A DNA stretch of 64,000 bases, taken from contig BGKB01000044.1 of assembly GCA_003116975.1 (NCBI GenBank), positions 756,940-820,939 on the forward strand, read 5' to 3'. This document shows positions 1 through 64,000 of this stretch, piece by piece; within the stretch, counting starts at the first letter, position 1, and the number at the start of each line of letters is the position of its first letter. Under the pieces are notes generated by a model that had not been told where the DNA came from, did not search any database, and saw nothing but the letters and a program-made list of their open reading frames with translations. This DNA comes from Aurantiochytrium sp. KH105. Its lineage: Eukaryota; Sar; Bigyra; Thraustochytrida; Thraustochytriidae. The position numbers and the translations under genes are program-made.

Positions 1-345
1 AGTGCATTTAGCTTTGTTAGGGATTCCATTATTCGCGACGTTCCTCCCCCGCCGCCCCTGTCTCCCGATGCTGAAGAGGGCGTTCCGCAAGAGGAAGTGG
101 ACGATTTGGAGAGCGACGCAAATTCACTTGCGCAGATTCATGAAGAAGAAGAAGAAGAAGAAGACGATCACAAGGATGAACATATGAGTAGTGATGACCA
201 CCATGACGACGACGACGAGGAGGAGGAGGAGGAGGAAAAGGAGGATATTCCTGATAGTGACATGGGATCAGCAAGTCTTCATGAGAATGAAGACGTCGAG
301 GAAGGCGAAAGGGAACGCCGGCCCTCTCGTTTCTGGAGACGTTGA
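1..345 (+). CDS. 3' end of an acidic protein, cut by the window edge
   Basis: The frame is open from base 1 to a TGA at 343-345 and gives the last 114 residues of a protein whose start lies outside the window. The visible part opens with a short ordered-looking segment (SAFSFVRDSIIRDVPPPPP), then becomes almost entirely Glu/Asp with a His-containing stretch, and ends in a basic tail (RRPSRFWRR). Acidic tails of this kind are common in nuclear, nucleolar and chaperone-like proteins, but nothing here identifies the family. The internal ATG at 97 is unlikely to be the start because the same frame continues upstream without a stop. Confidence 0.6.
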   Translation, partial: SAFSFVRDSIIRDVPPPPPLSPDAEEGVPQEEVDDLESDANSLAQIHEEEEEEEDDHKDEHMSSDDHHDDDDEEEEEEEKEDIPDSDMGSASLHENEDVEEGERERRPSRFWRR

Positions 346-586
346 TTGAATTGAATAATAGTTATTTGAGTTCTTTGTTTGACGTTGGAATTGTAGTTGA
401 AGTTTCACTAAAGGAAGATCGATTGCTTCTTGACATAACCCTGTCCAAGGCGAACTGGCAGTTTAAAAAAAAAAAAACTTAGAAGAAGAAGGAAAAAAAG
501 CATAGTACGAGCGAAGAACTTGCGCAATGATACCGCGTTCTTTGCCGACGTCTCATAGCTGAAGTGACCCTTTCCTCCCTCGGGTT

Positions 587-786
587 GAGCGAGCGAGCGA
601 GAGTCCAGTCCAGAGATCCAGCGATTCAGACATTCAAACAAACAATCATTCTGCAGGACCTCCATGGCCAGCTTTTGCTAGGTAGCTAGGTAGCTAGGTA
701 GCTAGGTAGCTAGGTAGCTAGGTAGCTAGGTAGCTAGGTAGCTAGGTAGCTAGCTAGCTACGCACCATACACGCACCATACCTCGC
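587..786 (+). repeat. dispersed direct repeat, copy 1, with (GGTAGCTA)n array
   Basis: A non-simple core (GAGAGTCCAGTCCAGAGATC onwards) runs from a GAGC array through about 80 bases to GGCCAGCTTTTGCTA, followed by about ten GGTAGCTA units (676-760) and CGCACCATAC. Nearly the same sequence recurs in the same orientation at 8171-8300. This copy has a 7-base insertion (CAAACAA) and a duplicated 11-base ACGCACCATAC, and its tandem array is much longer than that of the second copy. Confidence 0.85.
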
Positions 787-1199
787 TTTTACTTTTCAGG
801 CAAAACATTGCGGTCTTCGGAATGCCCTTTGGCAGGCGAGATCAATTGATGTAATTTCATCTACACGCTTCAAAGTCTGCGGCGCGCTACGATGAGCATC
901 GCCTCGCACGCACTCTGCACGATTTCTCACTGTTCAGAAAGTCGATGAACTTTGCACTTTGAAAAGCCCAAAGTTTGAATTTTTCCAAAACTCGCCGCGG
1001 AACCGAAAGTGAACGCAGTTCTATACCCAAAGTTCATTTTTCTTTGTAGGGGGGCTGGAAGCGAAAGAGCGAGAAGACGACGAAGAAATTCGACGTCACC
1101 TGGCGCTTCTCTTTTGCTTCGATGCTCGCTCGCTTCCTCCACTTGCCCATTCTGGGAAGTGAAAAGAAAAAATCAAAAAAAAAGGAGAGAGAAAAAGAG

Positions 1200-1210
1200 A
1201 AAAAAAAAAT
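1200..1210 (-). terminator. Pol III oligo-T terminator of the tRNA gene
   Basis: An uninterrupted A run on the plus strand gives about ten T on the minus strand, starting five bases past the discriminator base of the tRNA gene. RNA polymerase III ends transcription at such runs. Confidence 0.8.
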
Positions 1211-1215
1211 CGAAG

Positions 1216-1297
1216 TGCACGAAGTGGGATTTGAACCCACGCGTACGAATACATCGCAGCTTGAATGCGACCCCTTAGACCACTCGGGCATCCGTGC
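1216..1297 (-). tRNA. tRNA-Leu (anticodon CAA), intronless
   Basis: Read on the minus strand, the gene begins GCACGGA, which pairs over 7 bp with TTCGTGC at the 3' end (one G-T pair). The D arm is CCC/GGG with the AGTGGTC-type loop. The anticodon stem TCGCA/TGCGA closes a 7-base loop TTCAAGC, giving anticodon CAA. A long variable arm of about 13 bases follows, typical of class II tRNA-Leu, then the T arm GTGGG/CCCAC with loop TTCAAAT. The discriminator base is A, as expected for Leu. CCA is not encoded. A run of about ten T lies immediately downstream on the minus strand (1201-1210) and should act as the Pol III terminator. There is no intron, although tRNA-Leu(CAA) has one in many eukaryotes. 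Confidence 0.95.
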
Positions 1298-1354
1298 TAT
1301 CTACGTTGAAAGGCAAAGCAGGAAGGAGGTTTATAACCCAAAGCGCTAGAAGAG

Positions 1355-1742
1355 CAAAACATTTCGACAATACGAACGGTCGGTTTGAGGACGGGGAGCC
1401 ATGCAGATTGCGAGCTCGGCCGGCACGTGATGGATTGTCAGCTCTGTGTCTCCGTACGCGGTTGTCAAGTGTAATGACTTTTTCTTTCCGAACCCCTTAC
1501 GGTGTGGACAAGAGCGTTGTGTACAACGGTCGAGGTGGTGATGAAGCAACAACCTATTGAGCGCAAGACATCTTGGACAATACGAAGGACTGGTAGAGTA
1601 ATACGAGTGATAGCGAGCTTGGCCAGCACACGATGAGTATCCGTACACGGGAATCGAATACAATGACTTTTTTTCTCTTTTTTCCCTGAACGGCTCACGG
1701 TGTGGACAAGAGCATTGTGTACAAGGTCGAGGTTGTGAAAGG
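1355..1742. repeat. diverged tandem duplication of about 190-210 bp
   Basis: Two head-to-tail copies are seen, roughly 1355-1548 and 1563-1742. Shared landmarks in the same order are GACAATACGAA (1366 and 1576), an AATGACTTTTT block, CGGTGTGGACAAGAGC and TTGTGTACAA followed by GGTCGAGG. The copies have diverged by substitutions and small indels, so the duplication is not recent. It lies between the tRNA gene and the 3' end of the helicase gene and has no ORF of its own. Confidence 0.8.
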
Positions 1743-1902
1743 AAATGAATGAGAATTTGCGGTGTCAGTTGAGTACGCGTCTAAACCTTGTCTTGCGCCA
1801 AGCACAATGTGCCCAAGTGCAACTATATGAAAAAAAGACTTCATGTTTTCTGGTTCGTTGGCGATCGTGCTGGCATCGATCGTTCTCCACCGGCACATCA
1901 AT

Positions 1903-3951
1903 TTACTTTTCGATCGCTTGTTGAATGGCAGGATGTGAGGCGAGCGCCTGGGGAACAGACGCTTTTGAGCTTCGAAGAAATCGCACGAGCGGGGGAAACA
2001 TTTTTTCGTCATCGTCAGTGAGAAGCGTAGAAGCAAGACCTTTCTTCCCAGCACGGCCTGTGCGACCAATGCGATGCTCGTAGCGTTCGATTTCGGTGGG
2101 CATTTCAAAGTTGATAACGTGTGAGACGTTGGCAATATCAAGGCCGCGGCCAGCCACATCGGTTGCAATGAGCACATCAAAACGCTTCTCTTTGAAGGCT
2201 TCGAGACTGGCCTCGCGCTGAGCCTGTGCCTTGCCACCATGAAGGACGGTGGCGCGCACGCTGGCGGCCTGCAAGTATTCGTAAACAACGTCACAGCCGC
2301 GTTTCGAGTTGGCAAAAACGATAATGGGGGGCGCGGAATCGCGAATGAGCTGCGTGAGCTTGTCGCGTTTTTTGGCCTCGCTCGGCAGAAGGTAGACTTG
2401 CTGCGCAATGTTTCTGTTCTTGCTGGAGTCCTTGTCGCCAATGCGGACAATCGCGGGGGCCTTCATGTATTTTTGCGCAAGACGTTCGACGGCTGGTGGC
2501 ATTGTAGCAGAGAACATGATGGTGACTCGCGCGTCAGCTTCGCCGCGCATATTGCCAATGACAGCATGGACCTGGGGCTCAAAGCCCATGTCGATCATGC
2601 GGTCTGCCTCGTCCAAAACAAGGTAGTCGCACTGATTGAAAACGACGTAGCGGTGCTCGAGACAGTCGAGAAGACGGCCAGGCGTCGCAACAACAACATA
2701 AGCACCCCGACGTAGCTCATTGATCTGGTCTTGAATGGCGTTGCCACCCACAACGACTGCGATGCGCGCGTCAATGGTGAGCTTGCGGGCCTCCTCGCCG
2801 ATCTGCTGCGCGAGCTCGCGCGTAGGAGCCATGATGACAGCGAGAGGGCCATCTTCGCTGCATGAAGCGAGCTTCTCGGCGGTTTGGACGCCAAGATGAA
2901 CAGCCAAGGGAACGACAAAGGCGGCCGTCTTGCCGGATCCAGTTTCGGCGACGCCAATGATGTCACGTCGCTGCAGGCCGATGGGGATTGCTTGCATTTG
3001 AATCGGTGAGGGCCGAGTGTAGCCCACGCCGCGAATGGTCTCGCGCAGCTCGCGAGGGAGTTGCATTTCGTCCCACGATCGCGCCGGGTTCGGCACCGTC
3101 GAACCTTTGGTGTAAATGTCGTGATCCTCGCGTACAATGCGCCAGTCACGATCTGTCATCTCTTCGAGCGTCTTTTCGCTCCAATGCAGCACGCGGCGTC
3201 GGGTTTGCTGCGCCAGCGAGACTTGGTAGCCATCTTGGCGTTGGCGTTTTTCCTGCAGAAGCAGCTGTCGCCTCTCAAGAGGATCGAGAGCGTCGGCGCC
3301 GGTCCATGATCTCTTTGCAGAGCCAGAGTACGCTTTGATTGGAACTGCTGCGCGCGACTGGTACAGCGGGTTTGTTTCATTTTGTTCTTCTTCACGAAAG
3401 GCGCGCTCCTCGGCGGGTGAAGGACCAATTTCATCTCGGCGTCTTCTTCGACCTCGCTCGCCAGCAGAAGATCGCGGCCGCTGGTCTCGTTGAAACTGAG
3501 AGACGGGTTCGGGGGCCGGCGGTGCCTCACTAACCTTTTCCCTTTTTTTCTTTTCCTTGTCCTTTTTCTTCTTGTGCTTCTTCTCCTTTTTGGCTTTCTT
3601 CTTTTCTTTCTTGGCGGCCTCGGCCTCGGCCTCGAGCTGCCGCTGACGTTCGCGTTCCGCTTTGCTCATGAAGCGCACGACGCCTGGGGCTGACGTTGCA
3701 TTTGAAGCGTCTGTGGCCGTCGTGGCCTCGTTGCGAAGACTGTGTTGTTGCAGTTGTGGCTGCTGCTGTTGCTGCTGCTGCTGCTCGTCGTCGGCATCAG
3801 CCTGAACTCCCTGGCGTGCTGCCGCCTCGCGCTCCGCAGCGATGGCTTCTGCGCGAGCAGCAATGCGCGCGAATCGTTCGGCCTCGGCCTGCTCCTCGGG
3901 GCTTAGCTCGCGTTGGGCTCCTGGCGCAGCGGCCTCTTCTGGCCCTGGCAT
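1903..3951 (-). CDS. PRP28: DEAD-box RNA helicase, Prp28/DDX23-like (U5 snRNP)
   Basis: This 682-residue protein should be the spliceosomal helicase that exchanges U1 for U6 at the 5' splice site. The N-terminal third is Lys/Arg/Glu-rich with a short poly-Gln run. A Prp28-type linker follows (HWSEKTLEEMTDRDWRIVRE and KGSTVPNPARSWDE). The helicase core has AETGSGKT (about 335-342), PTRELAQQ, TPGRLLD, DEAD (about 446), SAT (about 480), VAGRGLD and HRIGRTGRAG (about 626). The Q motif lies in TRPSPIQMQAIPIG. The linker, rather than the generic helicase motifs, separates Prp28/DDX23 from other DEAD-box proteins. The start is an ATG at 3951. No intron is visible. It acts in the nucleus. Confidence 0.93.
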   Translation of the reverse strand: MPGPEEAAAPGAQRELSPEEQAEAERFARIAARAEAIAAEREAAARQGVQADADDEQQQQQQQQPQLQQHSLRNEATTATDASNATSAPGVVRFMSKAERERQRQLEAEAEAAKKEKKKAKKEKKHKKKKDKEKKKREKVSEAPPAPEPVSQFQRDQRPRSSAGERGRRRRRDEIGPSPAEERAFREEEQNETNPLYQSRAAVPIKAYSGSAKRSWTGADALDPLERRQLLLQEKRQRQDGYQVSLAQQTRRRVLHWSEKTLEEMTDRDWRIVREDHDIYTKGSTVPNPARSWDEMQLPRELRETIRGVGYTRPSPIQMQAIPIGLQRRDIIGVAETGSGKTAAFVVPLAVHLGVQTAEKLASCSEDGPLAVIMAPTRELAQQIGEEARKLTIDARIAVVVGGNAIQDQINELRRGAYVVVATPGRLLDCLEHRYVVFNQCDYLVLDEADRMIDMGFEPQVHAVIGNMRGEADARVTIMFSATMPPAVERLAQKYMKAPAIVRIGDKDSSKNRNIAQQVYLLPSEAKKRDKLTQLIRDSAPPIIVFANSKRGCDVVYEYLQAASVRATVLHGGKAQAQREASLEAFKEKRFDVLIATDVAGRGLDIANVSHVINFEMPTEIERYEHRIGRTGRAGKKGLASTLLTDDDEKMFPPLVRFLRSSKASVPQALASHPAIQQAIEK

Positions 3952-4546
3952 CGTGAATACTCAGACTTGATTCGAGGTTTGGGATTAAAAACTAACGTGT
4001 CAAGGTGGTGGTGGCCGGTGACCACTGGCCGAGGGTGATGAGGGATCATTCGGCAGAGCCTCGTCGAATAAAAAGGCTTGTCCCTCGCAGTAGCCTTGCA
4101 CGAGTAGCAGCAGAATCGATGGCAACGCAAAAGGAGAGGTCACGATTTTCATGAAGAACGAAGAAGAGAAAGTTTGCTTGCATTCTCTCTTGCGATCAAT
4201 TTTCATGCTCTTGGGATGCATGCAATGACAAGAAGGAAATGTGCAAAAGGGAAAGCAACGCGAGCAAAGCGAGCATGCACGACGGAAGAAACGTGACAGT
4301 CGGTCGAGCATATATATAAAAAGAAAACGATTTTTGCCTTGGTGATTTTACGATGATGCGCATCGAAGAAAGCTTTCGCTCTCGCTCGCCTGAAGACGGA
4401 CGTGACGGATATGAAACAGACACACACACGATGCCCGATGGGCAAGGCGGCTACAGCGTCTATCGAACAAACCGTCAATCAGCTGGGCAAGCAAGCAGGT
4501 AGTCCTCCCCCATTTGAGAAGAAAAGAAAAAGAAAAAGAAAAGAGC
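3952..4546. other. intergenic, upstream of the helicase gene
   Basis: No gene is seen. The stretch contains TATATATA followed by an A-rich run at 4311-4323, about 360 bases upstream of the helicase start when read on the minus strand; whether it is a TATA box is unknown. Pyrimidine-rich sequence at 4510-4540 lies just past the stop of the next minus-strand gene. Confidence 0.5.
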
Positions 4547-5278
4547 CTATGTGGAGGCAATGGAGGGGGCGCTGTGCTTGAGCGCTTTGGAAGCATTCTT
4601 CGAAACCTGGTGTGAACGCTGAGACTTGAAAGAACAGGAGGCACGGTCAGGTTGCTGTGATAGCTTTTTGGCGCGGCTGCCAAAGTGGGCAGCAGCACCG
4701 CCAGAGCTCGCACAGCTGACGCGCAAATGCTCCTGATTTTCGGCCTCGAAGGCGCGTTCCTGCTCGAGAAGTTGCTCAAAGATGGTAGGTTGTACCTCTT
4801 GCCAGATTTGCTCCTTCTCCTCGGCAAGACGCTGCTGCTCGAGGCGCAGGTTTCGCTCGCGGTCATCAGCATCCTTGAGAGCCGGCTCCGGGAGCAAGCC
4901 AAAACGCTCGGTGATGTCATTGAGGCGATTCTTTACCTCGGCATCGAGCACGGGAGACTTGCCCTGGAGAACGTAGGCGATCTCGGAGGTGCGAAAGAGC
5001 TTCTCCATGTCCTTGGCAAGGATGGAAGCAACGTGTTGCTGGTGTTTGTCGAGCTGGTCGAGTTGACCGAAGCGGGGCTTGCGGTTCTTGTCGCCGGGGA
5101 CAAAGAGGGTAAATGAGCTGGGGCAGGGTTTGGCGCTTGCGCGGACGGATTTTACCGATTGGATCCAGCCCTCAGGGGCCATCATAACTCGGAAAATCCC
5201 GCGCTTTCCAACACGGACGGGGACCATAAGCGACGCTAGACTTTCGTCGTAGAGCTTTTGGGCGGTTGTCCGGTTCAT
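4547..5278 (-). CDS. hypothetical coiled-coil protein
   Basis: I do not recognise the family. I start the protein at the ATG at 5278 (MNRTTAQKLYDESL), giving 243 residues, because the 17 codons upstream (from 5329) are low-complexity Pro/Phe/Thr sequence. The first 100 residues look globular (VPVRVGKRGIFRVMMAPEGW, then a Lys/Gln-rich segment). Residues of about 100-190 are charged, with Glu/Gln/Arg-rich runs (DRERNLRLEQQRLAEEKEQI) likely to form a coiled coil. The tail is Ser/Lys-rich and probably disordered. There is no signal peptide or membrane segment. It lies upstream of the Prp28-like gene on the same strand, with 595 bp between. Confidence 0.7.
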   Translation of the reverse strand: MNRTTAQKLYDESLASLMVPVRVGKRGIFRVMMAPEGWIQSVKSVRASAKPCPSSFTLFVPGDKNRKPRFGQLDQLDKHQQHVASILAKDMEKLFRTSEIAYVLQGKSPVLDAEVKNRLNDITERFGLLPEPALKDADDRERNLRLEQQRLAEEKEQIWQEVQPTIFEQLLEQERAFEAENQEHLRVSCASSGGAAAHFGSRAKKLSQQPDRASCSFKSQRSHQVSKNASKALKHSAPSIAST

Positions 5279-5958
5279 CGTGGGCGGAAGAGTAAAGTGA
5301 GGTGAAAAAGGAAACGTGGGCGAGCGCAAGAAAGGCGCGCTGACGCCGCAGGATATGTATGTACGGGCGGTCGGGAGGGACGCGCGGGGTGGTAAAAGGT
5401 ATACCAGCGAGCGTCACTCGAGGTCGTCGAGTCCTAGGGTTGCAGAACGTGGGCTAGAAGTTGGGAGAGAAGGAAAGAAGAGCGAGGACGACGAGGATGA
5501 CGGGCGCGGAGACGCCGGAGATTGCTTTGATGCAATCTCCGGACACTTAGTTCCTCATTTTGCCGGGCCGTTCGTAATTACTTTATCGCTTGCAGAGGGT
5601 AGAAAGAATGTTGCGGTGCCCGCGGCTTGCGCCGCAAGCAGGCGGAGGAGAAGGAGGCCCGGTCCTCGGGCCCCTTTGAAAAAAGGAAACGAAAGGGAAA
5701 GGAAAGGGGCGTCCAGCTATACCTACCTCCTGCGCGTCTCCAGGACCAGGACCAGAACCAGGGCCTGGACCTTTACGCTCCGCTCCGCACCGTTCTGTCG
5801 CGAGCGCTGGCAGTCTGGGCGAGCTTCAATAGCACCCCCGGCCTGTCTGGGTGAAGAGGTCGCGTCACCTCAGGCCGTCTCCGACTTTGGCGACGACGAC
5901 GACGACGCCGCCGACAACGACGACGACGGCGGCGGCGGGAAAGACGCCGACGAAGGCA

Positions 5959-5990
<32 letters not shown>

Positions 5991-8402
5991 GCGGGCGGCG
6001 GCGTGCGGTGAGCGAGCGACGCGGCGACGCGACTCGGTTCTGTCTCGCACGCGGCGGCCACAACGTAAGGAAAAAGTCGGAACGCCGTCCCCCCCTTGTG
6101 TGCATGAACGTCGGAGGAACGGAAAGAACGCGCGTGCTGATAGGTCTCTTTTCCAAGGCTCCGAAAAAGGGCTAACAAGGAAAAAAAAGAAAAACGGACT
6201 CGGACTGTTTGAGAATGATATGAAATGCGGCGCGAAAAGGCCCCGAAAGAAACGAGGCGTCAGAGCAAAGCGCCATGACGAAAGAGAACAAGACAAAGAG
6301 GTTTTTTGACTGTCCTCAAGACGATAGTAAGAGACCCATGCACGTATTATACAAGTAAAGTACTATACCCAGATCGTAGGCCTATGATTTCAACTTCGCA
6401 AAAGCTCAGTTATAATCAAGTCTTGCGGATTTTATCCCTCTATAACTTCATGCCATAAGAAGTCGCGCGCTCGTGCGAATCGTGCTCGTGCTCGTGATCG
6501 TATCCGTGCCCGTGCTCGTATCCGTGCTCGTGCTCGTGCGAGATTTCATCTCTCCTCGCCTCCCACCGTTGCGAGGAAAGCACTGACGGAAAACAAAGTG
6601 CACAAGCAACGACGCGCAGGCCCACGCACTTCGCACTGCACGGGGCCCTCTTTTCTCTCCATGCGATTGTCTTTCCTTGTCTACAACAAAGGCTTCATCG
6701 GCATCGGCGCTGTCCTTTGCGAGAATCTCCAATAGCATCACAGCGACTTTCTGCGCCGTCTCCACGCGCCAGCTGCTGCTACGCTGCAGACGACGAGCGC
6801 TGTCCAACCCCCAAAAAACGACCGATACCGTGCACGAAAACAGAAGAAGTTCCCGGCATAATCGTTTTCAGTGGGGAGTGAGAACTGGTCTACCCCGCAG
6901 CCGATATAATCCTTAAGAAGACCCGCACAGTGATACCAGAGGTCGCCACGATCTCTTGGTCTCCAGTGGAGATGCTATCCGCAGCTCGCTTTACTGTGGA
7001 CGTACCTCCAGCCTGCACCTTTTGCTTTTCAGAATGCGCCCGCCCGAGCCTTGATTGCACGTGCAGCGATCGCCTTTTTCTTCTTCTTCTTCTTTTTCTT
7101 CTTCTTCTCCATCATCTATGTCATCTTCTTCACAAGATCCTCATGCGTTGGTGAAGAAGAACGATCGACAGCGATTGTCAGCCAAGAAGAACGTTGACGA
7201 AAAGAGGGCGGCAACGGATGCACTGCGCGATGGGATGTAGGCTAGTATACTACGTATACATTCAAGTTAGTATAGCATAGCTTTTAGCTCGCGCGGCCAC
7301 TTCTTTTCTTCCCTCGCTCGCTCGTGACTGCCGTCCAACCGTCGCTTCTGTCTGAGCTGTCTGCACTGCTGCTGCAGATCAGCAGCAGCAAATCCCTCCC
7401 TCGCCAAAGCGCTCCTCCCAAGCACACCTTCTCCGCGCTCGCCGTCGCGCTCTGCGCCGAGACGAGCGGCCTTCTCCGGCATGGTGTGGCAGGGAAGGCG
7501 CCTTTCCTGGCGCGCGCCTCCTCCCTCGTCTTCTCTTTCCCTCGCTCGCTGCCGGAGCCGTGCCGGGGCGGCCAGCTGTGGGCCCACGGCGCCCGCATCC
7601 CGTCTCCCGGGGGGGCACGGAGCGGCCAGTGGAGGGTATGAGGGGCGCGGGGGCGACCCTCTCGGAGGGTGCGGGTTAGGTGCGGGAAAGAGGGAAAGAG
7701 GGCGGATGCGTGCACGCGCTCCGGGGGCCGCACGCACGCGCTCGGGGGGGGGGGCGTGCGCCCGGTCTTCGTGGTTGTGTAGAGCTCGGCGACTCGCGCC
7801 AGCGCAAGTGGAGAATCCGGGAAGGGCGACTGTGGCCGGCGCGACGCAAGTGCACTATCGGGGAGCGGCCGGCCGGTCCTGCCCTCTCGCAGTGACATGG
7901 TGAGTGAGTCCTCCAGGGGAAGGAAGGAAGGAAGAAAGGAAGGCACAGAGCGCGATACTAGACACAACAGTGGCAGAACAAACAGAGCGCGGCGAGCGAG
8001 CGAGCGAGCGAGCGAGCAAGCAAAGCCCGAAAGGACCCGCGCACGCTGACACGCAGCAGGCAGGCAGGCAGGCAGGCAGGCAGACAAGGCTGGGGAGCGA
8101 GCGAAGTAAGTGAGCGGAGGGAGCAGCAGCAGGCGCGCGAGCGCGGCGAGGCCGGCCTGGCAGCCGCGCAAGCGAGCGAGCGAGCGAGCGAGCGAGAGTC
8201 CAGTCCAGAGATCCAGCGATTCAGACATTCAAAATCATTCTGCAGGACCTCCCTGGCCAGCTTTTGCTAGCTAGCTAGCTAGCTACGCACCATACCTCGC
8301 AGACGCACGCACGCACGCACGCACGCGACCGACAGACAGAGCAGAGCGACTGACTGACGGAGTGATTGGCCGGCACGCGCAGAAGTTTAACAGACAGAGA
8401 CA
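5279..8402. other. 3.1-kb GC-rich spacer with simple repeats
   Basis: No convincing gene is seen. The ORFs here are products of stop-poor simple sequence. Contents: a GGGCGC array (5961-5990), a minisatellite of CGTGCTCGTATC-like units (6481-6540), a CTT-rich run (7077-7110), palindromic AGTATACTACGTATAC-type sequence near 7245-7262, a GAGC array (7993-8015), a GGCA array (8057-8082), and the second copy of the dispersed repeat just upstream of the EF-hand gene. The last few hundred bases must include the promoter and 5' UTR of that gene. Confidence 0.55.
8171..8300 (+). repeat. dispersed direct repeat, copy 2
   Basis: This is the shorter copy of the sequence at 587-786, in the same orientation about 7.6 kb away. 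It has a GAGC array, the shared core (GAGAGTCCAGTCCAGAGATC onwards), GGCCAGCTTTTGCTA, a short (GCTA)n array and ACGCACCATACCTCGC. It ends about 100 bases before the ATG of the EF-hand gene, so it lies in that gene's promoter or 5' UTR. Confidence 0.85.
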
Positions 8403-9305
8403 ATGGCGGCTGTACTGAGGCGAATGAGCATGCGGGGCGCCAAGCCCAAGGAGTCCGCGGCACACAAGGCCTTCAAGGAGGATCTTGACCCCGCGGCGAT
8501 CGCGTACTTTAACGAGGTGGCCCAGAGGCCCTTTGCGGACCAGGCGGTTGCCTTCCTTAACGCGTACTGGGAGGAGATCGGCGACCAGGCCCCCTTCATC
8601 TTCGAAGTGGCATGGCCTACCATTCGCTACGCCGAGATGCACACGCTGGGCATCAACTACATTCACCTCTACGAAGAGGGCTATGAGCTGGACTTTAACG
8701 TGGCGCTCTACTTTTATGAAAAGCTCGTGCAAAAAGTCTTTGACCTCGACGAGGGCCGGCCCTGGCGCTCCGACCCCCAGTGGGCCCCCTCGCTGCCGGA
8801 GCACATGACGGCCATTGTGCGCAAGCAGGAGCTGCGCGACAAGGTCGATGTCAACTTTGATGGCAAAATGTCCTTTCTCGAGTACCTTTTGTACCAGTAC
8901 CGCTCCCTCACCTCGCCCGCCGAGTTTATCACCCGCACCATGGCCGCTGACGCCAACGAGCCTCCCCAGGTGACCCGGGCCCGCGAGGCCCTCGAGGTTG
9001 TCAACGTCGCCATTCGCGAGTTCGAGGCCGAGAAGGCGCGCCTCACGGACCTGTCCAAGGAGCCCGGTGTCAAGGGTCTTGGCGCCAAGCACCAGCTTGC
9101 CGGCCTCATGTCTTCGCCCATCGCCGAGGAGCTCCAGGTTGCCCTCATCAAGGCTGAGGCTGCCGTCCGTCTTGCCGTCAGGCAGGCCAAGGCCGAAATG
9201 GCTGCGGACGCCAACGGCGCTGCTGCCGGCCAGCAAGGGTCCATGTTTTGGATGCAGGCTGACCTCAAGCTCAAGCAGAAGCTCTACGGCACACGCGCCA
9301 AGTAA
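8403..9305 (+). CDS. EF-hand protein of unknown function
   Basis: The 300-residue protein starts at an ATG in good context (ACAATGG). Residues 149-160 form one canonical EF-hand loop, DVNFDGKMSFLE, with Asp1, Asn3, Asp5, Gly6, Lys7, Ser9 and Glu12, flanked by helical sequence (KQELRDK before, YLLYQYRSL after). I see no second EF-hand, which is unusual because EF-hands normally pair. The N-terminal 140 residues are rich in aromatic and acidic residues (ALYFYEKLVQKVFDLDEG) and match no family I know. The C-terminal 110 residues are Ala/Glu/Lys-rich and probably helical. There is no signal peptide or membrane segment. Codon choice is strongly biased to C/G-ending codons, which may mean high expression (inference). 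Confidence 0.85.
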   Translation: MAAVLRRMSMRGAKPKESAAHKAFKEDLDPAAIAYFNEVAQRPFADQAVAFLNAYWEEIGDQAPFIFEVAWPTIRYAEMHTLGINYIHLYEEGYELDFNVALYFYEKLVQKVFDLDEGRPWRSDPQWAPSLPEHMTAIVRKQELRDKVDVNFDGKMSFLEYLLYQYRSLTSPAEFITRTMAADANEPPQVTRAREALEVVNVAIREFEAEKARLTDLSKEPGVKGLGAKHQLAGLMSSPIAEELQVALIKAEAAVRLAVRQAKAEMAADANGAAAGQQGSMFWMQADLKLKQKLYGTRAK

Positions 9306-9975
9306 AAAGCTTTGCGGTTTGATGCTGCAAATCTTCTACTTTCCCGTCACCCTTCGTTCGACCACTTCTCTTCTCTTCTCTTCTCTTCTTTTTAAAAACC
9401 ATCCCAACTCAGAGTGCTTGCCACAAGGCACCCTGCCACTCGAGTCCTTTGAGCTGACGGGCTGGCTGGCAACCTGGCTGACCATCTTCTGGCTCTGCGC
9501 TTTCTCTCCATGACTATGTTTTTCTCCGCGCCCCGCTTTTTCCAAAATTCCTTTCGCAATAATGAGATCTTTGATTTGCTTTTAACTTTTGTCGTTGATC
9601 GTTCTTTGTTCCGCGTTAACATAAAATGCTCACCAATCCTGTCTTGTGTCGGGGTCCTCCCTCTACCGACTGGACTTTGTCATTCGCACAAAGTTGCCTT
9701 CATCTCATTCGATTTTGACAACGTTTCTTATGATCATCATGTCAGTCGTGCATACCTGCAAATGTTTGACGCATGCGTCCGCGCGCGCGCGCACACACAC
9801 ACGCACAAAGGATCGTTTGTGCGACTGAAGCCAGTTTCTGACTTTAAACTTTTGGCTTGCAGTACCTTGCTTGGTGGCTTTGCTGCTATCTTGCTTGTTC
9901 CTTCCCATCTCCGCAAATAAAGCATCACAGATGCAGCAAACACTGTTCTCACATTCACATTTTTAGTGCAGTAGT
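9306..9975. other. 3' spacer between convergent genes
   Basis: The stretch separates the ends of the EF-hand gene (plus) and the MoaC-type gene (minus). It holds pyrimidine-rich sequence (TCTTC repeats near 9365-9390), a GCGC/ACAC dinucleotide run (9781-9806) and AATAAA at 9916, which could serve as a poly(A) signal for the plus-strand gene. No gene is seen. Confidence 0.5.
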
Positions 9976-10566
9976 TCATTTCATTTGCTCCTTGTGCTCA
10001 GAATGCATAAAGTCGCTCTTGCCCCCCGTCTTGGAGAGGAGCTTGGTCTCGCGAATGACAATTTCGTGCGAAAGCGCCTTGCACATGTCGTACACGCAGA
10101 GTGCCGCAACGCTGGCGCCAGTGAGCGCCTCCATTTCAACCCCTGTCTTATGAGTGCACGCGGTCTCGCAATCAATAATGAGGTCCTGGCCGCGCAGCTC
10201 CATGCGCACGTCGACGCGGTCAAGGGGCAGCGGATGACAAAAAGGAATGAGCTGGCTCGTGGCCTTGGCGCCTTGCACGCCGGCGATGATTGCTGTCGTC
10301 AGAACAGGTCCCTTTGGGCCTTGCAGGTCTGTGGGCGATGTGAACAAATCTACAATGTTCTGAGGCAGCGACACCACCGTCTGCGCGTGCGCGGTGCGCC
10401 GAGTCACACGCTTTCCGCCTACATCGACCATGGTTGGCTCATTGCGCGTCTCATCGATATGGGACAGCTTCGAGCCGCCCGCCGCGCGTCTTGCGGCTGA
10501 AGCATGGAAGCCGCGCCGCGCCCCCGCTCCGCGCGCCGCGCATCGCACGGTCTGCCTTGCGAGCAT
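9976..10566 (-). CDS. MoaC-type cyclic pyranopterin monophosphate synthase
   Basis: The protein should catalyse the second half of the first step of molybdenum-cofactor synthesis (3',8-cyclo-GTP to cyclic pyranopterin monophosphate), the MOCS1B/CNX3 role. I start it at the ATG at 10566, giving 196 residues. The first 30 residues (MLARQTVRCAARGAGARRGF) are Arg/Ala-rich without acidic residues, as in a mitochondrial presequence, where this step occurs in many eukaryotes. The MoaC core then matches closely: MVDVGGKRVTRRTA, KGPVLTTAIIAG, LIPFCHPLPLD, TGVEMEALTGASVAAL, YDMCKA and KTGGKSDF. The catalytic Lys (KGPV), His (CHP), Glu-Met (VEME) and Asp (YDMCK) are present. The longer ORF to 10812 reads through tandem repeats and is unlikely to be coding. 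No MoaA half is fused or adjacent. Confidence 0.93.
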   Translation of the reverse strand: MLARQTVRCAARGAGARRGFHASAARRAAGGSKLSHIDETRNEPTMVDVGGKRVTRRTAHAQTVVSLPQNIVDLFTSPTDLQGPKGPVLTTAIIAGVQGAKATSQLIPFCHPLPLDRVDVRMELRGQDLIIDCETACTHKTGVEMEALTGASVAALCVYDMCKALSHEIVIRETKLLSKTGGKSDFMHSEHKEQMK

Positions 10567-11056
10567 GTCTTTTGCACAACAACGCTCAAAACAGATTGCC
10601 AAGTCGTCCATTCCAAGCAACATTGGCAAGCAAACCAAAAACATGGCATTGCGAACAACATTGGTAAGCAAACCAAAAACATGGCATTGCAAGCAACTTG
10701 CAAGCAACAATGAAAAGCAAACCAAAAAATCAACACGCAGCAAACCGAAAAATGTATGCAGCAGGCAGCATACATGCAGCAAATACCAAGCAAACAAGAT
10801 CGGCAAGCACACAAGATCGGCGAGCGCACGAAATCGGCAAGCCTCTCACCAAAATTCTAAGCAGCAAAAGTGCGCGCTATTTGCTGGAGCTACACAGTCG
10901 AATGTGAGGATTTGACAAACGACAGGAGTGGCACACAAGCTCTCACGCTTTTTATGTACATGTACATGTACAAAGGGCAAGAGGGAAGCTGAATTGCACG
11001 GTGACAGAAATACATACATACACTAATTTGTTTCCTTTCTTGGTTGGTTAATTTGT
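10567..11056. other. spacer with Lys-codon-like A-rich repeats
   Basis: The stretch lies upstream of the MoaC-type gene and downstream of the INO80C-like gene, both on the minus strand. It contains a 38-bp tandem repeat (10618-10693), further degenerate AAGCAAACCAAAAA units to about 10740, ACAAGATCGGC repeats (10793-10840) and a TGTACATGTACATGTACA palindromic run (10956-10972). No gene is seen. Confidence 0.6.
10618..10693. repeat. 38-bp tandem repeat, two near-perfect units
   Basis: The unit starting CAACATTGGCAAGCAAACCA occurs at 10618-10655 and 10656-10693 with about three differences. A third, degenerate unit follows. The array begins only about 50 bases upstream of the chosen MoaC start and accounts for the spurious N-terminal extension of that frame. 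Confidence 0.8.
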
Positions 11057-11911
11057 CTATGCGGACTCTTTGGATAACCTCCCACGTTGGAGATTGCGCT
11101 CGTCTGCAATAATACGCATAGCCTCATGAAAAGGAGCTGTAGCAGATGCCTTGACCCAAGGAGGAGGCTGTTCGCGAAGCTGCTCAAAGGCACGCCCATG
11201 CGCATAATAAAGCCCACTCTCAGGATCTTTGTAGGGCGCCGGCACGCCAGTGACAGCACAAAGCCTGCGTGCAGGATAACGCGGTGGCCCGGCGCGTGCG
11301 TTGAAGTAGTCAGGCGTGTCGAGAGCTTGCAGCGAGTCCACGGTACTAAGTTTGTTGGCATTTTCATCGAGAAGAATATCCATGAGCGAGCGAAGCTTGC
11401 GGCGGGGCTCATTTGCTCGGTTGTTCGTGGCAGATCGCGACCTTTTTCTGGATTTCGATGCCGTGGCTGCGGACGTTTTACCAGAACCGCTGGCTGCTTT
11501 GGAATTGGCCTTTTTCATCTTGGCCTTGGCCTTTTTGCTTGCTGCGCGTTTGCGCTTTCGCTTCGGCTTGCCGTCGTCATTACCGTCGTCATCGTTGTCG
11601 CTCGACTCGTCAGAGTCTGCGTCGGACTCGAGATCGACGAACTCGTCGCTGTCTGCGCCGTCGCCAGCGCCGTCGTCGTCGCCTTCGACGAGGGCGTCGC
11701 CAACGTTTGTGCACTCGAGACGCTCGAGCCTGCTCTCGCGTTTGCGCTGCAGGGCGTCGACGCCGTCGTAGGCCGTCCAGCGCCGCGTCTTTTGTCTCCG
11801 CTCGCGCTTCTCGGCGTCTGCGCGCGTCGTTCGTCGTCGCCCCGCCTCTTGCGCGGGCAGCTGCACGCCTAGCTCATCTTGCAGCGTGCTGCCCCATTCG
11901 TCGCGCGCCAT
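11057..11911 (-). CDS. INO80 complex subunit C / Ies6-like, YL1_C domain
   Basis: The 284-residue protein has a C-terminal YL1_C domain (PARRLCAVTGVPAPYKDPES, then GLYYAHGRAFEQLRE), preceded by RRKLRSLMDILLDE and LDTPDYFNARAGPPRYPARR. That leading segment matches the WKNLKQIL...DPNYFSIDAPPSFKPAKK pattern of animal INO80C better than VPS72/YL1. INO80C/Ies6 binds Arp5 and helps couple ATP use to nucleosome sliding by the INO80 remodeller. The middle is disordered: an Asp/Glu/Ser run (about 75-110), then Lys/Arg/Ala-rich sequence (KRKRKRAASKKAKAKMKK) that should act as a nuclear signal and contact DNA. The protein is longer than human INO80C (about 190) because of this middle part. VPS72 is the main alternative. 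The start is an ATG at 11911. Confidence 0.8.
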   Translation of the reverse strand: MARDEWGSTLQDELGVQLPAQEAGRRRTTRADAEKRERRQKTRRWTAYDGVDALQRKRESRLERLECTNVGDALVEGDDDGAGDGADSDEFVDLESDADSDESSDNDDDGNDDGKPKRKRKRAASKKAKAKMKKANSKAASGSGKTSAATASKSRKRSRSATNNRANEPRRKLRSLMDILLDENANKLSTVDSLQALDTPDYFNARAGPPRYPARRLCAVTGVPAPYKDPESGLYYAHGRAFEQLREQPPPWVKASATAPFHEAMRIIADERNLQRGRLSKESA

Positions 11912-13264
11912 CTTACCTTATCTTATCGCCCGCGCGCGGCCGGCCTGCGCGCGCTGTGCTTGTCGCTCGCAGACTCTGCTGTCTCTTCTTGCGGCCGCGC
12001 TGTTCGGCCGCGCTGTTCGGCCGTGCTTTGGCCTGGCGTGCGTGCCTGCGCTCTGGTTTGCTGCAGTTCAGGATCGATGGGCTCCGCCAACGACCACGAC
12101 GCTATAGGCTAGCTCAAGTCATCGTCATCAGCGATGGTCATTGCCACCCACCATGGCCACTGCCAGCGACACGATCGAGGTCCTCATCACGGAAGCTCGG
12201 TCGATGTTGCCATCGCATCGATTGGGACGGCATGGGATGGCATGGAAGGATGGCATAATGCATGCAAGTCCTTGCATTCTCATTCCACGATCCTTCATCG
12301 GAAAACTGCGAGCTGCAGTAGTAAATAAAGCCCGCACGGTGGCGGCTGTCTCGCTATCAAACATACCATCTGCCGGTGCATCGATCAACAAACGACGCAC
12401 GGGCCTTCCTGCCTACCGGCCTGCGATGGAAGCAGCTGCAGGCAGGCCAGGAAGGCTTCCTCCTGCCGCCCTGCACCCGGCCGAGCCGCCTGGGCTTCAT
12501 CGGCCCAAGTTCCCGGCCGCTTGCCGGCGCCGCGTCGCGCCCCAGTGCCCCAGCGTTCTGCTCTGCTCTGCTCTGCTCTGCTCTGCATGCTGCTCTGCTC
12601 TGCGGTGCTCTGCTCTGCGGTGCTCTGCTCTGCGGTGTTGTTGTGCTTGGCCATCGCGGCTGCAGCTGGCTGGTGATGAGGGAGAGAGGCCGCCAAAGTC
12701 ACCGCCTTCCTGGTCCTCATGGACAAACATCACGAGGGCGGGCGAGTGGCGGCTGACGCATTGCGTCTCGAGACCGGTCTCGAGTTGGGCCGCTCGCTTG
12801 GGCGCGAGAAGCGCGAAGGGCGACGGATGGACGGAGTGGCGAGCGGAGAATGCGCTTGCGAGGGGGGGCGGTCGACGTCGTGGTCGCGAATTCAGGTCGC
12901 TGCGCGTCGCATCGGCGACCGTCGCCGCGATGCACGGCCTTGAGTTCGGCCGGAGTCTTTTACAACAAAGCGCCCCTCGCAAGTGCCAGTGTCAGTGGCC
13001 ACTGTGGCCGCCGACAAGATGACCGGTTAGCTCGTCGATGAACATCGTCCCCTGGCGCGTCGCAGCCGCCTTTCTCCTCAGGAGTTCCGTTGCCACCTCC
13101 CGCCCACGACGCGCAACGTCAAAAAGCCACTCCGTCCAGTATGCATACACATGTCCAGGCCTTCAAGCGTGCAGAGCGTGCGTGCACGAGACCTTCTGCA
13201 TCGCGCACCGCCTTGGCCCTGTTTCTACGGCCAGCCCGACGAACTGCCTCTCTTGACCGTTCGC
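11912..13264. other. 1.35-kb spacer with CTGCT microsatellite
   Basis: No gene is seen. The 293-codon plus-strand frame over 12141-13022 is Arg/Ala/Ser-rich noise that runs through the simple repeat. Features are two GCGGCCGCGCTGTTCG-type direct repeats (about 11991-12020), a TGGGATGGCATGGAAGG repeat (12220-12255) and a CTCTG/CTGCT array with CTCTGCGGTG units (12555-12640). Confidence 0.55.
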
Positions 13265-13281
13265 TAACCCTGGATAATTTT

Positions 13282-13300
13282 GGTTACCTATTTGGTAACC
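13282..13300. repeat. left sub-terminal palindrome of the transposon
   Basis: The sequence is GGTTACC, then TATTT, then GGTAACC: a perfect 7-bp inverted repeat with a 5-base spacer. It may be a transposase binding site (inference). Confidence 0.75.
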
Positions 13301-13714
13301 AAATAGTCGGAAAAACTTAGTTAGTCCGATGAGGGGTATTTGAATACGACTTCAGTAACGCAAATGGACGTTTCGTTTTCAAAAATCAGCTTTGATACAT
13401 TGCACTTCGAGCTTGGAGGTCAGAAACGTCTGAGATGCTCCCTGAGTTTTGCCGTTCATTTTGAAGTCTTTGTTTGGTTTCTCCGTCCAGCATAATTTTT
13501 GAAATTTTCTCTCGCGCAAGTGATCTCGGTGAGAATGGTGGTTAGGATGGTGGTTAGGATGGTGGTTGGACGGATCTTCTCGCAGACTACGATCGTTTGG
13601 CGCGCGTGGAGGCGAGAGCAACGCACGCGGGGAAGAGAGAGTGATCGCGCACGGAGGACATTGGGTGCGCAGAGGCTGACAAGGTGGCACTGTTGAGTCG
13701 TGGCAAGAAGGGAG

Positions 13715-13867
13715 ATGGACGAGGCGGTCGACGAAGCCTTCCCTGATGCCGTTTGGGATTACTTTGAACGTGACGACGACGGGGATGACAGCTCGCATTC
13801 TTCCGCTGACGAGGAGGCTGACGAGGAGGCTGATGAGGCCTTCGTTGTCAATGGCCGTGGACAGTGA
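13715..13867 (+). CDS. small acidic ORF inside the transposon
   Basis: This ATG-initiated ORF of 50 codons reads MDEAVDEAFPDAVWDYFERD, then a Ser/Asp/Glu-rich stretch and FVVNGRGQ before TGA. It is strongly acidic with a hydrophobic/aromatic start. It may be a remnant of a protein carried by the parent element, or chance. It is too short to place in a family. Confidence 0.25.
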   Translation: MDEAVDEAFPDAVWDYFERDDDGDDSSHSSADEEADEEADEAFVVNGRGQ

Positions 13868-14031
13868 AATTACGAGTCTTAGTCACTACGTGGCTCAGAG
13901 TATCATGGAGACCGTCAAGGGCTTGTTCGCGGTATGAATATGGTCTCTATTGACTACAACCCTGCCAACTCCATTTTGTTCGACAAAGTGCAAAGAGAAA
14001 CTCCTGTGCTTCTTAAAAGAGCNTCTAAATT

Positions 14032-14050
14032 GGTTACCAAAACGGTAACC
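14032..14050. repeat. right sub-terminal palindrome of the transposon
   Basis: The sequence is GGTTACC, then AAAAC, then GGTAACC. It has the same arms and the same 5-base spacing as the left palindrome, with a different spacer sequence, so the arms rather than the spacer have been kept. Confidence 0.75.
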
Positions 14051-14071
14051 AACTCGCGCTATCCAGGGCTA

Positions 14072-14593
14072 ACTATAACCCCGAGCACGCACTCGCTCCT
14101 CTCACCTCCATCTCTCTTATCTTACCCTCTCTCTTACTTCTTCTACTACTTTATCTCCGCGTCCTCTCTTCGTGCGTCACCGCCGCCAATCTGAGAACGG
14201 CGAGACCCCGGCGAGCCCGGCGCGCGTCCCGGCCGCGACGGCGACGAGCGACGCAGGCCGCCGCAGCCGCGCGCTGGCTGGCCCCGCGGCGCGAGACGGC
14301 GGCCCGGGCAGGGCGGCCGGCAGCGCAGCCGGCCGGACCAGGCCGTGCGCACGGGCCGCGGGATCCCGCGCGCTCGGTCGGAGCGGCGTCGTGACACCGC
14401 GCGGGTTGCCATCTTGGTTTTGAAAAGTCAGTCCTTGCTCTCGTTCCTTCTGCGCGACGAAGGACGACGGGAGTCTCCAGCGCGGCGGCAAACCCCGAGC
14501 CGAGCGCGGCGCCGAGGCACGCCGGGCACCGGGCGCGGCGGCGGGATCGCTGACTGAGGGTCTGCTTGGCAAAGCGCGCCGGCCCCGGGCGAC
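14072..14593. other. promoter and 5' UTR region of the ABCA gene
   Basis: The stretch runs from the transposon edge to the ABCA start. It starts with a pyrimidine-rich section (TCTCTTATCTTACCCTCTC near 14110) and becomes very GC-rich from about 14200. No gene is supported; a plus-strand frame at 14172-14423 is shadow sequence. The transposon end lies about 520 bases upstream of the ABCA ATG. Confidence 0.5.
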
Positions 14594-17500
14594 ATGGAGG
14601 GCTCCGCGACGCTGCAGGCGCAGCTGGAGGAGTGTTTTGGCACGGACTCGCTGGCGTCCCTGACGCTCGAGGACGTGAGCGACAGGGACGAAGAGTACGC
14701 GGCGTGTCTCAACGCGAGCGGTCTGGTTTCGTACGAAGTTGAGGAGGATTTTTACTTTTCCGTGCCCAGCGAAGACAGCACCTGGGACGACCTTTACGAA
14801 AATGCACAAAACAAAGTGCCCCAGGTGAACTCGTCGAGCCCGTGCGGGTCAGACCCCGACAACGTGAGCGCAGAATGTTGCGCCGGCGTCAGCGCGGCCC
14901 TCACGTGCGAGCTGTCCCCGAACTCGAAAATGTCGAGCGACTGCAAAAAGATGCTCGACGAGGTCGTCTTTGACACGTACAAGTGCTCGTCTGAACTTAA
15001 AGAGTACGCGGCCTTAATCGGGGTTCTGGGCGCTCTCGTGCTGACGGCAATCGTTTCGCTCACGGTACTACGACATCGAGCCTTTGGCGCACTCTTGCGC
15101 AAGAACGTGATTCTCTGGAGGCAGCGATTCTTTGCGACACTCGCCTCCCAAGTCTTTGCCTTGGTCCTGGTCGGCGCTCTTGCCGGCGTGCTGCTCGGAC
15201 TCACAAGCATGGAGACCACATACTATGACATTGAGCTCTTGGGCCTGACGCTGGCGTTCACCACGCCAGACGAGAATCGCAAGCTCATTTACCAAAATCT
15301 GCGCCCCTTTGGCGGCCTCTTCTTGCTCATCACCTTTACGTATCCCGTGGCCAACATGACGGTCTCACTCGTGGCCGAAAAACAGACCCGTATGAAGGAA
15401 GCCCTGCGCATCTCGGGCATGCGCGATTGGATGCAAATGAGCACCTGGCTCATTACCTTTTTGTTAAAGTTTTTGCCCATGATTGTGGGCTGCGCCGTGC
15501 TCGCGCACTATGGCGCCGTGTTTCCGAATGAGAATGTACCGACGCTCGCGCTCTTCTTTTTCGCTTTTGTCTTTGCCATGGCAGGATTTTCGTTCCTGGT
15601 GACCGTGTTTTTTGGCAAGACACGGCCAGCAGCCATTGCCAGCGTCTGCGTCTCCTTTTTGATCTTCTTTTCCTCGTTTCACTTTTTGAACCAGGACAGC
15701 ATTGAGGCGCAGCGCAACGGGTGTTATCTCGCGCCCGTGTGTCTGGCGCTGGTCGTCAACACGATGCTCGACGATGCCTCGCTGGGAACGGGCTTTGCGC
15801 GGGCCGCCTCGCTCTTTGCCACGAACCAACTCGAGGATCTCATTCAGATTGAAGAGGCCTCGCGCCGTCTCGTGCTCGCCGGTTTCTTGTACCTGATTGC
15901 CGCATGGTATCTCGACAAGGTCGTGCCCCAAGAGTTTGGCGTGCGCGAGCGTCCTGACTTTGTCTTGAGGCCTCTATACTATTGGGTTCCAAGGCTTTGG
16001 GCGATGAGTCGCAGTGCTTGTCGTTGGCTGTCTCAAAGGTGTTCGAGAGCCAGCTTCCGGGAGCACAGTGCTTCCACTTTGGCAGATAAGGAAGTCTTCG
16101 GGCGCGAGGGTCCGGCAGAGTCTCTTTCCGATACGGAGACCGCTTCAAGCGCGGACGTCGTGGTGATTCAAGTTCCTACAGGTGAGATGTCAGAGGTAAA
16201 CCGGGCGTACGCCGATGCAAGCCGCGTGGCCATCAGAAATGTTTCCAAGGAATACCGCATCAATGGGCTGCGCGGGAAGCGCAAAGCGGTGAACGATCTT
16301 TCTCTGTCCTTTGAAAAGGATCAAGTCACTGTGCTCCTGGGTCCCAACGGAGCAGGCAAGAGCACACTGATCAAGATGCTTACGGGCATGGTACAGCCGT
16401 CAGGAGGAGACATTTCCGTCTTTGGGCTCTCGATCCGCTCAGATATGCAGACAATCCGCGGCCGCTTGGGTTGGTGCCCGCAGCACGACATCTTGTACCC
16501 TTCTCTGACGGTGCATCAACACTTGCACTTGTTTTCGGCGCTGCGAGGCAAACGACTCGACAAGGACGCGACGCACGATCTCTTGCTTGAGCTTGAGCTC
16601 TCGGACAAGCTGCATGCCAAGGCGCGAACCCTCAGTGGAGGTCAACGTCGCAAGCTATGTCTGGCGATTGCGCTCATCGGCGATACGGACATTATCGTCC
16701 TCGACGAAATGACCGCAGGTGTGGACCCTGTATCGCGACGAGCATGTTGGAGCGTCATTCAGAACAATCGCGTGGGGCGCGCCATCCTGCTTACGACGCA
16801 CTTTCTTGACGAGGCAGACGTGCTGGGGGACAAGATTGCCATAATTGCAAATGGCTCGCTGTGCTGCGAGGGCAACTCTTTGGAGCTTAAGCGCAAATAC
16901 GGCGATGGGTATCGGCTTACCGTAGGACTTCCCAAGTCGCCTCAAGAAAGGGAAAGCATGCCGGCCTCTGGAGTCGACGTCTTGCCTTCCGCGCCTCTGG
17001 GGATTGCCAACAATGCTGAGACGGTGACACCACAGCGCGTGGCCGCGGTCGTTCACGAGGAAGTGGCCGGTGCCACGATTGTGGACCAGAGCGCAAGCGA
17101 TAATGGCCTGGGGAGGGATGCGCGGGAGTTGCACTTTGGCCTCCCGTTTTCGAGCATGTCGTCTTTTCCAGGTCTTTTGCGGCGTCTCGAGACCGAGCTG
17201 TCGTGCACGTTGTCGATTTCCATTTCGACGCTGGAGCAAGTTTTCGTCAAGGTGGCGGCGCAGCACACAGAGGAGGATTTAAGTCTTGAACGTCTTCGCG
17301 CCGTCAAGCCGTACGAAGCCAAGAATGGACGGCGCAAGCGACGTGCGTTTTGGGCTCTCCTCATGGTGAAACGTTTGAACATTGCGCGGCGAGACGCGCG
17401 TGCATTCTGTTTGTTGATCTTGTTGCCCGTGCTTTTTTGCTGCGCTCTGCTACTCATTCCGGATTTGTATTTGTACACGTTGATTTACTCTGGCGATGGG

Positions 17501-20323
17501 GTCAAGGCACCGCAGGGCACCGCAGCATGTGAAGCAATGATCCCAAGTGGTTCGCTAGGTTGGGCAGACACCAATTCGACCCCGGCAGAATACTCTTCTG
17601 TCGCGGGTGCGCACGTGAACACGACGGGGCGCACGTGTTGTCCACAGGTGAACTCGACGACGGCGACGGTGCTGCAAACGACGCAATTTGAGCAATGCTT
17701 GGAGAGTCTTCCGCAGTGCGTAAACGTGCAAGATGCTGAACGCGAGCAGCGAAACTGTTTCGTGCATACATATAGCTATTGCTACGCGCTGCCGTGGTTA
17801 TGCAAGGCGAGCGAATGCTGTGATCCGCGTTCGTACAAGTCACCGTATTACCTGTGTCAATCGGCGACGGCGCTGGATCCAATTTACCTTTTTAGCGATT
17901 CGGAAGAGTCGAACTTGAACATGTACTGTAACACGCGAGAGATTGCGGTTACGCAAGAATACGTGAATGCCTTTGTGCGCACAATTGTGGTGTTTTTGGG
18001 CTTTGTGTTCCCGCCAGGGTCGGTCATCGCCTTTGCAGTGCTGGAGACGGAGGCAAATCGCGAGACGAAATTCCAGCAGCTCGTGAATGGAGTGGGCAAG
18101 GCAACATACTGGGGTGCGCACTGGGTGTTTGACCAAGCGACGACGGCTCTGCCCGTGGTGGCATTGCCCGTGGTGTTGCTGTTGACATCGGACGTGAATT
18201 CCATGAATTACACGGGAATGGTGGTGGCACAATCGGCGCAAGTCACGGCGGCCTTTGTATTTGCGTGCGTGCCGCTGGCGTATGCAATGAGTTTTTCGTT
18301 TCGCCGGCACGCAGATGCCCTCGTGTGGATGGTGATTGTTCACATTGTCACGGGTGGGGCACTTTCGGTGCTGGCGTATGTTCTCAAGGTTGTCCCGCTG
18401 GCGGTGGGTGGTCTCAGCACCAAGGATATTATCGACGATTATGCGCGCTACGTACTCTTGCTGTTCCCGGGTTATGCCTTTGCAGACGGCCTTTTGCGTG
18501 CACAAACGCAGATTGTGGACGACTGTGCGTCGAGTGACCCTTGGCGAAATCTGGGACGATGCACGAATCTGTTGGCGAACTTTGTCGACGGCGCTGCAGA
18601 ATCACAAGTAAACGCGGCGCTGGCGAATGTTACGGATATGACAACCGTGGAGGGAGATTATACGCCAAACAGGGACGAAGTCTTTTTGAACATTATATAT
18701 CTGTGCGGCGTCGCCTTTGCGTGTTGGGTATATCTCACGCTGCGAGAGCTCAAGGTTTTGCGAGGTGGATTCTGGTGCTCGTGCTTGCGTCGCGATGAGG
18801 TTGTGGCGGCCCATCGACGAAAATGTGCGAGCAGAGCTCGAGCACACACAGACGGCGTTGTGGCAACCTTGTCGGCAAATGCTGTGACGAGCACCAATGC
18901 AGATTCTCTTCTGTCGTCGTCGTCGTCATCGTCATCGTCGTCCCCATTGGCGGTGGCTCGCGAGGTGAGCGAGCGATTGCTGGTGCAATGGGGTGCCGCA
19001 GATGTTGTCGCTGAGCGCGCAAGAGTGCAAGCCGGTGACCTTGGAGGCGCGCACGAAGCGGACGCGGTGCAGTTTCTTGGTCTCCGCAAGGAATACAAGG
19101 GGAACGGAAACAAGGTTGCGTTAGATGACCTCTGGCTGGGCGTTGGCCGCGGTGAGGTGTTTGGCTATCTTGGCGTGAATGGAGCAGGCAAAAGTACGAC
19201 AATCAAGTTGTTGACGGGAGCGGAAGCGCCCACTCGTGGTTCAGCAACAGTTCTAGGACATAGCATCCGCACACAGCTTGGGGCAGCGCGGCGCTCGCTC
19301 GGGTACTGCCCGCAGCATGAGGCCTTGTACGAGCTCTTGACGGTTCGAGAGCACCTGAAGATGTACGCAATGATTCGTGGTCTCCCCGAGTGGCGCGAGG
19401 CGGTGCAAAGCGGCGTGGAGCGCATGCAGCTGAAGCGGTTTGAGCATGTGGTTGCCAAGCAGCTGTCTGGGGGCAACAAGCGCAAGCTCTCGGCTGCGAT
19501 TGCAATGTTAGGTTCGCCAGAGGTAATCGTGCTCGATGAGCCGACAAGTGGGGTGGATGCGCTCTCGCAGCGGTTCATGTGGGACGTGGTTCGCGACACG
19601 ACGCAGCGCACGCGGTCCGCGGTCCTACTGGTAAGCCATAGCATGCCCGAGGTGGAGGCATTGAGCACGCGCATTGGCGTTTTGATTGGCGGCCGTCTCC
19701 GTGCGCTGGGGACCTCGTCGGAGCTCAAGGCGCAGTATGGCTCGACGATGGTCGTGGAGGTGACGCTTGCCCAGGCAACGGGTCAGCTCGCGCCGCCGAC
19801 AAGGCTGCTTCGGGACGACTACGTGTATCCATCGCAGCTGCGTGCGATTTGCGAGGCGCTGGGCGCGGCATCCCGTTGCGAGGCGCTCCAGCAAGGCGGG
19901 CGCGCCTGCTCGAGTCCGGTGGGTTTTGCTTTGAACACGGCCGAGGTGGGTCGCGTTTCGTGGCTCGAGTTTGAGCGCTGGTGGTTGCAAGAGGACGCTG
20001 TGGAGGGTCTGCAGCGGGTCTTGCGCAGGGCGTGGGGCCCGCGTCAGACAGGTGTCTCTTCCTCTTCGTCGACAACGACAACGAAGGAGGTCTCGACATC
20101 AAGAGCAAAGGATTCGACTCCAGGGCTGGATTCTGGCGTCGAGCTCGTGGACCGTCACGGCCAGCACCTTGTCTTTTCGGTGCCTCGAGGTGCGGTTCCT
20201 GTGGCGGACATTTTCGAGTTCCTCGAGCGCAGGCAGCACGCGCTGGGCATCGTCTCGTACTCTGTGTCCACGGCGGGGCTCGAGGCCGTCTTCAAGAGCG
20301 TCGTCGAGCACGCTTCCGCCTGA
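14594..20323 (+). CDS. full-size ABCA-family ABC transporter
   Basis: The 1909-residue protein has two membrane halves and two ATPases in the ABCA order and probably moves lipids. The start is an ATG in strong context (GCGACATGG). NBD1 has Walker A GPNGAGKS (583-590), signature LSGGQ (680-684) and Walker B IIVLDEMTAG (about 699). NBD2 has Walker A GVNGAGKS (1527-1534), signature LSGGN (1624-1628) and Walker B VIVLDEPTSG (about 1643). In TMD1 a cluster of hydrophobic segments follows RKNVILWRQRFF, a typical ABCA start. TMD2 has a large Cys- and Asn-glycosylation-rich loop (about 970-1120). Before the usual first helix there is an extra segment of about 140 residues, Cys-rich, ending in a hydrophobic stretch (YAALIGVLGALVLTAIVSL). 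NBD1 has DEMTAG where DEPTSG is usual. No intron is visible. Confidence 0.95.
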   Translation: MEGSATLQAQLEECFGTDSLASLTLEDVSDRDEEYAACLNASGLVSYEVEEDFYFSVPSEDSTWDDLYENAQNKVPQVNSSSPCGSDPDNVSAECCAGVSAALTCELSPNSKMSSDCKKMLDEVVFDTYKCSSELKEYAALIGVLGALVLTAIVSLTVLRHRAFGALLRKNVILWRQRFFATLASQVFALVLVGALAGVLLGLTSMETTYYDIELLGLTLAFTTPDENRKLIYQNLRPFGGLFLLITFTYPVANMTVSLVAEKQTRMKEALRISGMRDWMQMSTWLITFLLKFLPMIVGCAVLAHYGAVFPNENVPTLALFFFAFVFAMAGFSFLVTVFFGKTRPAAIASVCVSFLIFFSSFHFLNQDSIEAQRNGCYLAPVCLALVVNTMLDDASLGTGFARAASLFATNQLEDLIQIEEASRRLVLAGFLYLIAAWYLDKVVPQEFGVRERPDFVLRPLYYWVPRLWAMSRSACRWLSQRCSRASFREHSASTLADKEVFGREGPAESLSDTETASSADVVVIQVPTGEMSEVNRAYADASRVAIRNVSKEYRINGLRGKRKAVNDLSLSFEKDQVTVLLGPNGAGKSTLIKMLTGMVQPSGGDISVFGLSIRSDMQTIRGRLGWCPQHDILYPSLTVHQHLHLFSALRGKRLDKDATHDLLLELELSDKLHAKARTLSGGQRRKLCLAIALIGDTDIIVLDEMTAGVDPVSRRACWSVIQNNRVGRAILLTTHFLDEADVLGDKIAIIANGSLCCEGNSLELKRKYGDGYRLTVGLPKSPQERESMPASGVDVLPSAPLGIANNAETVTPQRVAAVVHEEVAGATIVDQSASDNGLGRDARELHFGLPFSSMSSFPGLLRRLETELSCTLSISISTLEQVFVKVAAQHTEEDLSLERLRAVKPYEAKNGRRKRRAFWALLMVKRLNIARRDARAFCLLILLPVLFCCALLLIPDLYLYTLIYSGDGVKAPQGTAACEAMIPSGSLGWADTNSTPAEYSSVAGAHVNTTGRTCCPQVNSTTATVLQTTQFEQCLESLPQCVNVQDAEREQRNCFVHTYSYCYALPWLCKASECCDPRSYKSPYYLCQSATALDPIYLFSDSEESNLNMYCNTREIAVTQEYVNAFVRTIVVFLGFVFPPGSVIAFAVLETEANRETKFQQLVNGVGKATYWGAHWVFDQATTALPVVALPVVLLLTSDVNSMNYTGMVVAQSAQVTAAFVFACVPLAYAMSFSFRRHADALVWMVIVHIVTGGALSVLAYVLKVVPLAVGGLSTKDIIDDYARYVLLLFPGYAFADGLLRAQTQIVDDCASSDPWRNLGRCTNLLANFVDGAAESQVNAALANVTDMTTVEGDYTPNRDEVFLNIIYLCGVAFACWVYLTLRELKVLRGGFWCSCLRRDEVVAAHRRKCASRARAHTDGVVATLSANAVTSTNADSLLSSSSSSSSSSPLAVAREVSERLLVQWGAADVVAERARVQAGDLGGAHEADAVQFLGLRKEYKGNGNKVALDDLWLGVGRGEVFGYLGVNGAGKSTTIKLLTGAEAPTRGSATVLGHSIRTQLGAARRSLGYCPQHEALYELLTVREHLKMYAMIRGLPEWREAVQSGVERMQLKRFEHVVAKQLSGGNKRKLSAAIAMLGSPEVIVLDEPTSGVDALSQRFMWDVVRDTTQRTRSAVLLVSHSMPEVEALSTRIGVLIGGRLRALGTSSELKAQYGSTMVVEVTLAQATGQLAPPTRLLRDDYVYPSQLRAICEALGAASRCEALQQGGRACSSPVGFALNTAEVGRVSWLEFERWWLQEDAVEGLQRVLRRAWGPRQTGVSSSSSTTTTKEVSTSRAKDSTPGLDSGVELVDRHGQHLVFSVPRGAVPVADIFEFLERRQHALGIVSYSVSTAGLEAVFKSVVEHASA

Positions 20324-20719
20324 TAAGATTCATAGTAAAATATGTGGCGTTTCGTCCCTCCTTACTCTTTTCCTTCCTGTCCCGCCGACCGAGGCCCCTC
20401 AAAAACTCGTTGAGCCGCTCAGCTGACAGCATCCAACCGCGCGAACCAGCACGCGTGGACCACTACACCATTGCCACATCCAACTGCAGCGCGCAAAGCG
20501 AGCTCTGGCGCAGCAGTAGCAGCAGTGGAAGGGATTTCGTTTCTGGGGAGGCTGCGAGCTCGGCCCGCGCGTGCCGGAGCGCGTGGCCGTCGTCGCCGCG
20601 GACGCGGCCGCGACGGAAGCGTGGCCCTTCCTTTAATTACCACTTCTTGCTTTTCCGCGGAGGCCTCGCCTCTTCGTGCCTGGAAAAGACGCCAATGCGG
20701 ACCGCGCTCACGATGCGAC

Positions 20720-20870
20720 GCAAGGCAGGGCAACGCAGACGGCAAGGCAATGCGAAAGGAAGGGCAAGACAACGCAAAAGGCAAGGCAAAACGCAAAAGG
20801 CAACGCAATGCGAAAGGAAGGGCAACGCAACGCAACGCAAAAGACAACGCAAAGGCAACGCAAAGCGGCG
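20720..20870. repeat. degenerate GGCAACGCAA minisatellite
   Basis: Variants of GGCAA, CGCAA and AAAGG alternate for about 150 bases. A 20-base block CAATGCGAAAGGAAGGGCAA occurs twice within it. It starts about 400 bases past the ABCA stop. Confidence 0.7.
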
Positions 20871-21198
20871 CGACGTGGCACAGCGCGTCTGGGCGCCCCC
20901 CTCAAAAAGTGCCTGTCTGCCGGACTCTTAATTTTTCTTTCAACGTGGCCGCCGTTCTCGATTCCTGCGGTGCGCGCCTTCGGTTCTGTCCCCACTGTGC
21001 CGACAAACTGGACAGCCCCACACCACTTTTTTCCTTTTCGCCCTCCCCCCTGTTTTCTTTCTTTCTTTTCTTTTTTTATTATTTTTTGGGGGCTAGTTTT
21101 TTGGTTTTTGGTTTTTTCTTTCGATCGGTCGCTCGATTCGATCGATGCATGCACGCTGGACGAAGGTGTGGGGGGCGACTTTTTAAGAGGAGCGACCG

Positions 21199-21199
<1 letters not shown>

Positions 21200-21229
<30 letters not shown>
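21200..21229. repeat. (GCGT)n microsatellite
   Basis: About seven uninterrupted GCGT/GTGC units are present. Confidence 0.85.
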
Positions 21230-21231
<2 letters not shown>

Positions 21232-21595
21232 GTAACTTCCTTACCGAGGACCCCTGGAGGGCCGTCCGCGGACGGCCAGCTGTGGTGCGACTCTCGCCCT
21301 GCCTGCAGCCAGCTGCCTGCCTGTACTAGTGCTCGCGAGACGCTGTTGCCGCTGCTGCTTTCCGTTCAAGCCAACGCGCGCGCGCGCACGAGTCTCGCGA
21401 GACATCCACCATTCCGTCGGCCGCAGGCCTGATGCTCTCCTTTTTTCTTTCTTTCTCCGTTTCGTTCTTTTTTCGATCAAAGAGCGAGCGAGCGATCGTC
21501 GATTGCACGGACAATGACCGCATGCGCGAATCTCTACATACCCAGTAGGTCTTGCGGTGCATTGAAGCGCCGGCCACGTGTGCTTGCCTGCATTG

Positions 21596-21618
21596 ACGAT
21601 CGATCGATCGATCGATCG
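21596..21618. repeat. (GATC)n microsatellite
   Basis: This is a run of self-complementary CGAT/GATC units. The same motif recurs near 25066, 28857, 48056 and 50649. Confidence 0.85.
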
Positions 21619-23979
21619 GCGACGCGAGCAGCCGTGTCGCCGTAAGGTTGCAGCTTGTACGGAAAGGCGTTGTCGATGGATCCGAGGCCAGGCTTTGGAT
21701 CGACCGTGCGGAGGTGCCGGGGGCCCAACGACCCGGCGCGACCAGGCCCGCGCTTTGCATCGAATCGGGAGCCGCCCCCTTTTCCTTTCCTGGGCCGGCG
21801 TGCCTGCCTGCCTGCTGTCGCTGCGCAGAGTGTCGCAGCGCAGTAGCGAAGTGCGGAGCTTGCACAGGACGAGACCGAGCCCGCGGCCAAGGTCTGGAGA
21901 GCAGCTCGGTCTCCACTGGCACGCGCTCGGCAAGAAGCGCGCGACTCGTCTCGGGCCTCGGCGGAAGCGAATCAAAGAACACTCGGGACGCGAGCGAGCA
22001 TTTTTGACGGACTGACCGACTGCGCGCAAGCAACGCGGGTCGCCAGAGTTTCAACAACGCGCGGGCCAGGAGAAGCAGGCCTGGAGGTGCTTTAGCAGGC
22101 GCATGCCGTGCCACTCGATCTTCTGCGTCGAAGAGCGAGCGAGGTTTAGTCCTGCGTCGGCTCGATATGTTCACGCGTGGCGTTGGCCACTTGGTTGGTG
22201 TTGCGGCCCGCAACGACGCATTTTTGAGGGATTTTCTTCCTCCGTTACTTTTAAAGGCAGCAGCAGGCAGCACAGGCGCCAGCAATTTCTTTCTCCAAGG
22301 GCCGGTGGAGAGGAAAGAGCAGCAAGCGACTCGCGCGCGTCGAGCGATTCTTAAAAAATAGAAATTGAAAGTAGGTGAAAAAGTAGTAGCAGAGTTATGT
22401 GCCAGGTCTAAATGGCCGGTGGCAGAAAATCGAAGCGCGCAGCTTGCGGTGCCTGTGTCAGCCTCTCTGTCTGTCTGTTGATCTATCTGCTTGTCCGTGT
22501 CTGCTGTCTGGCTGGCCACTGTCAGGCTGTGTGGCCAGGGCTCGTTTCTGCGGGGCCCCCTGCACTCTCGTGTTTTTTTGTTTCTTCCCCACAGCCACAA
22601 GTATTTCAAGTCCGACATCCGTTCGATGTCCCCGAAGAGAGAAACCACAGCCCGAGCTCCCAAAGGCTCGCATAGGCAGCAGCAGTGGCAGCAGCCAATT
22701 GCAGCATCCAGATGACATGCATGCATGCGCATGCATCTATGCATGAATGCGCGGCGGCGGCGCGGAGAGCGCGCGACAGCAATGGCAAGTGTCCGAAGTC
22801 CTATCCATATGTTAGTAAATGGCTTCTGGCGCTTGGCTGCTCTCCGTCGCTGCCACCTAGCTGTTTTCGCTGCTGTGCGCTATGATCGTCCGTCTGCCCC
22901 CCCTTCCCTTCCCTCCCCTTCCCTCCCTCCCTCCCTCTCTCCCTCCCTTCTTTCTTGCATTCTTGCCTGGCTGCGGTGGGCCGCGAAAGGTCGCCCCGAC
23001 GGTCGAGGTAGGGGGGGGACTGGCGTGCCGGCCAGCCAGGCTGCGTCCGTGCCCAGTGGGCGTGGCGGCCCTTCTGCACGCCTTGCCTTGTCGGCTGCTC
23101 CCGTGCGCTCGCCCTGGCCGGCCGACCACGCTGTCGGTGGTGGATGCGTCTGTCTGTTTGGTCAAGCAGCAGCCGTGGCAGCTGCAACCAGCAGCAGCGA
23201 CAACACCTTCGAGGCGTGTGCGGCATTCTTTTTTCTTCCTTTTCTTTTTTCAAAATCACTTTTCTTCTTGTTCTTTCCAGTCTTCTTCCTTTTCATCTTC
23301 TTTTATTTTGTTTTGTTTTGTCTTGTTTCTTTTATCTCGTGGACCTGTTCTACTTCCTCAGGCTCGTCTTCTTCTTCCAAGCCGTTCCTGTACCGCAGGA
23401 AGAAGCCGCGGCACGGCATGTCCAGGGCACCGTTGCGGCAGCTCCCAAGCAAGCAACCAAGCAAGCGCCAGCAACCCGTGCAAGTGCAAGCAGCAAGCGC
23501 GCGGGCGCGCGAGCAAGCCCGGGCGCGTGCAGGCTCCGCAGGCTCCAGCGACAGGCAGCAGCGAAGCAACGCCGCCCCGCCCGCCGCGGGACGGCACGCA
23601 GGCAGCTGCGCATTTTGCAGGCCGCGGACCGCCTGCGAGGGAGAGAGAGGGCCTCGCGCCGCCGCGGGCGGGGCGGCCCGGCCCGCAGCCGGGCATACAG
23701 TGTGCTGCCGCGCGACCCCGAGACGGGCGACCTCGCGCCAGCCCGCTGTCGCAAACGCGGGGCCTCCTCCAAGCACGGCAGGGCTCCCTCGCGAGAGGCG
23801 CTAGGAACGCGCGCAGGAGCATCGACGACGCGCCAGCCATGGCAGATCGAATCGACGGCCTGGCGGATCGAGGGATCGATGGGTCGATGGATCGATCGAT
23901 GACTAGGATGGCTGACGGAGGCGGCGGCCACAGAAGGACCTGGAGACGAGCGAGGGGACCGCGGAGCCACAGCAGCCTG

Positions 23980-24030
23980 TCTGGTCTAGTCTAGTCTAGT
24001 CGAGTCGAGTCGAGTCGAGTCTAGTCTCGT
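23980..24030. repeat. (GTCTA)n/(GTCGA)n pentanucleotide array
   Basis: Units of GTCTA change to GTCGA and back within one array. The same GAGTC-type pentanucleotide forms arrays at 28205 and 52077. Confidence 0.85.
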
Positions 24031-24273
24031 CTGGCCGCGCCTCGCCGCGCCGCGCTTCGCTTGTCCCGTGCTCGCGGCCGGACCGCGCGCAGAGGCGGCG
24101 CTGTCGACGGTCGCGCTCGTCGATCCGACGCCGGGCCGCTCGCTCGCGCGCTCTGCAGCTGCGCGCAGCCAGCGCAGCTGACGACCGGGCGGCTGGCCGT
24201 CAGAGGCGCCGCGCCTCGCGCAGAGAGAGGGGAGAGCGGCAGGAGGCGACTCGGACCGGCCGACTCGGACTGA

Positions 24274-24398
24274 CTGACCGACCGACCGACCGACCGAACG
24301 ATCGACTCGGACCGACCGACCGACCGACCGGCGCGCGGCAGCTGGCTTCGGGGCGGGAGGCGCCGGGGCGGGCGGGCGGGCGGGCGGGCGGGCGGGCG
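24274..24398. repeat. (CCGA)n and (GGGC)n microsatellites
   Basis: Two CCGA arrays (about 24274-24298 and 24311-24330) are followed by a pure GGGC array (about 24363-24398). Confidence 0.85.
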
Positions 24399-25335
24399 GA
24401 GAAGACCTGCCTCGTCTGTCTCTCTCTCGCGTGCGGCCAGGATATCGTCAAAAGAACCGCCGCTGCCGCGTCTTCGTTGTGCCCGCCTGGCTTGTGGAGC
24501 TTCGAATCTTCGCTTTTCTTACTTTCTTCTTTTCTTCTTTCATCATTTTTTCTTTTCTTCTTTATTTCTTTCATTATACATGTCAATTCATTTCATTACA
24601 TGTCATTCTCCTGCATTACATTGCATTTCGTTGCGTTTCGTCGGTCATTCTTTCGTTCTTACACTCTTGCGGCCAGCTAGCTGGCTGGCTGCCTCTCGCT
24701 GCGGCTGGGCTGCTGTGGACGCTAGCAGCCAGGTGTAACAAGAGGCGGCCTCCCTCCAGGCTGCCGCAGCCGCAAAAAAGGAGAAGGCAGTGCAGACGCG
24801 GACACCACGATGGCCCCGGAAGCTCCTTTGTAGCAGGCTGTGTGTCCCGGTCCACCAGCCAGGAAAAAAGGCCCCGAGAGTTACCTTCTTTCATTCTGGT
24901 TTGCGGCCATGATCATGGATGGCGTACGCAAGGCTCGAAGCTTGCGACGTACATGGCATGCGACGGACCAGGAACCGCAGGTGGCAGCACCGTGATCCCG
25001 CATCGCTGGTAGCTCTTGGCTGGCGGGTTTTAGGAACTATCGAGAGGACTGTTTGCAAGTCGGCGATTGGTCGATCGATAGATCGATCTGTCTTGGTTCG
25101 ATCAAACCAATCTGTTCTGCTGGGATTACGCTGTATCGTGATGTCGCCGAATCCTGCGCGGCGTGGAACGAACGAGGACAGACCATCTTTCGCACGAGGA
25201 CTCTCCAGAGGAGAGTGGCCGCGCCCATGCGAGAGAAGAGCTCGCTAGCCCAGCAAAGCAAAGTGGGCTGCATTCGCACGAGGCTTCGGCCTGCGGCCAA
25301 GAAAGAAGCTTCCCGCTGGCCAGGATTCTGCAGCA

Positions 25336-25395
25336 GCTAGGTGCAGCAGCTGCAGCAGCGGCAGCTGCAGCAGCAGCAGCTGCAGCAGCAGGAGG
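25336..25395. repeat. CAG/CTG-rich microsatellite
   Basis: The run consists of CAG triplets with CTGCAG interruptions. It is in an unsupported frame, so I treat it as non-coding. Confidence 0.75.
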
Positions 25396-25723
25396 AGGCC
25401 AAAGAGGGGCGCGCGCTTCTTCCCGGCACAGCGGCGGCGGCAGCCACAGTGCGAGAGCTACACACGGGGCAGATAGAAAAGAAGAAAAGAAAATAGCAGC
25501 CACGCAAGTGCTCAGAACAAAAAGGCTGAGGAAGGAGATACGGCGGGGGCAGCGGTTGCAGCGATCGAGCGAGCTTCTGGGCTAGCTAGCTGTGACTCGG
25601 CCAGCTAACTAGCTGGGGAGTCGTAAGTTCTCTTGCTCGGGCTTGGCGGGCCAAGCTCGGACGGCGGGCCAGCCCCGGCCAGCCAGGCCAGGGCGGTAAC
25701 GGCGAGCCTCCCTTCCCTCAGGC

Positions 25724-25776
25724 TTCCCTTTCCTTTCCTTTCCTTTCCTTTCCTTTCCTTTCCTTTCCTTTCCTTT
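25724..25776. repeat. (TTTCC)n pentanucleotide array
   Basis: About ten pure TTTCC units are present. Confidence 0.9.
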
Positions 25777-27267
25777 TTATTTCTTTCTTCTTCCTGCCCC
25801 CTTCTTCTCCCCCGTTTCCGCCGGCAGCCACGCGCCGCGCAGGCGCCTCCCGAGCTCGGACGAACGAGACCCCTTATGCCTGTCTCTCGGAGAACGCAAC
25901 CCGCCGCCGATCGTGCCCTCAGTGGCCATTGGTGGCAGTGGCTATTCCTCCCCCCCGCCCGCCGTTTGGCGCACAGGACTGCCAGCCAGGGTCCCCGCCC
26001 GACTCGTCTGTCCCTGATAATGAGTGCATTCTCTTGCATTTTTTTATTCTTTCTTTCTTTTTTTCCTTTTCTTTTTCTCTTACTTTCCCCTCTCGATGTG
26101 GGTCCTCCAAAGTTTTGAAGGGGGCCCCGTCCCGGGCGTGGCGGCGGCGCTGGCCCGCGGGGCCACTAGGACGCCCTAGAGGCCAGCTAGGAAGCCAGCG
26201 CGTGGCCACTCTGCTCCGCCCTGTTCCGCTCTGCCACACGGCCGCGATGGAGAGAGAGGGGGAGGGAGGCGACCAGCCTCAATCGCGGTGGGCCTTGGCT
26301 CGCCTCTGTGCCAGTGGTCAGTGGCCGACTGCGAGTCTCGCAGGATTCTCCTGTCTAGAAACAGCAGCTGGCAGCAGCAGCAGTCTGTAGAAATGGAACG
26401 GGGCACGGCCGGCGGGGTTGGATCCACTCGTGCCTCGCCACGCCGAACTGGGTTCGTTCGCTCTTGTCACTCGTGTTGCTTATTGATTGATTGATTGCTA
26501 TAGATTGATTGATTGATTGCTATGAAGAATTGATTTCGACTTTTCACTACACCTGCCACAGCCACTGGCAAGTCGAGCAGCCGAGCTTGAAGCGGCGCGC
26601 GTGGCCCGCGGTCCAACGAGCTCGCAGCAGCAAGTTCCGAAGACCCAGGAATGAATGGAAGGGATTATCGTGATATACTATACTCGCAAGAAGTGCCTTG
26701 TAAAGCTGCAGCGCAGCGGGAGAACCCGGTGCCTGGCTGTCGAGCCAGTGCGTCTCGAGCTACGGACGGACCACAGCGACACAGCTTTCACTGGTGGTCG
26801 GCGTCGAAACAACCTAGGCCTAGAGTCCAGAGCAGCGCAAAGCTATGATGATATAGCTCGAGAGGTTGGCGCCACCGTATTCAGCGCAATAGCACAGAAG
26901 CCAAAGCTCAAAGCCGTCGTCCTGTCAGTGCAGTGCATGCAGCGCAGCGCAAGGCAGCGCAAGGCAGCGCAGAATCAATCATCGCACACAGGCGTGCGTT
27001 TTTCAGCCTGAGAAGGCTGGCGATCGGAGGCGAGAAATGAGCCAGCGCATGGGAACCGCGGCCGCTGGCCGTCCCGGCGTGGCTTGCATCAGTCAACACA
27101 TGAGTCGAGCTGGCTGTTTCGATCGCGATGGCAATCTGGCGTAAAAGCAAGGCCAGGCACAAGTTTGCGGCAAGCCCTGGGCCAGCGCCGGATTCTGGCC
27201 TGGCCTGGGCCGACCGAAGCGAGTTGATCGGCGAGACTTGCGCGGAGAAATGGAAAGAAGCTGGCGG

Positions 27268-27300
27268 TGGTTGGTTGGTTGGTTGGTTGGTTGGTTGGTC
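27268..27300. repeat. (GGTT)n microsatellite
   Basis: About eight pure GGTT units are present. A GATT-based array lies upstream at 26482-26520. Confidence 0.85.
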
Positions 27301-28204
27301 GGTCGGTTGCATGCGTGGTGGAGTAGCACGAGTCAGGTTCGCCGGAGAGCAGAGTGCCAAGTTCTTGCTGGCTGGGGTGTTTTCTCTGTTTCCGGGCAGG
27401 CGTCCGAGCATTCCGTCGCCGGTCTCGTTTTGACCGAGAAAAGCCATCACTCTCGTGGTAGGGGCGATCTATAGCCGTCTGACTGTGAGTGACGCACGCA
27501 CTGCGCTGCACGCAAGTATGTATGTATGCACGGCGCGGCTGTGCCAAGCGAGTGAGACTTGATGCCTTCATTCGTCGCTGCAAATCGCAATTCAAGCCAA
27601 GGCAGCCCAGCCGAATTATGAATCTTTGGTACACGACTGGCCACTTGCACGTCCGCGTGTCACTGGCGGCAGAATTATGGCCGCCGATGGACTCTGTGTG
27701 CATCGCAAAAGAAAAGAAAATCGATCATTCCGGCGTGTCCGGAGAGCGACAGGCGGAAACCGTCTCGCCGCGCCCGCGTCTGTGACGTCCGGCCAGTTTT
27801 TCTGGCCAGTTTTTCTTTTCCTTCCTCTTTTCCTCTTTTTCCCCCTCTTTTTCTATTCTCTCTTTTTCCTCTTTTTTCCTTTTCCTTTTCCTTTTTCTTT
27901 CCTTCGTTCTTTCTTTTCGCCCATCCACGACTGTGGCGGAGCGGAGTGCGGGGACCCCTTTTTCAACCGCCTTGCTCGTGCCTGCTTCCTTCCCTCCTTG
28001 CTGCCTGTGCTGCCGCCATGGCGAAGACCCGACCGGTGCGGAGGAAGCCGCGCCCCCCCTCTGACGCCGCGCCCCCCTCCCCCTCCCTTCCTCCCTCTCT
28101 CCCTCCCTCTCTCCGTCCCGCCGCAAGTCCCCGCGCCGTCCCCGGAGAGCGGCGGGGTGCGCGCGTGCGAGCGGGAAAGAAGCCGCCGGCGCGTGGAGGC
28201 GAGC

Positions 28205-28265
28205 CGTGTCGAGTCGAGTCCAGTCGAGTCGAGTCGAGTCGAGACGAGTCGAGTCGAGTCGGTCG
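28205..28265. repeat. (GAGTC)n pentanucleotide array
   Basis: About twelve units are present with a few single-base variants. Confidence 0.85.
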
Positions 28266-28354
28266 CGTCGAGTCTGGTGTGACGCTGGCCGGCCGAAAGT
28301 AAAGTATAGAGTTGGGCAATCCGAGGCAAAGTAAAGAAAGTAAACCGTGCCGGC

Positions 28355-28550
28355 TGGCTGGCTTGCTTGCTTGCTTGCTTGCTTGCACTCGCGCGGCCGC
28401 GAAGCGAGGGGAGAACGCGCGGGACGCACCTTGCGTGCCGCGCGCGCGTGCACGTCCGTTCCGTTTGCCGGGCGAGGCTGTGGCTTGGCTTGGCTTGGCT
28501 TGGCTTGGCTTGGCTTGGCTTGGCTTGGCTTGGCTTGGCTTGGCTCGGCT
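28355..28550. repeat. (GCTT)n and (TGGCT)n arrays
   Basis: A GCTT array (about 28357-28386) and a pure TGGCT array of about thirteen units (28481-28546) lie about 100 bases apart. Confidence 0.9.
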
Positions 28551-29450
28551 CGCAGCGCTCGCTGCTCCAGGGACGGACCCGCCGATGCGGCGTCTGCGCT
28601 GCCTGCGCGAAATGAGTGACGCGGAAACAGAAAAGAAAAGAAAGGGATAATTAAAAGTTACGAAAGGAGAGAGGGAGCGGGAAAAGGAAGAAGAAGGTGT
28701 GCGCGCACGGGGCACGCGCCCGCGTACCCCCTTTCCCCTCTCTCTCTCCCTCTCTGGTCGCTAGAGCGCGCGCCCCCTTCGAGGCTTCTTCCTTCGTACT
28801 CACACACCAGCCAGCCAGCTGGTCGCCGTCAGCGTCGCGCGCTCCCCCGTTTCAAGATCGATCGAGCGACGGATCGATCAATCGATCGATCGATCGATCG
28901 CTCGCTCGATCGATCCCACCGCCGATTGGTTGCGGGGTCAATTGCCGAGGAGGATGAAACGAGGGCCTGGCAGAGCGAGGGCCTTACGGGGAGGAGAGCG
29001 ACGGTGGCGGGACAGCGAGGAAAGTAGGATAGGCGCCGCGGGCGTGGCTGGGCGCGCTTCTTCCTTCCTTCCTTCCTTCCTTCCTTCCTTTCTTCCCTTC
29101 TTCCTTTTCAGCCTGGCTGCCCTTTTGGCTGCCCGCTCGCTCGCCACAGGGAACCGTGCCCGGTTTTGTTCCTTTGTTTCTTTATTTCTTTTTCTGGCCA
29201 GAGATCCACCGATTGCTTGTGGTTATGTCCCCGCTGCGGGCGGCCCATCTACTCTGTCTGCGCTGCAAACCACTGCCACTAGCCAGGCAGCACACGCCAC
29301 CGGGCAGCGGTCTGTCTGCCGCCGCACAATCAAACTTGAGGGGCGCCGCGCCCACCCCGCAGAAAGGGCGCGCTGCGGGGAAGGGTCCCGGGTCATTGGA
29401 AGCGCGGCGTTCTCGCACCCCTTTGCCCCTTTCCCCACACTGGCTGTCGC

Positions 29451-29451
29451 T

Positions 29452-29523
<72 letters not shown>
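29451..29523. repeat. (TTTC)n microsatellite, about 18 units
   Basis: This pure array of about 73 bases is one of the longest of the window. It is the reverse complement of the GAAA array at 51334-51410, which has nearly the same length. Confidence 0.95.
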
Positions 29524-30678
29524 GCAAGAAGAAACAAAATTAAAATTTTATGCACTTTCAACCCTTCTCCGTCCTCACCTCGCTCCTCGCTCGCGGCGCA
29601 GGGCGGCGGAAACGAAGCGTGCCGGCCATGAGTACCACCGAGCGACCCCTGAGGACACCGAGCAGCAGCGGCCGAACTGCACGCGGCCGGCGTGCCTGGC
29701 CGGCTTCATTCCTACTGCCGGCCAGCCACGGGAGAACGTCATTCAGGACAGCCCGCGCAGCTAGCCGGCGGCCAAAAAGAAAAGAAAAGAAAAGAAAAGA
29801 AAAGAAATAACTAAAAGGAAAAGAAGAAAAAAAAAGAAAAAAAAAAGAAAAAGGAAAAGAAAGAGGGGAGGTGGAAGCGGGAGGAGGGCAAAAGGGCCAC
29901 TTGGGTTCCGGAGAGAAGGGAAGAAAAGGAAGACGGCGCGCTGGCGAGGACCGCAAGCCTCTTCTCTCTCTGCAGGAGGAGCGACGAGACGAGAAGAGCA
30001 AACGGGAAAGCAAACAAGCAACGCAACGCGACGCGACGCAAGGCAACGCAGCAGCAGCAGCAGCAGCAGCAAGAACAGCAGCAGCAGCAAGAACAGCAGC
30101 AGACCCCGAAGGAACCGATCGAGCAGTACGGAAACAGCGCCCGCGACGTGGAGCAGGGAGAACCTGCGGGTTGCGGTACCCAAGTTGAGGGCGCGACGGC
30201 GAGCAGAGAGCAGAGCAGAGCCAGCGAGCAAAACGCGAAAGCCGCCGGCCGCGCCGGAGACGGGGATAGCGCGAAGGCAGCCAGCCTGCCAGCCTGCCAG
30301 TCTGCCAGCCTGCCTCCCTGCCGGCCAGCCAGCTAGACGACGGGGAGCGCGCGAGGGGACGGCCGTCTTCGCCGCCGTGCCCGCATAGCTGCCTGCTCGC
30401 CTGCTTGCTTAACGAGCTTGCTTGACGACGCGACCGCGGGAACCTTTTCCTTCAAGTACGCCGCGACCTGGGCTCTCGCGCGTCGCGGCGACGGCGGAGC
30501 GCACAGGCGCGCCCGCGTCGGCCTCTTGCGCCTTGGCCGCTTCGTTTCGCTCGAGCAGCCCGAGCTGACTTGCTCCACCGGCGTGTCACCGACAGCCGAC
30601 AGCTAGCTCAACCGGGTTCAATAGCAACAACAACAACGCCCATCCTTTACAGACAATTAGACAGAACAGGCGGAAAGG

Positions 30679-32262
30679 ATGTCGTTCACTTGGCAGCAGC
30701 AGCAGCAGCGTTACTTGGGCTCCAACACACCGTCACCGAACAACTCCCAGAGTGACGAGGAACTCTTAGCCATTCTCATGAGAAACTCGCAAGGCGAGAA
30801 CCCGCACCTCGCTGCCACTCAGATGCAGCAGCAGCAGCTCAACCAGCACATGCACTTGCAGCACCTTGCCCAACAGCAACAACGGTATTCTCATCCCCCA
30901 TTGTTCGGCGTCGACCCGGAGATCCTTCGGCGGTGCAACTCGAACAGCAGCGTGGCTAGTGCTGCTAACTTTGTATCCGACCACCCGCAACTCGAGACAC
31001 CGCGCCTCATCTCGGGCGAACGGACCCCTCCCAGCTCCATCCCCAATGCCATCACGCAACACCTTCTCAACTGTCGCACCGACGCAGAGAAGAATGCTGC
31101 TCTCGGCGCCATTGTAACTTCTCTTGCTCAAAGCGCCCCTGGTCTTTTTAACCATCAGAACCTCTCCATGGCAATCGCCACTGGAGCGCAAAACAACACC
31201 GAAGCCAAGGACGAAAAGGTCGCTACCAACAACAACAACAACAACAACAATAACAAGCGCGAGCACTCCCAGATCAGTGCAGCACCCCAGTCGCACCAGG
31301 CACGCTCGACGCCTCCACCCATCAACACGCAGGCTCCCTCAATGGACCTTCGCCTCAACAAACGCGCTCGCAACGCCGCCAGCCCGGTCTCCCTCGCGAC
31401 CTCGGCGCCCTCGTCCCCGCACGTAAACGACTCGAGACCGCGCATTATGGCGCGCGCCGCATCCTCCGAAGGACCTGCGGACCGCATTCTCGTCGAAGAC
31501 CTTCCCCTTACCCGCGCCGACTACCCGTTTTGGGCCAACGCCATTCGCCTTCACATGCGCGAACCCCTCGACGAAAGGGGCAAAGAGGAACTTTGCGCCC
31601 GCGTTGTTGCAAAGCTTCAAAAGGACCTCGTCAACGTTGGTTCCAGCGTCGAGAAACTCGCCGCCATCACTGATGGCGCGGACTGCAAGCCCATGCACGT
31701 GAAAAAGGAAGGCAACAAGTTCTTCCCTCGCAAAACCCGCACCGCTCGTTTCACCCACTGCAACTTCCCTTGCAAGTTTCAGGCGTCCTTTGCCGCCGCA
31801 ATCTACCGCGCCACCTTTAATCACGGCGGCACGATCGGACTTCCCAATCTATGCGATCTCTTTATGCCCCGCAGGGGTGTCTGTCTCGTGCAGCACTCGT
31901 ACGCGCCAGTCTCAACCGATGCTCTGCGCTCTCCTGCTTCGGGGCATATGGCATTTTTCTGTGGCGATGACATCGACGCCAGGACTGACACCGCCGCGTC
32001 CACGCCCAGACCTTCGGCCTTTATCGCGCGCTCTTCAAACTACAAAGTCGAGGGCGACGCTCGTCTTTACCCCACAGTCGCCACTATTGTCAACAACACC
32101 AACAATGATGACGCGAGGGTCAAGGTCGAGCGCGCAGCAGCCTCGCTGCCACGAATGGGCACCTCGCATTCCGCCAACTCGCTCTTTGGGGCCTCGCAGG
32201 ACTCCCTCAGCTCCATTGAGCTCAATCTTCTCGCCGAAGCCGCTTCTTCTCAGAACAAGTGA
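30679..32262 (+). CDS. Gln/Asn-rich protein of unknown function
   Basis: The 527-residue protein starts at an ATG (GGAAAGGATGTCG). The first 250 residues are low complexity, with Gln runs (WQQQQQRY, QMQQQQLNQHMHLQHLAQQQQ), an Asn run (about 183-191) and Ser/Pro-rich parts. A Lys/Arg patch (LNKRARN) could be a nuclear signal. Residues of about 270-440 look folded (DLPLTRADYPFWANAIRLHM, then FPRKTRTARFTHCNFPCKF), with several Cys, His and aromatic residues, but I do not recognise the domain. The tail is again Ser/Asn-rich. The make-up resembles protist transcription or RNA regulators (inference only). There is no signal peptide or membrane segment. Confidence 0.85.
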   Translation: MSFTWQQQQQRYLGSNTPSPNNSQSDEELLAILMRNSQGENPHLAATQMQQQQLNQHMHLQHLAQQQQRYSHPPLFGVDPEILRRCNSNSSVASAANFVSDHPQLETPRLISGERTPPSSIPNAITQHLLNCRTDAEKNAALGAIVTSLAQSAPGLFNHQNLSMAIATGAQNNTEAKDEKVATNNNNNNNNNKREHSQISAAPQSHQARSTPPPINTQAPSMDLRLNKRARNAASPVSLATSAPSSPHVNDSRPRIMARAASSEGPADRILVEDLPLTRADYPFWANAIRLHMREPLDERGKEELCARVVAKLQKDLVNVGSSVEKLAAITDGADCKPMHVKKEGNKFFPRKTRTARFTHCNFPCKFQASFAAAIYRATFNHGGTIGLPNLCDLFMPRRGVCLVQHSYAPVSTDALRSPASGHMAFFCGDDIDARTDTAASTPRPSAFIARSSNYKVEGDARLYPTVATIVNNTNNDDARVKVERAAASLPRMGTSHSANSLFGASQDSLSSIELNLLAEAASSQNK

Positions 32263-33026
32263 GCAAGTAAGCAAGCAAGCAAGCAAGCAAGCCTGTCTAT
32301 TCTCTTCGCCTCTGTATTTTTTCCTTTCCAATTGACTGAAACGCGCGCAAAAGGCACATCATGCGCAAAACATTTCGTACCATACCCACCAGTTCCGTCA
32401 AATCTACGCTATGTGAATTCGTAGGCATTTCTATCACATCCACAATGAGGTTCATGTATTCATTCATCGATTCAACAATTCCTTCGTTCGACTCTCTTAT
32501 TCAAAGCGCTGATTGATTCACGTGAGACATCAAAGTCTTAGCGTCGACATCGCACTCTCGCTGAGGTTTATGCACATCCATTCTTGGAATCCCGATATCT
32601 GCATCACAGTTACCACCATCTCTTGCCGTCTTCAGGTCTCACGGGAAAGGGCAAATTGTAACGGATGCAGACTTGTGCGGTGATCTCGAATTGAACAATC
32701 AAACTTTCATAATATGGAGAGGTTGTCCTCATGTGCTCTCACGGGAAAGGGCAAATTGTAACGGATGCAGACTTGTGCGGTGATCTCGAATTGAACAATC
32801 AAACTTTCATGATATGAAGAGGTTGTCCTCATGTGCTTCTTCTGCCAAGCCTCGTCGCGGGCAAGCTGTTGCGGAATAGCTCGCTTCGCAAGGAGACATA
32901 CACTTGATCAAAAAACAAACAGATATTTTTTTGGTGAGGGAAGAGAGCCTCTAAGCCTGACAGATGATTTTCTTTTCGGGAGAAATACTCCTGCTGGAGC
33001 ACAGAACAAACACAGATTTCTCTACC
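32263..33026. other. spacer between convergent genes, with a 100-bp tandem repeat
   Basis: The stretch lies between the stop of the Gln-rich gene (plus) and that of the PI3-kinase gene (minus). It begins with an AAGC array (32268-32291) and contains a 100-bp duplication at 32637-32836. It is AT-richer than the rest of the window. No gene is seen. Confidence 0.6.
32637..32836. repeat. 100-bp tandem duplication
   Basis: The unit from TCTCACGGGAAAGGGCAAAT to GTCCTCATGTGC occurs at 32637-32736 and 32737-32836 with about two differences, so the duplication is recent. It has no ORF. Confidence 0.95.
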
Positions 33027-36000
33027 TCAATTGCGACGGATAACGTGCGCGAAATCGTTGAGCGTCGAAGTCCACGTCGACAACGCCTCCTGGATGAGCT
33101 CCTTGAAACGCTCCGCAGCTTCCTCTTCGGAGGCGTCGAGCATGAGACGATCGCGTACCCAATCAATGTCCGACTCGCGCTGCAACTCGGGCATCCCGCT
33201 CGAAAGCATGAGCGAAAAAAGAGTAATGAGCAAACTCGCATTACGCCGCAAAATGTTGTACGCTTGGCCGCAAAGCGCCTCGAACTCCTTAAACAACGGA
33301 CGATCCTGCGGACCCAGGACCGTAGCCATCGCGTTTGAAAACAGAAAAGGACCACGCTCTCGCTTGATGCCCATCTTCGACTTGAAATTGCCCAAAAAGT
33401 GCCCAAAGTCAATGTGAAAAAGCTTACCATCACGCGTGAGCATAATGTTGTCCGCGTGTCGGTCGCCAATACCCAGCACATACGTCGCAACGCAGTACCC
33501 CGCGCACGAGCACTTAAAGTTCTGCTCTGTCACACGCCGTGCATAGCCCGAATTCTGCAGATACCGTTTCAGCTTCTTGTCGTCAAACACCTTGACGGCC
33601 TTGCTCAGCTTTCCGCCCGTCCGACCCGCCGTGATTCGCGCAATCGTCTCCGCATTCGGCACAATCTGAATCATACCGCGCTGATCACCCGTCGACACGA
33701 CGCTATACAAGGACAGCCGCAAATCCAAGCCCTCCGTTTTCCACAGCTTGTCCATCGTGCGCAAAACCTGCAGCGTAAGCTGATCCTGGCGCAGATCATC
33801 GCCAGACTTGTACAACACAGACACGGGGGGCGCACCGGGACGCGCCTGCAAACACTCGAGCAGTAGCGGCGCCTTCTTCGAGTTCATCACGCGGCACTTT
33901 TTCACATCCAGCCCGCGAAAGAATAGATAGGGCGACAGCGGCAGCTGAAACTCCTCCGGGAGCGTCGCGGACGCCAGCTGCTGCTTCAAGAACGTCGTGC
34001 GCCGGTTCGGTTTCTCCTCCTTTACCGCCGCCGCAATCGACTCCAGCTTGCTGTTCACAAACTGCTGGTGACCCAGGTCCTGGCGAACGCGGCAGTGCCG
34101 CAGATACGTGTCCAACAGCGCGCCGTAGCGGTCAGCAATGTAATCCTCGTGCATCTCGGCCTTGAGCAGCCAAAACAGACGGTGCCCAATCAGCGATGGC
34201 GCGCGCAGCGCACGTCGCAGCAGAAAACGAGATAGCGCAGAGTCCACAAAACGCTCGAACTTGAGCACTTGCACGAGCTGAAGCATGATCTCCTCCAAAC
34301 TCACGTCAGAAAGCGGCTCCAGCGCAGATACGGCCAGGGCGCGCACTTTCGGATCAGGGTGCTTGAAGTCCAGCAACTGCAGGGCCACCATCGGGTCTGG
34401 CATGGCCCATTCGTTCAACATGCGGTACGCCAGCTGCATCTGCGAGCGCTTCGACCAGTCGATCGCCTGCAAAAACTTTGGCAGCGCCTTCGGGTCCTCC
34501 ATGAGTTCACGCCGCATCTGCAAAATCAATTCCTTTTGCTCCTTGCTCAGCGGATGCAACGGGTCTCTGTGAATAAATGTGCTGAGTTCCGCGCGCATAA
34601 GTCGATACAGGTTTGAACGTGGCGCCGCGTCCGGCTCCTCTGCATCCCGCTGCACGTTGTCGCTCATGTAGTCACTGTAAACGACCGGCTTGCCCCGCGA
34701 CGGCAGCTCGAGCTCCAAAAAGTCGACTGCGTCCTTTGCACGCGTGTTGTTGCTCAGAAGCGTCGCCACACCCGCCATGTCGGATCCCGCTTCCCCGCGA
34801 AAGAGCTTCAAACGCAAATGCCCCGACCGCATCACCTGCTCAAAATCGAAGAGAGTCAGACCGGCCCACCCGATGGGTGTCGCCGAGCCCTCCTCGACGA
34901 GTCGCTCAATCTCCATGTGCCGCCGCCGCTGTCGCTCCCGTCGCTGTCGCTGTTGGATACGCTTGCGCACCGCTGACGTCCGCTTGACGCTGTCGCGATC
35001 ACCGCTGTTTTCCTCGTCGTCCTCCTCCTCTTCGCGCGTGTGGCGTTTTTCGCGCTGACGCTGCTCTTCCTCGAGCTGCGCACGCAGCTTGGCCTGCTCG
35101 TCCTTGATGGCCTCAAACAAGTCATGCGCCTCGTCCGCCTTGGGCGAGTAGTACACGTTGAAGATCACACGAGCCGCACGAGGGAGGTTCGAGAGCTTGA
35201 TGTCCAGCGTAACCTTCGAGTTGAATGGCACGATCATGTACGGCATGAGTCGCTCTGCCGTGCGCTCCAGGTATCGAGCCGGAGCCAGTTGCTGTCCTGC
35301 GTGGTAAATCGCGCACGACACGATGAACGAATCTGAAAGAACATGGCCCGGCAGACTCGTGCCGAGTACGCGCTTGACATTGATCGTCAGCGAGTCGTCA
35401 AGCTGCCAGATCGGGAGATAGTGCTCGAGGGAAAAGTCATTAAGTTGCTCGGCGCGCTTTTGTGCGAGCGTCGCACTCATCTGCTCGCTCACAGACGCAA
35501 TCACATCTTGGTCCTCCTCGGAAAAGGGCGCACCACCGCGCTTATTCAAAAGCTCAATCACTGTGATCACCGTTCCGTCATTGGTGCACACCGGGCAGCA
35601 CAACACGTTGCGCGTCACAAAACCCGAGTCTTCCGACTCTACCTCGCCGTAAAAGTGCTCATTCTTGTGCACGTGTGGCACATTCACAATCTTGTTAATC
35701 GCCGCGCAATGGCCCGCAATGCCCTGGCCAATGTCCAGCTTGATTGTTCTCTTTCGCGCCTTGGCCCCCGCGCCACTGCCAAACTGCATTTCTAACTGAC
35801 GCTTCTCCCAGTCCACCGTGTACAAGGAAACGCGTTCGCAGTTGAAGATCTGAAAGAGGACTTTACGCATGCGCGCAACGGTGTCTGCCACGTTCAGCTC
35901 GGGGCTAAAGGCCGTCATGAGCAGCATGAGGGCTTCCGCCACACGCCGCTCTCTCTCTGTGTTGGCGCGCCGCTTCAGCGAGAGCAGGACATCAAAGTTG

Positions 36001-37172
36001 CCCACGTGCTTGGTGAAGCTTGCGACCTCGAGACTCATGTGGGACAGCTGCGTATTGGACGTGGTCATGAGCTCTTCAGGCTTGATGACCTGACGAAAGA
36101 CGTCACTCGAGAGGGTATACGTAGACACGTGCGTCAGCGCCATTACCGTCGCTGTCCGGGTCTTATCCTCGAGAAGCGCCTTTTCGCCGAAAAAGTCGCC
36201 CCTGCTCAGCTCGTTGACGAGCTTGCCAAAGGCGTTGTCCTCGGGCAGAATACCTTGGTCCTCTGTCCACGCACCAGCAACATAGACGCGGACTTTGCCC
36301 TCGACAATCAGGTAAAACAGCTCGCCCTTGGTGTCCTGCCGCACGATGACCTCGTTGGGCACAAAGGTTTGCTTGCGCATCGACTTGCGCACCAGCTCAA
36401 ATTGCTCATTATCCAGGTTGTGAAAGAGCGGCACCGACTTGAGAAAGGAGTCGACCGTGGGGGCGGTCGTCCGGATGGAGCTGCGAAAGGCCACGCGCCC
36501 AAACGAGTTCTCCAAATACCGTGTGACTCCCTTTTCGCGTGCGCGAGGTTGCGCCCTGTTCGAGGGTAGGCGCTCGCTCTCGCCTCGCAAGTGGGCCAGA
36601 CGTTGCGAACGCGCCTCTACGGTTTCCTCAATCTGGTTCTCCATCATTTCCATGCGCGAGATCTCGTCCGAGACGTCGTGAATCCGGCTCTGCAGCAGAC
36701 GCGCGTACCGTTCGACATCCTCATGCTCCTGCGAAGAGCGAACCTGCTCGATGCGGTAGTCGGCGCCACGTGGCTTACGCCACACCGCCATGCCTGGCGA
36801 ATGCCAAAATGCCATGTTACGAGTCGGATCGAACGCCGGGACAAAGCCCATGTAGTCTTTGCGCTCTCCGCTCATGCCGAGCGCATCGTGCGAGTAGGGA
36901 TGGATTGCAAGGTGTCGAAAGTCTTCCTCTTCGTAATCAGGGGGCTCGGCATATGTGCTCTGCTGTCGCAGCAGGTTAAAGTAGTAGATGCGATCAGAGG
37001 CTGCATCGCGCGCCTTGTGCCACTTGTCCGCAGGCAGCTTCCACACGCTCAGGCCGGTCACCACGTTGTGGTAAAACTGCAGGCCTGTTCTCTCGTCCGT
37101 GTGCGGCTGCCAGACTCCGCCGCCAAGCCCGTCGTCGGCGCACGGCGAGTTGGCCTGAAAACTGCTTTCCAT
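33027..37172 (-). CDS. PI3-kinase with WW, cyclic-nucleotide-binding and GAF domains
   Basis: I start this 1381-residue protein at the ATG at 37172 (MESSFQANSP); the open frame upstream is Arg/Ala-rich noise. Order: WW1 (W21...W44, P47), WW2 (W51...P77), a charged coiled coil (about 145-200), a cyclic-nucleotide-binding domain (about 240-362) with cassette GDFFGEKALLEDKTRTATV, a GAF domain (about 427-567, GQGIAGHCA, VIELLNKRGGAPFS), C2 (about 581-870) split by a charged insert (about 677-745), the PI3K helical domain (about 870-1030) and the kinase domain (about 1080-1381). The kinase has SGDDLRQDQLTLQ, GDRHADNIML, IDFGHFLG and activation loop GIKRERGPF, the KRER type of class I enzymes, which make PIP3. 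No p85-binding or Ras-binding domain is seen. It presumably converts PIP2 to PIP3 at membranes, gated by cyclic nucleotide (inference). Confidence 0.93.
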   Translation of the reverse strand: MESSFQANSPCADDGLGGGVWQPHTDERTGLQFYHNVVTGLSVWKLPADKWHKARDAASDRIYYFNLLRQQSTYAEPPDYEEEDFRHLAIHPYSHDALGMSGERKDYMGFVPAFDPTRNMAFWHSPGMAVWRKPRGADYRIEQVRSSQEHEDVERYARLLQSRIHDVSDEISRMEMMENQIEETVEARSQRLAHLRGESERLPSNRAQPRAREKGVTRYLENSFGRVAFRSSIRTTAPTVDSFLKSVPLFHNLDNEQFELVRKSMRKQTFVPNEVIVRQDTKGELFYLIVEGKVRVYVAGAWTEDQGILPEDNAFGKLVNELSRGDFFGEKALLEDKTRTATVMALTHVSTYTLSSDVFRQVIKPEELMTTSNTQLSHMSLEVASFTKHVGNFDVLLSLKRRANTERERRVAEALMLLMTAFSPELNVADTVARMRKVLFQIFNCERVSLYTVDWEKRQLEMQFGSGAGAKARKRTIKLDIGQGIAGHCAAINKIVNVPHVHKNEHFYGEVESEDSGFVTRNVLCCPVCTNDGTVITVIELLNKRGGAPFSEEDQDVIASVSEQMSATLAQKRAEQLNDFSLEHYLPIWQLDDSLTINVKRVLGTSLPGHVLSDSFIVSCAIYHAGQQLAPARYLERTAERLMPYMIVPFNSKVTLDIKLSNLPRAARVIFNVYYSPKADEAHDLFEAIKDEQAKLRAQLEEEQRQREKRHTREEEEDDEENSGDRDSVKRTSAVRKRIQQRQRRERQRRRHMEIERLVEEGSATPIGWAGLTLFDFEQVMRSGHLRLKLFRGEAGSDMAGVATLLSNNTRAKDAVDFLELELPSRGKPVVYSDYMSDNVQRDAEEPDAAPRSNLYRLMRAELSTFIHRDPLHPLSKEQKELILQMRRELMEDPKALPKFLQAIDWSKRSQMQLAYRMLNEWAMPDPMVALQLLDFKHPDPKVRALAVSALEPLSDVSLEEIMLQLVQVLKFERFVDSALSRFLLRRALRAPSLIGHRLFWLLKAEMHEDYIADRYGALLDTYLRHCRVRQDLGHQQFVNSKLESIAAAVKEEKPNRRTTFLKQQLASATLPEEFQLPLSPYLFFRGLDVKKCRVMNSKKAPLLLECLQARPGAPPVSVLYKSGDDLRQDQLTLQVLRTMDKLWKTEGLDLRLSLYSVVSTGDQRGMIQIVPNAETIARITAGRTGGKLSKAVKVFDDKKLKRYLQNSGYARRVTEQNFKCSCAGYCVATYVLGIGDRHADNIMLTRDGKLFHIDFGHFLGNFKSKMGIKRERGPFLFSNAMATVLGPQDRPLFKEFEALCGQAYNILRRNASLLITLFSLMLSSGMPELQRESDIDWVRDRLMLDASEEEAAERFKELIQEALSTWTSTLNDFAHVIRRN

Positions 37173-38340
37173 CGTCTTCCGCGGCCGTGCGTCCGCCGCG
37201 ACTTTCCCTTCGCCGCGCCGCGGTCCTCGTCCCCGCCTCTCGCGCGCGCGTGCTCGTGCGAGTCGCCTTCGTGCGTCTCTCTCCCTGCACGCGCCGACAG
37301 GTCGATCGATCAATGTCCGAATGACGAGCTCCCGAGCCGGGAAAGTACGCCGGTTCTCTCTCCGCGGCGAGCGCCCGCCGCCGGCCTTCGCGGACGGACG
37401 GCGCGCGCCGCCGGGCCCTGCTCTCTCTCTCGCCCGCGCGCGCGCTGTGCGTGCGTGCGGGCGCGCGAGACGGAGCGGGATTGCTCGCCTGCTTCGCTTG
37501 CTCGCCTGCTTGCTGTGCGCGACGGGCTTGTTGTGAACGCGCACCAGCACAAGTGGGCGAGTCAAGGACCCAAGTCGGCTTTAGCACGCGCTGCAAGTGG
37601 ACAGCGGGGTGTGCACAAGTGGAGTAATGGGCGCACGTGGAGTGCTTCCTGCCAGGTCCCTTGGGCGAACGAAGACCAGGCGCGCGCGTGCCTTGCCGCA
37701 TTGGCCGGGTCAGTCAGTCAGCCACAGCTGCGGCTGGCAGCAGCAAGAGTCGAGATCTACGGGGCGACTTATTGTGTTCGTTGTTGAGGAGCGTTGCTGG
37801 GCTTGAGCTTGATGAGTATTGGAAAGGAGACACGGAGAGGTGAAAGAAATCAACACACCCAAGGAAAACGCGAAGAATTACGTTGTTCACAGTGATTTCT
37901 CTTTATCCCCAGACACCGCTTGTTAAAGGGGGTACTACTCGGCTTCTACAGCATTTCTCCTGGTGCGTGTTGTAGCAAACGCAAAGAAAATAACATTGGA
38001 ACAAGCCTAATTCACTCCATCATGGCCTACGAAAGCCCTGCGACTCCTAATCTTAGACAAAGAGAAGTTTCACATGGTTCGTGTGAGCCCGAAGACAAGG
38101 CCGATCAAAGTCGTACCAGCAAGCAACGCAAAAAGAACATTGGGTGATTGATGCATACGGGTCATCTACTATACAATTGACCACAAAATAGACAGACTCG
38201 TGACGACTCGCCGAGAGCAGGCAGGATGGCGCAGATGAACGAATGAACGAACGAACGAATAAATGGATGGATGAAGAATTGACTTTGCCACCTCATCACG
38301 CCAATGCTCGCTGTCTCGACTTTCGCTGAGCTGCGTGAGT
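37173..38340. other. spacer upstream of the PI3-kinase gene
   Basis: The first 400 bases are GC-rich, as expected for a promoter and 5' UTR in this genome. The rest has lower GC and holds AACG/ATGG-type short arrays (38235-38275). The open frame reading into the PI3-kinase has no ATG-supported coding signal. No gene is seen. Confidence 0.55.
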
Positions 38341-39474
38341 TTACCGGAACTCAAAAGAGGATTGACGCAAGACCGCCGTCTCTTCTTCCACCGTGTCCGC
38401 GGGCGTCTCGGCCGGAGACTCGGCAATCGGTGCCGGGACCTTGGTCTGGGCCGCAAAATCAGACCTTGCCGACCCACTCGATCCGCCCCAGCCCCGAGCA
38501 ATCGCGGTCGGCTGAGGCGTCGAGTGGTTCCACGTTGACGCTCTAGAGCGCGTCACGTCCGCCATCGGCGTGCTCGCAGGCGCCAGACCGGCCAGCGCCA
38601 GATCATCGTTAAAGTTAGACTGGCCCCACGATGAGGTTTCGGATGATGGAGAAAATCCTGGAGCCGGCGGGCGTCGAGGCGCTGGGGGCCGAGAAGACCC
38701 TGAAGACCACGTCGACGGCGCGGACGGTGCCTGCTGGGCATCCACGGCAGGCGCTGCCGTGCCAGACGAAGAGACGGGCAAAATGCTTGAGAGCACAGCT
38801 CGGCACTGGTCAGCGAGCACGTGGTTCTTTTGGGGCCAGCGGTCTTTGATGGCCTTAAAAGCGACGCTCTCGGTATCCTCTGGGGTCAAGTTGTTTAGCT
38901 TGATGATGTTGTGGAGCGATGCGTTTCGAGTGCCATAGAACTTCTCGTTCGAGGACGTTCGGAACTGCCAAATGACATCGCGGGCTTCGGCTTCGTGCAC
39001 GAGCTTGTGCTCGACGTGATACGCATAGCACGACTTGAGGCCAAACTCGGGGTCCAATTTCGCTTTTCTGTACGTGGCAGGGTCGAAGCGGTCGGAGCGG
39101 AGAGAAATTCCCTTTTCCAGCTTGTGCGAGGCTTTGGTGTTGAAACCAATCTGGCCGAGCGACTTGAGAAGCTGGCACACTTCCTCGTCTGTGATGAGTA
39201 CGAGGAGCTCGACGCGTTCGTAGGCAGACCACGACGAGATGTTGCCTGCGAGGAATTGAAGAGCAACGGGATAGGTCCAGCCGCCCGTTTCAGAGTCAAT
39301 GCAGGAAAAGAAACCTCCATGCGAGTAGTGCGAGACGCGCCCGGGGACGATCTTGTTGGAGAAGATCATCCCCTTGACGTTGCCCAGGATCTCGGGCGGG
39401 ACGCCCATGTCCTCCAGATTCCGGCCCTCGAAGTGGGTCACGAACCCATGAAGCGTGTTCGTAAGCGTCGTCAT
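38341..39474 (-). CDS. SYLF-domain (Ysc84/SH3YL1-like) protein
   Basis: The 377-residue protein starts at an ATG. Residues of about 24-225 read as a divergent SYLF domain: VPPEILGNVKGMIFSNKIVP (compare the IPx(12)KG(L/I)A pattern), GGFFSCIDSETGGWTYPVAL (compare the GxWSAPSAI block), LITDEEVCQLLKS (compare the D-x-V-x-(I/L)-L block) and NEKFYGTRNAS followed by a helix (compare NxxFYG near the domain end). SYLF domains bind acidic phospholipids and, in yeast Ysc84 and animal SH3YL1, act at membranes with actin. The last 140 residues are Pro/Ser/Ala-rich and disordered, ending in an acidic stretch. There is no SH3 or FYVE domain. It lies 1.2 kb upstream of the PI3-kinase on the same strand. The gene itself is certain; the SYLF call is moderate because the match is remote. 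Confidence 0.68.
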   Translation of the reverse strand: MTTLTNTLHGFVTHFEGRNLEDMGVPPEILGNVKGMIFSNKIVPGRVSHYSHGGFFSCIDSETGGWTYPVALQFLAGNISSWSAYERVELLVLITDEEVCQLLKSLGQIGFNTKASHKLEKGISLRSDRFDPATYRKAKLDPEFGLKSCYAYHVEHKLVHEAEARDVIWQFRTSSNEKFYGTRNASLHNIIKLNNLTPEDTESVAFKAIKDRWPQKNHVLADQCRAVLSSILPVSSSGTAAPAVDAQQAPSAPSTWSSGSSRPPAPRRPPAPGFSPSSETSSWGQSNFNDDLALAGLAPASTPMADVTRSRASTWNHSTPQPTAIARGWGGSSGSARSDFAAQTKVPAPIAESPAETPADTVEEETAVLRQSSFEFR

Positions 39475-40926
39475 CCTCTGCTTTTCCCAATCCCCCGGTC
39501 AGCAGCTGCCTCCCCTCTCCCGGTCGCGAGCAAGCCTGTCTCTGCCTGCGCGCCAGGGACGCACGCACGCACGCACGCACGTCTGGACAGGCCTGGCCGG
39601 GGACGGATGATGAGATGAGTCCAAGTACGGAGCTCGCGTCCCTCTGCTCGCTCGCTCGCTTGGGTGTTTGCCGGCGATGCAAAGCGACGCGGCCTCGCGC
39701 GCCGCGGACTCTGTCGCCGTGGCTTCTGGCGGGCTGGCTGGCTGGCTGGCTGGCCGTCGCGGAGTCGAACTGCGAGTTGCCTTTGATTCGGGACTGCCGC
39801 CTGCGAAACAAGACAGACCGCGTCGCGGCCGGCGCCGCGGACGCGCGGCCGCCTCACACGAGTATACGCCCGCGGTTTTCCCGAAGGTCTACAGTGCGCG
39901 CCGCGGGACACAGTCCACTTCCCCTGGCCCCGCAGAGCGCGGCTCCGGGAACATTTTTGTAGAGGTTCTGGAGATACAAGTTTAGTACTGGTAGCAGGTG
40001 AGTTGAAAGCATTTGCGGAAGACGGGTCGATACGAGAACCAGTGGGGGGCCCCGCTGCCATCAAGAACCCCAAAAGCTTTGCTTCAACCACGCAGGCTCG
40101 GAGGAAAAGCCCCGGGCCGTGCGGCTGCAGCCCGCCACGCGAGAGGCCTGTCTCGAGACGTGCTCGGCGTAGATGCGGCCGGCCAGCCAGCCAGGTCGGT
40201 CTTGTTGCGAGGACCGTTCCCGCCACGCACCGCTGAGCTGCCGACAGTCCTTGATTCGGAGCCGGAAGCAAGGAGAAGCCGAGAGACCAAGGCGAGAGAG
40301 ACAGCTAGCTTGCTTCTTTGCTTCTGGCAATGCTTTTCTTCTCCTTTTTCTTGTTCTTTGGCAAGCTCTACTCCAGTTCTTCTTCCTCTTCTTCTTCTTC
40401 GGGCAAACCTTTTAGCCGACCGCGACTTCGCCGCAGCGGCAGCAGCGGCTGCAAAGGAGGCCGCCGCGCCGCTGCGTGAATCTCGCCCGCTTCATCCGCC
40501 ATATGCACGGATGCGCAGTCGATGCGGGGTCATAAAAACCCTTGTGGACGTACCATGTTTCGCCACCGTGTCTACCTGGCTAAAAGACCTGGCTACTACC
40601 TCGCCACGAACTTACAGTGCTGCTTGCTTTGCTTGCTTGCTTGTTGCAGTTGCTGTTGCTGTTGCTTGCATGCATCAGCGTGTCGCCTCTTCGCTCCAAG
40701 ACGACGCGCCAGTCGCAGCTCGGCCGCCGAACCTGCGTGACCCTGAATGGTGGCGACGAACTGTGCTGCGAGGGATAGTAACTTGTAGCCGCCAGCGGCA
40801 GCGGCTGCGGACGACTATGGAACATTGGCAGCAACAAAATGCTGCCGCAGTCGTGTCGACGCGGCAATATCAATCTCGACGACTTGGTTGCGTCCCGGAG
40901 CGCGCAGTCACTCGGCTGGCATGAAT

Positions 40927-40958
<32 letters not shown>

Positions 40959-42448
40959 GGAAATGCGCACGCACCAGCACGCAGAACGTGAAGGGCGGCA
41001 GCCTGTCATTTTCCCTCGGGGCGGGGTGGCGTTTCTCGCGCTGGGAGACCGAACTCGACGAATGTGAGGTGAGGCCCAGCCGCCGCTGCCGACGATGCCG
41101 GCGACGCCGGGATGCCGAATGGCGCTGCGGATTCGCTGACCAAGGGAGTCTTGAGCGAGCCAGGCAGTCGGCCGAGAGCCACCGACCAGCAGCGACCGAC
41201 CGACCGACCGACCGACTGAACGAACGAACAATGTTGGTTGATGATGGTATGGGCCGCAGGGGTCTTGCTTGTGTCATGGCGTCTGGTGTGGTGGGCATGG
41301 CGGGCTGAGCTGACGAGTGGGCTGGCTGGCTGGCGCGATGGTTCGGGGTGGATGGATGTGCGGCGGATGCAGGGACGTGACTCGGGTGCGGTGGGTCGCG
41401 AAAAGCTTGTACAAGCCCGGCTCCAGTGCCGAGAGAGAGTGGTGTATCGTTAAATTCTAGAAAGCCTCAGCAGTGTGCTCCCGTAGGCTACGGCTCACTG
41501 TGGCCGATCGATGCCAAGACACCTACTAGTATCTCATGGGAGTATTGCGAGGCCAACTCGAACGCTGGAAGCGTGGGGTGATGTGAGATGACGTGTGGTG
41601 TCATTGGATGTCATGTGATGTGACTTGTTGCAAGGAGATAAAGTATTCTGATTGAGTAATCCGCGGATAATTCTTGGCTCATCTCGGGGACGGAGGGGAT
41701 GAGAACTCGCGTCGGCTGTCCTTCACTTTGGACATCTTTCCATGCCATTCGGGAGTGTTCATGAAAAGCATCGAGAGTGGCACGAACGTAAATAGAGGCA
41801 GGAAAGATAACCAAAACAATGACGGCAACTGCGAAGCGAAATTGATTGGCGCTGCTTCAAGCGAGAAGTCTCTTTCTCTCTCTGCCTTTTACTCCGACAG
41901 ACGTGACTTTCCATTCAACAGACCCAACTGTCGTCGTTGGCGGCTGCTGTTGTGACAATTGCTCATTCGCTGTCAAGTACCAGCAAACATCTCCGATTTT
42001 GCGATCGGTTCACAGTGAGTCCGCTATTCGCCTTCTTCATCATCCACCAGAGACGCATCAAGCCTCAACATCTTTCCTCAACCAAGATTTGGGCCAACTT
42101 TTCCCAAGTCTTGTCGCGTCAACTCCTGTCCTCGCTCCGTGCCCTCGAGACTTGGGCCTCGCCACGTTGACGGAGGCCAAGGCTTCGTTCGCCTGTTCCA
42201 CTCTCGCACACCTCCTCCTCCTCGGCCCTCCTGCCATTAGCCATTGGCCATTATGCCCTTGTGCCATTATGCCATTGTGCAGTCGCATCAGTGCTTGGCT
42301 CTCCGAGAGGCCTCTCTGAAGAGTGAGCGATAAGGCTGCCGCTGCAGCTGCTGCTGCTGCTGCTGCTGCTGCTGCAGTCGAGCTTGCGCGGCTTCGTCGC
42401 GGCGAGGCGGCACGCAGGCGGGCGCGCAGAGCCCTGGCGGAGGGGACG
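39475..42448. other. 3-kb spacer between divergent genes
   Basis: This separates the SYLF gene (minus) from the Sam50 gene (plus). Frames at 39471-40271 and 40013-40924 are Arg/Ala/Ser-rich and motif-free, so I reject them. Contents: ACGC arrays (39550-39580 and 40926-40960), a GGCT array (39731-39755), TTC-rich runs (40330-40400), a GACC array (41197-41216) and a GATGT/TGTGATG-rich section (41577-41625). The last 130 bases include a GCT run just before the Sam50 start. Confidence 0.55.
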
Positions 42449-43897
42449 ATGATGGGGCACGCGGAAGACGGGGCGGCGGAGGCCGGCGCAGCGGGCCAGT
42501 ACGTCGGGCTGAATGACCCGATCTTCTCCGTGCCGCTGCGCATCAGGCGCGTGAACGTCGTGGGCCTCTCGCGGACGAGGCGCAGCGTGATCGACGCGGA
42601 GCTCGCCGAGGCGCGGCGCGGGCGCACCGTGCGCGAGGTGAGCACCGGGATCATGAACGCGCTCAAATCGCTCAAGGAGGTGGACTCCTTCGAGTTCGTC
42701 GAGGTCTACTGCGACGTGGCTGCCAACAGGCGCAAGAAACGTGGACGCCCCGGCCAGGCAGAACTCACCGACATCACCGTCAAGGTCCGCGAAAAGCGCA
42801 TGGTGCAACTCAAGGCCGAAACGTACGTCCAGGGAACCGGCACGGAAGGCGGCGTCGAGACGGCGCTCTCACTCAATAATCCCGTCGGATACACGGAGAA
42901 AATCAACGCCGCGTGGTCCTACGGAACCAAGAGCAGCGCCTCGGCGCGCCTCGAGGTGCAAAAGCCGCGCTTCCGTGGCCTCAACGCCTCACTCGATGTC
43001 TCTGCGTCACATAGCACCGTCAGTCGCGCCATTTACTCGTCCTATGACGAAAAGATCCAAGGAGCCCAGGCGGTCTTGCGTCACAACAGCGGACGACACG
43101 AAATTGGTGCTGGGTGCTTTTGGCGCGACGTCATGCCCGTGCGGAGTGCCAGCAATCAGTACGAGTTTGCTGCCTCGGGGCTCATTTTGGCGCAGGCCAA
43201 ACCCAGCCTCAAGAACAGCATCTTTTACACCTTCACGCAGGATCGCCGGGACAACCCTTTTGGGCCTTCCCGGGGTTCGTTTCTGCAGCTTCGTACCGAG
43301 TTTGCGGGCATGGGCGGTGACGCTCATTTTGCCAAAGGCGAGGTCAAGGTGCAGCAGTTCCTCCCGCTCTTTGCCGACGTCATCTCGGGCATCGCGCTTG
43401 GCTTCACCTTTCAGGCAGGCGCTTTATGCCCGCTCGCCACACCGCGTAGCGCCTCACCCGACAAGTTGCCTGGTGTCGGCGCAAGCACTCACATTTGCGA
43501 TCGCTTCTGGCTCGGTGGCCCTCTCGATCTGCGTGGCTTCAATCACAAGGGCGCAGGGCCTCGCACCTCGCCGAACCGGCCTGGCGCCCAGGGCGGAGAC
43601 TCTCTTGGTGGCGATGTGACCTGGCGTCTCGGTACGAACCTCACGCTTCCCTTTCCGCACGGACTCTTGCACGCTGCGGGCGTCCGTTGCCACCTTTACG
43701 CCAACGCTGGCAATCTTTGCGCGTGGGAAACCTCGTTTCGCTCTCTCGTGCACGGCATGCGCGCTGCCGTGGGTGCCGGTATTGTCTTTCCTACTGCTGT
43801 TGGTCGCATTGAGGCCAACTACTCCTTTGTGCTTCGTGCCAACTCGCGCGACCAGCAAAAGCGCTTCCAGCTAGGTCTGGGCGTTGACTTTACCTAA
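42449..43897 (+). CDS. SAM50: Sam50/Tob55-like mitochondrial outer-membrane beta-barrel assembly protein
   Basis: This Omp85-family protein should insert beta-barrel proteins into the mitochondrial outer membrane as the core of the SAM complex. I start it at the ATG at 42449 (MMGHAEDGAA), giving 482 residues. The frame is open back to 42323, but that stretch begins at GTG and is poly-Ala/Arg. A POTRA-like region (IRRVNVVGLSRTRRSVIDAE, VREKRMVQLKAETYVQG) is followed by a barrel of alternating hydrophobic strands. Diagnostic motifs are QDRRDNPFGPSRGSFLQL, FWLGGPLDLRGF (the Omp85 L6 RGF motif) and a C-terminal strand FQLGLGVDFT that fits the beta-signal. The length matches Sam50 (about 470). A plastid Omp85 is less likely because only one POTRA is present. 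Confidence 0.93.
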   Translation: MMGHAEDGAAEAGAAGQYVGLNDPIFSVPLRIRRVNVVGLSRTRRSVIDAELAEARRGRTVREVSTGIMNALKSLKEVDSFEFVEVYCDVAANRRKKRGRPGQAELTDITVKVREKRMVQLKAETYVQGTGTEGGVETALSLNNPVGYTEKINAAWSYGTKSSASARLEVQKPRFRGLNASLDVSASHSTVSRAIYSSYDEKIQGAQAVLRHNSGRHEIGAGCFWRDVMPVRSASNQYEFAASGLILAQAKPSLKNSIFYTFTQDRRDNPFGPSRGSFLQLRTEFAGMGGDAHFAKGEVKVQQFLPLFADVISGIALGFTFQAGALCPLATPRSASPDKLPGVGASTHICDRFWLGGPLDLRGFNHKGAGPRTSPNRPGAQGGDSLGGDVTWRLGTNLTLPFPHGLLHAAGVRCHLYANAGNLCAWETSFRSLVHGMRAAVGAGIVFPTAVGRIEANYSFVLRANSRDQQKRFQLGLGVDFT

Positions 43898-44384
43898 CGA
43901 GCGAGGGTTCCTTTCTTTCATAGCCTTTCTTCACCTTCTTCTTGTTTCTTTTCTCTACGCAAAGCTCTCTGGGTTGTTCTCTCACACACACTCTCTTTTT
44001 CTCTTCAAGATTGACCCATGCCTGCCACGTTTGTGAGTATACGTATCCCAGATATTCTCTGCTGCCGTAGTTTTCTCAGGAATTGCTTTCTCTTGAGGCA
44101 AGCGTGACGAACTTCAAAATCAAGAGACAAGGGCAAGTCAAGAACCAGCGCAGCAGAGCTGCTCTGTGCGTTGTAGATCGATCAAAGCTTTAGATAGATT
44201 TCCAGAAGAAAAAAACAATACAAGCAATCATACGCATCCTATCGGCTTGACCAAATAAGCTGCGTTCTTTCCCCCCCGCCGCAGCAAAGCTTAATTTCGC
44301 TGCATAGTTCTCGTCGCGGAGAAAAGATTGGCTGACTGATTGGCTATAAACGTATACACATTAGGATCTCTCCTTTCGCATTTT
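43898..44384. other. spacer between convergent genes
   Basis: The stretch lies between the Sam50 gene (plus) and the rhomboid-like gene (minus). It contains pyrimidine-rich sequence (43915-44010), where 3' processing of the Sam50 transcript probably occurs, and no gene. Confidence 0.5.
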
Positions 44385-45527
44385 TTAAAAATGAACGCCC
44401 CTTTCCTCAACACTTCTAGCATCATTGCGATTTTGTTCATTTGCCCTTGCTCGGACTACGCTTGCCAACAGACCGGCCACGCCGGGAGGAAGACCTCTTT
44501 GTGCCCTTGCACCATTTGTCGATCGACTTGCGCGCGTCCCTCGATTCCTGCTACTGTCATCGTGAACCTCGCTTGGGGGGCGACTTGGTTGTCGCAAGCG
44601 CTCGGGAATGTCAATACGCATCTCCATCAAATAACCGAGCTCGTTGTCATCTACAGAGGCGCCGGCTGGGACGCCGGCCTCCAAGTCTTCGGGCGCACTA
44701 GCATCCTCATCACGCTGCGCAGATTCATCTTGCGCAGGTTCTCGTCTTCGTCGTTGAACTTGCGCAGCAAAGCCCTCTTCGATACGCCGCTGAGCCACAA
44801 CCTCGTCGGACACGAGGGTCGGCGGGAACCCTCTGCCAGCCACAAAGGCAACGCAGCACCATTGCAGAGCACAAAAGCTAAGATACGGCGTGATCCAGTC
44901 GAGGGCACCAACGACAAAAAGCACGCCTGCGATCGTCCCTATTGCGTGCACCATGGTGACTGGACGCTGCGCCACAGCCGAGTAAAAAATGACCACTAGA
45001 GCCGATACGCACGGGGCCGGGACCCGAATAAAACTCATGACCGTGATTTGAGAGGTCTCCTCGAGGTACGGCAAGACGAAGCGCGCCATGAGCAGCGCAA
45101 AGACAACTGCCGACATTCCATGCCACGACCACGTCTGGCTCGGGCGCACGCCGGGTCCACGCGAAGAATCGAAATGCGCGTACCCGAGATGCAAAGCCGC
45201 AATGATGAGAATAAAGTGGAAGAGAAGGCGAGCGTAAGCGGCGGGGCCAATCCACTGCTCCACATCCCGCGAGTCCCAGACGAGAAGTACGGACACAATG
45301 AGATGGATTGGGTCCTTGTGCGCAAGAGGCGCCACCAGCACCCTCCAGAACTCGCGCCGCTGGACCACCTCCTTATAGCTGCATGCGACCATATCGACCG
45401 AGGCGCCAAGTACGTTGAAGAATACCGTAATTGCTATCAACACCGTCACCAGTGCCGCTGTCACTGGCGGCAGCGAAGGTTCTGCCCACCATGGTTCCCA
45501 CGCCGCGTCGTCGGCGGCCTCGAGCAT
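44385..45527 (-). CDS. rhomboid-family intramembrane protease
   Basis: The 380-residue protein has about six hydrophobic segments within residues 20-235. Rhomboid features appear in order: REFWRVLVAPLAHKDPIHLI (the conserved first-loop region), HGMSAVVFALL with the candidate nucleophile Ser139 in GMSA (usually GxSG), and VHAIGTIAGVL with candidate His194 in the H-x-x-G-x-x-x-G pattern. Both members of the Ser-His dyad are thus kept, so activity is plausible, although the Gly after Ser is replaced by Ala. After the membrane part there is a 145-residue cytosolic tail rich in Arg, Glu and Ser, with EDLEAGVPAGASVDDNELGY. There is no mitochondrial presequence, so a secretory-pathway location is more likely (inference). 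The start is the ATG at 45527. Confidence 0.82.
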   Translation of the reverse strand: MLEAADDAAWEPWWAEPSLPPVTAALVTVLIAITVFFNVLGASVDMVACSYKEVVQRREFWRVLVAPLAHKDPIHLIVSVLLVWDSRDVEQWIGPAAYARLLFHFILIIAALHLGYAHFDSSRGPGVRPSQTWSWHGMSAVVFALLMARFVLPYLEETSQITVMSFIRVPAPCVSALVVIFYSAVAQRPVTMVHAIGTIAGVLFVVGALDWITPYLSFCALQWCCVAFVAGRGFPPTLVSDEVVAQRRIEEGFAAQVQRRRREPAQDESAQRDEDASAPEDLEAGVPAGASVDDNELGYLMEMRIDIPERLRQPSRPPSEVHDDSSRNRGTRASRSTNGARAQRGLPPGVAGLLASVVRARANEQNRNDARSVEERGVHF

Positions 45528-45782
45528 CTTGTGCCGCCCTCCTTCTGCTCTTGCGCCTCACGACTTGCGCGGCGACCCAGGCAGCCGCGCGCCGCACCTG
45601 CGCGCGCTTGCACGTCTCCGCCCCTTCGATAAGCCCTTGCGCGCGCGCGCGCGCGACCGCCCGCTCGCCGCGCGCGGGCCGCTCCTCCTCGCGTAGCTCT
45701 TCTGGTTGTCATACTATACCGCTATTCATACCATACCCTCGTTCGGCAGCCCAAGGCGTGATGAGGTGGTAGGAGGAGAACG

Positions 45783-45995
45783 ATGTTGTCTCGGGCGGAG
45801 GACCTTGCCCGTGAGCTTGACAGCGAGCTCTCGCCGAAGCCTCGATGCTTTTGCGCGTGGTCAACTTGCTTGAGCTTTTTTCGAAGGTCATCTGCGCAAC
45901 TTGTGTTTGGCAAGCCAACGATGCGCATCGAAGACGAAGTCGGTGACGCATTCGTGACCGACGTCTGGACGGCTATCTATTATTCTGCATGGTAA
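45783..45995 (+). CDS. short ORF, 70 codons, doubtful
   Basis: The ORF starts at an ATG (GAGAACGATG) and encodes MLSRAEDLARELDSELSPKP at its start and VGDAFVTDVWTAIYYSAW at its end. It is less repeat-like than other frames nearby and lies within a lower-GC patch. Other short ORFs follow at once (45989-46144 plus; 46639-46824 minus, starting MRFVGMFGISIG). None matches a family I know. They may be exons, decayed gene pieces or chance. Confidence 0.25.
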   Translation: MLSRAEDLARELDSELSPKPRCFCAWSTCLSFFRRSSAQLVFGKPTMRIEDEVGDAFVTDVWTAIYYSAW

Positions 45996-48739
45996 ACAGC
46001 CGGATAATGTGGATGGTATACACGTGCCCGCCCAGAAATCTACAGAACTTGGCTGTCAAGGCCATCGAAACCTTTAAAAAAATCATTAGGATCAGTCCTC
46101 GCCGTTTGTTAGGGTATGAACAGCCTCTTGAAATCTATACATAGCTCTGGAAAGTGCTTGCGCGCGAACGAGCAGCTATGTTTGCTTCTTGCCAATGGCA
46201 GTCATGCTTGCGCGCAGGGCTAGCCTCTGCACACACCTCGTCCTTGCAACAACGACTGATCTCTGGGAGACCCGAATAAGTCTGTGCTTTTTCAAAAGTC
46301 GTTCCCAAGTCCAGCTTTGGCTTTTTGACAGACAAAGTTGAGAATGCTTCAGTGTGCAAGGTCCGATCTCGAGCAAGAGGCTCAATGTCAGTCAATAATC
46401 TACATACCTTATCTCTGTGACACATCGTTGACAAGGACAAGGTGATTGTTTTTCACTCGTCAGTCTGACGCTGCAGCTTGCCATTGAATTTGAGCAAGCC
46501 TTTGTCGACTTGCGTTAGGTGATCAAGCAATGTACGTGTGAGATCTTCTTCACTTCCAGCAGCACAGACCTTTCAATCAATGTCCAGGACGGCGCCTACT
46601 GGACCAAGTCCACCTTCAAGCCAGTAAAATAGAGCAGTCTACACGTGGTCGTGTCGCCCTGACCGGGAAACCTGGGCTCGGAAAGACTCGAGCTCGCTCG
46701 CACATTTCCAATCGATGACGTCAACGTTCGGCCATGCGTTCAGCTCCGCCATGCGTTGCACGAGATCGCCTTGTGCGATCTTCTGCAGACCGATCGAGAT
46801 CCCGAACATTCCGACGAAGCGCATTGTGTCCCTGAGAAGTAGCGGTCGGTCGGCGGCGTGTCCTCAGGTTTCTGCCGACACCTTGTGTCGCAGCTCCCCA
46901 GTCTCGTGCAGCTGTCCGTCTCTTCAGACGTTCCGCAGTGCAGAGCGCCGGCTGAGGTGCCACCCCGCACGCAAAGTAGCACGCAGATGCGTTGCGTGCA
47001 TGTAAGGACGCACGCCTACCGCACTGTTGTTAAACTCTGCGAACCCTCGCCTGCTGTACGAGGAGATCTCGAGGCGAGAGAAAGACCCCGGCTGGATTTT
47101 AATCGAACGCTGCGCGACGTCTACTAGTATACCCGGCTGTCAGCGGCCTGTCTGATCCGTCCATCATTCTAGACCGCGTGCAAGGCCAGCGTTCCAGCCC
47201 GGCTCGAACGAATTCCGCCTCGCCAGGCGATTGACTGCCGGCCGAGCGGTCGATGGGTTCGCCGGCTGGCTGGTCGTGCGTCGCGCGTTCGAGGTCCTTG
47301 GCACCGTTGTCGTGCCTCTTGGTCTGCCTGCGTTGCTCATAAGCGAGGTCATTATCTTCGTTCATGTCCTGCGTTGCTTTGTCTTTCGTCCGTGTCAAGA
47401 ACGAGGTCAAGAAGGAGCGTTCATGCGGGGGGAGTGAAAAGGGGGGTGGGACGACTTTTCACAAGCGCCAATCGAAGACCGAGCGCCCTTGCGTAGGAGC
47501 GGTTGCTGCGCAGTGGATTCAGGCCGTGCGCGGTACGCGGGGACGTGATGAGCGACGCGTCGCAAACCCTGGCGGCCTCGCGTGCGTCTCGTCCCGCTGG
47601 TCTGAAGTATCCTGAAGACTCGCCGGGGACCCGTGTGATATTTTTTGCGTGCATGCCTCGCATCATCGCAAGGCTAGCAGGCCCTAGAGGTGATTCCTCG
47701 GAACTCGCGCCTGGCTTCCTGACGGCCGTCAGGAAGGCGGTCCTCGCCGCGACTCGCTTCGTATGAGTGACGAAGAAGAGTCGAGCCTCCAGTAGTTGGG
47801 GCGATGGGATATTAGCAAGGGCAGGTATACTAACCACTACGCAGGTAAGTACCCGCACACGCAGTCAGGTGGCCGACGGGGCTGCTGTGAACCCACCGGC
47901 CTTCGACTGGCTAACTGGATGGCTGGCTGGCGGACGACCCAACGAAAGAAACGAAAGACCCAACCTGGCTGTTTCTAACTGACCTGAGTATCCCCGAGAG
48001 ATCTTGATGCTTGTGAAGAACCGAAGCGCCAGCGAACACGCGAGCAAGCGTCTTGATCGATCGATCGATCGATCGATCGACTTATCCATCAGTTGACCAG
48101 TCGACACGCAGCCGACAGTTTTGACGCAATTGCCTGCCGATCTTGGCCGGCTGGTACGCAGCACGGAAGCGTCCGCTGCCGCTGGCGGGGTGAGGCGACA
48201 AAAAACTGACCGCTCGAGTGGCTTAAATCGTCCTGGCTACGGTATCAGCCACACCTTCGGCATCGCGAATCATCTCTGGCTGGCTCGGATCGTTACGGCT
48301 GCGGTATTGGCATCGCCGCAGTGAGGGAAGGAAGAAGGTGCAGCATCACCTTGAAGGGCGAAGTGCTATATGTATCGTTTGCGCACGTTGGCAGAACTCG
48401 TGCTGGCTGCCAGCTAAGCGTCGAGGTGCAATAAAAAGCAGGAGCGTCCAAGTCGCCGTGCTTGATTGGACAAATCCATCGATCGGTGGAAGACGCCAGT
48501 GACGGCGCGACCTCGGCCGCATCGAGGCGAGCCAAGACGAGACGCGTTGCGACGAACTGCGCGCAACCTTGGGGCTTCCGGACGCTTCTTGACGCGGAAA
48601 GGTGGGTGCGACGTAGAAAGGTGGGTGATACGAGCAATCAAGGCTTTCAGCTGTCGCATCGCCTCGCGGCGCAATGCTTCACAGTTGTCCGACGGCCGTG
48701 CTCGTAGAGCGAGGCGTAGAGCCTCGGGAAGGCCGGAGA

Positions 48740-48743
48740 GTTC

Positions 48744-48782
<39 letters not shown>

Positions 48783-48815
48783 TGTGCAGCTGGCTGACTG
48801 GCTGACTGGCTGGCT
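48740..48815. repeat. (GGCT)n microsatellite with GACT variants
   Basis: About sixteen units of GGCT/GACT are present, broken once by GTGCAGCT. Confidence 0.85.
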
Positions 48816-50648
48816 GTATCGACGCGGTGCGAATTGCCCGAGCCCAAGCCTCTGCTGGATGCCGTTGTTTCGCTTGGCGAAACGAAATGCAGGAAGGGAG
48901 AGAACTCGTCCTCGAGATGCCGAACGTTGACTCGGATTCCTCGCGGATCGCGTCACGCGACTGCGACCAGCCAGGCGACTCGCATCGTTCGGGACGGCCA
49001 GCACGGGACGCCTCGCAAAGTTTTGATCCGCCAGGCGTTTCACTAAACGGGCTACATACTTTTCAGACGATCGTTTTCCATGGCCGCAAGCCTTTGTCGG
49101 GCTTCTTTACTCGCTTCCCTCGGCCGAAACTGGCCGGCGATGTGAGTGTCACAGCGACCGTGCGTCCACCGCAGCTGCAGTAGGTCAAGAAGGCTCGCGA
49201 AAGTTACGCTGTGGCCCACTGTGAGGGAAAACTCACAGTCAAAGGAGAAGCGGGCTGAGGGGGACGCTTCGTCCGAGGAGCGGAGTCCGAGTGACCCACG
49301 CGTCCGTCTTTCACGTCACGTCTCATCACGCGGCACGACTTCCTTTCATGCTTGCTTTCCTGTGCCGCGCCTCGCCGAGGCCGCTTGTCGCTCGCGCGCG
49401 GCCGCGTGCTCGAGCCCGGATGCGGATCGACAGATACAGATAGATACCGCGCAGTCAGCCAGCCTGCAGGGGAGCGAGCGGTCGGGTTGGTCCAACACAC
49501 GCGCGCGGGGCCGCCTCAAGGATCGGTCAAAGGCCAGCTGTTCGACGCCAAGCTGCTGGCTTATTTTCCCTCCAAGCCCGTTCCTCCTTCCTTTGTCCGT
49601 CGCGAACGCCTCTGGCCCTCGCACGCGCACGAACAAGCGCGGGGACCCCACCGCCGCCCTCTCTCGCTCCCCTTTTTCCCGCCCTCCCTCGTCGACCCGC
49701 GGGCCGCCACTGCCGCCACCTCTGTCTGCCGGCGGCGTTGGGGGATGGATGGACGGGTTGAAATGGGATGAACGCGCGGAAGACGCGGAGGCGAAGGGAA
49801 TGCCAAGACCGCAAGCGACCCGTTGCCCCGATCCTTCCATGCACCCTGGCCATTCTTTCGACCCCTGACATCCGCCAGGCCGCCGCACCGCCAGACGATG
49901 GCGAAGGACCGATTGATGGATCGATCCATCGTACGGTACGAAGCAACGCGCGCACGAAACGAAGGAAGGGAGGGAGGAAGGGAAGATTTCCAGGATGGTG
50001 GCGCCAGCTCGCTCGCCTGTTTGCCTGCCTGCCTGCCCATGATGATCACGCGAGATCTGTCTATCTTGAAGAGCGACGCAAGATCGAGACCGTGGCCGGG
50101 ACGCATCGCGGCCAGGACGAGCGGAGGAAGGCTCCGACACCGTGATCATTGCGATGCGCCCCCCTCTAACGGGGCCCGCACGGTACGGTGCTCGTGCATG
50201 CGGCTGCGGCGCCCTACCTTGGCAGCAGCCAGCAGCTGCAGCAGCGTGGCAGCAGCGCAGCTGTAGCTACACAGCACGGCGCTACATCGCGTCGCGCAGC
50301 ACGGCCGAGCGCGAAAGACCCGCCCTCTTGAACTTGAACCAACTCGTCCCACCTTGCGACGCGACGCGACCGAACCCGCCGCAACCGACGCGACGCGGCC
50401 GGCAAGGCAAGACAAGACAAGGCAAGTCAAGTCAAGGCGAGGCAAGGCGAGGAAATGGAAAGAGGGAAGGACGGAAGCCCCGCGATGTGGATCTTGAGAA
50501 GGCGCGCCGCACCGGCCATGACGACGGGAAAGGCCGCCATGCCTCCTCGCCCGGCCATACCATGTCGAGCCGTGTCAAGCGGTGCGGGCGAGGCGAGACG
50601 AGACGAGAGACGAGAAGACCTCGCGTTCGAAGCCCTGGCCGCCGCGGC

Positions 50649-50683
50649 ACGATCGATCGATCGATCGATCGATCGATTGATCG
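50649..50683. repeat. (GATC)n microsatellite
   Basis: About eight self-complementary GATC units are present, able to form a hairpin. Confidence 0.9.
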
Positions 50684-51333
50684 ACGCGTGCAGTCGCACC
50701 TTCCCGACTGTGAGCCGCGGCCGTCTGCGACGTGCGGCTTCGAGTAGCTTCACTGTCAGTTAGCCGGCAGCGGCACGCGACTGCGAGCGGCGGCGGTGAA
50801 AGACGCGCGCGAGCAGACCAGAGCAGGGAGGGAGGGAAGGAGGGAGGGAGAGGAAGTTTAGAGGGATAGAGGGCGCCGCACTCGTTCCGCGGCACCCGTG
50901 CGGTCGGTTGGCTGTGGCAGTGGCGCGCGGCAACGACCCGGCTCCCGCGGCGCCGCCCCTGTCGCGGCTTCTGCGCGTGCGCACGCGAAGCGGCGGCCGG
51001 ACGGAGGCGGAGGCGGAGGCGGAGGCGGAGGCGGAGGAGGACCACGGGAAGGGGCCAGGGGAGGTCCTCCTCCGCGGGAAGGGGCTAGGGAACGCGAGGC
51101 GAGGCGAGGCGCAGCGAAGGCGACGGGCGCGGCGGCGGCTTCACAAGGCGGGCGGAGGTGTCGGAGCGGGCGAGGGGTATCCACCCCGATCTGTCGGAGA
51201 GGTCTTTCCCAAAGAAGCGCGTCCCACCCGGCGGAGCCCCGAGCCCCCGCAGCGCGTGAGTGTGGGGAGGAAAGTCGAAGGGTTGCGCGAGGCGTGCAGA
51301 GAGGAAGAAGAAAGACGCCAGGGAAGAACAGGC

Positions 51334-51408
<75 letters not shown>

Positions 51409-51410
51409 AA
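51334..51410. repeat. (GAAA)n microsatellite, about 19 units
   Basis: This is a pure array of about 77 bases, the mirror in strand of the TTTC array at 29451-29523. Confidence 0.95.
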
Positions 51411-52076
51411 AAGGCCGCCTCGGACACAAAGAAGGCAAGGCGAGAGGCGCCATTGCTCGCGGGGATCGCCTCGATTCCGCACGAGTTGCCGGGCTTAGTT
51501 GGGTCGGCCGGCTGGCTGGCAGCCGCGAGGAGGCGGAGGCGCAAGCTGGAGCAAGCAAGCCCCAAAGCAAGGGGGCTTCTTGCGCCATCCCGTCTCGACG
51601 GGAGCTCGATTCGGCTTGAGACTCGGCCTGACGTGGCTTGGCTTGGCTCGAGAGCGCCGCGAGCCAACACACGAATCACGCCGCGCGTCGCTCTTGCGCG
51701 CGTTTGCTCGGCTTCGACCAGCGCCCCGCGAGGCGCAGCACGCAAGACGCAGCCAGCCGCCAGCCAGCCAGGTCGATGGTGATCACGATGCTGGCAGTGA
51801 GTGCCTGGCGGACGTCGAGGCAGGCACGCAGTTCGAGCGAGCGTCGCAAAGATCAGCCAGCCTCCAGGCCTTGCTTCCACGCTGGTAGAGGAAAAAGAGC
51901 CTATCTTGCGGCGGGTGCGGCAGGAATGGATGCACCGCATGTGTATGCGCGCTTCCATGCTGTGGCCGCTGTCTAATGAATAAAACAAAATAAAACACAC
52001 TACGCCCTGCCGTCTTCCTTCCTCCCTCTTCCCCCTTCTCTTGCCTCGCCTCGCCTTGTGTTCTTCCTTGCTCCCT

Positions 52077-52112
52077 TCGAGTCGAGTCGAGTCGAGTCGA
52101 GTCGAGTCGAGT
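52077..52112. repeat. (GAGTC)n pentanucleotide array
   Basis: About seven pure units are present. This is the third array of this pentanucleotide in the window. Confidence 0.9.
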
Positions 52113-52504
52113 CGCTTCCTGCGTCCTCCACGTCACGATGCGCGCGACGCGACACCATGCACGCGACGGCGCGAAAGACCGTGTTGGAAGGAACGAACGC
52201 CGGTCCTTCCCGCCTCTTTCCCGCCCCTTTCCTTGCGGCCAGCCAGCTGGCCTCCCTCCCTCCTTCCCTCCCTCCCTCCCTTCCTCCTCCTTCTGCGCCA
52301 CGATCAATGAGGGCGATGCCATGCCATACCGAGCCATGCTGTGCCGTGCCGCGCTGTGCCGTGCCGTGCCGCGCCGTCCAGCCATCTGCCTGAACCTCCC
52401 GGGGCGGGCGGCGGTGCTGGGCCCTCCCGATTCCCGAACCAGGGCCGGCTGGACCGGGACGCGGGCGAGCGAGCAATGGCCGACAGGCCGTCTGGAAACG
52501 TTCT

Positions 52505-52585
52505 CGCGCGCAGCAACAGCAACCTTTTTGGCAACAGCAACAGCAACAGCAATAGCAACAGCAACAGCAATAGCAATAGCAACTG
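52505..52585. repeat. (AACAGC)n hexanucleotide array
   Basis: About thirteen units of AACAGC/AATAGC are present. Confidence 0.85.
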
Positions 52586-54353
52586 CGGCAGCGACAACAG
52601 TAAAGCGTCGCAGCGCATCACAAGTGCTTGCTCGCTTTCCTTTCCGCCGCGTCTTTCGCGTCTTTCGCCCGAGCCTCCGCTCCCTCGCGCTTTCAGCAGC
52701 GTCACTGATCCCCGGAAGGAATTTTGTTCTTATCAGAAGCCAGGCAAGCAAGCCCAGCCCAGCCCAGCCCAGCCAAACCAAGCCAAGCCAGGCCAAGCCC
52801 AGGCCGGCCACTCCCACGCGCTCGCCTCGCTCCCACGCGCTCGCCTCCCACCATAGTTCAGGCGCGCCTGGGTTAGATTGGAACCGTGCGCATCGATCGG
52901 CCTTTCGCCAGCGGCGGCCAGTATATACCAGTAAGAAGTACGTGCGACTGTGAGACAGACGCTGACTGCAGAGAGAAAGAAGAACCATCCATGAGTCGCT
53001 CCCTCCCTCCCTCCCCCCCTCCGTATACATACTCTCTCTCGCCTCGCCTCGCCCCCGCACGCTCGGAGAAAGCGAGAGCAACAAGAGCACGCAAGCCAGC
53101 CACCTGGCCAGCAAGCTAGCTAGCTTGTTGCATTTTAAGGCCGAGGAACCTTGCGAGGGCACCTTTCGGTCGATCGATCGGCCAGTCAGACAGCCGCCGC
53201 CGCCATTGCCACTCCCCGCGTCGAACGAAAGAATCAGTTCCGGCCGCGAAGACGAGATGAGACGAAGCGAGGCGTCGCGTCGCGTCGCGTCGCGTAGCGA
53301 ACGAAGCGGGAAAGTCAAGCCAACTTGCGTCAAACCAAGCCGACGGGCTGTTTTCAACAAGCAGCTGCGAGTCATCCATCCGGAGTTGCTTTTCCGCGAG
53401 AAGGTAAGGCAAGGCAAGGCCGCGAGCGCGAACGGAAACATTCATCTATCCATCCATCCATCCACCCATCCATCGAGCGCGTCCATCGGTTCGCCAGTTC
53501 CTCCTGCGGTCTGTCTGAATCGGCTCGCTCGCTCTCCAACCTCTCGCCGACCCGCCATAAAACGCTCCTCAGCTCGCCCGCACGGCCGACGCGCGACGCG
53601 GAGCCAGCGGAGAGAGAGAGGAAAAGGGGGCTCGAGGGACTCGAGGCAGGCAGGAACTGGGGCCCGCAGCAGCTGCAGCTGAGGGGAAGGCGAGAGGGAG
53701 GAAAAGGGGAGGGGAGGAAGAGAGAAAGACAGGCAGGCAGGCAGCCAGTCGGCGGGGAGGCGGCTTGAAAGACCCGCGAGTCAGGACTCTCCGTCTCGGA
53801 CACTCCGCCTTTTTTCGAGTCGGGGTCGGGCGCGCTGCACCGCCCTGACAGTGAGGTGCACTGCCAACCGCCGCTCGCTCGCACCACCTCCCTCCCCCCC
53901 TCCCTCCCTCCCTCGCACGCACGCGCACGCGCGAACACTGCCCCCGGCACCAACCCACCTGCACGCCTCGCCTCGCCTCGCGTCGCGCGGGTCGGTCGAG
54001 CCAGGCGACGGAAAGGAAAGAAAGAAAGGAAAGAAAAGAGGTTTCGTTTTTCGAGTTCGTCGTTTTCGTGCGTGGACGGCGAGCGAGTAAATTCTGAAGA
54101 GGCGAGGCGCCCGACCCAGGAGAGCAGACCCGAACCCGAACCCGAAACCTGCTCTTCCGAGCCCGATCCCGAGGCCGAGGCCGAGGCCGAACCAGCGAGA
54201 GAGAGACAGAGAGAGAGAGCGACCAAGCAAGTGCGACGTCGCGGCAGCAAACTGGAAACGAGGCCCTGCCGCAGCGAGCTGGCCAGCAGCAGCACGAGCA
54301 GAAGCAGGAGCAGGAGCAGGAGCGAGAGCACGAAAGAGACGCCGCCGATAACG

Positions 54354-55175
54354 ATGACCAGGTACTGTGGCTTCAGCATTCCGTCGAGGAGACGCGCGAG
54401 AAGCACCTCGGCCAGCTCGCAAGCCCAGCCGCTGGCCGCGCCGGCAGCAGGCCGGGCCGGGGCGGAAACCATCCCGAAGAGACGCACGTTGCGCGCAAGG
54501 AGAAGCACGCAAGAGGCTATTGCAGAGCTCCGTATTGACGACCTGAACCCGGCCAAACCTGCCAGCGACGACGCCAAGGCCTCGCTCGGCGCGGGGCCCC
54601 ACGCTCGCTCCGCGCCGCCTGAGGTCATCACGCCGCGGAGACCACGAGCCAACCACCCGCAGCCCCGATCATCGCCGCGCCGCAGCGCGACGCAACCGGA
54701 CCTGACCGAAGTCTACCAGCTCGCAAAGACCTTTTGCAACGAGTTCGAGCGCCTTCAGCAACCCGATCACTCGCCAAGGCCCGCGCGCCAAGCCCTGGCA
54801 GACAGGAGCGCGCATCGGGTGCTCTCAGACGCTGAATTGAGCCCGCGCACGCCGTTGTCACAACGCCGAGGCGGACTCGTGCCGCGGCCGCCTTCGCCGC
54901 GAGACCGTGCGACGCCTCGCAACCAAATGCGCGCACGCTGGGTGCGCGCTGTAAATGACCCAGCTGGAGGGGGCGGGCCCGATGCCGCCATGCACGCGAG
55001 TTCCTCAGCGAGCTCTCACTCCGCGAACCTCGACGCTCTCTGGAGCCCGAACAGCTCCGCAACCGCGGCATCGTTCTCGTTCTCCCTTCCGCATGCAGAT
55101 CAAAACAGGCAGCCTAACCTGTATCGTCCGCGTTCCATGACGTACATGGCGTCCAAGGAGTCTTCCTTGATTTGA
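54354..55175 (+). CDS. Ser/Arg/Pro-rich hypothetical protein
   Basis: I start the protein at the ATG at 54354 (ACGATGACCAGG), giving 273 residues; the open frame upstream is Arg/Glu/Ser repeat sequence. Most of the protein is disordered, with many Ser-Pro and Arg-rich sites (RRPRANHPQPRSSPRRSATQ, LVPRPPSPRDRATPR) that could be phosphorylated. One short segment looks ordered and helical: PDLTEVYQLAKTFCNEFERL (about 120-140). The end is RPRSMTYMASKESSLI. I recognise no family. The opposite strand also has a long open frame over the same bases (53372-54652), but it is Leu/Ser-rich shadow sequence. Confidence 0.5.
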   Translation: MTRYCGFSIPSRRRARSTSASSQAQPLAAPAAGRAGAETIPKRRTLRARRSTQEAIAELRIDDLNPAKPASDDAKASLGAGPHARSAPPEVITPRRPRANHPQPRSSPRRSATQPDLTEVYQLAKTFCNEFERLQQPDHSPRPARQALADRSAHRVLSDAELSPRTPLSQRRGGLVPRPPSPRDRATPRNQMRARWVRAVNDPAGGGGPDAAMHASSSASSHSANLDALWSPNSSATAASFSFSLPHADQNRQPNLYRPRSMTYMASKESSLI

Positions 55176-55701
55176 CTGATTGACTGACTGCAAGGGCATG
55201 CATGCCATACATAATTGCCTGCACACTGCGCGCTGTGCTGACCCCTCTGTGACCCTGCGTGTTTACTTTTACTTTGTTTTCATTGCTTTCCTTACTTACT
55301 TACGATAGACGAGATGATAATACTGCTACAATACACCTTTCAAATGCCATCTTTCTTTCTTTCTTGCCTGCTTGTTCGTTTCCTTTCTTGCTTGCTTGCT
55401 TTTGCTTGCCCTACAGACGAAGACGAACCGAGTCAAGCCTCCTCGCTTGCTTGCTTGCTTGTGTCTTTGCCTTCCTTACTTATTGCCTTGCTGACCAAGG
55501 CTACGATCCGAAGAGAAGAAGCCTCGACAAAAGTAATCCATCCGCTTCTTTGTAGTATCGACAAGAATATTGGCAATGCCGGGCAAAAGAGTCCTTGTCC
55601 TGAAGCGGCCCAGCAAGAAGCCCGTTAGCCTAGCCTAGCCTAGCCTAGCCTAGCCAAGTCAAACCAAGCTAGTTTGCATTTTTCATTGCGAGCAAGCCTA
55701 T
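55176..55701. other. spacer between convergent genes
   Basis: The stretch holds GCTT/TTGC arrays (55360-55405 and 55440-55465) and a CCTAG array (55627-55656) just past the stop of the minus-strand gene. No gene is seen. Confidence 0.55.
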
Positions 55702-56271
55702 CTATGACTCGACGGCATCGCCTTCCATAGCATCATCCCCATCCCCCTCGTGCTCGATCTGCTCAAGCAACAGCTTCAGCGTATCCTTTTGCTGCTCGAG
55801 GTTGCGAAGACGCGCCGCAAGCTCGAGTTCCTGTCTCTCTAGCAACGCCTTGGTGGCCAAGACTGACTTTGCGCGACTCGCGCGCACATAATCCTCGTCG
55901 TGCTGGCGCACCTTGGCGAGGGCATCACCAATCATTCGATTCCGAATTGCAGATCGAATTCGTTGCCGCTGATCCTCGTCCATGGGCGGCTCGTGCAGCA
56001 CAAACTGCCGGCCCCGACACACAAAGGGCGGCGCCTTCACCTCCACGCGCCCCGAGGGCTGCGGCGCCTGTGCCGGCTGTTGTGCGTGTGCCTGGTGCTG
56101 GTGTGTCGCGTTTCCCGCACCTGCCGTCGCCGTCGTCGCCGTCGAGATCGCCGACGGCGTCACCGATCTGCTCGCGCCCGCCGCGCTCGCAGTTCCTGCG
56201 CCCGCCGAGCCCGCCAGCGCGCCGCCCGTCTCCGCGCCGCCCGCGGCCTGAGGGCGCCCCGCGACGCCCAT
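55702..56271 (-). CDS. small coiled-coil protein of unknown function
   Basis: I start the protein at the ATG at 56271 (MGVAGRPQAAGG), giving 189 residues. The frame extends to 56484, but its first codon there is TTG and the sequence is Arg/Ala-rich. The first 75 residues are Ala/Gly/Thr/Gln-rich and disordered. The segment VEVKAPPFVCRGRQFVLHEP is followed by a long helix (about 105-180, RQRIRSAIRNRMIGDALAKV ... LLERQELELAARLRNLEQQK) with heptad-like Leu spacing, probably a coiled coil, and an acidic tail (EHEGDGDDAMEGDAVES). It could be a small subunit of a nuclear complex, but I cannot name one. It is divergent from the WW gene at 56788. Confidence 0.7.
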   Translation of the reverse strand: MGVAGRPQAAGGAETGGALAGSAGAGTASAAGASRSVTPSAISTATTATAGAGNATHQHQAHAQQPAQAPQPSGRVEVKAPPFVCRGRQFVLHEPPMDEDQRQRIRSAIRNRMIGDALAKVRQHDEDYVRASRAKSVLATKALLERQELELAARLRNLEQQKDTLKLLLEQIEHEGDGDDAMEGDAVES

Positions 56272-56787
56272 CTTGCGCCGCTCGCGTGCGTGCTTGCTTG
56301 CTTGCTTGCTGGCTGGCCGGCCGGCCGGCTGCGGCGGCCTGGCGCGGCCGAGGGGCGAGCGGGTTTCGATCTCCTCTTGCGCAGCGGGCGCGCGCTGCAG
56401 CGCCTGCGCACCGGCGGCCGCGCTCCGTCGAGTCTGCAGCCGCAGCCGCCGCCACGACGCCCGAGCTTGGTTTGGTTTCTCCAAAAAAATCGAAAAAAAA
56501 TCGAAAAAAATCGGAAAAAATAAAAATCAAAAAAAATTCAAGAGGGATTTTCCCATCGGCGCTTCTGCAACTTTGGGAAGGAGTGGAGGGTCGAGAAGGC
56601 TGGGAAGAGTCAACGGCTACTTCTTGGTGGAGAGGACGAGCGGCGCGTGCGTGCCCAGCGAGCGCGCATGATGGTGATCTTGGCTGGAGGGAGGGAGTCT
56701 CGTCGCGACGAGTATGCGACCAGAACGAAAGGGTCGGTCGGGTGAGCGCGCGAGGGCGGTCGACCACGAGGCAAGGAAGTTAGGACG
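56272..56787. promoter_or_regulatory. divergent promoter region with A-tract repeat
   Basis: These 516 bases separate two divergent genes, so both promoters should lie here. In the middle (56482-56538) is a run of A7-8 blocks spaced by TCG (AAAAAAATCG units), with the A-rich strand facing the WW gene. Rigid poly(dA) tracts exclude nucleosomes in other eukaryotes; that role here is inference. Confidence 0.5.
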
Positions 56788-57783
56788 ATGGAGGGCGACC
56801 GGGAAGCCATGCTGCAGGTCATCCTCGAAAGGCATGGGGATCTGATCTCCGACAGCGAGGAGGAAGACGCCATCGTAGGCTTGCAAGACGTCGATGTCCT
56901 AAGCGACGGTAGCGGTCTCACCTCTGAGGCTTCCAGCAATGGAGAAGAAGAAGACGATGATGACGAGGAAGACGACGATGACGATGACGAAAGCGAGGAC
57001 TTGTCGTCCGAAAGCGAAGCAGAAGCGGAGGAGGACGAAAATGCTGCTCTCATTCCGCAGAATGATCCAGGCGAACCTATTGGCGCGGGCTGGGCACGGT
57101 ACATGGACCCCAACTCTGGTTACGAGTACTATTTCAACCATGTCTCGGGAGCCTCGCAGTGGTTTCGACCGCAGCTCTCGCGAAGCGCAGCTGTCCAGCC
57201 AATCCCGTCCGGCGCCAGCGTTACGCCAAAGCGCAGACGAGGACGATCGACGCCTTCAAAATCTGATATAGAGTGGAACCAGAACCTCGATGACTCGGAC
57301 GCGAGCTCCAACAGCGGAGACGACGGCCAAAGTGACGACGAGGACATCGAAGCTGACGAGGATAGTGACTTGATTCGGGGCAAAGATGATGTTGTACGCG
57401 CCGTCAATTTTTACGTGTGGTCGAGCATCTTCCATATCGTTTGTATCGAAGGACCGGCAGTCGCTTTTGAAGCCTTTTTCCGAGGCTTGTATCTCGTTTT
57501 CATGGGATTCGTCTTGTCTCTCGCGCAACAGCCATACGAGCTTGGCCGTGGACGTTTGAAGCAGGGTCTGCACATGCTAGTAGCACTTCCTCTTCTTCTC
57601 GTGCCAGGCTCTTTGCTCCTTGCGTACAAGGACCTGCTCTATGCATGGCGCGACGGACGGCTCGCGCGTAGCGCACATGTTGACGACTGGAGACTTGGTG
57701 CACTTCCGACTCTTGCGGGCCCTCTTAAAGCCGACGCATTCCATGTCGTCCAGCTCGGTCAAGGTGCGCACGCAAGAAAGTGA
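56788..57783 (+). CDS. WW-domain protein with C-terminal membrane segments
   Basis: The 331-residue protein starts at an ATG in good context (GACGATGG). Residues 55-85 are almost all Asp/Glu/Ser. A canonical WW domain spans W102 to P128 (WARYMDPNSGYEYYFNHVSG, then W125) with the expected aromatic triplet and 22-residue spacing between the two Trp. WW domains bind Pro-rich ligands. A second acidic stretch (about 165-200) follows, then hydrophobic segments at about 205-250 (VNFYVWSSIFHIVCIEGPAV and beyond) and 265-290 (LHMLVALPLLLVPGSLLLAY), likely membrane helices. No signal peptide is seen, so the WW part should face the cytosol. I know no family with this order. Confidence 0.85.
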   Translation: MEGDREAMLQVILERHGDLISDSEEEDAIVGLQDVDVLSDGSGLTSEASSNGEEEDDDDEEDDDDDDESEDLSSESEAEAEEDENAALIPQNDPGEPIGAGWARYMDPNSGYEYYFNHVSGASQWFRPQLSRSAAVQPIPSGASVTPKRRRGRSTPSKSDIEWNQNLDDSDASSNSGDDGQSDDEDIEADEDSDLIRGKDDVVRAVNFYVWSSIFHIVCIEGPAVAFEAFFRGLYLVFMGFVLSLAQQPYELGRGRLKQGLHMLVALPLLLVPGSLLLAYKDLLYAWRDGRLARSAHVDDWRLGALPTLAGPLKADAFHVVQLGQGAHARK

Positions 57784-58291
57784 CCATCGAAGAATTTATC
57801 GCCCGACCGTACCTCTTCCTTTTTTTTTTTGCGAGAGCATACGTTCTCCTAAGCGACTCCATGCCTAGTAACTAGACAAGAATGTGAAATACGACACCGA
57901 TCTTCTTGATGATATGTAAGATAATTCGCGACCCTTTTTTCAGCCCGAACCTAAGTGCATCACTGCGTGAAAATCACGCATCTTACTTTTTCTGATCAAG
58001 AGTCCAACAAACATTTCTTCAATTTCAATGGCAATAGGGGGCCAAAGCGTGATTCCAGAGCTCTGAACACGCGTGCTCAAAAACCGGATACGGAGAGACC
58101 AATCTTCGGGCGCTTCTACGAACAGCACAAGATGATATTTGTAGACCCTTATACTCGTTCTCCTGCACGGTATGCCCAAATGAATGAAGCCGCACACAAA
58201 GATGACTGAAGCCGACTTGGCTTTGGCCTCGCCCACATGAGAGAGACTTGCTAAAAAGATCGGGATGGTAATAAAGACATTGAGTTTGTTT
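57784..58291. other. spacer between convergent genes
   Basis: The stretch lies between the WW/membrane gene (plus) and the lipase gene (minus). It includes a T-run (57825-57835) and lower-GC sequence. The small ORF at 57955-58209 (84 codons) has no recognisable feature. Confidence 0.5.
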
Positions 58292-61200
58292 CTATGGAGA
58301 GTCACTGGCATTGTGGACATGGATGGCCGCGGGAAACTGATAAATTGTGTTGCAAATCGATACAGGAGGGCGGTCCCCCGAGCCACAAATGTACTGCAAC
58401 TCACAAAAGGTTCGCTTCAGCTCATGACATGCGCCCAGGTACGCTCCACGACCGACACGGCACAAAATGTTCTCTGTCAGCAGTGCTTGGTCGTCGACGG
58501 TTGGAATAGGATCGCCGCGAGGAATAATGTTCACGGCAAAGGCGTCGAGCATGCTCTGATTAAAGCCAAACTTCAGACTTGAGAGCACCGAGTTCGGACC
58601 AGAAATTCCAATCGCCGGGACACTCTCCGCCGCGCCAACAAGCATGGCAATCCCGCCACCAAGAGAGTGGCCAGTGATGGCCACGAAAGCATCTGGGTTC
58701 TTGGCCCGCAGAGCGCGTACAAAGTTCGTCAGGTCTGCCTGATAACTCAGCTGATTCGACGGCGCCGTCTCCAGCACGTTCATATACTTGATGAGTGAAG
58801 GTATCACAGAGTTCCACACCGCCCCAAAGGGCAACACAAACCGCAGCCACTGAAAGAGCATAGCTGGAAACCAGATTTGCATATCGGACAAAAGATCGTA
58901 CGTGTTGATCGTTCCTCGCACCGTCACAAGAAAGACCTCACGATCCCCGCCATCACCACCTGCTGCTCGCGACGGAATATGCAGCAGCTTGAATACCGCA
59001 GACGAAAGCCGCGGCGCAGCATACTGGTCATACTTGTCCGGGGGAATATATCGCACAGCGTTGGGGCCAAACCAGCGATCAAGCTGTTGCTGCGAAGTCT
59101 GAGCGTGCGAGTACGCGAGGTCAGAGAGAAAAACAAAGTCCAGTGTCGTCAGCTTGGCTTCTGCAATCGCCGCAAAGTGCCCCGTCTCCCCGCCACCTTG
59201 CTGCATATCTCCAGGCATCGTTGCCGACACAAACCCGGGCTCATCCTTCCCAGCATAAAGCGTATCGAAAAGCGTGCATACTGGGTACATGAAGCCCACC
59301 TTGCTCCGCGAGGGCGCCGGGACAACGTGCGTTCTATGCGTGGCGTTACCATGCAGAGGGATCCCCTGGTAGTCCGAGAGCGTTGTGTCCTGATCGACAC
59401 TGAAACCAACCAGGACAATCATGGCAATAACTGCGAGTGCAAAGCTGCCCATCCAAAAAGTGCGAATCTGCTGCTGAGCCATGCGCGTGAGCACCAAATG
59501 AACGCGCCGCGCACCACTCCCGGATCGTCCCGCCTGAGCTTGGCCTTGCATGCCGGTTCTGAGGCGCGAGCTTTCGTCGCGCTCATCGCCTGCGTCCAGT
59601 CGGATGGATGACAGAGAGGAGGAAAATGAGCGTCTGTCGAGACTGCGAAGGCCCATGCCAGGTCCGGGGGATCCGGCTTCCTCCATGGCCTTGATCGCGG
59701 CGTCGACCTGATCCTCGTTCTCCTCGATAAAGTCAAAGAGCGGGAGCTCGAGAGAGTTGACAGCCTTGGGGCCAAAGTTTTCTACCAAACTTGGCACGTT
59801 AAAAACAAATCGCTGGATCGAGAGACAGCACGCCACCGCAAAAAATGCAGCATAGCCACCTACGCCAAGTTGCGAAAATCCATACATGGGTATGCCGACA
59901 AAAATAGCAAAGGTGAAGATCACCAAAAGGATGGCGACCCAAATCTTGGGCTCTGCGTACACGAAGCGACTTTCACGCATCGCTTTCATCCGCTGCCAGT
60001 CGTCAATATCGATACGCTGAGGCGAGTGATTGCTCATTGAAGTGAGAGAGCTATCAGCCTCCTCGGAAGGGTTGTCTTCGATTTCTTCCAGCGCCACGTG
60101 GTCTGGATCGGCGCTTTCCGCGCTCTGGCCTTCGTTGCGATCAGAAACGACTTCCACATCCTCAAAAGGGTTCGTAGATAATGCTGCCGAAGATTGAGAC
60201 GCAACAAGCCTAGAGTCGCCCGTGTTGCTTGCAGAGGAGTTCTCGGCCTCGACTTGAGCGGTCGCTCTTGTTGCAGACCTTGCCCTTGCTCCGTACATGG
60301 TCCAAAGAGGAAGAGAAAAGTACTGCCCCGCAGACGGATTGCCGGGTCCCAAAGACCCACGTTTGAATTCTTGCATCCAGGCGAGATTGTGACCGATCCA
60401 CGTAATAAAGATGGCAAAGGAGACAAGACCTGCGAGAATGACGAGAATGGTCGGGATGAAGCTCGAATACACGAGGTAGCCCACAACGACAAGCCACACG
60501 AGAAAGGAAGAGAGCATGACGCAAGCAAAGGAGCTCTTTACGGCACTTTTGCTGATGGTCCCTCGAAAGCGCGAGCGCGAGAGACAGCAGAGAAAAAGTA
60601 CAGAAAAGTCCTGGCGGCTCAGTACGGGGCGCGGCTTGAGAACGGTATCAATGTTCCACAGGCGACGTGGCTGGACAGGATAATAGAACCACTGAGCAAA
60701 TGAGCCAAGTCGATCCTTTTTCTTCAAATGCGCAAGCACCTTGGCTTCATCGAGCGCCTCTCCCGCAAACGCTGGGTCCATGCCCGGATAATAAGTGAAG
60801 GCGAAGCGTTGCCGCAGACGGTGCCGCAATAGATAGAAAAAGGCGTGCCGCAGCGTCCGTGCCTCATCGACACAGTTTTGCATAATTTTGAGGCACGAAT
60901 AGATCTCGATCCACACCGTATACAACATGGTGAGACCAAAGAGAACGAGGGAGCACCAGAGCGCCGCGAGCAGAGCGTTTGTGATGGGCGAGACGGAACG
61001 AAGCAAAAAACTCACGGCAAAGGTCCCGAGCGGCACAAAGAGAATAGCCGTGAGAATGAACCAGTCTCGCACAACTGGTCCTACAAGAGTCATGGTGTTG
61101 ATGAACTCAAAGTCATTCCAAATGTCGCTAAAGTAGCCAATCACAAATGTCGACATGATCGACAGGCTCTCCACGAACGAAGGCATCGCGAGCAAGGTCA

Positions 61201-62053
61201 TGAGCGTCGCAAGTCTCTCCTCTGTGTCATTGACGCTGCGAATGCCGACCAGAAATACACCAAGGCCGTACTGCACAGGCACAAGGATGCAAAACACGAC
61301 CGTCGCACCCACGAGAAAAAGCACCACGTAGACGTAGAGAAACTTGAGGAAAAAGACCCAGCCACCATACATGGACGCCCTTTTCACGCTGAGAACGACT
61401 TTGCGGTGCCGTTTGCGTTTGCGCCCCCCTTCGTTTATACCGGTCTGCTCTGCGTCATTATCATCACTGTCCTCGGCATACGCTGCATCAAAAATCAGCT
61501 GGTGTCGCATTCCGTTGAGTACGACCTGATTTCCATGTCGGAAAAGAGAAGATCGCAATGTAAAGTGATCAAGCAAGTCGAAGCGCGGTTGTTCTTGTTC
61601 CTCTGCGTCTCTCGCACGCACGCCCCCGGTTGTCGTCGCTGCACTGCTACCCTCTGGCACATTTGTCTCTTCACGATGTCCTCTGCGACGCCTTGCGCCA
61701 TCTTGAGCGTGTCGAGGCCGGCCGCGCTTCGCCCTTGAACCAGCGCGCGATAGACTTGCGCCTTCATCGGCGGTGTCGTAAAAGGAACTCCCTGAAGCAT
61801 CTTCCGAATCAGCGCGGGCTCGTTCGTACCCGGAGAACTCCTGACCGGCCTCGTACGCCTCAACGGCGCGCTCGACTTCGTCTTCGAGGGCGTCATCATC
61901 GAGCAGTCGACGTTCGCCGAAGCGGTCCTCGCCCGCGCCGTCAGCATAGACGTCCGGTGAAGAGCTATGGCTCCATCCGCGCTGGGGTCTCGTGCGCGGC
62001 TCGTGGTTGTGAGCTGCGGCACCCTGCGACCCATCCGAGTGATGGTCCGCCAT
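58292..62053 (-). CDS. polytopic membrane protein with C-terminal class 3 lipase domain
   Basis: The 1253-residue protein starts at an ATG. The first 220 residues are disordered and charged. About eight or nine membrane segments follow, in groups near 232-300, 345-405, 535-590, 695-745 and 865-888 (for example VAILLVIFTFAIFVGIPMYG). The last 250 residues form an alpha/beta-hydrolase domain of the class 3 lipase family: VFLVTVRGTIN (oxyanion region), ITGHSLGGGIAMLVG with nucleophile Ser near 1129, IIPRGDPIPTVDD with a likely catalytic Asp near 1179, and IHVHN near the C-terminus with a likely His. It probably cleaves acylglycerols or phospholipids at a membrane. Diacylglycerol lipases have a similar membrane-then-lipase plan but only four helices, so I do not equate them. 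It is divergent from the bZIP gene. Confidence 0.9.
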   Translation of the reverse strand: MADHHSDGSQGAAAHNHEPRTRPQRGWSHSSSPDVYADGAGEDRFGERRLLDDDALEDEVERAVEAYEAGQEFSGYERARADSEDASGSSFYDTADEGASLSRAGSRAKRGRPRHAQDGARRRRGHREETNVPEGSSAATTTGGVRARDAEEQEQPRFDLLDHFTLRSSLFRHGNQVVLNGMRHQLIFDAAYAEDSDDNDAEQTGINEGGRKRKRHRKVVLSVKRASMYGGWVFFLKFLYVYVVLFLVGATVVFCILVPVQYGLGVFLVGIRSVNDTEERLATLMTLLAMPSFVESLSIMSTFVIGYFSDIWNDFEFINTMTLVGPVVRDWFILTAILFVPLGTFAVSFLLRSVSPITNALLAALWCSLVLFGLTMLYTVWIEIYSCLKIMQNCVDEARTLRHAFFYLLRHRLRQRFAFTYYPGMDPAFAGEALDEAKVLAHLKKKDRLGSFAQWFYYPVQPRRLWNIDTVLKPRPVLSRQDFSVLFLCCLSRSRFRGTISKSAVKSSFACVMLSSFLVWLVVVGYLVYSSFIPTILVILAGLVSFAIFITWIGHNLAWMQEFKRGSLGPGNPSAGQYFSLPLWTMYGARARSATRATAQVEAENSSASNTGDSRLVASQSSAALSTNPFEDVEVVSDRNEGQSAESADPDHVALEEIEDNPSEEADSSLTSMSNHSPQRIDIDDWQRMKAMRESRFVYAEPKIWVAILLVIFTFAIFVGIPMYGFSQLGVGGYAAFFAVACCLSIQRFVFNVPSLVENFGPKAVNSLELPLFDFIEENEDQVDAAIKAMEEAGSPGPGMGLRSLDRRSFSSSLSSIRLDAGDERDESSRLRTGMQGQAQAGRSGSGARRVHLVLTRMAQQQIRTFWMGSFALAVIAMIVLVGFSVDQDTTLSDYQGIPLHGNATHRTHVVPAPSRSKVGFMYPVCTLFDTLYAGKDEPGFVSATMPGDMQQGGGETGHFAAIAEAKLTTLDFVFLSDLAYSHAQTSQQQLDRWFGPNAVRYIPPDKYDQYAAPRLSSAVFKLLHIPSRAAGGDGGDREVFLVTVRGTINTYDLLSDMQIWFPAMLFQWLRFVLPFGAVWNSVIPSLIKYMNVLETAPSNQLSYQADLTNFVRALRAKNPDAFVAITGHSLGGGIAMLVGAAESVPAIGISGPNSVLSSLKFGFNQSMLDAFAVNIIPRGDPIPTVDDQALLTENILCRVGRGAYLGACHELKRTFCELQYICGSGDRPPVSICNTIYQFPAAIHVHNASDSP

Positions 62054-62837
62054 GGCGAGCCTGCCTCTGCGCTACGCCCGAGCGGGCGACCGAGCAATCC
62101 AGGCACGCCAGCGGGCCGCCTTTCCTCGTCTCAGCCCCGAACGACCGCGCCGCGCAGCCTGGGCCGTGCGCGCGCCGGCCGTCGTGAGACTCGAGATTTG
62201 CTGATGGTCCTGGCCGGCGAATCCTATCTTCTCCCTTCCTTGTGGGTAGGGAGGCGGGAATCTCCACTTGTGGCGCCATTCCCGACTATCCGCGCGCGCG
62301 GTCTGCACTTGCCGCCGCTTTGTTCCACTTTCCCGGATCCATGTTGGGACGAGCCGCCGCAGGCGCACTTGCGGCCGCGCATACCCCACTTGCGGCCGCG
62401 CATAACCCACTTGCGCGGCGGGAAGTCCGCAGTGCTGGCCGGGCGGGCGCAGGAAAGGCGAGCAGGGCAGAGCAAAGAGCAGAGCAGCGCGAGCAGAGCA
62501 GGAACAAGGAGGCCGCGCCCGCGACGGACGACTCGCGCGCAGACGCGGGCGGGGGGGCGGGCGAGCTGCGCGTGGAGGCGCGGCGGGCGGAGGCGCGCGC
62601 GCGGCCCAAGTCGTGGCACCGAGCGCCCCGCGGCGGCCCGGCGCGGCGCGCGCCGGGAGGCGCTGGGCGCAGATTGGACAAGTCGGGTTTAAATTTCCCT
62701 TCCCTTCCCTTGCCTTCACGACCTCCCGAGCGCGCGACGCGAGGGAGAAGAAGAGGGCCGAGCCGAGGCGGGCCCGGGGGCGCGGCGAGGAGAAGATCGA
62801 CGAGCAGAGGCGGGCGTAAACGATTCCTGGATCCACA
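62054..62837. promoter_or_regulatory. divergent promoter region of the lipase and bZIP genes
   Basis: These 784 bases separate the starts of the lipase gene (minus) and the bZIP gene (plus). The region is GC-rich, with CpG-dense sequence, five CACTTG hexamers (62265, 62306, 62366, 62387 and 62408) and the 21-bp tandem repeat. Open frames across it are shadows. Confidence 0.6.
62366..62428. repeat. 21-bp tandem repeat, three units
   Basis: The unit CACTTGCGGCCGCGCATAMCC repeats at 62366, 62387 and 62408; the last unit is partial (CACTTGCGCGG). The 21-bp step equals two helical turns, so a protein bound to each unit would sit on the same face of the DNA. Confidence 0.85.
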
Positions 62838-64000
62838 ATGTCTGGAGACGCGCACAAGACCGAGACGGATGACCTCGGGGAAGGTCTCCTCATTGACGGC
62901 GACGATGACCTCCTCGACTACTTTCTGGGCAACGAGGGCGGTGGAGATGGCATCGACCTTGACTTGAAAGGCCTTCCGCCACTTAGCATGGACGAAGTCA
63001 ATGATGGCATGGCAGGCCTGCTGCGTGGCGAGGGGTCTGGGGCGAGCCTCTCTGCCGAGGGCGGATTCGACCCTTCCTTCGGAGCAGGCCCGTACGCTTC
63101 TCAGCAGCAACATCAGCAGCAACAGCAACAGCAGCAGGCCCCGCTGCATGGTCAAGCACAGGCACAGACTCAGGGTCAGCAACATGCTTCCTCACACCAA
63201 GGCACAGGTGGACCTCAGGGGGCCAGCTCCATGTCTGCGGCGACCATGTCGTCGATGCCATACAGTAGCCCTCCGATGTCGTCACAGCCGACAGCTGCTT
63301 CCTGGGCCTCACAGCAACAGCAGCAACACCAACAGCAACGGACAGCGGCGTCATGGAATCAGGGCGGCGGCCAGCAGGCCCCAATGGCATCCTCAGCTTA
63401 CAGGCCCGGATACCCTGGTAGCAGCGGCCTCGGCGCAAGGCAAGCTCCGGTTTCGATGCGAGGTATGACTGGCGCATCGGGACGTGGTGCGCGTCAGTTT
63501 GTCCCTGGACAGTCTCCAGGAAGCCGTGGAGCGACGCCTGCAGCCATGAATTCAGCTGCCGCCGCATCCGCGGCTACAGCCGCGTCATTGGGCTCGTCAA
63601 CGATGCACCCGTCGGCCGCTTCTGCAGCGCCAACGGCAAGCGCGGGGGCGCCTGGGCGGCGACCTGCCACTGTAGGCCCTGGACCTGCGGGTAGACAAGG
63701 GCCAGGCATGCACATCAAGGAAGAGACAAAAGTGCCAACCGGTGCGCGGGGTGCCTCTGGAACTGCCACTGCTGCCGCCGTCGCTGCTGCCTCTTCCGCC
63801 TCGAACGCTAGCGCGACTCGTAAAGCAGATACTGGATCGAACAGTAGCGGCGAAGCGAAGCCAGGCGCGTCGGAAGAAGAGCAGGAGCGGCACAGACGGC
63901 GTTTGGAACGGAATCGCGAGTCGGCGCGCTTGAGTCGGCGGCGCAAGAAGGAAAATCTCGAGCTGCTAGAGAACCGCGTGTCGCGTCTGACCGCTGAGCT
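62838..64000 (+). CDS. bZIP transcription factor, cut by the right window edge
   Basis: The frame is open from the ATG at 62838 (CACAATGTC) to the end of the window, giving 387 residues. The N-terminus is acidic and hydrophobic (LIDGDDDLLDYFLGNEGGGD), as in activation domains. A long Gln/Ser/Ala/Gly-rich region follows, with Gln runs near 95 and 160. Near 295 is HIKEETK, which fits a sumoylation site (psi-K-x-E). At the right edge is the bZIP basic region (RRRLERNRESARLSRRRKKE, with the N-x(7)-R/S core as NRESARLSR) and the start of the Leu zipper (NLELLENRVSRLTAEL). The zipper end and anything after it, such as a membrane segment, are not visible. It should bind DNA as a dimer in the nucleus. 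Confidence 0.93.
   Translation, partial: MSGDAHKTETDDLGEGLLIDGDDDLLDYFLGNEGGGDGIDLDLKGLPPLSMDEVNDGMAGLLRGEGSGASLSAEGGFDPSFGAGPYASQQQHQQQQQQQQAPLHGQAQAQTQGQQHASSHQGTGGPQGASSMSAATMSSMPYSSPPMSSQPTAASWASQQQQQHQQQRTAASWNQGGGQQAPMASSAYRPGYPGSSGLGARQAPVSMRGMTGASGRGARQFVPGQSPGSRGATPAAMNSAAAASAATAASLGSSTMHPSAASAAPTASAGAPGRRPATVGPGPAGRQGPGMHIKEETKVPTGARGASGTATAAAVAAASSASNASATRKADTGSNSSGEAKPGASEEEQERHRRRLERNRESARLSRRRKKENLELLENRVSRLTAE

Follow-up and report, generated by a model that had tools for sequence, protein, structure and literature searches.

Can a cyclic nucleotide set the rate of PIP3 synthesis directly, within a single polypeptide? In animals, cyclic nucleotides reach PIP3 via intermediates, e.g. 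PKA, Epac and scaffolds. The question is raised by one gene in a 64,000-nucleotide stretch of DNA from the thraustochytrid Aurantiochytrium sp. KH105 (the window), in which an earlier note, made from the letters alone, described a PI3-kinase fused to WW, cyclic-nucleotide-binding (cNBD) and GAF domains. In this report, we present evidence that the product of the gene is probably (with a probability of roughly 0.6) a class I-type PI3-kinase in a single chain, which would make PIP3 and be gated by cyclic nucleotides.

The gene occupies the minus strand, which had been left unnamed before, and its frame runs unbroken from 37172 to 33027 (1381 codons and a stop), in agreement with the coordinates first given. 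The domain search proposed at that time was performed with Pfam profiles at the curated whole-protein cut-off of each family, and every named domain family exceeds its cut-off. From the N- to the C-terminus, the order is WW-WW, possible coil, cNBD, GAF, C2, PIK and kinase (Table 1).

Table 1. Features of the PI3-kinase fusion gene and its product (window positions).
Feature	Position	Strand	Details
PI3-kinase fusion gene (P0001)	33027..37172	(-)	ATG at 37172, stop ends 33027; 1381 aa
WW domain 1	37032..37112	(-)	residues 21-47; Pfam PF00397
WW domain 2	36939..37022	(-)	residues about 51-78; weaker PF00397 stretch, boundaries read off sequence
Possible coiled coil	36531..36749	(-)	residues about 142-214; weak matches and sequence character
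cNBD	36081..36371	(-)	residues 268-364; PF00027 (cNMP_binding) E=1.7e-16
Phosphate-binding cassette FGEKALLEDKTRTATV	36144..36191	(-)	residues 328-343 (G329, E330, R339, T340)
GAF domain	35469..35882	(-)	residues 431-568; PF01590 E=5.6e-11
NK.....F...DQ, altered NKFDE motif	35508..35546	(-)	residues 543-555
PI3K C2 domain, first half	35127..35333	(-)	residues 614-682, with LPRAAR; PF00792
Charged insert within C2 domain	34878..35105	(-)	residues about 690-765
PI3K C2 domain, second half	34785..34880	(-)	residues about 765-796; second 2enq stretch, PF00792 two stretches
PIK (helical) domain	34089..34601	(-)	residues 858-1028; PF00613 (PI3Ka) E=1.6e-50
PI3-kinase catalytic domain	33180..33824	(-)	residues 1117-1331; PF00454 (PI3_PI4_kinase) E=4.9e-55
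Activation loop FKSKMGIKRER	33354..33386	(-)	residues 1263-1273, p110-beta-like

A second copy of the gene is present on another contig (C108:75174-79319), with colinear flanks. Over 1382 aligned codons the copies are separated by no indel, and both keep the frame open; they differ at 83 codons synonymously and at 16 non-synonymously (dN/dS 0.054), the differing sites falling on codon positions 1/2/3 in the proportion 13/3/85. This dominance of third positions continues across the domain junctions and linkers, with 2 synonymous and 0 non-synonymous differences between cNBD and GAF and 5 and 1, respectively, between GAF and C2. The second copy is under purifying selection, in its domains and junctions alike. 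Because indels between the copies do occur outside the frame, upstream of the ATG and downstream of the stop, the start at 37172 is supported as well. The rival notion that the assembly or a gene model falsely joined two genes into one frame draws on the fact that the case is made from DNA. It is nonetheless barely credible, given that the same chain recurs between colinear flanks on a second contig, that no indel interrupts it, and that the linker differences are mostly at third positions. Since the second copy lacks indels and dN/dS is 0.054, the fusion is one constrained gene; as far as DNA shows, chance is excluded, and so is an assembly join, as the earlier note had held.

The catalytic half of the protein has the C2-PIK-kinase core of class I PI3-kinases, and the three motifs on which the first description of a class I-like core was based are all in place (DRHADN at 1237-1242, DFG at 1255-1257 and KRER at 1270-1273). 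All 28 PDB sequences that match the kinase at E<=1e-110 are p110 chains, the best being p110-beta (E=1.1e-126), whereas a Vps34-like frame from the same genome, used as a control, matches class III in 14 of 14 PDB sequences at E<=1e-60; the core resembles class I more closely than class III. No class II enzyme is among the matches listed, and the assignment to class I instead of class II is made from match rank and the activation loop. That loop, NFKSKMGIKRER, has the pattern NFKSKxGIKRER in common with NFKSKFGIKRER of p110-beta, and is of the basic KRER type found in class I. Such loops confer specificity for PI(4,5)P2. In the C2 domain, the PI3K_C2 profile begins to match at residue 614 (E=3.5e-13, two stretches), the first half matches the C2 of p110-alpha (2enq) weakly (E=0.0045), and of the 16 amino-acid changes that separate the copies, 4 lie in the charged insert.

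Pfam at E<=1 matched no Ras-binding (PF00794) and no p85-binding (PF02192) domain in the protein, in a listing that is incomplete above about 0.1, where HMMER filters discard most matches; the earlier statement that neither is visible stands. In the genome, PF00794 has two matches, both in a paralogue and its copy, and the iSH2 and PF02192 searches gave no match, while their controls gave zero true positives. A hidden Ras-binding domain is supported neither by Pfam nor by the spacing of GAF and C2, which lie about 45 residues apart. The GAF and cNBD instead occupy the place of the Ras- and p85-binding domains of class I enzymes. The available text of PMC4617754 assigns a Ras-binding domain to both class I and class II; because none was detected here, the protein, class I-type in its core by sequence comparison, falls outside the canonical class I subunits.

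The cNBD has among its structural relatives PKG, PKA-R, HCN, a Crp/Fnr regulator and a multi-cNBD chain (60 of 133 PDB matches listed). In its phosphate-binding cassette, G329, E330, R339 and T340 are spaced as Gly182, Glu183, Arg192 and Thr193 of PKG, residues whose roles have been described, the Thr favouring cGMP in PKG (PMC3080414). The cassette thus retains the Gly, Glu and Arg that mark a cyclic-nucleotide-binding domain, its RTA also occurs in the final cNBD of the PKG chain 4rz7, and FGEKALLEDKTRTATV is identical in the second copy. Among the genomic cNBDs found, the closest sit in a frame with three cNBDs and a protein kinase. From this complete cassette, we infer that the domain binds cGMP or cAMP.

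The GAF domain is likewise of the cyclic-nucleotide type, judging by its closest relatives. Its best PDB matches are CyaB2 (4.8e-24) and PDE2A (1.1e-18), followed by PDE6/5/10 chains; a cyclic-nucleotide cyclase or phosphodiesterase accounts for the best 15 rows and for 19 of the 20 at E<1e-8, the exception being a metal-dependent phosphohydrolase (4mcw, 6.8e-11) in row 16. The best match in a whole-genome search was a GAF-GAF-cyclase frame, which was slightly outscored by one piece, on C76, among 11 GAF pieces that were fetched. Of the NKFDE motif, N, K, F and D are kept and E is replaced by Q; alanine at any of the five positions is reported, in the available text of PMC11977230, to abolish cGMP binding by PDE2 GAF-B. 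Of five contacts named for CyaB2 in PMC4411481, Arg291 alone is the same here; the remaining four differ, with conservative replacements at two.

At the N-terminus, the WW family matches in two stretches (Pfam, E=5.1e-9), of which the second is the weaker, counted because stretches were accepted up to E<=1, and has a Tyr in place of the second Trp. Residues from about 142 to 214 may form a coiled coil; among their weak matches, ZapB (E=0.023) is under its cut-off.

The genome encodes another class I-type PI3K, which has SH3 domains and cNBDs and retains its Ras-binding domain; its three SH3 stretches lie where the fusion protein has its WW domains and possible coil. The pairing of cNBD and PI3K is not a one-off within this genome. 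The cNBDs of the two enzymes may have diverged long ago. Close common ancestry is unsupported: the third cNBD of the paralogue ranks 29th among 45 hits to the fusion-protein cNBD at E<=1e-3, in a set of 60 pieces picked out of 154 cNBD matches, mostly one per gene pair, plus 3 paralogue segments (many short or weak matches were left out, and frameless pieces were dropped uncounted). Matches to a cyclase, a cyclic-nucleotide phosphodiesterase and a PTEN-type C2 were also found in the genome, so that both messenger systems, cyclic nucleotides and PIP3, are probably present. GTDB genomes and IMG/VR contained no relatives, as expected of a eukaryotic gene.

Given an intact cassette in the cNBD and a GAF of the cyclic-nucleotide type, we infer, and consider it sound to do so, that cAMP or cGMP switches PIP3 synthesis directly, as was suggested at the outset. 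The cNBD would take up cGMP or cAMP through its complete cassette. The GAF, standing before C2 in the position of the Ras-binding domain, would bind a second cyclic nucleotide or relay the signal, a role modelled on the GAFs of CyaB2 and PDE2. Together they would lift inhibition of the core, or carry it to the membrane, and so play the part held in animals by p85, Ras and G-beta-gamma, with the WW domains anchoring the enzyme to proline-rich partners.

Many GAF domains lack cyclic-nucleotide binding, as do some cNBDs. Both modules could thus serve in structure or dimerisation, or bind other ligands, leaving cyclic nucleotides inert and the kinase under the control of WW partners. The WW domains do offer such an alternative route, the NKFDE motif is incomplete, and there is the precedent of trypanosomatid PKA, whose cNBD, in the available text of PMC10959531, can bind nucleosides instead. 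In that protein, however, the cassette Arg is lost, whereas the present cNBD retains R339, in a cassette that is complete and the same in both copies. Further, CyaB2 GAF-B, in alignment with the GAF studied here, likewise departs from NKFDE, and yet is a known cAMP binder (PMC4411481). We therefore regard this account as unlikely, if deserving of attention. Still less likely is that cyclic nucleotides govern location, exposing the WW domains or the coil so that a constitutively active PI3K is moved to a scaffold or membrane. The WW domains and possible coil N-terminal to the cNBD, and the three SH3 stretches of the paralogue at the same place, are consistent with this idea, but with GAF and C2 about 45 residues apart, direct allosteric coupling fits better than a remote tether does.

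If gating by cyclic nucleotides is correct, one enzyme both senses cyclic nucleotides and produces PIP3, which would be a regulatory logic new to PI3K; the Ras/p85 mode would then be one among several solutions, and a cyclic-nucleotide-controlled PI3K could be modelled on this natural example. The fusion suggests that two major signalling systems are wired together directly. A wider proposal, which we advance tentatively, is that this lineage has shifted control of PIP3 from Ras/p85 towards cyclic nucleotides: the window PI3K would sense them by two folds unrelated to each other, the cNBD and the GAF, with cGMP and/or cAMP as direct allosteric switches, and the two class I-type PI3Ks may have acquired their sensors separately.

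In titles and the beginnings of abstracts of the CC-licensed PMC papers listed, we recognised no PI3K with a cNBD or GAF. The protein shares with class I p110-alpha/beta/gamma/delta the C2-PIK-kinase core, the NFKSKxGIKRER loop and LPRAAR in C2, but has WW-WW-cNBD-GAF instead of their p85- and Ras-binding domains, which were undetected in it. Philippon et al. (2015), in the available text, describe all non-opisthokont class I/II proteins as RBD, C2, PIK and kinase (PMC4617754). The order C2, PIK, kinase is common to those bikont enzymes and the fusion protein, which differs in its undetected RBD and its added WW, cNBD and GAF; the paralogue has the RBD, plus SH3 domains and cNBDs. Oomycetes, as far as the available portions of PMC5784254 and PMC3019232 go, possess GPCR-phospholipid-kinase and GPCR-cyclase fusions and cNMP- or WW-bearing protein kinases, including 8 protein kinases with cNMP-binding domains in Phytophthora infestans. 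The likeness lies in the readiness of stramenopiles to combine signalling modules within a single chain; those fusions, however, are PIPKs, cyclases or protein kinases, and no PI3K with such domains appears in those portions. CyaB2 and PDE2A also place a cyclic-nucleotide-type GAF N-terminal to an effector, but here the GAF is single, has NKFDQ rather than NKFDE, and precedes a PI3-kinase. PKG, finally, carries an RTA-cassette cNBD ahead of a kinase on the same chain; in the fusion protein, the cNBD is one rather than tandem, a GAF is added, and the output is that of a lipid kinase.

We found that the PI3-kinase frame of the minus strand, which runs from ATG to stop through 1381 codons without a break, encodes a catalytic core (C2, PIK and kinase domains) joined to WW domains, a cyclic-nucleotide-binding domain (cNBD) and a GAF domain. 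The earlier note had claimed this fusion, and a domain search of the protein (hmmscan against Pfam-A) bears it out: every listed family, the cNBD and GAF among them, exceeds its curated cut-off. A charged insert, about 75 residues long, interrupts the C2 domain. The two halves of C2 can each be recognised as p110-type, a likeness that is weak in a PDB sequence search (2enq, E=0.0045) but clear in Pfam.

Domains of the fusion protein and locations of the genes discussed
Feature	Location	Strand	Remarks
PI3-kinase fusion gene	window 37172 to 33027	-	
WW	N-terminal		two stretches, second weaker; Pfam
cNMP_binding	residues 268-364		Pfam
GAF	residues 431-568		Pfam
PI3K_C2	starts residue 614		Pfam, 3.5e-13
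PI3Ka	residues 858-1028		Pfam
PI3_PI4_kinase	residues 1117-1331		Pfam
Partner copy of fusion gene	C108:75174-79319		
P0002, second class I-type PI3K	L010:1041-7901	+	C57, 2287 aa; copy on C162
GAF-GAF-cyclase frame	L093:3-3584	-	C91; copy C79
ABCA-type transporter	window 14594-20323	+	1909 aa; two ABC_tran and two ABC2_membrane_3 stretches
Omp85-superfamily protein	window 42323-43897	+	
Rhomboid protein	window 44385-45527	-	
331-aa frame	window 56788-57783	+	one WW domain

The single reading frame, also noted previously, recurs in a second copy. In the whole genome (G000; 76 Mb, 367 contigs), 34 PI-kinase matches can be sorted into 17 pairs of like score and frame length, the fusion gene and its partner being one of them. 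The alignment of these two, 1382 codons long, contains no indel. Their codon differences are 83 synonymous and 16 non-synonymous (dS 0.094, dN 0.005, ratio 0.054), and nucleotide differences at codon positions 1, 2 and 3 number 13, 3 and 85. The linkers obey the same rule (cNBD-GAF, 2 synonymous and 0 non-synonymous; GAF-C2, 5 and 1), and the flanks are colinear, with indels 5' of the ATG and 3' of the stop, outside the frame. Therefore, in each copy the fusion chain is a single coding unit under constraint. Within the C2 insert this constraint is relaxed (2 synonymous, 4 non-synonymous). The copies may be alleles or homoeologues; the synonymous divergence of the pair, about 9%, is high for alleles and could reflect a hybrid or a long-diverged diploid.

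The class I-like character proposed for the core is upheld by PDB ranking and by the activation loop. The top match of the protein is p110-beta (E=1.1e-126), and the best 60 of 248 PDB rows are class I. With the PIK-kinase part alone, p110 chains make up all 28 PDB sequences at E<=1e-110, whereas for a control from the same genome, a Vps34-like frame on C265, all 14 rows are class III. The activation loop, NFKSKMGIKRER, has one mismatch to that of p110-beta in these 12 positions; this loop determines preference for PI(4,5)P2. Among the matches listed there are no class II chains, and thus it is the ranking and the activation loop that separate class I from class II here. PMC4617754 dates that split to the ancestor of unikonts and assigns bikont proteins to a joint class I/II.

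Consistent with the earlier reading, Pfam lists neither a Ras-binding nor a p85-binding domain for the fusion protein. About 45 residues separate the end of the GAF from the start of C2, so the GAF sits where p110 has its Ras-binding domain. Searches of G000 for p85 iSH2 and the p85-binding domain gave no match, but both lacked a true positive control, and their absence from the genome is thus unproved.

The best 60 of the 133 PDB rows for the cNBD are headed by 9ya0, a multi-cNBD chain, and otherwise consist of PKG, PKA regulatory subunits, HCN channels and a Crp/Fnr regulator. In the cassette of the cNBD, FGEKALLEDKTRTATV (residues 328-343), the Gly, Glu and Arg are conserved with the spacing of PKG, and Thr stands where PKG has Thr193. 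According to PMC3080414, this threonine confers cGMP selectivity in PKG I-beta, and the isolated domain prefers cGMP only twofold; because of this, either cGMP or cAMP may be the ligand of the cNBD. Of the cNBDs found in G000, the nearest lie in a frame with three cNBDs and a protein kinase, whose three cassettes read PRAA, not RTA. The genome holds a large set of cNBD matches (154, both copies counted), with several frames of more than 1600 aa carrying more than one.

For the GAF, the first 15 PDB rows are all a cyclic-nucleotide cyclase or phosphodiesterases, as are 19 of the 20 at E<1e-8 (CyaB2, 4.8e-24; PDE2A, 1.1e-18; then PDE6, PDE5 and PDE10), the sole exception being 4mcw, a phosphohydrolase (6.8e-11). 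The motif of the GAF, NK.....F...DQ, departs from NKFDE in one residue, Q in place of E; in PDE2 GAF-B, PMC11977230 reports, cGMP binding was lost when any one of the five was changed to alanine. When CyaB2 contacts from PMC4411481 were mapped by reading the PDB alignment, Arg291 was kept; Thr293, Ile308, Asp356 and Asn359 are replaced by Ser, Phe, Glu and Ser. The domain thus belongs to the cyclic-nucleotide type, and ligand binding is plausible. The best GAF match in the whole-genome search is the GAF-GAF-cyclase frame, a bacterial CyaB-like type within a eukaryotic genome; among 11 pieces compared of 23 matches, one on C76 scored slightly higher (71.6 vs 67.0 bits). The cNBD-GAF stretch has 56 matches in G000, none of which covers both domains except those in the fusion gene and its copy.

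A PIK domain search gave 8 matches, of which the 6 over the cut-off are the fusion gene, Vps34 and a paralogue, P0002, each with its copy. In P0002, the PI3K_rbd (24.3 bits, cut-off 22), C2, PIK and kinase domains come with three stretches of SH3 and, at a per-stretch limit of E<=10, up to four of cNMP_binding; in its copy, the PIK, kinase, cNBD and RBD matches share one frame of 2313. The two cores are 47% identical (240/511 aligned positions), and the P0002 activation loop is FKSKYGVKRER. Its cNBD region has three FGE motifs: that at 882 lies in a canonical cassette, FGEIAVLASEPRSATV, that at 710 retains the Arg but loses the next small residue, and that at 587 has lost the Arg. These cNBDs are not the closest to that of the fusion protein, ranking 29th of 45 matches, which favours, without proving, separate acquisition by the two PI3Ks.

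With the architecture, constraint, and catalytic and cassette residues of the fusion protein in hand, we infer its ligand, direction of effect and product as follows. A cyclic nucleotide would bind the cNBD, and possibly the GAF too; the GAF, attached to C2, would relay the change to the C2-PIK-kinase core, taking the role of p85 and Ras, while the WW domains may act as a tether. Matches in G000 to cyclase domains (37, many weak), phosphodiesterases (25) and PTEN-type C2 (8), both copies counted, together with the cNBDs, make it probable that the organism has both the messengers and the phosphatase arm for PIP3. In Aurantiochytrium, a thraustochytrid, transcripts of an unspecified PI3K and of cAMP-dependent protein kinase rise early in cold stress, according to PMC4585886. 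The omega-3 PfaA model reached up to 930 bits in G000, under its cut-off of 1010; of the 14 bacterial controls, 11 also have weaker PfaA-type matches, all of them below the cut-off. This would fit a labyrinthulomycete, for example a thraustochytrid, and agrees with the mention of stramenopiles in the earlier note.

Searches of the CC-licensed PMC literature listed nothing recognisable as a cNBD- or GAF-bearing PI3K, and non-opisthokont class I/II proteins all share one domain composition, according to PMC4617754. The component families of the fusion protein are known; to the extent searched, their combination appears new.
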